A stretch of 37,210 nt of DNA from Ignavibacteria bacterium (GTDB lineage: Bacteria; Bacteroidota; Ignavibacteria; Tepidaquicellales; OLB5): contig JAUQWQ010000088.1 of assembly GCA_030835085.1 (NCBI GenBank), positions 1 through 37,210 on the forward strand, read 5' to 3'. The position numbers and the translations under genes were made by a program. Of the stretch, positions 1 to 37,210 are shown piece by piece. Each line of letters starts with the position of its first letter. Positions within the stretch are counted from its first letter, which is position 1. Under the pieces are notes generated by a model. That model saw only the letters and a program-made list of their open reading frames with translations. It did not search any database and was not told the DNA's origin.

Positions 1-153
1 ATGACAATGATTGGATTCTACCTCGGCAGACTGATACCGGGAATTGAAAATCATATAGATAAGGTCATTATAGTAATAGTATTCCTTTCAATTTCACCCG
101 GTATTTACAAGTACATCAAACACCTCATTCAGAAGCGCAAAGCAAAAGCTTAA
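1..153 (+). CDS. DedA/VTT-family membrane protein, C-terminal fragment (partial)
   Basis: The open frame runs from the window edge to a TAA at 151-153, giving 50 residues. It reads as a glycine-containing helix ending 'FYLGRLIPGIE', a hydrophobic helix 'VIIVIVFLSISPGI', and a short basic tail rich in Lys. A loop of the form G-(K/R)-IP followed by a last transmembrane helix and a basic tail is the usual C-terminus of DedA/VTT inner-membrane proteins, thought to act in lipid transport or membrane homeostasis. The ATG at position 1 is inside the frame and is probably not the true start; the rest of the gene lies upstream of the window. The assignment rests on a short stretch, so it is moderate. 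Confidence 0.6.
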   Translation: MTMIGFYLGRLIPGIENHIDKVIIVIVFLSISPGIYKYIKHLIQKRKAKA

Positions 154-273
154 AAAAACGAATTACCCCTTTTAACTTAGTTTACTCCACACGAAAAAAT
201 CCAATATTACATTAGTAAGTAGTTATTTTCATATCATAACAATGATCTATTTTCAGAGTATTGCTGTTTTTAT

Positions 274-398
274 CCCTCACCCCCCAGCCCCTCTCCCATA
301 GGGAGAGGGGGGAGAAACCCCAAAATTTCAGGACTTTTCCCCCTCTCCTTTTCCCAAAGGGACTCCTTTGGAGTAGGAGAGGGGATTAGGGGTGAGGT
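274..398. repeat. GC-rich double stem-loop (REP/BIME-like) intergenic element
   Basis: Between the DedA-like tail and nuoG (154-493, no gene) lies a C- then G-rich block in otherwise AT-rich DNA. The outer arms are CCTCACCCC (275-283) and GGGGTGAGG (389-397). A first stem is CCCCTCTCCC (288-297) / GGGAGAGGGG (301-310) with an ATA loop. A second is CCCCTCTCC (340-348) / GGAGAGGGG (376-384), with a further AAAGGGACTCCTTT-type dyad inside. Nested and paired dyads of this kind are typical of dispersed REP-like elements or small non-autonomous transposable units. Shorter relatives appear at 2331-2351 and 10129-10149. No ORF is carried. The rest of the 154-493 gap is AT-rich with nothing recognisable. 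Confidence 0.7.
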
Positions 399-493
399 CG
401 TAAACTAAATAATTATTTTATCTTAAATATTTATATTGATAAAACCCTTTAAAACTGGTAAATTTACTGAATTATTACTCAAAATTTCACATT

Positions 494-2170
494 ATGCCTA
501 AATTTTTTCTTGACGGAAAAGAACTTGATTATACACCGGGACAAACTATAATAGAAGCTGCAAAAGCAGCCGGAATAGATATACCCCATTTTTGCTGGCA
601 TCCTTCATTAAGCGTTGCGGGAAACTGCCGCGTATGTTTGGTTGAAGTTGAAAAAGCGCCTAAGGGAATGATAGCGTGCGCGACACAGGTAATGGACGGA
701 ATGGTTGTACATTCTGATTCACCCAAAGCTATACAGATGCGCAATGCTGTTATGGAATTCCTTTTGATCAATCATCCGCTTGACTGCCCAATCTGCGATG
801 AAGCAGGTGAGTGCAAGCTTCAGGATTACGCTTACAAATACAGCATTGGTAAATCAAGGTTTGATGAAGAAAAGAATCATAAAGATAAACGCGTTGAACT
901 GGGTCCGCATGTTATGTTTGACCAGGAGCGCTGCATAAGCTGCTCGCGGTGCATAAGATATTGCGAAGAAGTTGTGGGTGACCCGCAGTTAACATTTGTA
1001 AACCGCGGCGAAAAAGTTACCATAGAAACCTTCCCCGGCAAACAGCTTGATAACCCGTACTCAATGAATGTAATAGAGCTTTGTCCCGTTGGCGCGCTTA
1101 CTTCCCGTGATTTCCGCTTCCGTGCAAGAGTGTGGGATATGAGCCATACTGATAGCGTTTGCACCGGCTGCGCCAGAGGATGCAACATGGAAATATGGGT
1201 AAGGGATAACATTGTAAAAAGATTGATCCCCCGTGAAAATATGGATGTGAACCAGTACTGGATGTGCGACTACGGCAGGCTGAATACATATAAGTTCATA
1301 AATGATGAAACCACGCGTGTAAAATCACCGATGATGCGTGAAGAAGATGTATCGCAGGATGCAGGCGGATTGAAAGAATGCGACTGGGATGATGCGATTG
1401 CAAGAGTAATTTCAGAAATTAAGAATTACAAAGGTGATGAAATTGCTTTTATAGCCTCAGCTTACTCAACACTTGAAGATAATTTTGTGCTTCAGCGCTT
1501 CGCAAAAGAAATTGTTGGTTCAGATAACATTGCATATATTCCGCATATTGAAGGTGAAGATGATAAACTGCTCTTAAGGGCTGATAAAACTCCAAACGCA
1601 AACGGATTAAAGCTGCTGGGAATTGATCCTATAAACGGAAAGTTCATTGATAAGATACTGAACAAACAGTTCAAAATGGTTTATATTATGAACGATAGTT
1701 TAGGCAGACTTGAAAGAACAGATGAAATTGCCAAATCAATTGAAATTGCCGTATTGCATATAAGTAATTTTTATGAGCAGAGCCACAAAGCAACGGTTGT
1801 ACTTCCTTCTGCAACGTATGCAGAAATTAACGGTACATTTGTTAATTTCCAAAACAGGGTACAGCGCATAAAGCCTGCAGTTGCAACGCTTGAGCAGGAA
1901 AGACTGCCCGGTGATTTTGCGGTAAGCAGGTTAGATAAATTTGGCGCGCACAATGACAGGTGGACAAAAGGAACCCGTTTTAATGCCCGCCCGGCATGGA
2001 AGGTAATTTCTCAGATGGCAAAAGTGCTTGGAAGTGAGTTTGGTTACGATAATACCGAAGAAGTTTTCGATGATATGGCAGCCAAAATTCCCGCCTTAGC
2101 AGGTATGAGCTATGAAATCATTGGCACCCATGGCGCAGTTGTTGGGCAAAGCGAAGAAGTGGCTGTGTAA
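494..2170 (+). CDS. nuoG: NADH-quinone oxidoreductase subunit G (short form)
   Basis: Iron-sulfur subunit of the peripheral arm of respiratory complex I, passing electrons from NADH towards quinone. Its 558 residues carry every cluster ligand set. The N-terminal [2Fe-2S] ferredoxin domain has C34, C45, C48 and C62. The His-Cys cluster N5 has H94, C98, C101 and C107. Cluster N4 has C147, C150, C153 and C197. The N7-type site has C223, C226, C230 and C258. A shortened molybdopterin-oxidoreductase-like domain follows (about 220-530), including 'VVLPSATYAEINGTFVN'. Classical NuoG is about 700-900 residues, so this is the compact version. The start ATG has no clear Shine-Dalgarno. No other nuo gene is in the window. 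A hairpin terminator follows at 2213-2234. Confidence 0.92.
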   Translation: MPKFFLDGKELDYTPGQTIIEAAKAAGIDIPHFCWHPSLSVAGNCRVCLVEVEKAPKGMIACATQVMDGMVVHSDSPKAIQMRNAVMEFLLINHPLDCPICDEAGECKLQDYAYKYSIGKSRFDEEKNHKDKRVELGPHVMFDQERCISCSRCIRYCEEVVGDPQLTFVNRGEKVTIETFPGKQLDNPYSMNVIELCPVGALTSRDFRFRARVWDMSHTDSVCTGCARGCNMEIWVRDNIVKRLIPRENMDVNQYWMCDYGRLNTYKFINDETTRVKSPMMREEDVSQDAGGLKECDWDDAIARVISEIKNYKGDEIAFIASAYSTLEDNFVLQRFAKEIVGSDNIAYIPHIEGEDDKLLLRADKTPNANGLKLLGIDPINGKFIDKILNKQFKMVYIMNDSLGRLERTDEIAKSIEIAVLHISNFYEQSHKATVVLPSATYAEINGTFVNFQNRVQRIKPAVATLEQERLPGDFAVSRLDKFGAHNDRWTKGTRFNARPAWKVISQMAKVLGSEFGYDNTEEVFDDMAAKIPALAGMSYEIIGTHGAVVGQSEEVAV

Positions 2171-2212
2171 TTTTTATATGCGGCACATAGCATAATTAAA
2201 AAGAATAATTGT

Positions 2213-2238
2213 AAGGGTTCAGTATTGAACCCTTCTTA
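2213..2238 (+). terminator. rho-independent terminator after nuoG
   Basis: AAGGGTTC (2213-2220), loop AGTATT, GAACCCTT (2227-2234), then a weak T-rich tail. It lies 43 bp after the nuoG stop. Confidence 0.6.
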
Positions 2239-2330
2239 ATTTAAGAAGTTTGCAGAACCCCCGTTTGTGTTTTTGGGTTATTTTGAGTTTTGGATTAATC
2301 TTCGATTATTAAAATACTCAATATTATCGT

Positions 2331-2351
2331 CCCCCCTTTGACAAAGTGGGG
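2331..2351. repeat. short GC-rich palindrome ahead of argS
   Basis: CCCC-C-CTTTG (2331-2340) and CAAAG-T-GGGG (2342-2351) form a near-perfect palindrome with one mismatch. The only upstream GTG in the argS frame (2346) sits inside this element. That argues the 33 codons between 2346 and 2445 are not coding. Confidence 0.5.
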
Positions 2352-2444
2352 ATTAAAAGCCTGAATGATCTTAGAACTGATATTAATCATATTGCTATAT
2401 ATAAGAAAGAACAGCGATGGGGGTTTTTCAAAAAGAGAAAAAAA

Positions 2445-4097
2445 TTGGATATAAAACAATACGTAACGGATAAGTTTAAAAATGCGCTTGGCACGCTAGG
2501 GGTTCAGGAACCCTCGGTAATACTTGAAAGACCGAAAGATGCAGCGCATGGTGATGTTTCATGCAATGCGGCAATGATGTACGCCAAGAAGCTTGGCAGA
2601 AATCCGAAGGATTTTGCAGAGGCTATAATTGAGCAGCTTGCACTGCCGGATGAATATATTACCAAGGCAACAGTTGCAGGACCCGGTTTTATAAATCTGT
2701 TTATTGCCGATAAATTTTACGCAGCAAAGCTTGCGGAAATAAATGAGCTAAAAGGTAATTTTGGCAGGTTGAATGATAATGCGGGTAAAACTGCGAATCT
2801 TGAATGGGTGAGCGCGAATCCTACGGGCGAGCTGCATACAGGTCACGGCAGGCAAACTGCGCTTGGTAAAGCTATTGCAAATCTGCTTGAGTGGACGGGG
2901 TACAAAGTTACACGTGAGTATTACTATAATAATGCCGGCAAACAGATGGATAACCTTGCAAAATCTGTTTATGCCCGCTACCGCCAGATATTTGAGCCTG
3001 AATATGAATTCCCGGAAGACGGTTACGCAGGTGATTATGTAAAAGAAATTGCCGCAATACTTGATAAGGAACACGGCGATGCGCTGATTGACGCAGATGA
3101 TAAAATATTCCGTGAGGCAGGCGAGAACTGGTGTTTTAAATCGATAAGGCAGACACTGCATAATTTTGGCATCACGCATGATATATTTTTTAATGAAAGC
3201 TCATTGTATGAATCAGGAAAGATCACAGAGACACTTGAAGAATTCAAAAAACGGGGCCTCTCATACGAAAAAGACGGCGCAGTATGGCTTAAAACAAGTG
3301 AACTGCTTAAGAATAAAAAGGATGCCGCTGATAAGGTGATTGTCAAAGCAACCGGTGAGCCCACTTACAGGCTGCCTGATATGGCGTACCACATTGATAA
3401 AGTAAAACGCGGGTATGACCTGATAATAGATATCTTTGGCGCTGACCATGGTGATACATACAAAGAAGTTTTGGCGGGAATGGAAGGACTTGGATACGAT
3501 ACATCGAAAATTAAGGTGATAATTCACCAGATGGTGACCTTTGTGCAGGATGGCAAGCCCGTTAAAATGAGCAAGCGCGCTGATAATGTCTATACACTCA
3601 ACGACCTGATAGAAGATATTGGCGTTGATGTTACACAGTTCTTTTTTGTGATGCGAAGTGCCAACACGCACCTGGAATTTGATATAGCGCTTGCACGCGA
3701 GCAGTCAGATAAGAATCCGGTGTTTTACCTGCAGTACGCGCATGCAAGGATTTGCAGTATTCTCCGCAACGCGGCGGAGGTATTTTCTGAATACAGCTCA
3801 GCAGGCAGCATTAATTACAGTTTGCTTAGCTCACCTGAAGCGATAAGTTTGATGAAGATACTTACTGTATTTCCTGAAACCGTGGCTTCAGCCGCGGCGA
3901 CATATGAGCCGCATAAGATAATTACTTACCTTAACGAAGTAGCTGAAAATTATCACAGGTTCTACCACAACAACCGTGTAATTGATGCAGAGGCGAAGGA
4001 GCTATCATACGCAAGATTAAAGCTCTGCGAAGCCGCGCGAATAGTGCTTAAAAACGGGTTTGATATAATAGGGATTTCCGCGCCGGAGAGGATGTAG
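2445..4097 (+). CDS. argS: arginine--tRNA ligase
   Basis: Class I aminoacyl-tRNA synthetase charging tRNA-Arg in the cytoplasm. The N-terminal Add1 tRNA-recognition domain is followed by the HIGH-type motif HTGH (residues 131-134, within 'SANPTGELHTGHG'). The catalytic-core 'IFGADHGD' and the KMSKR loop (374-378) come next, then a DALR anticodon-binding domain starting near 'YLQYAHARICSILRNA'. The frame is open back to a GTG at 2346, but family members begin at the residue aligned with the TTG at 2445 ('xDIKQYVTDKF'). The extra 33 codons overlap a palindromic repeat, so I chose 2445, giving 550 residues, normal for the family. No strong Shine-Dalgarno is visible. Two tandem hairpins follow the stop at 4112-4150. 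Confidence 0.93.
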   Translation: MDIKQYVTDKFKNALGTLGVQEPSVILERPKDAAHGDVSCNAAMMYAKKLGRNPKDFAEAIIEQLALPDEYITKATVAGPGFINLFIADKFYAAKLAEINELKGNFGRLNDNAGKTANLEWVSANPTGELHTGHGRQTALGKAIANLLEWTGYKVTREYYYNNAGKQMDNLAKSVYARYRQIFEPEYEFPEDGYAGDYVKEIAAILDKEHGDALIDADDKIFREAGENWCFKSIRQTLHNFGITHDIFFNESSLYESGKITETLEEFKKRGLSYEKDGAVWLKTSELLKNKKDAADKVIVKATGEPTYRLPDMAYHIDKVKRGYDLIIDIFGADHGDTYKEVLAGMEGLGYDTSKIKVIIHQMVTFVQDGKPVKMSKRADNVYTLNDLIEDIGVDVTQFFFVMRSANTHLEFDIALAREQSDKNPVFYLQYAHARICSILRNAAEVFSEYSSAGSINYSLLSSPEAISLMKILTVFPETVASAAATYEPHKIITYLNEVAENYHRFYHNNRVIDAEAKELSYARLKLCEAARIVLKNGFDIIGISAPERM

Positions 4098-4111
4098 GGC
4101 GGAGGCAGGTT

Positions 4112-4150
4112 ATCCCGCAAGCGGGATTTCAATCAGTTTTTCAAACTGAT
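4112..4150. repeat. two tandem perfect hairpins after argS
   Basis: ATCCCGC-AA-GCGGGAT (4112-4127) is followed by ATCAGTTT-TTC-AAACTGAT (4132-4150). The octamer GATTTCAA occurs in both flanks of the second hairpin. There is no T-tract after either, so they look more like a repeat element or an RNA-stabilising structure than a simple terminator. Confidence 0.55.
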
Positions 4151-4230
4151 TTCAACAGGTTGCAGGTTACATGTTGAGTTGTCCAAATTGCGGATTTTGG
4201 ATTGTCGATTTCTTGATTAAAATTATATAT

Positions 4231-4356
4231 ATGACTTTAAAAGAAGTAATACAATTTCCGGAAGATATAGAAGATAGGTCGAGTTATGGCAATGAAAGAT
4301 TAGAGAAAGAAATAAAAGAAGTTTTGTTGAAAATTGAGTCTTTACAAAAACTCTGA
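4231..4356 (+). CDS. small hypothetical protein (41 aa)
   Basis: A 41-codon frame beginning MTLKEVIQFPED and ending in a charged amphipathic helix with Lys/Glu alternation. The frame is open upstream to 4171, but those codons overlap AT-rich repeat-like DNA and I take the ATG at 4231. The C-terminal half (about residues 18-41) is predicted helical and could be a coiled coil. Two rho-independent terminators follow within 90 bp, which supports a transcribed unit, although they could serve argS. No homology is recognised and the ribosome-binding site is poor. It may not be a real gene. Confidence 0.35.
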   Translation: MTLKEVIQFPEDIEDRSSYGNERLEKEIKEVLLKIESLQKL

Positions 4357-4386
4357 CATTATATAAGATAGCAAAAAGTATACATT

Positions 4387-4412
4387 CCCGCTTTCGCGGG
4401 GATTCTTTTTTT
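4387..4412 (+). terminator. rho-independent terminator
   Basis: CCCGC (4387-4391), loop TTTC, GCGGG (4396-4400), then a run of seven Ts at 4406-4412. It closes the argS/small-ORF unit. Confidence 0.65.
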
Positions 4413-4423
4413 GAAATGATAAA

Positions 4424-4448
4424 GGGAGCCTGCGGCTCCCTTTTGTTT
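4424..4448 (+). terminator. second rho-independent terminator
   Basis: GGGAGCC (4424-4430), loop TGC, GGCTCCC (4434-4440), then TTTTGTTTT. It is stronger than the one 37 bp upstream, so the two are a tandem pair separating the plus-strand genes from the convergent cupin gene. Confidence 0.7.
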
Positions 4449-4538
4449 TGGGGTAATTAATGATGAGAACGAATGATGCTGTACTCTTTTTTAGTGGAGG
4501 TTATGTTGAAATTTGTGAACCGGGGTTAATAAAACACT

Positions 4539-4967
4539 TTACTCAGGCTGCTCGCCAAACCATTCAGTATCCATCACAGCTACGGGGTGAATGTTCACAG
4601 TCCTGAGCATTTTATCTGTTTTATTGGTGAACTCATGCCATTTGCCGGCCGGTACTACCATTATATTGCCTTCTTTTACAGTGTAAGTTTTACCTTCAAC
4701 AATTGCTTCCATTTCTCCTTCAAGCACTATGAAAGTCTCTTCGTACGGATGGCGGTGCTTTTTAGGACCAACGCCAGGCGAAAAATCACACAGGAAGAAC
4801 GATACATTAGCGTTATTTTCAAACCCGTTAAATACTGCCAGTTCTTTGCCGTAAGGCATAATGTTTTTTACTTCAACGAAAGTTACATCTTTGATATTTT
4901 TATATGGAAAACCCGTTTTTGCTTCCTTGTATGATTCTTTAAAAACTTCAGTTAATTGGTTATTCAT
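4539..4967 (-). CDS. cupin-domain protein
   Basis: Single-domain cupin of 142 residues. Both conserved motifs are intact. Motif 1 is G67-x3-H71-x-H73-x3-E77-x6-G84. Motif 2 is G100-x5-P106-x-G108-x2-H111-x3-N115. H71, H73, E77 and H111 would bind one divalent metal ion in the small beta-barrel. Cupin_2 proteins of this size act as metal-dependent isomerases, dioxygenases or small-molecule binders; the substrate cannot be read from the sequence. No signal peptide, so cytoplasmic. A GC-rich hairpin lies 18-38 bp upstream of its start. Confidence 0.85.
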   Translation of the reverse strand: MNNQLTEVFKESYKEAKTGFPYKNIKDVTFVEVKNIMPYGKELAVFNGFENNANVSFFLCDFSPGVGPKKHRHPYEETFIVLEGEMEAIVEGKTYTVKEGNIMVVPAGKWHEFTNKTDKMLRTVNIHPVAVMDTEWFGEQPE

Positions 4968-4984
4968 TTTTTCTGTTTTTTAAA

Positions 4985-5005
4985 GCGGCGCGTTCAAAGC
5001 GCCGC
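4985..5005 (-). terminator. GC-rich hairpin between beta-barrel gene and cupin
   Basis: GCGGCGC (4985-4991), loop GTTCAAA, GCGCCGC (4999-5005). Read on the minus strand it is followed by TTT then A-rich DNA, so it is a weak terminator or a leader hairpin for the cupin gene. Confidence 0.4.
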
Positions 5006-5034
5006 AATGTTATTAATAAGTTGTTTAGAAATCC

Positions 5035-5063
5035 ACGTTGTTGGTGTTTTTCACCAACAACGT
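5035..5063 (-). terminator. 12-bp perfect hairpin after the beta-barrel gene
   Basis: ACGTTGTTGGTG (5035-5046), loop of five Ts, CACCAACAACGT (5052-5063), 10 bp beyond the stop of the minus-strand gene. On the minus strand the tail is GGATTTCT, so termination is plausible but lacks a strong T-run. Confidence 0.5.
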
Positions 5064-5072
5064 ATTTAAGAA

Positions 5073-5633
5073 TTAAAAGTTTATTGTCGCACCTGCTTTT
5101 ATCGGCAGGTAATTTGCTGTTCCTTCACCGAAGATGATGTTGAAGCTGGTTTCACCGAAGAGTGAAAGTTTTGGTGATACTTTGAATGCAACTCCGCCGC
5201 CGAATTTCATTCCGAAATTGGTTTCGCTATCACCGCGGTAATATGTTACACCCTGGTATTTCATATCGCTAACGCTGTTTAAATAAAGACCCATACCAAC
5301 AAGTCCGTATGGCTTTATATCAGCATCCTTATCAAACTTGCCAACCATGATATCACCCATAATTGAAGTTGATTTCAGGCTGTAACCTGTGTAATCGCCG
5401 GTTTCTTTGTATGGAAATGTATTATACTGCAGGTCGACCCTTGCGGCTACATTTTCATGGAATACATATCCCGCATTGCCGTGAATGTTGAAACCAACGC
5501 CCCATGCGTCTGAAATATCACCAACAGGGATTGAAATAACGCCGCCCAGCGATGCAAATGATTTCTGGTAGGTCTGTGAATAAGATGTGATACCGATAAA
5601 TAATAATGCTGCTAAAAATAAAAGCTTTTTCAT
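5073..5633 (-). CDS. outer-membrane beta-barrel protein
   Basis: A 186-residue precursor. The signal peptide 'MKKLLFLAALLFIGITSYSQ' ends in the Ser-Gln pattern frequent in this phylum. The mature part has alternating hydrophobic/polar strands and Gly- and aromatic-rich turns ('GGVISIPVGDISDAWGVGFNIHG', 'FGGGVAFKVSPKLSLFGETSFN') and a C-terminal 'KAGATINF' ending in Phe. This is the pattern of small eight-stranded barrels (OmpW/OmpA-like, DUF6089-type). The frame extends 17 codons upstream, but the ATG at 5633 has an AAAGGA Shine-Dalgarno about 7 nt upstream and starts exactly at the signal peptide. Likely a passive or structural surface protein; no ligand can be inferred. Confidence 0.8.
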   Translation of the reverse strand: MKKLLFLAALLFIGITSYSQTYQKSFASLGGVISIPVGDISDAWGVGFNIHGNAGYVFHENVAARVDLQYNTFPYKETGDYTGYSLKSTSIMGDIMVGKFDKDADIKPYGLVGMGLYLNSVSDMKYQGVTYYRGDSETNFGMKFGGGVAFKVSPKLSLFGETSFNIIFGEGTANYLPIKAGATINF

Positions 5634-5767
5634 TTTTGTTTCCTTTGTTTTGATTGAGTTAGTTAATTGTTCATTTAATTTCAATGATGCAATTTAGCTT
5701 TCAATTACCCAACGGAAAAAACGAATTTTGCCATAAATTAACACTGGAAGGGTGTTTTGGTCAACAA

Positions 5768-5800
5768 AAAAGCTGAAAATTCTCTGAATTTTCAGCTTTT
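5768..5800 (-). terminator. rho-independent terminator of the parAB unit
   Basis: A 15-bp perfect stem (5768-5782 with 5786-5800, loop TCT). On the minus strand it ends in a run of Ts, 54 bp after the parB stop. Confidence 0.75.
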
Positions 5801-5853
5801 AGTCATTTTGTAACCAATATTAAATTAAAACCAGATGCCTTATAAAAATACTA

Positions 5854-6786
5854 TTATTTTTTACAAAGATCGATAATACGCTCCAGATCCTCGGCAGTGT
5901 AGTATTCAATAACAATACTGCCGGTAGTTGGTGATGACGGGCTTAGCCTTACCCTTGTGCCGAAATGCTCCATGAATTTTTCTTCAAGGAATTTTATCGC
6001 CGCTTTATTCTGGTCGGTTATTTCGTATATCTTTTTTTCGCGTTTATCCTGTTTGTTCTTTTTCTTTTTAGTAAGCTCTTCGGCTTTCCTTACGCTTAAG
6101 CTTTCAGAAGTAATGCGCTTCCATAACAGAAGCTTATCAACATCGTTATCCATTGCCAGGATCGAGCGCGCATGACCTTCGGAAATTTCGCCGCGTTTTA
6201 TACTGAGCTTAATTTCTTCGGGGAGAGTTAACAGTCTTAATGTATTTGCTACCGCACTTCTTGATTTCCCGACTTTTGCCGCAATTTCTTCCTGCTTCAG
6301 GCTGCATTCATCAATCAGTCTTTTGTAGCCTTCGGCTACTTCAAGCGAGTTCAGGTCAGAGCGCTGTATATTTTCAATAAGCGCAATTTCAAGCAGGTCT
6401 TCCTTTGAGCTTACATCAAGCACAAATGCGGGAATCTTTTCCAATCCGGCAAGTTTTGATGCGCGAAGCCTTCTTTCACCTGAAATTAATTCATAGCTGC
6501 CGTCATCAATTTTCCTTACGGTTATTGCCTGGATGATGCCTTTTTGTTTAATGGATTCCGCAAGGTCATTAAGCTCTGAGTTATCAAATTCTTTCCTTGG
6601 CTGGTAGGGATTGGCTTTTATCAGGTCAAGTTCTATGAAGAGTATCTGTTCATCGCTTTTGGGATTTAGCTCCGTAATATTCTTATGGAACTCAGGAATA
6701 TTATTACTCTGCTCTGCGGCTTCAGAGCCGCCGAAGAGGACATCGAGTCCTTTGCCAAGTCCGCCTTTTGGTTTATCTTTTGACAT
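5854..6786 (-). CDS. parB: chromosome-partitioning protein ParB
   Basis: Centromere (parS)-binding CTPase clamp that works with ParA in chromosome segregation. It has 310 residues. The N-terminal 'GLGKGLDVLFGG' (9-20) is the ParA-stimulating tail. The ParB/Sulfiredoxin-like CTP-binding domain covers about 48-145 with 'GERRLRA' (103-109) and 'ENIQR' (138-142). The KorB/ParB helix-turn-helix is about 164-187 ('KQEEIAAKVGKSRSAVANTLRLL'). After a Lys-rich linker (239-252) comes the C-terminal dimerisation domain. Start and parA stop overlap by 1 nt (TAATG), so the two are translationally coupled. No parS-like site was noticed by eye in the window. Confidence 0.94.
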   Translation of the reverse strand: MSKDKPKGGLGKGLDVLFGGSEAAEQSNNIPEFHKNITELNPKSDEQILFIELDLIKANPYQPRKEFDNSELNDLAESIKQKGIIQAITVRKIDDGSYELISGERRLRASKLAGLEKIPAFVLDVSSKEDLLEIALIENIQRSDLNSLEVAEGYKRLIDECSLKQEEIAAKVGKSRSAVANTLRLLTLPEEIKLSIKRGEISEGHARSILAMDNDVDKLLLWKRITSESLSVRKAEELTKKKKNKQDKREKKIYEITDQNKAAIKFLEEKFMEHFGTRVRLSPSSPTTGSIVIEYYTAEDLERIIDLCKK

Positions 6787-7670
6787 TATTGCCTGCCTGT
6801 TTGATTGATATTACTTCCTTCCTTTTCAGGGGGGATATCTTTGTTCACAACTTCAAATTTAGGTGCATCGTATGTAAGGATATTATCGAACTTCTGCAGA
6901 TGTTCTTTGCCGTTGCGGCGCAGGAATTCATTTGCAAGCTCTGTGTAATTTTTAGCGCCTACAGATAGCGGGTCAAACACCACTACAGGTTTCCCGAAAG
7001 AAGGTGATTCGCTTATCTTAACATTGCGCATTACTTTTACGGGATATAATTTATCCTGGAAATATTTTTCAAGCTCGGTAGCCACCTGGTTAGAGAGCCT
7101 TAGCCTTGCATCGAACATTGTAAGCAGGTAGCCTTCAATTTCAATGTGCGGGTTAAGCCTTGATTTTATCATTTTGATGGTGTTCAGCAGCATTGTCAAG
7201 CCCTCAAGTGCGTAGTACTCGCTTTGCACGGGAATCAAAACTGAATCGGAGGCGACAAGTGAATTAAGCGTGATAAGACTGAGTGATGGGGGGCAATCGA
7301 TAAATATAAAATCAAAATAGTCCTTTATTCCATCAAGTCTTTTTTTAAGAATGAACTCACGCTCAGGCATTGAGACAATTTCGATTTCAATACCAACCAG
7401 GTTGATATTAGAACGGATCATGAAAAGGTTTGGCACCTCAGTCTGCGTAATGCACTCTTTTGGAGCTGTAACTCCGGTCAAAAGTTCATATACAGAACCC
7501 TGCATTGAAGTTGTAGGGAACCCGAGTCCTGATGTTGCGTTTGACTGCGGGTCAATATCCACCAGCAGTACTTTGCAGCCGCAGGCGGCAAGCGCAGCGC
7601 ACAGGTTAACAGCGGTAGTGGTTTTACCAACTCCGCCTTTTTGATTAGCTATTGAAATTATCTTTGACAA
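6786..7670 (-). CDS. parA: chromosome-partitioning ATPase ParA/Soj
   Basis: A 294-residue ParA-family ATPase that forms dynamic gradients on the nucleoid and moves ParB-parS complexes. The deviant Walker A box KGGVGKT is at residues 11-17, with the signature lysine. 'LLVDIDPQSNATSGLG' (35-50) follows and Walker B is 'FDFIFIDCPPSLS'. The only start matching the family N-terminus is TTG at 7670 (M/TTG-SKIISIANQ); no ATG is available nearby and no strong Shine-Dalgarno is visible. The C-terminal ~25 residues are a diverged tail. It is transcribed with parB and probably with the UPF0173 gene 51 bp upstream. Confidence 0.94.
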   Translation of the reverse strand: MSKIISIANQKGGVGKTTTAVNLCAALAACGCKVLLVDIDPQSNATSGLGFPTTSMQGSVYELLTGVTAPKECITQTEVPNLFMIRSNINLVGIEIEIVSMPEREFILKKRLDGIKDYFDFIFIDCPPSLSLITLNSLVASDSVLIPVQSEYYALEGLTMLLNTIKMIKSRLNPHIEIEGYLLTMFDARLRLSNQVATELEKYFQDKLYPVKVMRNVKISESPSFGKPVVVFDPLSVGAKNYTELANEFLRRNGKEHLQKFDNILTYDAPKFEVVNKDIPPEKEGSNINQTGRQ

Positions 7671-7721
7671 AATTATTTATTTGAAGGGAAATACATCCCC
7701 TTGTTCTTTCTTCTTAAAATT

Positions 7722-8402
7722 TCAGATCTCTATTGCTTCACCATACGGCATAATAACACATTTTTTACCAATGGATTCAACTTTGCGTTTGAATTCTTCG
7801 GGGTTTGTATCAATTACGTCAAATGTTCCGTAATGCATGGGCACTACTGTTTTGCAGTTCAGGAATTCAACCGCTTTTACTGCGTCATCAATACCCATAG
7901 TATAGTTATCGCCTATAGGAAGTAAAGCCAGATCAATATTGAACATTTCCCCGATGAGTTTCATATCGAGGAATAGCCCTGTATCACCTGCATGGTATAT
8001 GGTTTTATCGCCAATTGTCAGAATTATCCCTGCCGGCTCACCCATATACAGGTTTTCTGATTCAAGCGAAGAGCTGTGATGCGCGATTGTTAATTTCACC
8101 TTGCCGAAGGGAAATTCACGCTGACCGCCGATACCCATTCCATGGGATTTGTACCCTTTGGAAATCATGTACTCGGATAGTTCATGCACTGCTATTATAG
8201 TTGTATCGTTTTTTTTAGCAATTTCCATGGTATCACCAATGTGATCGCCATGGGCATGCGATAAAATTATATAATCAGCTTTAACATCAGCCGGTTTTAC
8301 TCCGGCATTTTTGTTATTGGTAAAAAACGGGTCTATTAGAATTGAATGATCGCCTGTAGTGATTTCAAAGGCAGAATGCCCATGATAAGTAATTTTAATC
8401 AT
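7722..8402 (-). CDS. UPF0173-family metal-dependent hydrolase (metallo-beta-lactamase fold)
   Basis: A 226-residue single-domain metallo-beta-lactamase fold protein. The metal-binding motif is H49-A-H51-G-D53-H54 ('SHAHGDH'). 'YHAGDTGLF' contributes another ligand region and 'VVPMHYGTFDV' holds the last conserved His. The opening 'KITYHGHSAFEI' and 'LIDPFF' are typical of the UPF0173/UlaG-like group, which are cytoplasmic hydrolases of largely unknown substrate. It lies 51 bp upstream of parA on the same strand, so it probably shares its transcript, with no functional link implied. Confidence 0.9.
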   Translation of the reverse strand: MIKITYHGHSAFEITTGDHSILIDPFFTNNKNAGVKPADVKADYIILSHAHGDHIGDTMEIAKKNDTTIIAVHELSEYMISKGYKSHGMGIGGQREFPFGKVKLTIAHHSSSLESENLYMGEPAGIILTIGDKTIYHAGDTGLFLDMKLIGEMFNIDLALLPIGDNYTMGIDDAVKAVEFLNCKTVVPMHYGTFDVIDTNPEEFKRKVESIGKKCVIMPYGEAIEI

Positions 8403-8469
8403 TTTTTCGGTTTTAATAGGAAATTAAGCAAAGTTAGGGTATTTAAAATTGTAATTCAATTTAATAAAA

Positions 8470-8508
8470 AAGGCTGCCTAAAAGTAAACTTTTGAGCAGC
8501 CTTATTTG
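8470..8508 (-). terminator. rho-independent terminator after the Ig-like protein gene
   Basis: AAGGCTGC (8470-8477) pairs with GCAGCCTT (8496-8503), with an inner AAAAG/CTTTT extension. On the minus strand the stem runs into six Ts. It lies 18 bp after the 8522 stop. Confidence 0.75.
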
Positions 8509-8521
8509 AGAAAAACCCGGA

Positions 8522-8926
8522 TTATTTGCCTGTCAGGCTAACAACTTCAACTTTTTTGCTGCGGTAACCGATCTTCCTGTTCCCGTCATATATTACAATT
8601 CTCATCTTAAAACTGCCTGATCTATCAGGAGCTGTAACCGTATACTGCAATTCTTTGCTTTGTCCGGGTTCAAGTTTCCACTCGCCTGACCATTCTTTTG
8701 TAATTTCAAAAACACTTAATTCATGCGAATAAATATTTTCATTGGACCATGTAGTTTTGCCGGTATTTGTAATTGTTACAGTCACTTTTGCACTTTTTCC
8801 GGCTTCCATCTGGTCAGGCATATCACTGATGGTTGCTTTAACCTTGCCAGGGTTTTGAGCAAGTAAACTGCCCGAAACCAGTAAAACCACAATAAATACA
8901 GTAATAATCGATGAAAATTTGAACAT
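8522..8926 (-). CDS. secreted single Ig-like (CARDB-type) domain protein
   Basis: A 134-residue precursor. A hydrophobic signal peptide covers about 1-23, ending 'GSLLAQ'. A single beta-sandwich domain follows, with the features of CARDB/NBR1-like immunoglobulin folds: 'KVTVTITNTGKTTWS', 'LEPGQSKELQYTVTAP' and 'FKMRIVIYDGNRKIGY'. Such stand-alone modules usually sit in the periplasm or on the surface and mediate adhesion or complex assembly. There is no T9SS sorting domain and no lipobox cysteine. AAAGGAG lies about 10 nt upstream of the ATG, supporting this start. The gene has its own terminator at 8470-8508. The exact function is unknown. Confidence 0.7.
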   Translation of the reverse strand: MFKFSSIITVFIVVLLVSGSLLAQNPGKVKATISDMPDQMEAGKSAKVTVTITNTGKTTWSNENIYSHELSVFEITKEWSGEWKLEPGQSKELQYTVTAPDRSGSFKMRIVIYDGNRKIGYRSKKVEVVSLTGK

Positions 8927-8998
8927 TTTTTAATTTCTCCTTTAGAATTTAAAAGTTATATGAAAATTAGACATTCAGTACTGAAAAAAGTTTAACAG

Positions 8999-9337
8999 CT
9001 AATTTAAGATCTTTAAGAATTGATAGTTCAGCATAGTGAATACATAAATAATTATTCCCGCTGAAGATACTCCGATATGAAACAGACCGCCTTTTCTGCC
9101 TGCAGGCAGTATCAGTATAAGCAAAAATGAAACCGAGTATAGCAGGAATTTATTGGATAAAAAATTCAGATCAATAATTAAAATAAATAGTGCGGCTGCC
9201 AAAATGAAGAACATTATGGTATGTATTACCTTTGATAATTTTAAAACTTTGAAGTAGAGCAGCCATCCCGTTAGGTAATTGATACAAAAGAGTATTAAAC
9301 CGGTAACAGTAAGTAAACTGGTGATATCTGTATTCAT
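8999..9337 (-). CDS. small four-helix integral membrane protein
   Basis: 112 residues, almost all hydrophobic. Four predicted transmembrane helices lie at about 7-28, 36-56, 61-80 and 86-108, with basic residues in the loops ('FKVLKLSK', 'PAGRKGG'). No family is recognised. The start overlaps the stop of the upstream nitroreductase gene by 4 nt (ATGA), so the two are translationally coupled. That hints at a shared role in the membrane, but none can be named. Confidence 0.7.
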   Translation of the reverse strand: MNTDITSLLTVTGLILFCINYLTGWLLYFKVLKLSKVIHTIMFFILAAALFILIIDLNFLSNKFLLYSVSFLLILILPAGRKGGLFHIGVSSAGIIIYVFTMLNYQFLKILN

Positions 9338-10113
9338 TTTAATTCATTTCCCCAGGTATCTTTAAATGAAAGTTCATTAATTGGTTTTCTTTGTGATGAG
9401 CGCCAGTCAATAGTTGGTCGTTTAATTGCCGGATCAACGTATCCCATTCTGAATATCGCGCACATTTCGTAATCATCAGGAATTTTCAGCATGCCTGAGA
9501 TCCTGTTCCAGTTTTCGGGAATTTCTCCGGGGGTTGAAATGAACTGCATTCCCATTCCAAGGGAGGTTGTTACAAGCCATAGAGTCTGAATAACGGCACC
9601 CATGGAAATCACAGAATAGAAACCCGATAGCTCTTCTTTTTTATATTCATCTTTGGTTAAACATATTACGAACAGCAGGGGAGAAGACGCCACGAGTTTT
9701 TCTTCATCATTGCCAAGTATGCGCGGCACTTTGAATTTTGCCATAACTTTACCCCCGGTTTCGGAAAATATTGTTCTTACGAAGGGCTTCAAAACTGCAG
9801 GCAGGTGATCTATATGAATGCCGTCTTTGGTTTTTTCCATTTCTTCCTCGCTGAAGCGGAAATACTTTCTGTACTGCTTCCAGAACCTGCCGTCATTCAT
9901 AAGCTGAACCATGGAGTCACCCGCAACTTTTGCTATTTTACCTATTATGTCTTCATCGGTAATGGCAATAAAGCGCCATGGCTGGCTGTTAAAATGACTG
10001 GGGCAGTGTGATGACATTTTTATGAGCAGTTCAATATGCTCATCGTTAACTTTCCTTTCGGCAAATTTTGAATTTGCAGTTTTTCGGTTTACAATTGCTT
10101 CAAGAAGATCCAT
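9334..10113 (-). CDS. nitroreductase-family flavoprotein
   Basis: A 259-residue FMN-dependent NAD(P)H oxidoreductase of the nitroreductase fold. The N-terminal 'IVNRKTANSKFAERKV' carries the conserved phosphate-contacting Arg (R10). 'CPSHFNSQPWRFIAI' (37-51) is the classic FMN-ring segment. 'FYSVISMGAVIQTLWLVTTSLGMGMQFIS' is the central helix, and 'FRMGYVD' is the usual end of the core. An insertion of about 40 residues (around 75-125) makes it longer than the typical 200. The physiological substrate cannot be told. It is followed by a coupled membrane-protein gene. Confidence 0.85.
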   Translation of the reverse strand: MDLLEAIVNRKTANSKFAERKVNDEHIELLIKMSSHCPSHFNSQPWRFIAITDEDIIGKIAKVAGDSMVQLMNDGRFWKQYRKYFRFSEEEMEKTKDGIHIDHLPAVLKPFVRTIFSETGGKVMAKFKVPRILGNDEEKLVASSPLLFVICLTKDEYKKEELSGFYSVISMGAVIQTLWLVTTSLGMGMQFISTPGEIPENWNRISGMLKIPDDYEMCAIFRMGYVDPAIKRPTIDWRSSQRKPINELSFKDTWGNELK

Positions 10114-10128
10114 ATGACCCCACCTAAC

Positions 10129-10149
10129 CCTCCCCCCGAAGAGGAGGGG
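10129..10149. repeat. GC-rich dyad, short relative of the 274-398 element
   Basis: CCTCCCC (10129-10135), loop CCGAAGA, GGAGGGG (10143-10149), with a flanking CCCCACCTAACC. It lies directly upstream of the nitroreductase start and so falls in that gene's leader. Confidence 0.5.
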
Positions 10150-10206
10150 ATACTATTTCGTTTATTTTCAATTAACTTTGATAACAATAATATTATAACA
10201 ATAAAT

Positions 10207-10233
10207 AAAAAAGGCAGGTCGTAAGACCTGCCT
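10207..10233 (-). terminator. rho-independent terminator after the SBBP protein gene
   Basis: AGGCAGGTC (10212-10220), loop GTAA, GACCTGCCT (10225-10233). Read on the minus strand it runs into six Ts. It lies 113 bp after the stop. Confidence 0.75.
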
Positions 10234-10345
10234 CATTAATAAAATCATTTGAATCTATTGGAGGTATTTCAGTAACACTGCAAATATCATGTAACTTAAA
10301 GTAAAATGTTCTACCGTGAATCAGGTAAAATTATCTTAAGTGCTT

Positions 10346-11959
10346 CTATTTAATCAATATCATGCGTTTAGTATCTGAAAAATCACCTGAGGATAGTTTA
10401 TAAAAATATACACCGCTCGGGAATTGAGATGCGTTCCATTCAGCTTCATATATTCCGGGTTTAAGTTCTTCATTTACAAGTATGGCAACTTCACGTCCTG
10501 TTATATCATACACAGAAAGGAAGGTCTGCGCAGCTGATGAACCGCTGATCTCAAATCCTATCTTAGTTGCAGGGTTGAACGGATTTGGATAGTTTTGAGA
10601 AAGTGAAAAGTTATCCGGAGTTTCGTTCGATGCTTTGATTATCCCTATTGTTCCGGGCGCCAATTTGATCGTGCACATATTGTTAAATCCGCCAACATTG
10701 CTCCCGCCGGTAACATAAATGTTACCTGTGGCGTCTGATCCTATGCAATTACCGAAATCGTTAAAGTTCCCTGAGCCGTTATGAGTTGCGCGCCACTGTG
10801 TTGTGCTTCCGGTATTGATCTTTTCTGCCAGCAGATCAAAATAACTGCCGGCAGCTACTTTGCCTGTTATATATACATCGCCGTGCTGATCGACCACCAG
10901 CTCATTAACGATCTCATTACCGCCGGTTCCTGTTATTATCTTATTCCACATTAATGCACCGCTGCTATTGAGTTTGGCTAGAAAACCTGTTGCGCCCATT
11001 GAGCCGCAAAAGAATACATTACCGCCTGCATCAACTGAGATATCCATTGCTTTACTGAAATAAGGCATTTCATACTTATAAACCCAAAGCTGCGTTCCTG
11101 AAGGGGAGTATTTTAAAACTGCGATATCGGCCCCCACATCACCGACAGTGTATATGTTACCGTTATTATCAAGTGTTATTGCAACACCGTATTCTGTAAT
11201 GCTGTTATCGGTTCCTGTATAATGAGCTATGAACTGCAGGACACCCGCAGTATTGTATTTTATCAGGCATAAGTCATACCAGGTGGTGAGCCTCGTACTG
11301 TGTCCGAAAACATAAACGTTTCCCTGTGCATCAAGTACCATATCCCTGCCGGCATCCTGCTCAGGATTAGTTCCGGTGCCATCGTGAACAGCAAGCCAAA
11401 GCTGTGTACCATCGGGGGCATATTTTATTGTTACTATATCATCGGATCTTTGATCATCAATGTATGACTGACCGGTTACATAAACGTTGCCTGTGCCATC
11501 AACCGCTATTTTAAAGGGAATATCCCTGCCCATTACATTTCCGCTGTATACTTTGACCCATTGCTGCTGCCCTGAAGGATTGTATTTTATAGTACAGTAA
11601 TCACCTGAAAATACCTGGTTGTTATAATCCTTGTTAGCGGTACCTGTAATGTAAACATTACCCTGGTTATCAACGGCTATTGAAGAGGGTGAGTCATCAA
11701 GATTATCAGTGCCGTTGTATGTTGCGATCCATTGCTGCACACCCGAAGAATTATATTTGATTGTGCAGAAATCCGTGAAACCGTTTACATATGTTTCACC
11801 GGATATATAAACATTACCTGCCTGGTCGACCTTCATAGAAGTAGATCTTCCGCTTGTGTTATCTTTTATCCACGCGACAGGCGGTGCCGGCTGAGAATAA
11901 ATGCAGACCGAGATAATTAATGCCAATAGACCAAAAAAAATATTAATTGCTGATTTCAT
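10346..11959 (-). CDS. SBBP-repeat beta-propeller surface protein with T9SS sorting domain
   Basis: 537 residues. A signal peptide covers about 1-24 ('MKSAINIFFGLLALIISVCIYSQ'). Eight repeats of about 50 residues follow the pattern 'D-x-x-GN-VY-(I/V)-(T/S)-G ... IKYN-x-x-G-x-x-QW'. The N-terminal half-repeat ('WIKDN ... DQAGN') completes the last one, giving a ring-closed propeller. SBBP repeats are of unknown binding specificity. The C-terminal ~85 residues are a type A T9SS sorting domain ('LSQNYPNPFNP', 'GVYFYKL', 'RMILIK'), so the protein should be exported, cross the outer membrane and be attached or released. The frame extends 8 codons to a GTG, but the ATG at 11959 starts exactly at the signal peptide and is preceded by AAAGGA. 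Confidence 0.88.
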   Translation of the reverse strand: MKSAINIFFGLLALIISVCIYSQPAPPVAWIKDNTSGRSTSMKVDQAGNVYISGETYVNGFTDFCTIKYNSSGVQQWIATYNGTDNLDDSPSSIAVDNQGNVYITGTANKDYNNQVFSGDYCTIKYNPSGQQQWVKVYSGNVMGRDIPFKIAVDGTGNVYVTGQSYIDDQRSDDIVTIKYAPDGTQLWLAVHDGTGTNPEQDAGRDMVLDAQGNVYVFGHSTRLTTWYDLCLIKYNTAGVLQFIAHYTGTDNSITEYGVAITLDNNGNIYTVGDVGADIAVLKYSPSGTQLWVYKYEMPYFSKAMDISVDAGGNVFFCGSMGATGFLAKLNSSGALMWNKIITGTGGNEIVNELVVDQHGDVYITGKVAAGSYFDLLAEKINTGSTTQWRATHNGSGNFNDFGNCIGSDATGNIYVTGGSNVGGFNNMCTIKLAPGTIGIIKASNETPDNFSLSQNYPNPFNPATKIGFEISGSSAAQTFLSVYDITGREVAILVNEELKPGIYEAEWNASQFPSGVYFYKLSSGDFSDTKRMILIK

Positions 11960-12189
11960 GTTCCTGTATCCTTTCTGTCTCACTCCCGAGACCTTTTATT
12001 TTTCCAAAGATATGCAGCAGTATTAACGGCAGCAAAGAAACTTTTGCAAAAATTGCACCATAGATTCCGAACTCTATTTTGGCAATAAACATTATAAATT
12101 GATAATAATCATAATATTAAATTAAATCTCGGTGGTTTTAATTGTCACAGGAAAATGTTAAATTTACATCAATTTTTCCCGGGGGAAAT

Positions 12190-13641
12190 ATGATAACAAG
12201 TAAGGCTATTGACCTGGTTGGTACTTTCAACGAAGCTGAATTCAAAGAATTCGGATTGTTTGTTTCATCACCCTACTTTAATAAAGAAGCAGTCCAGGTA
12301 AGATTCTACGACATAATGAAAAAACATTATCCGGCATTTGCAGGCCGGAGCTTTGAGAAGGAAAAAGTTTTTGCAAAGCTTTACCCGGGCAAGAAATACA
12401 ATGATGGTGTAATGAGAAATATTCTATCCAAAACCCTTGAACTTGCCGAACTTTACATGACAGTAAAAAGGCAGCGTAAAAATGAGTTTTCTGCCAAAGC
12501 AGCATTGCTTCGTGAATTGAGTGAAAGAAAAATGGCTAAACTGTTTGAAAGAACAGAGCAGAAGGCCGGGGAACTTCTGGAAAATTCTGCGATAAAGGAT
12601 GAACAGTACTATTATGATAAATCTGTGCTGATAAATGAGAACAGGAGATACCTGAGCAATAGAAAAAGTTCTCTTTACAGCTCAAATGATATGCTTAGAG
12701 AAAGCGCAGAAAACCTTACGATCTCGTTTCTCATATCAATACTGCGTAGTGAAACAAATATCGCCAATTCCAATTTGAGGATGTTCAAATTTGAAAAGGA
12801 TAACCTGTTAAGTGAACTTGAATTATTTGCAGAGAAGGAAGCCGAAAAATACCCGGGGATAACATACCTGCAGTACTACTATAATGCCTTTAAGCTGGCA
12901 AGAACCCGTGATGAGAAGTATTTCTATGAGCTAAAGTCTATAGTATACAGCTCTTACGATCAGTTTGGGGAGCAGGACAGGAAAGATATATTCACTATCC
13001 TTACTAATTACTGCTATTATAAAGTGAACAAAGGCTCACTTGGTTTCAGGAATGAACACTTTATGCTTTATAAGGAAAATATTGAGCGCGGATTCTACAA
13101 AGGCAGCAGAAATTACCTGGATCACATTCAGTATTTGAACGTAGTTGTAACCGGGCTTGATGCAGGTTACAGCAGCTGGGTGGAAGAATTCATCGAGAAG
13201 TACAAATCAGAGCTGGATGATAAAAACAGGGAAAATTCATATAACTTCAGCCGTGCCCTGATTTTTTACCACAAGGCGCTTTATAACGAAGCCCTGAATA
13301 CTGCGGCAAGGGTCAGGTCTGACGATCTATCATATAAACACCAGCTGAAATCTCTTTACCTGAAGATCTATTACGATATGAACGAAATAGAACCGTTTTA
13401 CAGTCACGTGGATAGTTACAGGCATTTTTTACTTAACGAAAAGCACATTCCTGAAGTAACAAGAAATGTCATTAACAGTTATGTAAATTACGCTAAAAAG
13501 CTGTTTGATATTAAGAACAGGGCAACAGAACGTGACTATGACCTGTTCAAGATAAAAAATGATATATCGGATAGTAAAGCAATGGTAAACAAATCGTGGC
13601 TGCTTGAAAGAATCAGCAGAATTGAAAAATGCCTGCGTTAA
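12190..13641 (+). CDS. helical-repeat cytoplasmic protein, family X copy 1 (483 aa)
   Basis: Not recognised as a named family. It is paralogous to the genes at 15785 and 20682. The shared N-terminus is 'F-x-E-F-x-x-(F/Y)-V-x-SP-(Y/F)-FN', then 'YPAF', then 'PGKKYNDG-x-MR' and a 'LAE' helix. The shared C-terminus has 'FI-x-KY ... R-ENSYN(F/Y)', TPR-like helix pairs ('ALYNEALNTAARVRSDD'), 'YYDMNEIEPFYSHVDS' and a terminal 'K-x-WLLERI'. There is no signal peptide or transmembrane segment, so it is probably a cytoplasmic alpha-solenoid. The start ATG at 12190 is preceded by GGGGGA; the frame also extends upstream to a TTG at 12142 that lacks support. The 3' end converges on the surface-protein gene at 13676 with a 34-bp gap. 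Confidence 0.8.
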   Translation: MITSKAIDLVGTFNEAEFKEFGLFVSSPYFNKEAVQVRFYDIMKKHYPAFAGRSFEKEKVFAKLYPGKKYNDGVMRNILSKTLELAELYMTVKRQRKNEFSAKAALLRELSERKMAKLFERTEQKAGELLENSAIKDEQYYYDKSVLINENRRYLSNRKSSLYSSNDMLRESAENLTISFLISILRSETNIANSNLRMFKFEKDNLLSELELFAEKEAEKYPGITYLQYYYNAFKLARTRDEKYFYELKSIVYSSYDQFGEQDRKDIFTILTNYCYYKVNKGSLGFRNEHFMLYKENIERGFYKGSRNYLDHIQYLNVVVTGLDAGYSSWVEEFIEKYKSELDDKNRENSYNFSRALIFYHKALYNEALNTAARVRSDDLSYKHQLKSLYLKIYYDMNEIEPFYSHVDSYRHFLLNEKHIPEVTRNVINSYVNYAKKLFDIKNRATERDYDLFKIKNDISDSKAMVNKSWLLERISRIEKCLR

Positions 13642-13651
13642 AACCGCAGGC
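13631..13651 (-). terminator. hairpin terminator overlapping the family X stop codon
   Basis: GCCTGCG (13631-13637) and CGCAGGC (13645-13651). On the minus strand it is followed by ATTTTTC, so it would end the 13676 transcript inside the last codons of the convergent gene. Confidence 0.55.
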
Positions 13652-13675
13652 TAAGAATAGGTTATCAGCCAGGTA

Positions 13676-15118
13676 TTATTTGGAAAGAATTACTTTTTTT
13701 ACATCACTGAATTTACCTGCAGTGATTTTGCAGAAGTAAACACCGCTTGCATGATCTGATGCATTCCATTCAGCTTCATAAGTTCCGGGATTGAGCTCTC
13801 CATTCACAATTGTTTCCAGAGCTCTGCCCATAATGTCATAAACTGTAATGTTCACAAATACGAAATCCGCAATCTGAAATCTGAAATTTGTTGCAGGGTT
13901 GAACGGATTCGGATAATTTTGTGAGACTGAAAATCTTTCCGGAATTTCAGAGCTGATAAGCTCAACCCCGGTTGGATTTCCGGTTGGATTACGTTTATAG
14001 TATATTTCATTGTTCCCGCTTCTGCCATCGTACCACAAAACATTTACAGCATTCCCCAAAAGGCAAACAGAGGCACCTCTTGAATCGCCTGCACTGTTAG
14101 TCAGTCTGGTATCAGCACCCCATGTGGACCCGCTGTTGGTGGAAAACTTATAATATATTTCACTGTTTCCGTCTCTGTCATCACCCCATACTATATGAGC
14201 ATAAATTCCCGAAACAGCTATTGAAGCTGAAGCCGAGACTGCTGAGTTTATTGTTAAGATTGCATCAGAGCTCCAGTTTACACCATTATTAGTTGAGCGT
14301 TTGAAATATATCTCAGGGTTACCTGTTCTGTCATCATCAAATACAACATATAACATATTGCCTTCAGATGTAATGTGCGGATTCCACGACTGTGCTGAGT
14401 TGTTCGTCAGCCGTACTTCGGCATCCCAGTTTACCCCGCTGTTTGTTGAACGGCGGTAATATATTTCAGTATTGGTGAGGCTTACTCTTTCATCTTCATA
14501 AACAATGTGCACATTAGAGCCTGATGAAGTGATCATGGGGTATTTTTGGGCCTGGTTACCGTTTGTAAGGCTTACCGGTGTGCTCCAGTTATACCCGTTG
14601 TTTGATGACCTGGAATAATAAATATCAAGATCTCCTTCGAATTCATCCAGCCATGCGGCATAAATGTAATTTGTTGCACAGATAAAAGCTGAGTATGAAT
14701 GATAGGAATCATCAGCGGATACCCTGACGGCGTTTGACCAGTTGGAACCGTTATTTGTTGATCTCATATAATAAATTTCGAAATACCCGCTTCTTTCATC
14801 ACTGAAGAGAATATGTACATTTGAACCGTATGATGAAACACATGGTTCGTATGACGATGCCGTATTGTTCGTAAGCCTTGTATCTGAGCTCCATGTTAAA
14901 CCGTTATCAGTGGATCGTTTGTAATATATTTCATAATTTCCGTCCCTGTTATCACACCAGACAGCATGCAGGTAATTATTTTCGGATACTATACACTTGC
15001 CATGCGTTGTAACAGAGGACCCGGCATAATTTGTCAGCCTTACATCACTTTGCCATTGGGAAACGGATGTGAACACTGAAAAGATCAGGACTAATATAAT
15101 ATATATTGAATTTTTCAT
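13676..15118 (-). CDS. seven-bladed Asp-box propeller surface protein with T9SS sorting domain (copy 1)
   Basis: 480 residues. Signal peptide about 1-20. Six full repeats and one split repeat of about 50 residues follow, each with 'H-x-V-W-x-D-x-R-x-GN-x-EIYYKRST-x-NG-x-x-W-x-x-D-x-RLTN'. The S-x-D/N-x-G-x-x-W piece is the Asp-box (BNR) of sialidase-like propellers. The N-terminal 'WQSDVRLTN' strand completes the last blade ('EIYYKRNPTGN'), closing a seven-blade ring. Catalytic residues of sialidases (Arg triad, Tyr/Glu) were not recognised, so a binding or display role is more likely. The C-terminus is a T9SS sorting domain ('VSQNYPNPFNPATNF ... GVYFCKI ... KVILSK'). AAAGGA lies upstream of the start. 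Confidence 0.86.
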   Translation of the reverse strand: MKNSIYIILVLIFSVFTSVSQWQSDVRLTNYAGSSVTTHGKCIVSENNYLHAVWCDNRDGNYEIYYKRSTDNGLTWSSDTRLTNNTASSYEPCVSSYGSNVHILFSDERSGYFEIYYMRSTNNGSNWSNAVRVSADDSYHSYSAFICATNYIYAAWLDEFEGDLDIYYSRSSNNGYNWSTPVSLTNGNQAQKYPMITSSGSNVHIVYEDERVSLTNTEIYYRRSTNSGVNWDAEVRLTNNSAQSWNPHITSEGNMLYVVFDDDRTGNPEIYFKRSTNNGVNWSSDAILTINSAVSASASIAVSGIYAHIVWGDDRDGNSEIYYKFSTNSGSTWGADTRLTNSAGDSRGASVCLLGNAVNVLWYDGRSGNNEIYYKRNPTGNPTGVELISSEIPERFSVSQNYPNPFNPATNFRFQIADFVFVNITVYDIMGRALETIVNGELNPGTYEAEWNASDHASGVYFCKITAGKFSDVKKVILSK

Positions 15119-15158
15119 TACTGCATTTTTCCTTTCTTTGAAATTAACTGTATTATGC

Positions 15159-15494
15159 TCAAGGTGCTTTTTTTATAACGGGTTTGCTCCACGGACCTTT
15201 ACCTGTATCTGTCATTACAGCTACCCTGAACAAATAATTTCTGTTGCTTTTAAGATTTGATACAGTGCAGCTGGCTGAGCTGATCATATCTTCGTATTTC
15301 CACCTGTATGGTTTGCTGAGTGTTGTACATTTCTGTAACAGGTAATATCTTGCGTTCCTGCATGGCTCCCATAGAAGGCGTATTTCGCCTTTAAGATCAC
15401 CCCCGGCGGCATTTAGAACTATGGGGGATGCATTCGTGCATTTTGGTTTTTGATGCCGCCGTAATCGTTTTCCGGTTACCGGGGATGATTTCAT
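15159..15494 (-). CDS. small stand-alone fibronectin type III domain protein
   Basis: 111 residues. A basic N-terminal stretch (1-20, six Arg/Lys and two His) precedes one fibronectin III domain. The FnIII marks are 'GEIRLLWEPCRNARYYLLQ' (37-55, conserved W42), 'SCTVSNLKSNRNYLFRVAVMTDTGKGPWSKP' and the terminal 'IKKAP'. Larger bacterial proteins end with a very similar FnIII domain ('GPWS-x-P'); here the usual N-terminal region is missing. There is no signal peptide. It lies 40 bp upstream of the propeller gene at 13676 on the same strand and may be the first gene of that unit. No clear Shine-Dalgarno. Function unknown. Confidence 0.6.
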   Translation of the reverse strand: MKSSPVTGKRLRRHQKPKCTNASPIVLNAAGGDLKGEIRLLWEPCRNARYYLLQKCTTLSKPYRWKYEDMISSASCTVSNLKSNRNYLFRVAVMTDTGKGPWSKPVIKKAP

Positions 15495-15784
15495 TTAATT
15501 ATTCTTTTATAACAAAAATAGGTTTATTTCACCCCGCTTTACAATGAAACTATTTTCTGCAAGTTGCACCGCTTTTTGTACCGAAAATGCCCTTTTAGTG
15601 TAGTATTTTGCATTAAAAAGGAAATTTAATAAATAATAACCTGAAACAAGATTATTTATGTTTTTAGAGTTTATTTTTATGAATATTTAATGTTGATGTT
15701 TATTATTTAACTGAATTATCCTTTCCCAAACCATTTTATACTTTTTCTGTATTTTCTAATTGTTGTTAAGTAAGGAGAAAGATC

Positions 15785-17224
15785 ATGAAGAAAAGTATAT
15801 TAGTTGAGATCCTCTCTAAATTTTCCCAGAAAGAAATAAGGGAATTCAGCGAGTACGTGAGGTCACCCTTTTTTAACAAGAACCAGGGTATAATTAAACT
15901 TAATAATTACCTGCGGCTTAAATATCCTGCGTTTGAAAAATCTGAAACTGAAAAGAAAATTGTATTTGCTGAAATTTTCCCCGGGGTGAAATATAATGAT
16001 GGCTTCATGCGGACCCTGATATTCGGGCTTTCATCCCTTGCCGAAAACTTCCTTTCATATACAAGGTATAAAAACTCATATTACAAGGATAAAACTTTCC
16101 TGCTGTATGAGCTCAATGACAGGCATCTTGACAGGCAGCTGGAAAAGAATATCAGGGTAATTTCAAAAAAACTGGAAACAGAAAAAATAAAGGACTATGA
16201 GTATTACCTGGATAAATACAATCTTGAAAACGAAAAATACCTTTACTACTTCAGAAATAAACCCGACGTGTATGAAAAAATTGTTAAAAAGACCAAACTG
16301 AAAGAGATGGCTGATTATTTATCCATTTTCTATTACAGCTGCATTATCGGAGATTATACAAGGCTTTATAATCTTAAGAATATTTATAATTTTGATTTTG
16401 ATACATCGCAAACTGATAAATACATGGATATTCCCAAAGACGCATCACTGAGGAAGGTCCCTTGCGTTATGATAAGCTATTATGAATTGATGCTGTTTGC
16501 AAAAAGTGATGATCTATCATACTTCTATAAGATAAAAGAACAGCTTGAATTGTATGAGGATACTCTTGACAAAGACCATGTATACAATATTTATATTAAC
16601 CTTATAAATTTCTGCAGCAGAAAAATTACTGCAGGTTATAAAGAGCTTGAATATGAGGTATTTGCTTTATATAAAAGGGGACTTGAAAAGAATATACTTC
16701 CGTTCCACGGAACGTCACACTTCAGGTTCTATACAACAGTTACGGAAACTGCCCTTAAGCTAAAAGAATATGATTGGGCAAGGAATTTTATTAATGACTA
16801 CAGGGAAAGACTTCCTGAGAAAATAAGGGAAAATTCATATAATTACGCAAAGGCATTATATGACTTTGAAACCGGCAATTATACAGAAGCGCTTGAAACA
16901 CTTTCAGTGGTAAAATACAATGATGTATACCATAAACTGAAGTGTAAGTGTTTGATCGCCATGCTGTACTACGAGCTTGGATATACAGTTCAGCTGCTTT
17001 CTCATATTGATGCATTCAACCATTTTATTATGAATGATAAACTGCTTAACAAAGAAAGAAAAAGAATATATTCAGCTTTCATAAAGTATTTGAAGAAAGT
17101 AGACAGCGTAAGGCTCTTTTTTAATAAAGCTATCTTCGAGAAGCTGTGGTCAAAGATCGAAACTGATAATTCCGTTTACAACAAAAAATGGCTCCTTAAA
17201 AAAATGGAAGAGATGGCGCAATAA
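15785..17224 (+). CDS. helical-repeat cytoplasmic protein, family X copy 2 (479 aa)
   Basis: Paralogue of the genes at 12190 and 20682 and closest to the first. The N-terminus reads 'LSKFSQKEIREFSEYVRSPFFNKN', then 'YPAFEKSETEK', 'FPGVKYNDGFMRTLIFGLSSLAENFL', and the C-terminal half shares 'WARNFINDYRERLPEKIRENSYNYAKALYDFETGNYTEALETL', 'YYELGYTVQLLSHIDAFNHFI' and the ending 'KKWLLKKMEEM'. The region 60-480 is almost entirely helical with TPR-like spacing, and it is rich in Lys, Tyr and Phe. No signal peptide. AGGAG sits 7 nt upstream of the ATG, a strong ribosome-binding site. A 290-bp AT-rich upstream region separates it from the divergent FnIII gene. It converges on the propeller gene at 17272, with a bidirectional terminator in the gap. 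Confidence 0.82.
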   Translation: MKKSILVEILSKFSQKEIREFSEYVRSPFFNKNQGIIKLNNYLRLKYPAFEKSETEKKIVFAEIFPGVKYNDGFMRTLIFGLSSLAENFLSYTRYKNSYYKDKTFLLYELNDRHLDRQLEKNIRVISKKLETEKIKDYEYYLDKYNLENEKYLYYFRNKPDVYEKIVKKTKLKEMADYLSIFYYSCIIGDYTRLYNLKNIYNFDFDTSQTDKYMDIPKDASLRKVPCVMISYYELMLFAKSDDLSYFYKIKEQLELYEDTLDKDHVYNIYINLINFCSRKITAGYKELEYEVFALYKRGLEKNILPFHGTSHFRFYTTVTETALKLKEYDWARNFINDYRERLPEKIRENSYNYAKALYDFETGNYTEALETLSVVKYNDVYHKLKCKCLIAMLYYELGYTVQLLSHIDAFNHFIMNDKLLNKERKRIYSAFIKYLKKVDSVRLFFNKAIFEKLWSKIETDNSVYNKKWLLKKMEEMAQ

Positions 17225-17254
17225 AAAAGCCTGCATATTTCTAAGCAGGCTTTT
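17225..17254. terminator. bidirectional rho-independent terminator
   Basis: AAAAGCCTGC (17225-17234), loop ATATTTCTAA, GCAGGCTTTT (17245-17254). A-tract and T-tract on opposite sides serve both the plus-strand family X gene and the minus-strand propeller operon. Confidence 0.8.
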
Positions 17255-17271
17255 GAAAAGATAAGATCAAT

Positions 17272-18735
17272 TCATTTAATTAATATCATTTTCCCTGTTT
17301 CGGAAAAATCACCAGCAGATAACTTATAAAAATATACACCGCTTGGGAAGTTTGAAGCCTCCCAATTAACTTCATAAGTTCCGGGTTTAAGTTCTTCGTT
17401 TACAAGTGCTGCAACTTTCTTTCCGGCGATATCAAACACAGAGAGGAATGTCTTTGCCGCCCGTATGCCGCTTATTTCAAAACGAATCTTTGTTGTTGGG
17501 TTGAAAGGATTGGGGTAATTTTGAGAAAGTGAAAATTCCCCCGGAATATCTGAATTTATGCCTGAAATTCCCACCGGGTTCCCCGTCGGATTCCTTTTGT
17601 AATAAATTTCAGGATTGCCGTCCCTGCTGTCTTCCCACGCTAAATGAACTACCTGATCTGAAATATTAACAGAGGGCTGCCTGGCTGTCAAAACCGTGTT
17701 AACAAGCCTGAGTTCTGTATCCCATGATTCCCCGTAATTTGATGATTTTCTGTAATACAGCTGAACATTGCCTGACCTGTCATCATCCCAAACCAAATGA
17801 ACATAATTGCCGGAGGCTGAAATGCCTGGCTGTGACGAAGTGCCTGTACTTGCTGTCATTCTTGTATCTGCCTGCCATGAAGAACCGTTATCAGTAGAGC
17901 GTTTATAATAGATCTCGTAATCGGAATCTCTGAAATCTGACCAGCAAACGTGAACATATGTACCGGATGCGTCAACTGAAATATTTTCGGCTTCTGTTGT
18001 TGTATTAATAATGCGGGTATCCGCTGACCAGTTTAAACCGCTATTGGTTGAACGTTTATAATACACCTGCGGCGGACCCTGCCTCAGGTCACGCCAAACA
18101 AGGTGCCATGCTGAAGCAGTAATAACCAAATCGGGATAGTCTGAAATGGCGCTGTTGTTTGTGATACGTGTTTCAGCGCCCCAGTTCAGACCCGCATCGG
18201 TTGAGAGGATCATGTAAATTTCCTGGTTGCCGTCTCTCTGGTCATCCCACACAATAACCACAATTGAATTAAAGAGTGTTATACTTGGTTTTTCAGAAAC
18301 TGAAGAGTTATTGCTTAACCTGATATCATTGCTCCAGTTTATTCCTGCGTCGCCGGACCTTTTATAATATATTTCATAATTGCCGTCACGGTTATCAACC
18401 CAGGCAGTATGAATGGTAACTCCCGAGACTTCGACCGATGGATATTCTGATGAGAAAGTATTGTTTGTCAATCTTGCGTCATTGCTCCAGCTAACACCGG
18501 CATTTGTTGAACGTTTAGCATAGATTTCGCTGTTTCCATCCCTTGAATCCTGCCAGACTGTTACGACCAACTGACCTGATGAGGATATACACCTTGCATT
18601 GTTAAGAGGTACGGTAGATAAAGCAGTATTGTTCGTCAGCCGGGTATCTGCTGACCATTGGGAAATTAACGGCAATGCATGGAGCATTGCCGTTAAGATA
18701 TAGATGTATTTTATAGTTCTTTTCATAATTTTCAT
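17272..18735 (-). CDS. seven-bladed Asp-box propeller surface protein with T9SS sorting domain (copy 2)
   Basis: 487 residues, same architecture as the 13676 product. A signal peptide ('MKRTIKYIYILTAMLHALPLISQ') is followed by six complete and one split Asp-box repeat (for example 'RSTDNGSSWQADTRMT'), the closing 'EIYYKRNPTGNPVG', a linker, and a sorting domain ('LSQNYPNPFNPTTKIRFEI ... GVYFYKLSAGDFSETGKMILIK'). The blades differ mainly in the loops and in the x positions after 'VW', as expected of a varied binding surface. The start may be 18735 or the in-frame ATG at 18726, which begins the signal peptide more cleanly. It lies 5 bp after the stop of the upstream propeller gene, so the two are co-transcribed. 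Confidence 0.86.
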   Translation of the reverse strand: MKIMKRTIKYIYILTAMLHALPLISQWSADTRLTNNTALSTVPLNNARCISSSGQLVVTVWQDSRDGNSEIYAKRSTNAGVSWSNDARLTNNTFSSEYPSVEVSGVTIHTAWVDNRDGNYEIYYKRSGDAGINWSNDIRLSNNSSVSEKPSITLFNSIVVIVWDDQRDGNQEIYMILSTDAGLNWGAETRITNNSAISDYPDLVITASAWHLVWRDLRQGPPQVYYKRSTNSGLNWSADTRIINTTTEAENISVDASGTYVHVCWSDFRDSDYEIYYKRSTDNGSSWQADTRMTASTGTSSQPGISASGNYVHLVWDDDRSGNVQLYYRKSSNYGESWDTELRLVNTVLTARQPSVNISDQVVHLAWEDSRDGNPEIYYKRNPTGNPVGISGINSDIPGEFSLSQNYPNPFNPTTKIRFEISGIRAAKTFLSVFDIAGKKVAALVNEELKPGTYEVNWEASNFPSGVYFYKLSAGDFSETGKMILIK

Positions 18736-18740
18736 AAATG

Positions 18741-20222
18741 CTATTTTACCAATATCATTTTTTTGGTTTCTGTGAAACTGCCTGATGTAAGCCTGTAAAA
18801 ATATACACCGCTGTTGTAACCCGATGCATCCCAGGCAGCATTATATGTTCCGGGATTCAGTTCGTCATTTACCAGTGTTTCAATTTCTCTGCCCAAAGCG
18901 TCATAAACAGCAATGTTTACTAAACCGGAATGAGGAACGCTGAATTCAATATTTGTAACCGGATTAAACGGATTGGGATAATTCTGTGATAAAGAAAATC
19001 TATCAGGTGCCTGGCTGTTTATGTTTGTAATGCCTGTTGGGTTGCCTGTTGGATTCTGCTTATAGTATATCTCGTAATCACTGTCACGCAGGTCAGACCA
19101 TAAAGCATATACTTTATTAACTGAAAATCCTGCTAACGGGTATCGGGCAACTGCTGTACCTGTGTTTAATTTCAGGTCAGAGGCCCAGCTGACACCCGAA
19201 TTGGAAGAAACGTTGTAATATATCCCGTAGGTACCTGTCCTGTTATCTTCCCACACAAGGTGTATATGTGTTGGCGAAACCGAAAGAGCCGGAGCAAAAG
19301 AATTTCCTGTGCTGTTGGTAATTCTCTGAATTGCTTCCCATGTTGAGCCGTTGTTTGTTGAACGTTTGAGGTATATTTCATAGTTGCCATCCCTGTCATC
19401 TTCCCAAACAACATTCAGGCTTCCTACACCGCTGGTATAAAACCGCTGAATACACGGTTTTCTTGAAGCTGCGGAATTGGTTGTGAACCTGCTTTCAGCA
19501 GCCCATGTAAGCCCTGAGTTGGTGGAGTTGATGTAATAAATCTCGTCATTTCCATCCCTGTTATCCTGCCAGACGATGTGTGTGTTTTCACCTGAATCGG
19601 TTGTTATTGATGGTGATGTTGAACTTCCGGAATTATTAGTCATCCTTACAATCGGCTCCCATGTAATACCGTTATCGAGCGAGCGCTTAAAATATATTTC
19701 GTTGTTTCCGTCTCTGTCATCCTGCCAAACTACCTGGATAACATTCAGCCGCAAACTTATGGATGGGTTTACTGAAGTTGCGCCGTTCGTGGTAAGCCTT
19801 TCATCACCGCTCCACGTAGCGCCATGATTAGTTGAGAGCTTATAATAAATTTCAAAGTTTCCGTCTCTTTGATCCTGCCATACAACATGTATATTGCTTC
19901 CAAAAGCCGCAATTGAGGGCATTTCAGATGCGCCTGCATTGTTGGTGAGTCTTACAACCGCTTCCCATGTGGTTCCGTTATCAGTGGAGCGTTTGTACAT
20001 TATCTCAGTATCCCCGAACCTCGCATCATACCAAACGGTATGAACATTTGATGTACCTGAAAATTCTATATTCTTTGCATTGTTGCCGGATGTGAACGAG
20101 AATCCTGCATTGTTAGTGTGTCTTATATCTGCAGACCACTGGGCAAAGCCTGTTGTTGATGCAAATACTGAAACAATAAACAAGATGATGCATATTAAAT
20201 TTGAAAATTTTGTTAGTTTCAT
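18741..20222 (-). CDS. seven-bladed Asp-box propeller surface protein with T9SS sorting domain (copy 3)
   Basis: 493 residues. A signal peptide of about 28 residues ends 'TTGFAQW'. Six full repeats and one split repeat follow, with the clearest 'VVWQDQRDGNFEIYYKLSTNHGATW' type blades; the fourth has a short loop insertion ('IQRFYTSGVGSL'). 'EIYYKQNPTGNPTG' closes the ring with the N-terminal 'WSADIRHTNN' strand. The C-terminal T9SS sorting domain is of the form 'LSQNYPNPFNPVTNIEFSVP ... GVYFYRLTSGSFTETKKMILVK'. AGGAG precedes the ATG with good spacing. It is the first propeller of a two-gene operon and lies 29 bp after the 62-residue small ORF, which may lead the same transcript. Confidence 0.86.
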   Translation of the reverse strand: MKLTKFSNLICIILFIVSVFASTTGFAQWSADIRHTNNAGFSFTSGNNAKNIEFSGTSNVHTVWYDARFGDTEIMYKRSTDNGTTWEAVVRLTNNAGASEMPSIAAFGSNIHVVWQDQRDGNFEIYYKLSTNHGATWSGDERLTTNGATSVNPSISLRLNVIQVVWQDDRDGNNEIYFKRSLDNGITWEPIVRMTNNSGSSTSPSITTDSGENTHIVWQDNRDGNDEIYYINSTNSGLTWAAESRFTTNSAASRKPCIQRFYTSGVGSLNVVWEDDRDGNYEIYLKRSTNNGSTWEAIQRITNSTGNSFAPALSVSPTHIHLVWEDNRTGTYGIYYNVSSNSGVSWASDLKLNTGTAVARYPLAGFSVNKVYALWSDLRDSDYEIYYKQNPTGNPTGITNINSQAPDRFSLSQNYPNPFNPVTNIEFSVPHSGLVNIAVYDALGREIETLVNDELNPGTYNAAWDASGYNSGVYFYRLTSGSFTETKKMILVK

Positions 20223-20251
20223 TTTTGTTCTCCTTATATTTTGAGTTTATA

Positions 20252-20440
20252 TTATTTGTTTTTACCCCTGTTGCTCTTCCCTGATAAATTGTTTAATTTT
20301 TCGAAATATTGACTGCATGCTTTATTGATCACTTCATCCGCACTTGCTTTCATTATCCTTTGAATTCTTGCTATCAGCTTATGTGTACCCGGTTTAAGCC
20401 TGTAACCTCTGGGAACTGTTTTGGACCGTATTATCCTCAT
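20252..20440 (-). CDS. 62-aa basic, ribbon-helix-helix-like protein
   Basis: 62 residues, strongly basic. It begins MRIIRSKTVPRGYRLK. 'RGYRLKPGTHKLIARIQRIMKASADEVINKACSQYFEKL' (11-49) has the layout of a short strand, a helix, a turn and a second helix, resembling small ribbon-helix-helix DNA-binding proteins. A Lys/Arg/Asn tail follows. I prefer the ATG at 20440 over the TTG two codons upstream. It is 29 bp upstream of a propeller gene on the same strand and divergent from the family X gene at 20682. A 17-bp palindrome lies 41 bp upstream of its start, so autoregulation is a fair guess. The family assignment is tentative. Confidence 0.5.
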   Translation of the reverse strand: MRIIRSKTVPRGYRLKPGTHKLIARIQRIMKASADEVINKACSQYFEKLNNLSGKSNRGKNK

Positions 20441-20474
20441 TTGCAAATTCTTTGTTTATATCTTTTTTTATCAA

Positions 20475-20503
20475 TTGACCGTGCACATGTTGTGCACTAA
20501 CTT
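20475..20503 (+). promoter_or_regulatory. palindromic operator candidate within a possible promoter
   Basis: GTGCACA-TGT-TGTGCAC (20481-20497) is a perfect 7-bp inverted repeat. It fills exactly the 17 bp between TTGACC (20475-20480, -35-like) and TAACTT (20498-20503, weak -10-like) reading towards the family X gene at 20682. It lies in the divergent region also serving the 62-aa ORF. The dyad is certain; its use as an operator is inference. Confidence 0.4.
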
Positions 20504-20681
20504 AGTATCGTTGACAAAAATACATGAATGCGGCTGCCTGAAACAAATAGAAATATCAGGTTGAATGACGGGCAAGTTTTGTGGTAACCTTATAAAATAC
20601 TTGTATTTTTGGGAATTTTTGGGTTTATTTGGTGAACTTTTGTGACGATAAAACATACTGAAATTACGGGGAAATACATCA

Positions 20682-22163
20682 ATGAATACTGAAATTACTC
20701 TGAAACAATACAAACTCTTTGATGTACTGATATCATTTTCCGGCAAAGAATATGCTGAGTTCGGGAAACTGGTGCTCTCACCGTTTTTCAGTGTGGGCAG
20801 AAATCTTTATCCTTTATATGAACTGCTGGGAAAATATCACCCTGATTTTGAGAGCAAAAGAGCAAGAAGTAATCTGACAAAAGAGAAGATATACGGGGTA
20901 CTGAATCCCGGTAAAAAATTTGATGAAAAGAAGGCCGATGCGATAATAAGGAGATTGTTTTCTGACCTGAATAAGCTGGCTGAGCAATACCTGCTTTTGC
21001 TCTCATTAAAAAAGAACACAGTTGAAGGCGAGTTTATACTGATTTCTGAACTGATAAGAAGAAATCTTGACGCATCATACAGCAAACATATTAAGAAAGT
21101 AGACGATCATTTAAAGACCCGGAAAATAGATGAATTTTACTTCAGACAAATGGCTGATGCTGAAAATCTGAAATATTTTTATAACCTTTCAAGGATAGAT
21201 CACCAGGAGTCAGTAATTGATAATGTGATAAGAAAAGGTGAGTACAATATTATTTATACATTACAGATGCTTGGAGAGGCAATGCAGAATGCAGGTGCTA
21301 ATCACCGGGTATTTAACGCTCCCTATGAAGATACCATTATTTACCGGTTCGCCGAAAAAATAGATTATGCAGGCTTTTTGGATTCTGTTTTGAAAAACCC
21401 GGGTGACTTAAAGGATAACCTTACTTTAAACTGCTTCAGGCTGATGAATATTCTGAACCCGGGAAATAAAGAACAGGTTATCAAATTCAGGGATATGATA
21501 ATAGCGGACCTTGATAAATACAGCTTAGAGGAGCAGAATATACTGCTTATTGGCGCGCTGAATTTGATGAGGAAAGCGGGTCTTGGTAAGGAGTGTTTTG
21601 AGCTGAACCGGTTTATTCTTGAAAAAGGTTTATATCATCTTGATAAAACTAAACCCTTCCCATTGATAATTTACAGGGAGCTCTTCAGGGGCGCGTTATT
21701 TTACAATGAACTTGAATGGGCACAGAGCTTCATTGAATCGTATCACAAAAAACTTTTGCCTGAATACCGCAGGGACATGCTGCATTACAGCAATGCTTAC
21801 CTGGAGTGGCACAGGGGTAATTATGAAAATGTACTGCTGCATTGTTCAAAACTCAAATCAAAAGATGCACGTGTTGTAACAGATCTGAAACTACTTACGC
21901 TGAGGGCTTACTATGAACTGGACGCAATTGAGCCGGCATTATCCCTGATAGATTCATTGATCCTTTATCTTAAGCAGAATAAAAAAATTTCACGGGAAAT
22001 AGGGATCTTCTACAGTGATTTCGCGAAAATAATGAAAACTCTTCTGATGTACAGGCTGGGGGAGCGTAACGTAACATTTGATAAAATCAAAACGAAAATT
22101 GAAACTGCTAAAAATATTTATGCTATAGACTGGCTGCGTAAAAAAACCGCGGAACTTGCCTAA
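20682..22163 (+). CDS. helical-repeat cytoplasmic protein, family X copy 3 (493 aa)
   Basis: The most divergent of the three paralogues. It keeps 'FSGKEYAEFGKLVLSPFFSVG', 'YHPDFESK', 'LNPGKKFDEKKAD ... RLFSDLNKLAEQYLLL', and in the C-terminal half 'WAQSFIESYHKKLLPEYRRDMLHYSNAYLEWHRGNYENVLLHCSKLKSKDARV', 'YYELDAIEPALSLIDSLILYLKQNKKI' and the terminal 'DWLRKKTAELA'. The SPFFN motif has become SPFFS and YND has become FDE. No signal peptide or membrane segment; predicted helical throughout. Upstream GGGG(A) is a poor ribosome-binding site at a distance of 10 nt. It converges on the surface-protein gene at 22220 with a 56-bp gap. Confidence 0.8.
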   Translation: MNTEITLKQYKLFDVLISFSGKEYAEFGKLVLSPFFSVGRNLYPLYELLGKYHPDFESKRARSNLTKEKIYGVLNPGKKFDEKKADAIIRRLFSDLNKLAEQYLLLLSLKKNTVEGEFILISELIRRNLDASYSKHIKKVDDHLKTRKIDEFYFRQMADAENLKYFYNLSRIDHQESVIDNVIRKGEYNIIYTLQMLGEAMQNAGANHRVFNAPYEDTIIYRFAEKIDYAGFLDSVLKNPGDLKDNLTLNCFRLMNILNPGNKEQVIKFRDMIIADLDKYSLEEQNILLIGALNLMRKAGLGKECFELNRFILEKGLYHLDKTKPFPLIIYRELFRGALFYNELEWAQSFIESYHKKLLPEYRRDMLHYSNAYLEWHRGNYENVLLHCSKLKSKDARVVTDLKLLTLRAYYELDAIEPALSLIDSLILYLKQNKKISREIGIFYSDFAKIMKTLLMYRLGERNVTFDKIKTKIETAKNIYAIDWLRKKTAELA

Positions 22164-22219
22164 CGGGCCGGTTCTATAGCCGGTGTATATTTCAGATGCA
22201 TCGTTCCTGCTAATACATG

Positions 22220-23146
22220 TTACTTTATCAAAACCATCTTTTTTGTTTCAGAAAAACTTCCGGCAGTTAGTTTGTAAAAATACACTCCGTTTGGGAAGTC
22301 TGAAGCGTCCCAGTTGACATCATAAGTTCCGGGCTTCAGTTCTTTGTTTACAAGAGTAGCAACTTTACGGCCGAGTAAATCATACACAGAAAGGAAAGTC
22401 TGTGCCACCGATGAACCGCTTATTTCAAAACGAATCTTTGTTGTTGGGTTGAACGGGTTTGGATAGTTTTGTGATAGCGAAAATCTTTCAGGAACATTGC
22501 CTGAAATTGTACTTATTCCGATCACTGATGAAGTATCTCCGTAGACTATTCCATTTAACACAAATCCGCGCAGTTTACCAATACGACCATATATTCCCTG
22601 ATTCCCTGTGCTTGTTCTTGAGATGTAATGCAGGCCTATATTCTTTAAGAAATTATGATGATAGGAAGCAGTATTATGACCATTAATAAAGTATCCAAAA
22701 GCTTTAACATTAGTTGGTTGATTAAAAAGGAAAGTATCGCTGATATTCAGACATGTGTGTTGCCAGCCGGAATAACATTCACCGGTCGTATCTCCAATTT
22801 GTGCGGAAAGTCTGAAAAGTATACTTTCATAGTTACAGGGTGCCCATATTGTTGATTGTTTCAGCAAACCGTTAACAGAATCATACCTGATCAATACAAT
22901 ATTCGTGTCATCTATATTACTGAATGGATAACCCTTTACCTTAAAATACTTTTTACTGTTTACAAGGGTATCGTTGAGAACTCTAAGAGTTTTAATACTG
23001 TAAGTTGGCAAAGGATAGCCAAGTTCTGTAACATAGTAGAACCATTTATTCCCTGTTTTTAAGGGGAAATACTTTGCTGAATTAGTATCCTGAGAGCAGA
23101 TATTTATCGATATTAATACAATGATAATAGTTAAGATTTTTTTCAT
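22220..23146 (-). CDS. T9SS-exported protein of unknown function
   Basis: 308 residues. Signal peptide about 1-18 ('MKKILTIIIVLISINICSQ'). The mature region (19-215) is beta-rich and begins 'AKYFPLKTGNKWFYYVTELGYP', a layout common to surface proteins of this lineage ('YFPL-x-x-GN-x-W-x-Y') whose function is unknown. It contains four Cys or fewer and no enzyme motif that I recognise. The C-terminal ~85 residues are a type A sorting domain ('LSQNYPNPFNPTTKIRFEI ... GVYFYKLTAGSFSETKKMVLIK'). It is the last gene of a probable three-gene operon with 23160 and 24611 (gaps of 13 and 11 bp). Confidence 0.75.
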   Translation of the reverse strand: MKKILTIIIVLISINICSQDTNSAKYFPLKTGNKWFYYVTELGYPLPTYSIKTLRVLNDTLVNSKKYFKVKGYPFSNIDDTNIVLIRYDSVNGLLKQSTIWAPCNYESILFRLSAQIGDTTGECYSGWQHTCLNISDTFLFNQPTNVKAFGYFINGHNTASYHHNFLKNIGLHYISRTSTGNQGIYGRIGKLRGFVLNGIVYGDTSSVIGISTISGNVPERFSLSQNYPNPFNPTTKIRFEISGSSVAQTFLSVYDLLGRKVATLVNKELKPGTYDVNWDASDFPNGVYFYKLTAGSFSETKKMVLIK

Positions 23147-23159
23147 TTAGTATTCTTTG

Positions 23160-24599
23160 TTATCTTATAAGAATCATTTTTTTTGTATCATTAAAACTGC
23201 CTGCACTTAACCTGTAAAAATACACTCCGCTTGGGAAGTTTGATGCGTTCCAGTCGGCTTTGTATATGCCGGACTTCAGCTCACCGTTATGCAGAGTTTC
23301 AACAACTCTGCCCATCGCATCGTAGATTGTGAGGTTAACAAATTCTGCCTGCGGAATACTGAATTCGAAGTTTGTTGTTGGGTTGAACGGGTTTGGGTAA
23401 TTTTGAGAGAGAGAAAATTTATGCGGGATTTCTGTTGAGGTAATTTGTAAGCCTATATTCCCAGTTGGATTGCGTTTATAATATATTTCAAAGTTGCCAT
23501 TACGATCGTCAGACCATAAAACATTAACTAACGAGCCGGAAACTGCAATGGAGGGTAAATTTGAAGTAGAAGTATTATTAGTCAAGCGAGTATCTGTACC
23601 CCAGTTTATTCCGGCATCAGTTGAGGATTTATAGTATATTTCTAAGTTGCCATCGCGATAGTCTTGCCAAGCAACATGTACAAACCCGTTAGATACTGTT
23701 ATTGAGGGATTATAGGAAGCATCTGGGTTATTCGTCAGGCGAGTATCCGTACTCCAGTTAATACCGCAATCTGTGGAGTATTTGTAATAAACTTCCCAGT
23801 TGAAGTCTCGTTCGTCAAGCCATACGACATGCACAAAAGAACCAGAAACCGCAATTGATGGAACTCCAGATTGAACAGGATAATTCGAAATCCTGGTTTC
23901 AGTTTCCCAGTCTAATCCACCATCTGTGGATCGTTTAAAGTAAATTTCCATGTTGCCATCGCGTTCGTCATGCCATACAACATACACAAAAGAGCCAGAT
24001 ACTGCAATTGAAGGGAACAAAGAATCTGCAAAGTTGTTTGTTAAACTTGTTTCCGCTCCCCATGTAATTCCGCCGTCACTTGAGAGTTTAAAGTATATTT
24101 CCCAATTACCGTCCCGTAAATCTTGCCATACTACATAGACATAAGAGCCATATACTGCAACAGAAGGATAATATGAGTAAGCAGTATTATTGGTCAGTCT
24201 TGTATCTGTTGTCCAGCTTACGCCTACATCAGTAGAGCGTTTGAAATATATCTCATCATTACCATCACGATTATCGTACCAACCAACATATACATTTGAG
24301 CCGGAGATTGCAATGGCAGGATACCAGGAATCACCAGAGTTATTTGTCAATCGTATATCCGCATCCCAGGTTAATCCTGCATCAGTAGAGCGTTTGTAGT
24401 ATATCTCATAATTATTTTCTCGCACATCACTCCATACTATATGTACAATATTCCCGTTTGTTGCAATACACCATGTATTATTGTTTGAAGTATGAGAACC
24501 GGCAGAGTTATTTGTCAGCCGAACATCAGTTTGCCACTGTGAAAATAAATTAATAGTAAGAAGCGTAACAATTGAAATTAAGAGAAATTTCGTTTTCAT
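23160..24599 (-). CDS. seven-bladed Asp-box propeller surface protein with T9SS sorting domain (copy 4)
   Basis: 479 residues with the most regular repeats of the four copies. The signal peptide 'MKTKFLLISIVTLLTINLFSQ' is followed by six full blades of the form 'VVW-x-D-x-RDGN-x-EIYFKRSTD-x-G-x-x-W-x-x-(D/E)-TRLTNN' separated by 'SIAVSGSFV'-like strands. A closing half-blade ('EIYYKRNPTGN') pairs with the N-terminal 'WQTDVRLTNN'. Sialidase catalytic residues are not seen. The sorting domain is 'LSQNYPNPFNPTTNFEFSIP ... GVYFYRLSAGSFNDTKKMILIR'. Blade-to-blade similarity is high at the DNA level, so this gene looks the most recently expanded or homogenised. It is the middle gene of the 24611-23160-22220 operon. 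Confidence 0.86.
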   Translation of the reverse strand: MKTKFLLISIVTLLTINLFSQWQTDVRLTNNSAGSHTSNNNTWCIATNGNIVHIVWSDVRENNYEIYYKRSTDAGLTWDADIRLTNNSGDSWYPAIAISGSNVYVGWYDNRDGNDEIYFKRSTDVGVSWTTDTRLTNNTAYSYYPSVAVYGSYVYVVWQDLRDGNWEIYFKLSSDGGITWGAETSLTNNFADSLFPSIAVSGSFVYVVWHDERDGNMEIYFKRSTDGGLDWETETRISNYPVQSGVPSIAVSGSFVHVVWLDERDFNWEVYYKYSTDCGINWSTDTRLTNNPDASYNPSITVSNGFVHVAWQDYRDGNLEIYYKSSTDAGINWGTDTRLTNNTSTSNLPSIAVSGSLVNVLWSDDRNGNFEIYYKRNPTGNIGLQITSTEIPHKFSLSQNYPNPFNPTTNFEFSIPQAEFVNLTIYDAMGRVVETLHNGELKSGIYKADWNASNFPSGVYFYRLSAGSFNDTKKMILIR

Positions 24600-24610
24600 A
24601 ATTGTACGTT

Positions 24611-25828
24611 TTATTTAGTAAGAATCATTTTCTTTGTATCTAAGAAGTTATTTGTCCTGAGGGAATAAAAATACACACCACTGGGATAATCTGAAGCATT
24701 CCAATCTGCTTTGTATGTTCCCGGTTTTAAGTTTCCATTTACGAGTGTTGCAGCTTGCCTGCCAATTACGTCATAAATTGTCAATTGAACAAAACCGAAT
24801 TCGGCAATCCGAAATTCGAAATTAGTTGTAGGGTTGAACGGGTTTGGGTAATTTTGAGATAGAGAAAATCTTTCAGGAACTTCGCTGCTGATAGGTTCAA
24901 TTCCTATCGGGTCTCCGCCGGTTGTAGTATATAAAATTTTTCCTGCACCGCCTACTATCACTCCGTTTAACGCAGATGTTAACTCAACGCCGAACCATGT
25001 TGTATTGCTTACCGGTGATTGCTGCTGATACCACAGGTCACCGCCGTTTGTAGTTCTTAAAATTACCGAGTTCCAGCCAACCGCGTTACCTGTCATAGCG
25101 TTTGCGAATGAAACAGCGTTAAGTGTATTTGCAACAGGTGTAATTTGGGGAGCCCAGCTAATGCCGCCATCAATGGTTTTGAGTATAGTGCCGTTTGAGC
25201 CTGTTACATAACCTGTGTTAGCATCAACAAATGAAACTCCATACAGGTCAGCGGTTGTACCGCTGGAGAGTTCCGTAAATGATGCACCGGCATCTGTTGA
25301 TAAAAGCATATCTCCAAAAAATCCAAGAACAATTGCGTTATTGGCATTTATGAATTTAACAGTATTATAACTTGGTGGATTAGGCGGAACAGGGATTTGA
25401 ACCCATGTCTGTCCTGCGTTAGTGGTGCGAAGTAATGTGCCCACGTAACCTGATATCAAACCCGTGTTTACATCCTTAAAACTTACTGAATAATAGTTGA
25501 TGAAAATATTTCCGCCCTGCTGCTGCCAGGTGCCGCCTGTATTTGTTGTACGCAGGATTTTTTGTGGATAACCAACGGCACATGCTGTATTGTTATCAAT
25601 CATATCAATACCCCCCAGCCAGTATAGGTTATTCTGGTTTACCTGGCTCCAAGTCATGCCGCCGTTAACGGTTTTCAGAATTCTGCCTGCTTCACAGCAA
25701 GCCATTCCCGTATTGATATCAGCAAACGAAACCCCGTAAATTATATCTGTATGGCCTGATGGCCTAACCTGCCATTGTGAATAAATCAAGACCGGAACAA
25801 ACAGTATAAAAATCAGTATAGCTTTCAT
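24611..25828 (-). CDS. Ycf48-like Asp-box propeller surface protein with T9SS sorting domain
   Basis: 405 residues. The signal peptide 'MKAILIFILFVPVLIYSQ' starts at the ATG at 25828; the frame reaches 25867, but those 13 codons add nothing. Seven repeats of about 45 residues follow: '(G/S/A)V-x-F-x-D-x-NTG-x-x-x-G-x-x-G-x-(I/L)L-(K/R)T-(T/V/I)-(N/D)-(G/A)-G-x-(T/S)-W'. This is the Ycf48/photosystem-assembly-like variant of the Asp-box propeller. Outside phototrophs these are widespread surface propellers without known ligands. The sorting domain is 'LSQNYPNPFNPTTNFEFRI ... GVYFYSLRTNNFLDTKKMILTK'. It is the first gene of a probable three-gene operon. Confidence 0.85.
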   Translation of the reverse strand: MKAILIFILFVPVLIYSQWQVRPSGHTDIIYGVSFADINTGMACCEAGRILKTVNGGMTWSQVNQNNLYWLGGIDMIDNNTACAVGYPQKILRTTNTGGTWQQQGGNIFINYYSVSFKDVNTGLISGYVGTLLRTTNAGQTWVQIPVPPNPPSYNTVKFINANNAIVLGFFGDMLLSTDAGASFTELSSGTTADLYGVSFVDANTGYVTGSNGTILKTIDGGISWAPQITPVANTLNAVSFANAMTGNAVGWNSVILRTTNGGDLWYQQQSPVSNTTWFGVELTSALNGVIVGGAGKILYTTTGGDPIGIEPISSEVPERFSLSQNYPNPFNPTTNFEFRIAEFGFVQLTIYDVIGRQAATLVNGNLKPGTYKADWNASDYPSGVYFYSLRTNNFLDTKKMILTK

Positions 25829-25936
25829 AACAATTGTAATTAATATTTCTTTTCCAAAATAATACAAAAAATATAATTTAGTAAGTGAAATTTAATCAGT
25901 AGGTTAAAAATAGCTGAAATAACTAACAATAAATGC

Positions 25937-25962
25937 AAAAGGCAGGAATTTACCTGCCTTTT
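25937..25962 (-). terminator. rho-independent terminator after the beta-helix gene
   Basis: AAAAGGCAGG (25937-25946), loop AATTTA, CCTGCCTTTT (25953-25962). It is symmetric but sits 57 bp after the minus-strand stop at 26019 and separates that gene from the 24611 operon. Confidence 0.7.
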
Positions 25963-26018
25963 GCGGGGGATATGTAACTGTATTTCCTCTAATGGAGAAA
26001 TAACAATCTAAAGAATGC

Positions 26019-29000
26019 TTATTTTACTAAAATCAATTTCATGGTTTTACTGAAAGAATTACCATCGGTTGAATTGGCTATGAGCCTGTAGAAATAAATA
26101 CCGCTTGCCAGGTTAGAACCGTTGAAATCTGCAGTATAGAATCCGCTTTCCAGTTCTTTTTCAAGAAGAGATGCAACTTCTTTTCCCGTGATATCATATA
26201 CTTTCAGAGAGACTTTTGCCATGAAAGGAATCTGGAAATCAACTTTTGAAGTTGGATTTGAGGGATTCGGATAGTTCTGGAAAAGATCAGCGACACTTGG
26301 AGTGCCAATTACCACATCATTTGGTGCGGTTAAATTATGATATTCGAAATTTCCGTTAAAATCGATCTGTTTTAAACGATACTGGTACTTGCCGGCGTTA
26401 AGTTTCGGATCTGAAAAGCTATAATTGTTCTGCTGGTTTGTAGTTCCGTTACCCGGAACAAAGCCAATTTTTTGCCATGAGCCGTATGCAGCAGTTACAG
26501 CATTAAAATCTCTTCTTTCAACTTCAAATCCGCTGTTGTTTATCTCAGAACATGTTGACCACACCAGATCTGCCTGTCTTTTAACCACTGATGCAGTAAA
26601 AGAACAAAGTTCAACCGGCAGAGGATTACTTTGGTCAGTTAATGCGTAATCAGAAAAGCTGTTCATGCCCCTGGTTGTAATGAACTCCGATGCCCAGTTC
26701 AGTTCGGATTGCCATGTACCGTTACCCGCAGTAGAAAACACTTCCCATGTGCCGTTGTATTTTGCAATCCTGGTATTTGCAGATGGTGAAGAAATAGTAT
26801 ATGTTTCGTTAGTCCCGAAATTAATTGTGATGTTATAAGTTGTGCCGGTTAAAGAACCTGTTGGAACAACTGACCAGTAAGAATTAGAATATCCTCCGCC
26901 AAGCACCCCTGAATGATTAACACCTGAATAATATCTAACATTCATTGAAGAAGGATAAGCTGAACCACCTGAACCCCAGTTAATAGTAAGCAGTGTTCTT
27001 CCCCATAACGTGTAATTGGAAGTAACCCCGCTGCCCGGAGCATTATCAAATGCAGCTGAAGGATTGCCGGGAGGAGTTGCTGTAAATTCATGGCTTCCGA
27101 TATCGCTTGTACCGCCGGAAATAGTTGTTGGCCTGGTGTTACCGCTGAAATCATTACCGTTTCCTGCAAGTGCTATTCCTTTTCCTGAAACCACCCAAGC
27201 CTGCCAATTGCCAGTGTTAATAGATAAATTGCCGGTTGAAACATTATTAAACAGACTTGTTGGAGCTATATCTGCTGAAGTGGTGCTCCATGTATGTTTA
27301 TCTCCTAATGAAGAATCTCTCCACTGGTAAATAGTCTGGTTTGTTGTTCCCCAAATAGCAATTCTTGATGAATTAGAAGCAATGTAAACATTATAATCTG
27401 AAGAAGAGTTCGTCCAGTTATCATAACCAACCTCGTTCCCGATCGCATAATGACTTCCTGAACCGCCGGTTCTTGCGTTGAAAAATATGTTATTTCGTAA
27501 TGCGGCATCAGTAGCCCAGTCTAAAAGAGGTCTATCATAAGCCCATGAATTTGCCGACCCGCCTGAAGCCAGGCCGCCGATATAAATTGAATTATAATAG
27601 AATAAACTTGGGAACTCAGCTTCATCGTGAATTCCTTTTATTTCAACACCGTTTGTTGAAAGATCAGCTTCGTAATTTCCTGCTTTATCGACTGCGGTTT
27701 TAACCACAGGTTTTTCTTTTAAAAAATTCCTGAAAACCTCTTCTGAAACATTAGAATTATTTTCAGAAATATTATCATTAATATAATCCTTATTTATATT
27801 AACTTTATTTGTATTTTCAGTATTTGTATTATTGTTATTATTATCAGAAGCCTCTCCGTTTGTGATAGAGATCTGGTTGTTTAATATATTCCAGCTGCCC
27901 CAAAAAGCATTTATTCCCCATATTTTTGCCGCCCCGGTAGTTGAAGAGTGGTTCAGGTTTGATATCCTGTTTTTTTCGAAGGTACCTTTTGCGACATTGT
28001 TGTAATAACCAAATCCCATTACGTAGGAATCTGAATTATTTGTACCATACAGCCCGGTAATAGTGTTACCTGAAAACAACTGAGAAGTTGAACTTGAACC
28101 CGTAAACATTCCTATCAGAGATGTGTTATCGGGATATCTATCTGTACTGCTGCTTGAACAGTATAAGTTGGAAACTGTATTATTATTTACCGTTAAAGAG
28201 GCACTTGTACTTCTTGACTGATATATACCTCTTATTCTTGATTCTGCGGAAGTGTTTGTTACCCTTAAATTAGAAACAGTATTGTTATTGATAGTTGCCA
28301 TTATGGTATTGACCTGGCTGTGAATTCCGGTAAGCTGAAATTCAAATGTTGTTGAAGTCTGTTGTATACTATTTGAAGTGGTTAAACTTCCAATCGTATT
28401 ATTACTTATACTTATTCCTGTTGTTGGGGTACCTGAATAAAATATACTTTCAAGCCTTACAGTTTGATTATTATTTCCTCCAAAATTAAATGAACCAACA
28501 ATATTATTATTTATATCGCCGGTACCGGTATGAATGATACCTCTGGTAATAACATTATCAATTGTTCCATTGAATGTAAATGTAATATTGCCGTTTGAAG
28601 TTGTATTACCTATCGTATTGCCTGAAGTTGTACCTATATTAACACGTCCAGCTTCTACAACTATACCTGCAAAATATGTAACACCTCCTGCTGTTGGTGT
28701 TGATGTAAAATTTAAATTCCCTATCGTATTTCCGTTAATATTCGAAGCAGTTGTAGTACCTGAAGCCTGCATTCTGATGAAGTAAAGTGAATTGGATTGT
28801 GTTCCGTTTACCGTCCATGCACTGCCTCCGCAGTTGACAGCTGTTCCGCCAAGATAGTTATTACTGATGGTAATATTGTTAGCTCCGGAAGTATTTACAT
28901 GAATCAAATTCCAGCTTGTTGCAGATGTCGGTGTCCTGGTTGAAGTCTGGTAAATACTGTTCCCGGTTATTGTAAAATCCGTACTTCCGTTCATCAGCAT

Positions 29001-29714
29001 AATTGCAGAACATATCTGCGCATTCCTGTAAACATTTGTAATTGCATTATTGGAGATAGTAATATTACTGTTATACCTTGCTGTAGTAGAAGTAGTACCT
29101 AAAGATACTATTGCATTTTGAAGCGTTCCTCCTGAAGCATCATTAATTGTACAATATGAAATTGTATTGTTATCATTCCCTGTTGAGCCTGTTGTTGTGC
29201 TGAAATCAATAATACCGCTGTTTGATGCAACTCTCATTCCGTCAACCATACAGTAAGTAATGGTATTATTAGTAGCATCATTAATGAACCGGAATGTCTG
29301 ACCGCCGGTATTATTGTTAACAAATCTTAAGTATCTTCCCGACCCGCTGAATCTTCCGTCAATTGTAACACGGTCCGCTCCGTTGAGATCAAAAAGCGGG
29401 GCAACAACATTACCTGATAATGTTCTTAATGTTGCACTTGAAGGATTTATTGTGATAGTATTACTTCCGGACCATTGCTGAAGTGCAACAGCGCCTGTTT
29501 CTGTAATGTCTGAAGTAACTCTCAGTGTAACATTACCGCTTAATCCTCTGGTGTTTACAGCATTAAAAAATCCTGCTGCTCCCGTGCCGGTCAAAGATGT
29601 AAATGTCTGACCGGAACCTACATTATAAGTACCGTTAAGCGGTTGTGAGTTAGTAAAATTTACAAGTATCATAAACAAAATGATACTTAGTGCAAATTTT
29701 TTATAGAATATCAT
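26019..29714 (-). CDS. giant parallel beta-helix surface protein with a diverged T9SS sorting domain
   Basis: 1231 residues. The signal peptide (about 1-24, ending 'FTNSQ') starts at the ATG at 29714, which has GGAGGAATC directly upstream; the frame's extra 13 codons are ignored. 'LNGTYNVGSGQTFTSL-TGTGAAGFFNAVN' (25 on) is a known start of large Bacteroidota surface proteins. About 100-630 is a right-handed beta-helix of many 'NNTIS-x-L' and 'I-x-NN-x-(I/V)-x-N-L' turns. An Asn-rich spacer (about 640-690, nt 27746-27860) interrupts it, followed by more helix, a beta-sandwich with 'ELCSFTASV ... VDLVWSTCSEINNSGFEVER'-type sequence and a sorting domain of a diverged form ('LFQNYPNPSNPTSKVDFQIP ... 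GIYFYRLIAN ... MKLILVK'). A role in adhesion or polysaccharide binding is inferred from the fold only. Confidence 0.85.
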   Translation of the reverse strand: MIFYKKFALSIILFMILVNFTNSQPLNGTYNVGSGQTFTSLTGTGAAGFFNAVNTRGLSGNVTLRVTSDITETGAVALQQWSGSNTITINPSSATLRTLSGNVVAPLFDLNGADRVTIDGRFSGSGRYLRFVNNNTGGQTFRFINDATNNTITYCMVDGMRVASNSGIIDFSTTTGSTGNDNNTISYCTINDASGGTLQNAIVSLGTTSTTARYNSNITISNNAITNVYRNAQICSAIMLMNGSTDFTITGNSIYQTSTRTPTSATSWNLIHVNTSGANNITISNNYLGGTAVNCGGSAWTVNGTQSNSLYFIRMQASGTTTASNINGNTIGNLNFTSTPTAGGVTYFAGIVVEAGRVNIGTTSGNTIGNTTSNGNITFTFNGTIDNVITRGIIHTGTGDINNNIVGSFNFGGNNNQTVRLESIFYSGTPTTGISISNNTIGSLTTSNSIQQTSTTFEFQLTGIHSQVNTIMATINNNTVSNLRVTNTSAESRIRGIYQSRSTSASLTVNNNTVSNLYCSSSSTDRYPDNTSLIGMFTGSSSTSQLFSGNTITGLYGTNNSDSYVMGFGYYNNVAKGTFEKNRISNLNHSSTTGAAKIWGINAFWGSWNILNNQISITNGEASDNNNNNTNTENTNKVNINKDYINDNISENNSNVSEEVFRNFLKEKPVVKTAVDKAGNYEADLSTNGVEIKGIHDEAEFPSLFYYNSIYIGGLASGGSANSWAYDRPLLDWATDAALRNNIFFNARTGGSGSHYAIGNEVGYDNWTNSSSDYNVYIASNSSRIAIWGTTNQTIYQWRDSSLGDKHTWSTTSADIAPTSLFNNVSTGNLSINTGNWQAWVVSGKGIALAGNGNDFSGNTRPTTISGGTSDIGSHEFTATPPGNPSAAFDNAPGSGVTSNYTLWGRTLLTINWGSGGSAYPSSMNVRYYSGVNHSGVLGGGYSNSYWSVVPTGSLTGTTYNITINFGTNETYTISSPSANTRIAKYNGTWEVFSTAGNGTWQSELNWASEFITTRGMNSFSDYALTDQSNPLPVELCSFTASVVKRQADLVWSTCSEINNSGFEVERRDFNAVTAAYGSWQKIGFVPGNGTTNQQNNYSFSDPKLNAGKYQYRLKQIDFNGNFEYHNLTAPNDVVIGTPSVADLFQNYPNPSNPTSKVDFQIPFMAKVSLKVYDITGKEVASLLEKELESGFYTADFNGSNLASGIYFYRLIANSTDGNSFSKTMKLILVK

Positions 29715-30027
29715 GATTCCTCCAGTATTAATGAATATATCCCCTTGATTCATTTAATAGTTTTAGTTAATTAGATTTACAAATTTAACTAATGTATAAA
29801 TGTTACGTAATACCGTGATTAGGTTAGTTCGTAATTTTCCTAATGATTACCTAATATACATGATGTAAATTCAGCTATAAACGCTAAGTTTGTAAATTAT
29901 TTATAAAATTAACGTGAATATGGGGTATATATGATAATACATTGAAGAACAATCATTTTTTAACTAATTTTACGAAGATGAAACTATTAAAGTTTGTTAG
30001 CAATTAATCTATATTAGTGCTAAAATT
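29715..30027. other. AT-rich divergent intergenic region
   Basis: 313 bp between the beta-helix gene (minus) and hrcA (plus), very AT-rich, with no ORF. It contains a possible hrcA promoter, TTGAAG (29942-29947), 17 bp, TAATTT (29965-29970), and the CIRCE-like dyad at its end. No other structure was seen. Confidence 0.5.
29997..30023 (+). promoter_or_regulatory. CIRCE-like HrcA operator
   Basis: TTAGCAATT (29997-30005), a 9-nt spacer, then TAGTGCTAA (30015-30023). The canonical element is TTAGCACTC-N9-GAGTGCTAA. The arms match 7/9 and 8/9 and the spacer length is exact. It lies 4 bp before the hrcA ATG, so HrcA would repress its own operon until heat stress. Confidence 0.8.
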
Positions 30028-31053
30028 ATGGATGAACTATCATATAGAGAAAAAGTCATTTTAAGGTGTATTATAGAGGAATTTATTCATACAGCTAACC
30101 CAATTGGCTCGAGGTATATTTCCAAAACTTCAGATATTAAATTATCACCGGCAACCATCAGGAATGTGATGAGTGATCTGGAGGATCTGAATTTCCTTAC
30201 ACATAATCATACCTCCGGCGGCAGGGTTCCAACAGATAAAGGTTACAGGTATTTTGTTAATGAATTGATGGAAACTGACCCGCTGATACAAAACGAAAAA
30301 GATATTCTGAAAACTCAGTTAGCTGAAACAGACGCTACCCAGGATGAAATATATAAAGAAGTATCAAGGATACTGGGGAGACTTTCAAAAGAAATAAGTA
30401 TAGTATCCCAGCCGTATTTATCGCAGGGTATTTTTGAAAGACTTGAACTGGTTAACCTTTCATCCACAAAACTGCTTGTGGTAGTATCTATAAAATCAGG
30501 TTTAATGCGCACTTTATTGTTTGATGTTGAATCAGGAATATCAAGGGATAAGATCGAGCGGGTTACGGGTATACTCAACGAAAAGCTAAGCGGCTTAACT
30601 TTAACTGAGATCAGAAGTACATTTCTTGAAAGAATCAAAGATATCCAGTATGATTCAAAAGAGATTTTAAAAGTATTTATTGATTCAATTGACAGAATTT
30701 TTCAGGATGAAAAAGAAGGAATGACCCTGTATTTTGGCGGAACAACAGAGATCCTTTCTCAACCGGAATTTGGCGATACAAAGAACTACAAAAATATAAT
30801 AGAGCTTACCGATGAAAAAAATATAGTGGTTCATGTACTTAATAACATGCCCGCTGACCAAAATGGAATTTCAATATCAATCGGCTCAGAAAATAAAGAT
30901 GAAAAGCTAAAAGATTACAGCATAGTATCATCAGAATACAGCATAGGCGGCATTAAAGGCAGAATAGCCCTTATAGGACCCAAAAGAATGAATTATTCCA
31001 AAATGGTCTCTATGCTTGATTATACATCAAGTATTATTACTGAAAGAATTTGA
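30028..31053 (+). CDS. hrcA: heat-inducible transcription repressor HrcA
   Basis: A 341-residue repressor of heat-shock genes that binds CIRCE sites and depends on the GroE chaperonin for activity. The N-terminal winged helix is clear ('LSYREKVILRCIIEEFIHTANPIGSRYISK', 'LSPATIRNVMSDLEDLNFL', 'HNHTSGGRVPTDKGYRYFVNELM'). A GAF-like dimerisation domain follows, and the C-terminal segment reads 'SSEYSIGGIKGRIALIGPKRMNYSKMVSMLDYTS', a strong family signature. First gene of the hrcA-grpE-dnaJ operon, with its own operator immediately upstream. No Shine-Dalgarno is visible because the operator occupies that place. Confidence 0.95.
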   Translation: MDELSYREKVILRCIIEEFIHTANPIGSRYISKTSDIKLSPATIRNVMSDLEDLNFLTHNHTSGGRVPTDKGYRYFVNELMETDPLIQNEKDILKTQLAETDATQDEIYKEVSRILGRLSKEISIVSQPYLSQGIFERLELVNLSSTKLLVVVSIKSGLMRTLLFDVESGISRDKIERVTGILNEKLSGLTLTEIRSTFLERIKDIQYDSKEILKVFIDSIDRIFQDEKEGMTLYFGGTTEILSQPEFGDTKNYKNIIELTDEKNIVVHVLNNMPADQNGISISIGSENKDEKLKDYSIVSSEYSIGGIKGRIALIGPKRMNYSKMVSMLDYTSSIITERI

Positions 31054-31094
31054 GAAATTACAGCACATTGCAACGATATTAAATCAGTGAAATT

Positions 31095-31676
31095 ATGACG
31101 AAGAATAAAAAAGAAAAACAGGAAAAAGAAATTAAAGAAACTGAAATTAAGATAAATGTTCCAATAGAAGATTCTGCTGAGCTTCCCGGGGAACAGGCAC
31201 TGAATTCCGGCGAAGAACAGAACAGGATTGCCGAGCTTGAAAAACAGGCTGCACTCTATAAAGACCAGTACCTAAGGACTGCTGCAGAGTTTGAAAATTA
31301 CAAAAGAAGAACTGATGCAGAGCGTTCCGAATTTTTTGCTTATGCAGGTGAAAAGGTACTTGGTGAAATGCTGCCGGTACTGGATGATTTTGACAGGACT
31401 ATGGAGTCCTTTGATAAGAGCCATGATAAGGACGCACTGAAGAAAGGAATTGATCTGGTTTATGCTAAGTTCAGAAGTGTCCTTGAAAAACAAGGATTGA
31501 AACCGATGCACTCAGACGGTACTAAATTTGATGTAAACCTGCATGAAGCAATTTTACAGCAGCCCGATGAAAGCAAAGAACCCGAAACAGTTTTAAATAC
31601 TGTTGAAAAAGGTTATTACCTGAAAGATAAAGTATTAAGACACGCAAAAGTTGTTGTTTCATCAAAACCGGAATAA
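31095..31676 (+). CDS. grpE: nucleotide-exchange factor GrpE
   Basis: A 193-residue dimeric co-chaperone that releases ADP from DnaK. A disordered, Lys/Glu-rich N-terminus (1-40) leads into the long paired helix ('RIAELEKQAALYKDQYLRTAAEFENYKRR', family motif 'FENYKRR' near 66-72). 'LPVLDDFDR' (93-101) follows, and the beta-wing domain has 'KFDVNLHEAI' and 'GYYLKDKVLRHAKVVVS'. It lies between hrcA (41 bp) and dnaJ (6 bp), all in one direction. dnaK is not in the window. Confidence 0.95.
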   Translation: MTKNKKEKQEKEIKETEIKINVPIEDSAELPGEQALNSGEEQNRIAELEKQAALYKDQYLRTAAEFENYKRRTDAERSEFFAYAGEKVLGEMLPVLDDFDRTMESFDKSHDKDALKKGIDLVYAKFRSVLEKQGLKPMHSDGTKFDVNLHEAILQQPDESKEPETVLNTVEKGYYLKDKVLRHAKVVVSSKPE

Positions 31677-31682
31677 ATTAAT

Positions 31683-32855
31683 ATGTCAGCTAAAAGAGAT
31701 TATTACGAAATATTAGGAGTACATAAACAGGCAACAGAAATTGATATCAAAACTTCATACAGGAAACTTGCTATGAAATATCATCCGGACAGGAATCCGG
31801 GTGATACAGAGGCTGAAGAAAAATTCAAAGAAGCTGCCGAAGCATATGAAGTTTTAAGCGATCCCAATAAACGCGCCAGGTATGACCAGTTTGGACATGC
31901 CGGTATGCGCGGAAGCGGATTTGACCAGGGATTCGGGAATGTAAACGATATATTTTCGCATTTCAGTGATATATTCGGCGGCGGAAGCATATTTGATGAA
32001 ATATTCGGTTCAGGAGGACAAAGGCGTCACAGCGGAAGGCATAAACAGCCCGGTATTCAGGGCAATGACCTGAAAATAAATTTAAGGCTTACCCTTGAAG
32101 AAATAGCAGCCGGCACAGAAAAGACTTTAAAGGTTAAACGTTATGAAAAATGCGAGCATTGCAAGGGCAGCGGTGCAAAAGCTTCATCAGGAACAGCGGA
32201 ATGCACTACATGTAACGGCAGCGGTGAAGTTAGAACAGTATCCCGCTCAATGTTCGGGCAATTCGTTAATATCCAGGTATGTCCAACATGCAATGGCGAA
32301 GGAAGAGTTATAAAGGAAAAGTGCCAGTACTGCCACGGCGAAGGAAGAGAACGCAGGGAAGCTACTATTAAAGTAAACATTCCTGCAGGAGTATCTACTG
32401 GAAACTATATTCCCTTAAGAGGTGAAGGAGATGCAGGAGCCAGGGGCGGCAGTTCAGGTGACCTGATTGTACTTATTGAAGAAGCTGAACATAAATATTT
32501 TGTTCGTGAACAGGATGATATTCTTTTAGATCTTACTATCAGCATAACAGATGCAGTACTTGGAACAGAAACTGAAATACCGGTTCTTGGCGGTACCGTT
32601 ATGCTGAAAATTGACCCAGGAACCCAGCCCGGAAAAATTCTAAGGCTAAGGGATAAAGGTATAAAGCATTTAAATCATTCCGGTAAAGGCGATCAGCTTG
32701 TACATATTAATATTTATATTCCAACAAAACTTACCAATAAGGAAAAAGATGCTTTTAAGGAGCTCTCATCTTCAGAACATTTAAAGCCTAAGGGTAAACA
32801 ATCTGATGCAAAATCAAAAGGGTTCTTCAGTAAAGTAAAAGATTCATTTACCTGA
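31683..32855 (+). CDS. dnaJ: chaperone DnaJ
   Basis: A 390-residue type I J-protein that stimulates DnaK ATPase and hands over unfolded clients. The J domain (5-70) has HPD at 34-36. The Gly/Phe-rich region (about 71-112) is followed by the zinc-binding domain with four CxxCxGxG units at 157-164, 174-181, 200-207 and 214-221 (the last is CxxCHGEG). The C-terminal substrate-binding beta-domains follow ('GDLIVLIEEAEHKYFVREQDDI', 'GTQPGKILRLRDKGI'). The final ~25 residues are a Lys/Ser-rich tail. It starts 6 bp after grpE. Confidence 0.96.
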   Translation: MSAKRDYYEILGVHKQATEIDIKTSYRKLAMKYHPDRNPGDTEAEEKFKEAAEAYEVLSDPNKRARYDQFGHAGMRGSGFDQGFGNVNDIFSHFSDIFGGGSIFDEIFGSGGQRRHSGRHKQPGIQGNDLKINLRLTLEEIAAGTEKTLKVKRYEKCEHCKGSGAKASSGTAECTTCNGSGEVRTVSRSMFGQFVNIQVCPTCNGEGRVIKEKCQYCHGEGRERREATIKVNIPAGVSTGNYIPLRGEGDAGARGGSSGDLIVLIEEAEHKYFVREQDDILLDLTISITDAVLGTETEIPVLGGTVMLKIDPGTQPGKILRLRDKGIKHLNHSGKGDQLVHINIYIPTKLTNKEKDAFKELSSSEHLKPKGKQSDAKSKGFFSKVKDSFT

Positions 32856-32871
32856 TAAAATATTTTCCCTT

Positions 32872-33372
32872 ATGAAGAAATTCATAAATAGCACAGGATT
32901 AACATCCAAAGAAATTGGTGTAATAATTTTTTTACTCATTACACTTTGCGCAGGTATTATAATAAAATATTCCGGGTGGAAAAAACCCGGCGAATACGAT
33001 TACAGCGAAACTGATAAAAATTTCGAAAGCCGCCTGAAAAGTTCCTTTGAAGAATTAAACTCAGATTCCGAAGACAGTATAAGCAGGCAAAGAGCTGAAG
33101 AATTAACCGCACTTGCTGATACGCTGGGATTTGAAATTGAAAAGAATACCAAAGAAAAAAAGAAACTTAAAGCCGGAGTAAAAATAAATATTAATACTGC
33201 CACTGCACAGGAGCTTGCTGAATTACCCGGAATTGGGTTAATTATGGCTGAGAGAATTATTGAATACAGGGAAAATATCGGGAAATTTAAAACTACTGAT
33301 GAGCTTAAAAAAGTAAAAGGTATAGGCGATAAAAAATTCGAAGAAATAGGCATTTATATTACTACTGAATGA
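32872..33372 (+). CDS. ComEA-like helix-hairpin-helix DNA-binding protein
   Basis: 166 residues. One N-terminal transmembrane anchor (about 16-34, 'IGVIIFLLITLCAGIIIKYS'), a charged linker of about 70 residues, and two tandem helix-hairpin-helix units at the C-terminus: 'ININTATAQELAELPGIGLIMAERIIEYRENIG' and 'TTDELKKVKGIGDKKFEEIGIYI'. This matches the ComEA layout, a membrane-anchored double-stranded-DNA receptor of natural transformation, although the linker is shorter and lacks a recognisable SLBB domain. It lies 16 bp after dnaJ and 40 bp before the PilM-like gene, so a DNA-uptake role with a pilus component is a fair inference. Confidence 0.85.
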   Translation: MKKFINSTGLTSKEIGVIIFLLITLCAGIIIKYSGWKKPGEYDYSETDKNFESRLKSSFEELNSDSEDSISRQRAEELTALADTLGFEIEKNTKEKKKLKAGVKININTATAQELAELPGIGLIMAERIIEYRENIGKFKTTDELKKVKGIGDKKFEEIGIYITTE

Positions 33373-33412
33373 ACCGGGGGAAAGATTTTATTACGGAGGA
33401 TTTCAAAATTGA

Positions 33413-34399
33413 TTGATTGCGGATATAATAACACTTACTTTTGTAACAAATAAACTAAAAATATTGAGCAGATCATTAGGAATAGGTTTTTCAGGCAGCA
33501 GGATATACTTTACTGAACTTATAAATACACAAGCCGGACCCAAAGTAGATCACGTTGATTCCGTGAAAATGGATTTCGATTTTGAAGATGAGCTTGGTAA
33601 ATATAAAAGCAGTCAGAAAGATCTCGCGAATATTTCGAGCGAAATAAGCACTTATATAACCAAACGTAATCTTGATATTAAAAAAGCAGGTTTAACTATC
33701 AGCTCATCACAGGCATTCATGCTTATGCTTCCCGTTGATTATTCAGAAGGCAAACAATCAATTAATTCAAAGATATACTGGGAACTTTCAAATTACTTTC
33801 CTGATAATTACAACGATTTCCTTATTAACACATACAGGCTTAATAATGTACTTCCCTGCAAGAACAGCGATGATTTCCTGATAATAGCAGTCGGGAAAAA
33901 TACTGTTGAATTCATTAAAAGAATATTTAAAATATGCTCACTGGAGCTTAGTGTGATAGATATTGATCATTTTTCAGCTGAAAATGTAATCAGGATGAAT
34001 TATGATGAAAAAATTACCGGTAAAAATGTTCTTCTTGTAGGGCTTAAACGCGGCAGGATTGATTACGGTTTTATTGAAAACAGGAAATATAAGTTTTACG
34101 CTCATTCAAAGTATTACAACGATAATGAATTTAATTTAAGTCTTACCAGGAAACTGGGGTCTGTAATCAGATCAGAACCTATTCTTGGCAGGGTTGATGA
34201 AATTTATTTTTACGGCGATGAAATTAAAGATGATACAATAGAATCTGTTGAAAAACTCGGACTTGCATCAATACATATTATTAACCCGTTTGAAAATATC
34301 AGCGCATCGGATGTTTTTTTAAAGAATGATAAGCTGAGAAAGATCTCTTATAAATATTCTGCCAGCTGCGGAATTGCCCTGAGAAATTTAACATTATAG
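33413..34399 (+). CDS. PilM/FtsA-like actin-fold protein
   Basis: 328 residues with the actin-like ATPase layout of type IV pilus PilM. 'SLGIGFSGSRIYFTELI' is an N-terminal beta-hairpin of the phosphate-1 type. 'SEISTYITKRNLDIKKAGLTISSSQAFMLMLPVD' resembles the SHS2 (1C) region, 'DFLIIAVGKNTVEFIKRI', 'IDIDHFSAENVI' and 'LLVGLKRGRIDYGFIEN' supply the other core strands, and 'YSASCGIALRNL' is the usual PilM-like ending. The nucleotide motifs are weakly conserved, so ATP binding is uncertain. The frame opens with a TTG at 33413 (GGAGGA 12 nt upstream); a TTG at 33464 would give a more usual N-terminus. rsmD follows after 3 bp. Confidence 0.6.
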   Translation: MIADIITLTFVTNKLKILSRSLGIGFSGSRIYFTELINTQAGPKVDHVDSVKMDFDFEDELGKYKSSQKDLANISSEISTYITKRNLDIKKAGLTISSSQAFMLMLPVDYSEGKQSINSKIYWELSNYFPDNYNDFLINTYRLNNVLPCKNSDDFLIIAVGKNTVEFIKRIFKICSLELSVIDIDHFSAENVIRMNYDEKITGKNVLLVGLKRGRIDYGFIENRKYKFYAHSKYYNDNEFNLSLTRKLGSVIRSEPILGRVDEIYFYGDEIKDDTIESVEKLGLASIHIINPFENISASDVFLKNDKLRKISYKYSASCGIALRNLTL

Positions 34400-34402
34400 A
34401 GT

Positions 34403-34969
34403 ATGCGAATAATCAGCGGAAAATTCAGGTCAAGAAAAGTACATTCTTCCGCGGAGCCAAAATCATGCGTTAAAGGGAATATTTCCGGTTACAGGCCAAC
34501 TACCGATAGAGCAAGGGAAACACTTTTTAACGTTCTGAATAATATTATCGATTTTGAATCTACTGAATGTCTTGATCTATTCGCAGGGTCAGGTGCAATC
34601 GGATTCGAGTTTCTGAGCAGGGGGGCAGTTCGCTGTGAATTTGTCGAAAATTCAGTAAAACAGCTTTTCAACATAAAAAAAACAGCGGAAGAACTTGGTT
34701 GCCTGGATAATATCAAAATATATGAAGAGAATGTACTTGGTTTTCTGAAAAGAACAGACAAAAAGTTTTATGACATTATTTTTGCTGACCCGCCTTATGG
34801 ATACGAATTTTACAATGAGCTGATGAAGGAAATTCAGAACACCGGATTCACAATTTTTGTACTGGAACACGCCGGGGAAAGCGCCGGGATGTTTAACCTG
34901 AATGACTTTGAGATCATTAGGAAAAATGTAGGGCAAACCAATTTTACAATTTTAATCAAAAAGGACTGA
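34403..34969 (+). CDS. rsmD: 16S rRNA (guanine966-N2)-methyltransferase RsmD
   Basis: A 188-residue Rossmann-fold methyltransferase that modifies G966 of 16S rRNA in the small subunit. 'MRIISGKFRSRKV' is the family N-terminus and 'RPTTDRARETLFNVL' (31-45) follows. The SAM-binding motif I is 'DLFAGSGAIGFEFLSRGA' (58-75) and the catalytic motif is 'ADPPYG' (128-133). Length is normal. It starts 3 bp after the PilM-like gene and overlaps coaD by 1 nt. The rsmD-coaD pairing is common across bacteria. Confidence 0.94.
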   Translation: MRIISGKFRSRKVHSSAEPKSCVKGNISGYRPTTDRARETLFNVLNNIIDFESTECLDLFAGSGAIGFEFLSRGAVRCEFVENSVKQLFNIKKTAEELGCLDNIKIYEENVLGFLKRTDKKFYDIIFADPPYGYEFYNELMKEIQNTGFTIFVLEHAGESAGMFNLNDFEIIRKNVGQTNFTILIKKD

Positions 34970-35457
34970 TGTCAATTATAACAGCAATTTACCCCGGAAC
35001 ATTTGACCCGCTAACATTTGGGCATCTTGATGTAATTGAACGCGCTTCAGCGCTGTTCGGGAAGATAATTGTTTCTGCCGCAATCAGTACTTCCAAAAAC
35101 ACTTTGCTGAGTATTGAAGAAAGGGTTGATATTATCAAAGCTTCTGTGAGCCATATAAAAAACTGTGAAGTTGTTACTTTTGACGGGCTGCTTGTTGATC
35201 ATGCAAAAAGCAAAAATGCTTCTGTAATTATACGTGGTTTAAGGGCTATATCAGATTTTGAATATGAATTCCAAATGGCATTAACAAACCGTAAAATTGC
35301 AGGTAATATTGAAACCGTATTTCTTATGCCATCTGAAAAATTTTCATTTATCAGCTCAACACTTGTTCGTGAAATTGCCAGGTATGGCGGAGATGTAAAG
35401 GATTTTGTTCCCGAAGAAGCAGCAAAGGTAATAAAAGAAAAATTTGGAAAGAATTAA
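34969..35457 (+). CDS. coaD: phosphopantetheine adenylyltransferase
   Basis: A 162-residue cytosolic nucleotidyltransferase that joins ATP and 4'-phosphopantetheine to dephospho-CoA, the fourth step of coenzyme A synthesis. 'AIYPGTFDPLTFGHLDVIERA' carries the TxGH motif (TFGH, 16-19). 'RGLRAISDFEYEFQMALTNRK' and 'FISSTLVREIARYGGDVKDFVP' (the ISSS/TxxRE motif) are present. Length is typical. The ATG overlaps the rsmD TGA by 1 nt (TGATG). No strong terminator is visible in the 58 bp to the convergent hydrolase gene. Confidence 0.95.
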   Translation: MSIITAIYPGTFDPLTFGHLDVIERASALFGKIIVSAAISTSKNTLLSIEERVDIIKASVSHIKNCEVVTFDGLLVDHAKSKNASVIIRGLRAISDFEYEFQMALTNRKIAGNIETVFLMPSEKFSFISSTLVREIARYGGDVKDFVPEEAAKVIKEKFGKN

Positions 35458-35515
35458 AAAATCTTAAACGCTTGTTGTTTAAAAACGCACTTTGTCATTC
35501 AGGCACTATTTCATT

Positions 35516-36373
35516 TCAACCCAGAAATTTTTTGAAAAATGCTGTAGTAAGCACTATCACTTCATCAAATGACCTGTTGCTTCCTTTGAAAGGGTGTTCT
35601 GTGCCGAAAGTATGTCCTGTATTTTCTATGATACACAGTTCGGAAAATTCCTTGTCTGAAGAATAATAAATTTTTTCTGCATCGGTGTACTTTACAGCAA
35701 GGTCCTCCTTCCCGTGAATTATCATGTATGGTATTTTAAGCCTTGAAACAGCTGCAGTGATATTAAATCTTTCTTTGTTCTTCTCTATATCATCCAGAAG
35801 GGTTACATTCATTTTCATTAACTGATTTGTTCTGGTATTAGGCATTTCTATAGAACCGTTTTGGCGCCATCTTTTCTTCTGTTCAGCAGTATACCGGTCA
35901 AAATCAGCAACCGATGCAAGTGTAACCAGTGCTTTAACAATACCGCTGTTTTCTGCCGCTGTGATTATTGATAACCCTCCTCCCCTTGAATGACCGATCA
36001 ACCCGACCTGGTCTTTATCTACCGGATATTTTTCGGCAAGTTCCGGTATATAATTTAATACTGAAAAATAGTCATTTAACTCAATAGAGTGGGTATTTTC
36101 AGCGAATTTATCAAGTTCAGAAAACTCTTCAGGTGAAGTATTATTTACACCATTATGTGTGAAATTAAAACTTAAAACGGCAAATCCGCTTTCGGAAAGT
36201 TTGCTGTATAAGTAAGGAAAACCGCCCCAGTCTTTAAATCCTTTAAATCCGTGTGCGAAAACAATTAGCGGAATTTTAACATTTTTATCAGATGTAATTG
36301 AGTTGAAATAAAGGGTTGCGTCAATTATTCCTGATAAAACGGAATAAATCTGCACATTTTGTTTAATATTCAT
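35516..36373 (-). CDS. alpha/beta-hydrolase (prolyl-oligopeptidase-like fold)
   Basis: A 285-residue cytoplasmic serine hydrolase. 'VFAHGFKGFKDWGG' (38-51) forms the oxyanion region. The nucleophile elbow is G127-H128-S129-R130-G131. D224 ('HGKEDLAV') and H254 ('ENTGHTFG') complete the triad. The layout matches dienelactone hydrolase or prolyl-oligopeptidase-like acyl hydrolases, but the substrate is unknown. No signal peptide. It is convergent with coaD, and its start shares the 183-bp intergenic region that also holds the strong plus-strand promoter at 36483. Confidence 0.85.
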   Translation of the reverse strand: MNIKQNVQIYSVLSGIIDATLYFNSITSDKNVKIPLIVFAHGFKGFKDWGGFPYLYSKLSESGFAVLSFNFTHNGVNNTSPEEFSELDKFAENTHSIELNDYFSVLNYIPELAEKYPVDKDQVGLIGHSRGGGLSIITAAENSGIVKALVTLASVADFDRYTAEQKKRWRQNGSIEMPNTRTNQLMKMNVTLLDDIEKNKERFNITAAVSRLKIPYMIIHGKEDLAVKYTDAEKIYYSSDKEFSELCIIENTGHTFGTEHPFKGSNRSFDEVIVLTTAFFKKFLG

Positions 36374-36430
36374 TCTATTGGGTTATTAACTGGATATAAA
36401 TGTGTGGGTTGAATCCCGCAAAAATGCTAA

Positions 36431-36479
36431 AAAATTTTCATAAACGCAATAACTTGAAAATATTATTTATGAAAATTTT
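36431..36479. repeat. 14-bp perfect inverted repeat upstream of a strong promoter
   Basis: AAAATTTTCATAAA (36431-36444), a 21-nt spacer, then TTTATGAAAATTTT (36466-36479). The right arm ends 3 bp before the -35 hexamer at 36483, and the arms are A/T-tract-rich, so they could be an UP element, a regulator site or both. No T-run on either side suggests termination. Confidence 0.7.
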
Positions 36480-36482
36480 CAC

Positions 36483-36511
36483 TTGACATACTGAATTAAA
36501 AATGATATAAT
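36483..36511 (+). promoter_or_regulatory. perfect sigma70 promoter
   Basis: TTGACA (36483-36488), a 17-bp spacer, TATAAT (36506-36511): both hexamers are full consensus with ideal spacing. It drives the secreted-protein gene whose ATG is at 36557. This predicts a leader of about 40 nt. It also shows that this organism recognises the classical primary-sigma sequence rather than only the Bacteroidetes -33/-7 type. Confidence 0.85.
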
Positions 36512-36556
36512 GCGTTATTCAATTAACTATTTTTTAACTAAACGAAAACAAAAACT

Positions 36557-37210
36557 ATGAGAAAATTATTTTCGCTTTTGTTTGCTGTTATAGCTTTCGT
36601 TGCTGTAACAAAAGCACAGGATGCACCGCATTCATTCGGACCGGCTCCGGTTCAGAATACGGTTCAGGCTCCGATTGACGGCAATTTAGATGCTTCGATC
36701 GGCAAACGTTATTTTTCACAGATCTCATCATCACCGACCTTCCAGTTCGGTAAAGCTTTCACAGAATCATGTACCATCACAAACGTTGGTGCACCGTTCA
36801 CAATAACATTCCCGGGTGGTTTGATGTACAGGAATGGCGTTGTTTACACATATAACCAGTCATCACCGTTCCAGTTATGGTCAATTGATACCGTAACAGG
36901 TGCACATACACTTGTATTCAACATGACAGGTGTTCCCCAGACAAACTTCACCGGTATGTGCTGGGATGGAACAAACGTATATGGTTTATCATCAAGCTTG
37001 GCAGCATCACAGATCTTCACAATTAACATGACAACCGGTGTTTGTACCCCGATCGGTTCACCATCAGCAGTATGCGCAGGCGGTATCACACTGCTTGGCC
37101 GTACAGGCTCACAGTATAGCTTGTTTGCAATCGATATCGTAGCAGATAACTTATACAAGTTCAACAAAACAACAGGTGTAGCTACACTTGTTGGAACACT
37201 TGGTGCATTA
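36557..37210 (+). CDS. secreted, probably highly expressed surface protein (partial, runs off the window)
   Basis: The frame is open for all 218 codons to the window edge, so the C-terminus is not seen. Signal peptide about 1-21 ('MRKLFSLLFAVIAFVAVTKAQ'). The mature part is beta-rich with 'GAPFTITFPGG', 'LWSIDTVTGAHTLV ... MCWDGTNVYGL', 'IFTINMTTGVCTPIG' and 'LFAIDIVADNLYKFNKTTGVATLVG', the last three being WD/YVTN-like propeller repeats of the 'DTV-x-G' kind. Codon choice differs from its neighbours: 12 of 16 Phe codons are TTC and 8 of 11 Asn codons are AAC. That suggests strong translational selection. It probably ends in a T9SS sorting domain, but this is outside the window. It lies behind the perfect sigma70 promoter. 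Confidence 0.75.
   Translation, partial: MRKLFSLLFAVIAFVAVTKAQDAPHSFGPAPVQNTVQAPIDGNLDASIGKRYFSQISSSPTFQFGKAFTESCTITNVGAPFTITFPGGLMYRNGVVYTYNQSSPFQLWSIDTVTGAHTLVFNMTGVPQTNFTGMCWDGTNVYGLSSSLAASQIFTINMTTGVCTPIGSPSAVCAGGITLLGRTGSQYSLFAIDIVADNLYKFNKTTGVATLVGTLGAL

Follow-up and report, generated by a model that had tools for sequence, protein, structure and literature searches.

A consensus promoter at a conserved chromosomal site in Ignavibacteria probably drives an abundant exported protein, and its mRNA leader may pair with a candidate small RNA conserved in the genus

A full-consensus promoter that stands directly behind a perfect inverted repeat raises the question of what the promoter drives and which element, the repeat or some other sequence, controls its output. 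The initial annotation of such a site near the end of an Ignavibacteria contig had proposed one of the most abundant secreted proteins of the cell, possibly under a switch acting through the repeat. We examined this site in the window, by which we mean the whole stretch of DNA analyzed (37,210 nucleotides, the entire contig C218 of the 4.05-Mb genome G000, referred to below as the own genome), and compared it across a set of 39 genomes, 13 of which form the genus for the count of small RNA genes. The relatives of the window genome are Ignavibacteria MAGs (WB-IL-15, SRR2107182_bin.96, Chlorobi bacterium OLB5, SJ631 and CRAIB_MAG89). Features of the locus are collected in Table 1.

Table 1. Features of the promoter region and adjoining genes in the window
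Feature	Position	Strand	Remarks
coaD-like gene	34969..35457	+	Second syntenic anchor; same order in G003, G004, G005 and G012
Alpha/beta hydrolase gene	35516..36373	-	Divergent; syntenic anchor in the genus; name from family resemblance
Left arm of 14-bp inverted repeat	36431..36444	.	Lineage-specific, not conserved
GCAATAAC box	36446..36453	+	Starts 37 nt upstream of the -35 hexamer
Right arm of inverted repeat	36466..36479	.	A/T-rich stretch beside the -35 hexamer
-35 hexamer TTGACA	36483..36488	+	Kept in 10/13 syntenic sites
-10 hexamer TATAAT	36506..36511	+	TATWAT and 17-bp spacer each in 13/13 sites
Predicted 5' untranslated leader	36517..36556	+	First part conserved where another gene follows
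Predicted pairing site for small RNA loop	36519..36543	+	Small RNA encoded at G000:C225:6129-6237(+)
Exported T9SS-type protein gene	36557..37210	+	Contig end interrupts after 218 codons

The site is defined by its neighbors, the divergent hydrolase gene and a coaD-like gene. The hydrolase was detected in 38 of the 39 genomes, the one genome with no match being G007, which is 64% complete, and the region beyond the hydrolase start was read in the 30 genomes that yielded a locus. A promoter block followed by an exported-protein gene lies there in G000-G006, G008-G010, G012 and G014; in G011 a match to a protein of the same family begins beside the hydrolase and then meets the contig end, and the G013 contig supplies only 121 bases beyond the hydrolase. 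By a scripted test the block is absent from the 16 order-level genomes that were read.

The promoter itself is as the initial annotation described it, matching the sigma-70 consensus at 12 of 12 positions across 36483-36511, with a TG ahead of the -10 hexamer; TTGACA and TATAAT at a spacing within 16-18 bp upstream of a start codon, the arrangement sought for a sigma-70 promoter, are thus found, and this is the sole 12/12 site between 19000 and 37210. As to the remark that a full consensus is rare, the own genome contains 5 copies of TTGACA-N16..18-TATAAT and equally 5 of the reversed control, and the 39 genomes together 169 against 242, so the consensus string is not enriched genome-wide. It is the position and conservation of this copy, not the string itself, that raise it above chance. 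A search of the own genome for a second copy of the promoter block returned short partial matches only. In an ungapped alignment of 13 sites anchored on the -35 hexamer, the -10 hexamer is TATAAT or TATTAT throughout and the spacer is always 17 bp, and the promoter is kept even at syntenic sites where a different exported-protein gene lies downstream. The exceptions in the -35 hexamer are TTGTTT in G009 and G002 and TTGCAA in G008; the G011 site was anchored at an upstream TTGACA, and a second candidate, TTGATT-17-TATAAT, lies nearer the gene there with the leader behind it. Upstream, the GCAAT of the GCAATAAC box recurs in 12 of the 13 sites, starting approximately 33-37 nt before the -35 hexamer (a shift of at most ~4 nt), and marks a possible activator site. 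We are highly confident that 36483-36511 is a strong sigma-70 promoter. For comparison, the accessible part of PMC9723704 gives TAnnTTTG for sigma-A promoters in Bacteroidetes, and promoter or small RNA data for Ignavibacteria were not found in the accessible part of PMC8510549.

The inverted repeat is equally real. Its 14-nt arms are 100% complementary and 21 nt apart, with the right arm stopping 3 bp before the -35 hexamer, and when the 183-bp intergenic region was shuffled 300 times with dinucleotides preserved, the longest perfect repeat was on average 7.6 bp and at most 12. This length and this placement would favor an operator or an invertible switch acting on the promoter, but the repeat is not retained at the 12 other syntenic sites. 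The 14 of 14 paired positions in the own genome fall to 12 in the nearest relative, G005, to 7-10 in G012, G003 and G004 and to 2-8 at eight other sites, against a chance level of approximately 4-5, and a perfect repeat longer than 7 bp was found upstream of the -35 hexamer at none of the 12. A conserved operator or promoter inversion was rejected on these grounds and, since the dyad is not conserved in relatives, the proposed switch is unsupported; we regard a role for the dyad in regulation as very improbable. The A/T tract of the right arm is possibly an UP-element-like sequence. Judged by conservation, the predicted control element of the site is the mRNA leader downstream of the promoter, not the dyad upstream.

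The gene behind the promoter is interrupted by the contig end, and its remainder, including the C-terminus, is probably on contig C27, the reverse complement of which aligns over nt 1-889 with nt 678-1572 of the G012 orthologue at 82%. Complete orthologues in G005, G012 and G003 encode 524-525 amino acids, and these genes open an array of related ones next to coaD and the hydrolase. The initial annotation had raised the matter of a sorting domain beyond position 37210, and one is present in the full-length G012 relative (T9SS type A sorting domain TIGR04183, E 1.8e-12; PF18962), which also has sub-threshold matches to DUF4394 and the P-domain. The N-terminus of the window product is hydrophobic as judged by eye, and we class the product as a predicted T9SS cargo. 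The structure predicted by AlphaFold for the G012 orthologue (mean pLDDT 53, pTM 0.32) was too poor for a fold search. The reported codon bias (TTC in 12/16 and AAC in 8/11 codons) was reproduced, and codon adaptation relative to eight reference genes (EF-Tu, EF-G and ribosomal) is 0.79, the highest of the 27 window genes (median 0.63) and above the 0.77 of EF-Tu. On C27 the continuation piece scores 0.83 and two array paralogues score 0.57 and 0.59, which indicates that the first array gene is the one adapted to high expression. Codon adaptation and the sorting domain in the relative together bear out the suggestion of a very strongly expressed exported protein, and the product is probably very abundant.

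Besides the -10 hexamer, the most conserved stretch of the site is ATTCAATTAACTATTTTT, which lies just past it and would form the 5' end of the mRNA if, as the position of the -10 hexamer suggests, transcription starts near 36517. Where another gene lies downstream, at six sites (G001, G002, G006, G008, G009 and G010), its majority fraction averages 0.88, as opposed to 0.57 immediately after; the leader is missing in G010, with three core mismatches, and in G014, where the core is absent. A 16-mer from this leader, TCAATTAACTATTTTT, has exactly three exact copies in the own genome: the window leader, the leader of a T9SS protein on contig C31, and an antisense copy in the loop of a candidate small RNA. 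Allowing at most one mismatch, 40 matches were listed in 13 of 15 genomes, and loci were read for 30 of them. The 25 that belong to the genus comprise 12 sense leaders, 4 antisense copies in the small RNA loop and 9 matches with no such context, and none of the 5 from the other family is an exported-protein leader of this kind. The 12 sense matches lie 25-38 nt before the ATG of an open reading frame with a hydrophobic N-terminus, as compared with 616 of 6000 random window positions that have an ATG-started frame at comparable distance (binomial p 2e-6, although the 12 include several orthologues, which are not independent of one another). When up to two mismatches are allowed, the own genome shows no enrichment (27 matches, as compared with 42 for the reversed word), so only close matches to the leader word carry signal. 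At the C31-type loci (L151 at G000:C31:7413-7428, L157 and L166) the word lies behind a different upstream region with no consensus promoter; their product is a second conserved exported protein, of the choice-of-anchor J family, with the T9SS domain in G000, and the word stands next to the Shine-Dalgarno sequence in G000, G005 and G002.

The antisense copy (C225:6159-6174) has a -10-like CTCTTATATTTT on one side and a GC-rich terminator on the other, within a candidate gene consisting of a hairpin, whose loop UGAAAAAUAGUUAAUUGAG is the complement of the leader, and a terminator; its layout is GCATCTGG-loop-CCAGATG followed by AACCCCCGC...GCGGGGGTTTTT. Upstream of the gene is the stop codon of a T9SS multiheme cytochrome (PF14522, PF13435, TIGR04183), and downstream is another T9SS gene. 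A -35 hexamer could not be recognized by eye, and the RNA may be the processed 3' end of the cytochrome mRNA. As sequence, a discrete RNA gene with a terminator is conserved at one syntenic place in 11 of the 13 genus genomes. A covariance model built from five species matched the six held-out species at that same place, with E values of 9e-22 in G012, 1.2e-12 in G003 and G008, 4.6e-6 in G011, 6.2e-5 in G006 and 7.4e-4 in G010, where values of approximately 1e-4 to 1e-3 fall in the range of terminator noise, so that for G010, and partly for G006, the assignment depends on synteny and the sequence of the loop. The model found no copy in G007 or in G004, which has the exact leader. Additional model matches in G004, G005, G003, G013, G014 and G009 resembled plain terminators on reading, as did those in G004:C2, G037 and G007.

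Within the 11 loci GTTAATTGA is invariant, and the outer stem has seven of seven standard pairs in nine loci and six of seven in G006 and G010, with one pair in G011 changed on both sides from C-G to U-A. In the five-species alignment the pairing measures exceeded those of slid controls but not those of shuffles, 95 of 500 of which reached them. The loop core is duplicated in G010 (L188, G010:C98:9319-9419), as TTAGTTAATGGTTAGTTAATTGA. Searched against Rfam, the 11 loci and window positions 35400-37210 gave no match at the gathering score, with weak sub-threshold matches only, and the literature searched for small RNAs in Ignavibacteria yielded no paper. We describe this candidate as a previously undescribed small RNA that is conserved in the genus. 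A search for Hfq gave no match in any of the 39 genomes, compared with 5 of 14 control genomes positive.

Pairing of the loop with the window leader is predicted at -25.9 kcal/mol, against -7.6 +/- 2.3 for leader shuffles, none of 1000 being as low, and the C31 leader pairs at -33.0. Among same-genome pairs, no shuffle in 1000 was as low in 9 of 13 leaders (G000, G005, G012, G003, G001, G002a, G009b, G002b and G011); shuffles as low numbered 4 in each of G009a and G010, 26 in G008, where pairing is weak, and 263 in G006, where the leader does not pair. The C31 and window genes rank first and second among 163 own-genome upstream regions (mean -9.6, sd 3.6), although this set over-represents matches to the leader. 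The small RNA thus shows extended complementarity to the 5' regions of mRNAs, beyond chance. Separately, an outer-membrane beta-barrel gene (PF13505; window 5076-5633, minus strand) ranks second among window genes in codon adaptation, at 0.725, and the leader just above 5633 contains CAATTAACTAAC and pairs with the loop at -13.9 kcal/mol.

These energies have to be weighed against a simpler account, in which an ordinary strong sigma-70 promoter is joined to an efficient A/U-rich leader and the similarity to the loop reflects chance or a shared DNA-binding site. In its favor, the accessible parts of PMC3155529 and PMC6847099 report that Bacteroidetes lack Shine-Dalgarno sequences and adjust translation through other features of the leader, and the missing enrichment of the leader word at two mismatches points the same way. 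So does the missing co-change between loop and leader: the small RNA of a given genome pairs no better with its leader than foreign ones do, and, with foreign small RNAs pairing about equally well, what is seen is conservation without shown compensatory change. Against this account stand an exact 16-mer complement placed in a hairpin loop that is conserved in 11 genomes with an invariant core, the strong pairing of the C31 leader and duplex energies that shuffles never reach in most same-genome pairs, and we consider it unlikely. A functional interaction between the small RNA and the leader is, on these sequence comparisons, quite probable.

The reading that we prefer, at a probability of roughly 60%, is that a major surface protein exported by the T9SS is expressed from the strong promoter at a fixed place in the chromosome, that the transcript starts with the conserved A/U-rich leader, and that a small RNA of ~80 nt (hairpin, loop and intrinsic terminator), encoded behind the exported multiheme cytochrome, would use its loop to pair with the 5' end of this leader and also with leaders of a few other exported-protein mRNAs. 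Acting without Hfq, it would most likely make these mRNAs less stable or less well translated by masking the region of ribosome standby or initiation, and the dyad would have no conserved part. Production of the RNA, its pairing in the cell and repression are each inferred. Given an interaction, repression is somewhat favored over activation. Pairing that begins at approximately the third nucleotide of the predicted transcript could instead stabilize the leader by protecting its 5' end, but in C31 the pairing ends beside a GGAGGA before the start codon, and pairing next to a Shine-Dalgarno sequence before the start codon is the place usually used for repression. Activation also has a precedent in Flavobacterium, where deletion of Rfp18 lowered target mRNAs according to the accessible part of PMC9723704. 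We hold activation or stabilization to be improbable.

The proteins encoded at the site share a C-terminal half and have unlike N-terminal domains. Residues 279-487 of G012 and 228-436 of G001 are 77% identical, with no BLASTP match ahead of them. The N-terminal families are choice-of-anchor R in G001 and a Kelch propeller in G010, with no family assigned in G006; the G008 protein, of the choice-of-anchor J family, has no BLASTP match to other site proteins, in a comparison that includes some genes incomplete in the stretches examined. In G012 the first and last array genes (L046 and L048, 8 kb apart) share 753 identical nucleotides, gene nt 70-822, between unrelated flanks, which may be a MAG assembly error; this region is 89-99% identical within G005 and ~84-97% identical between G012 and G005. 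The P-domain regions of two site genes in G002 are 96% identical, compared with 81-86% against G009. This pattern of identity bears signs of gene conversion. In G002 and G009 a second site gene lies ~2 kb further (L143, L146), which has a separate TTGACA-17-TATTATGC promoter and shares the leader. We suggest, only tentatively, that this is an expression site for surface variation, with a fixed promoter and leader, one conserved small RNA and an interchangeable N-terminal ectodomain that would pass from species to species and be swapped with array copies by gene conversion, the promoter, leader, P-domain and T9SS tail staying in place.

Several known systems resemble parts of this arrangement. 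Small RNAs of the MicA/RybB type in enterobacteria damp abundant outer-membrane-protein mRNAs through pairing in the 5' region, as is proposed here for an abundant exported protein; they differ in being Hfq-dependent and sigma-E driven, with short seeds. The sap locus of Campylobacter fetus, a surface-layer cassette array in which domains are exchanged by recombination, likewise places one strongly expressed site beside related genes, but at the present site no inversion was seen, and the promoter and leader stay as the N-terminal domains change. A further likeness, drawn independently of sequence comparison, is to Rfp18 of Flavobacterium psychrophilum, a small RNA conserved within a genus of Bacteroidetes, with one stem-loop predicted to pair with several secreted-protease and adhesin mRNAs (PMC9723704, accessible part). 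The predicted pairing site here differs in being the leader at the very 5' end of transcripts from a conserved expression site, and the lowering of target mRNA on loss of Rfp18 in that report is opposite in sign to the repression favored here. GibS of Bacteroides thetaiotaomicron, as described in the accessible part of PMC7366714, uses an extended A/U-rich seed at translation initiation regions in a lineage with no obvious Hfq, and the long predicted pairing without Hfq here fits that report; its seed lies in an unstructured 5' part and its targets are metabolic, in contrast to the hairpin loop described here.

The locus provides a canonical TTGACA/TATAAT promoter from a class that is a relative of the Bacteroidetes, and its partner may be the first small RNA with a proposed target set in Ignavibacteria, on the evidence of sequence alone. 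In these organisms, which are abundant in anammox and wastewater systems, the proposed mechanism would tie regulation of the exported protein with the strongest drive to the locus of an exported cytochrome, with no need for Hfq, and selection appears to retain the leader even as the protein encoded after it is exchanged. If the site does serve surface variation, the small RNA would regulate "the surface protein" whatever its identity.
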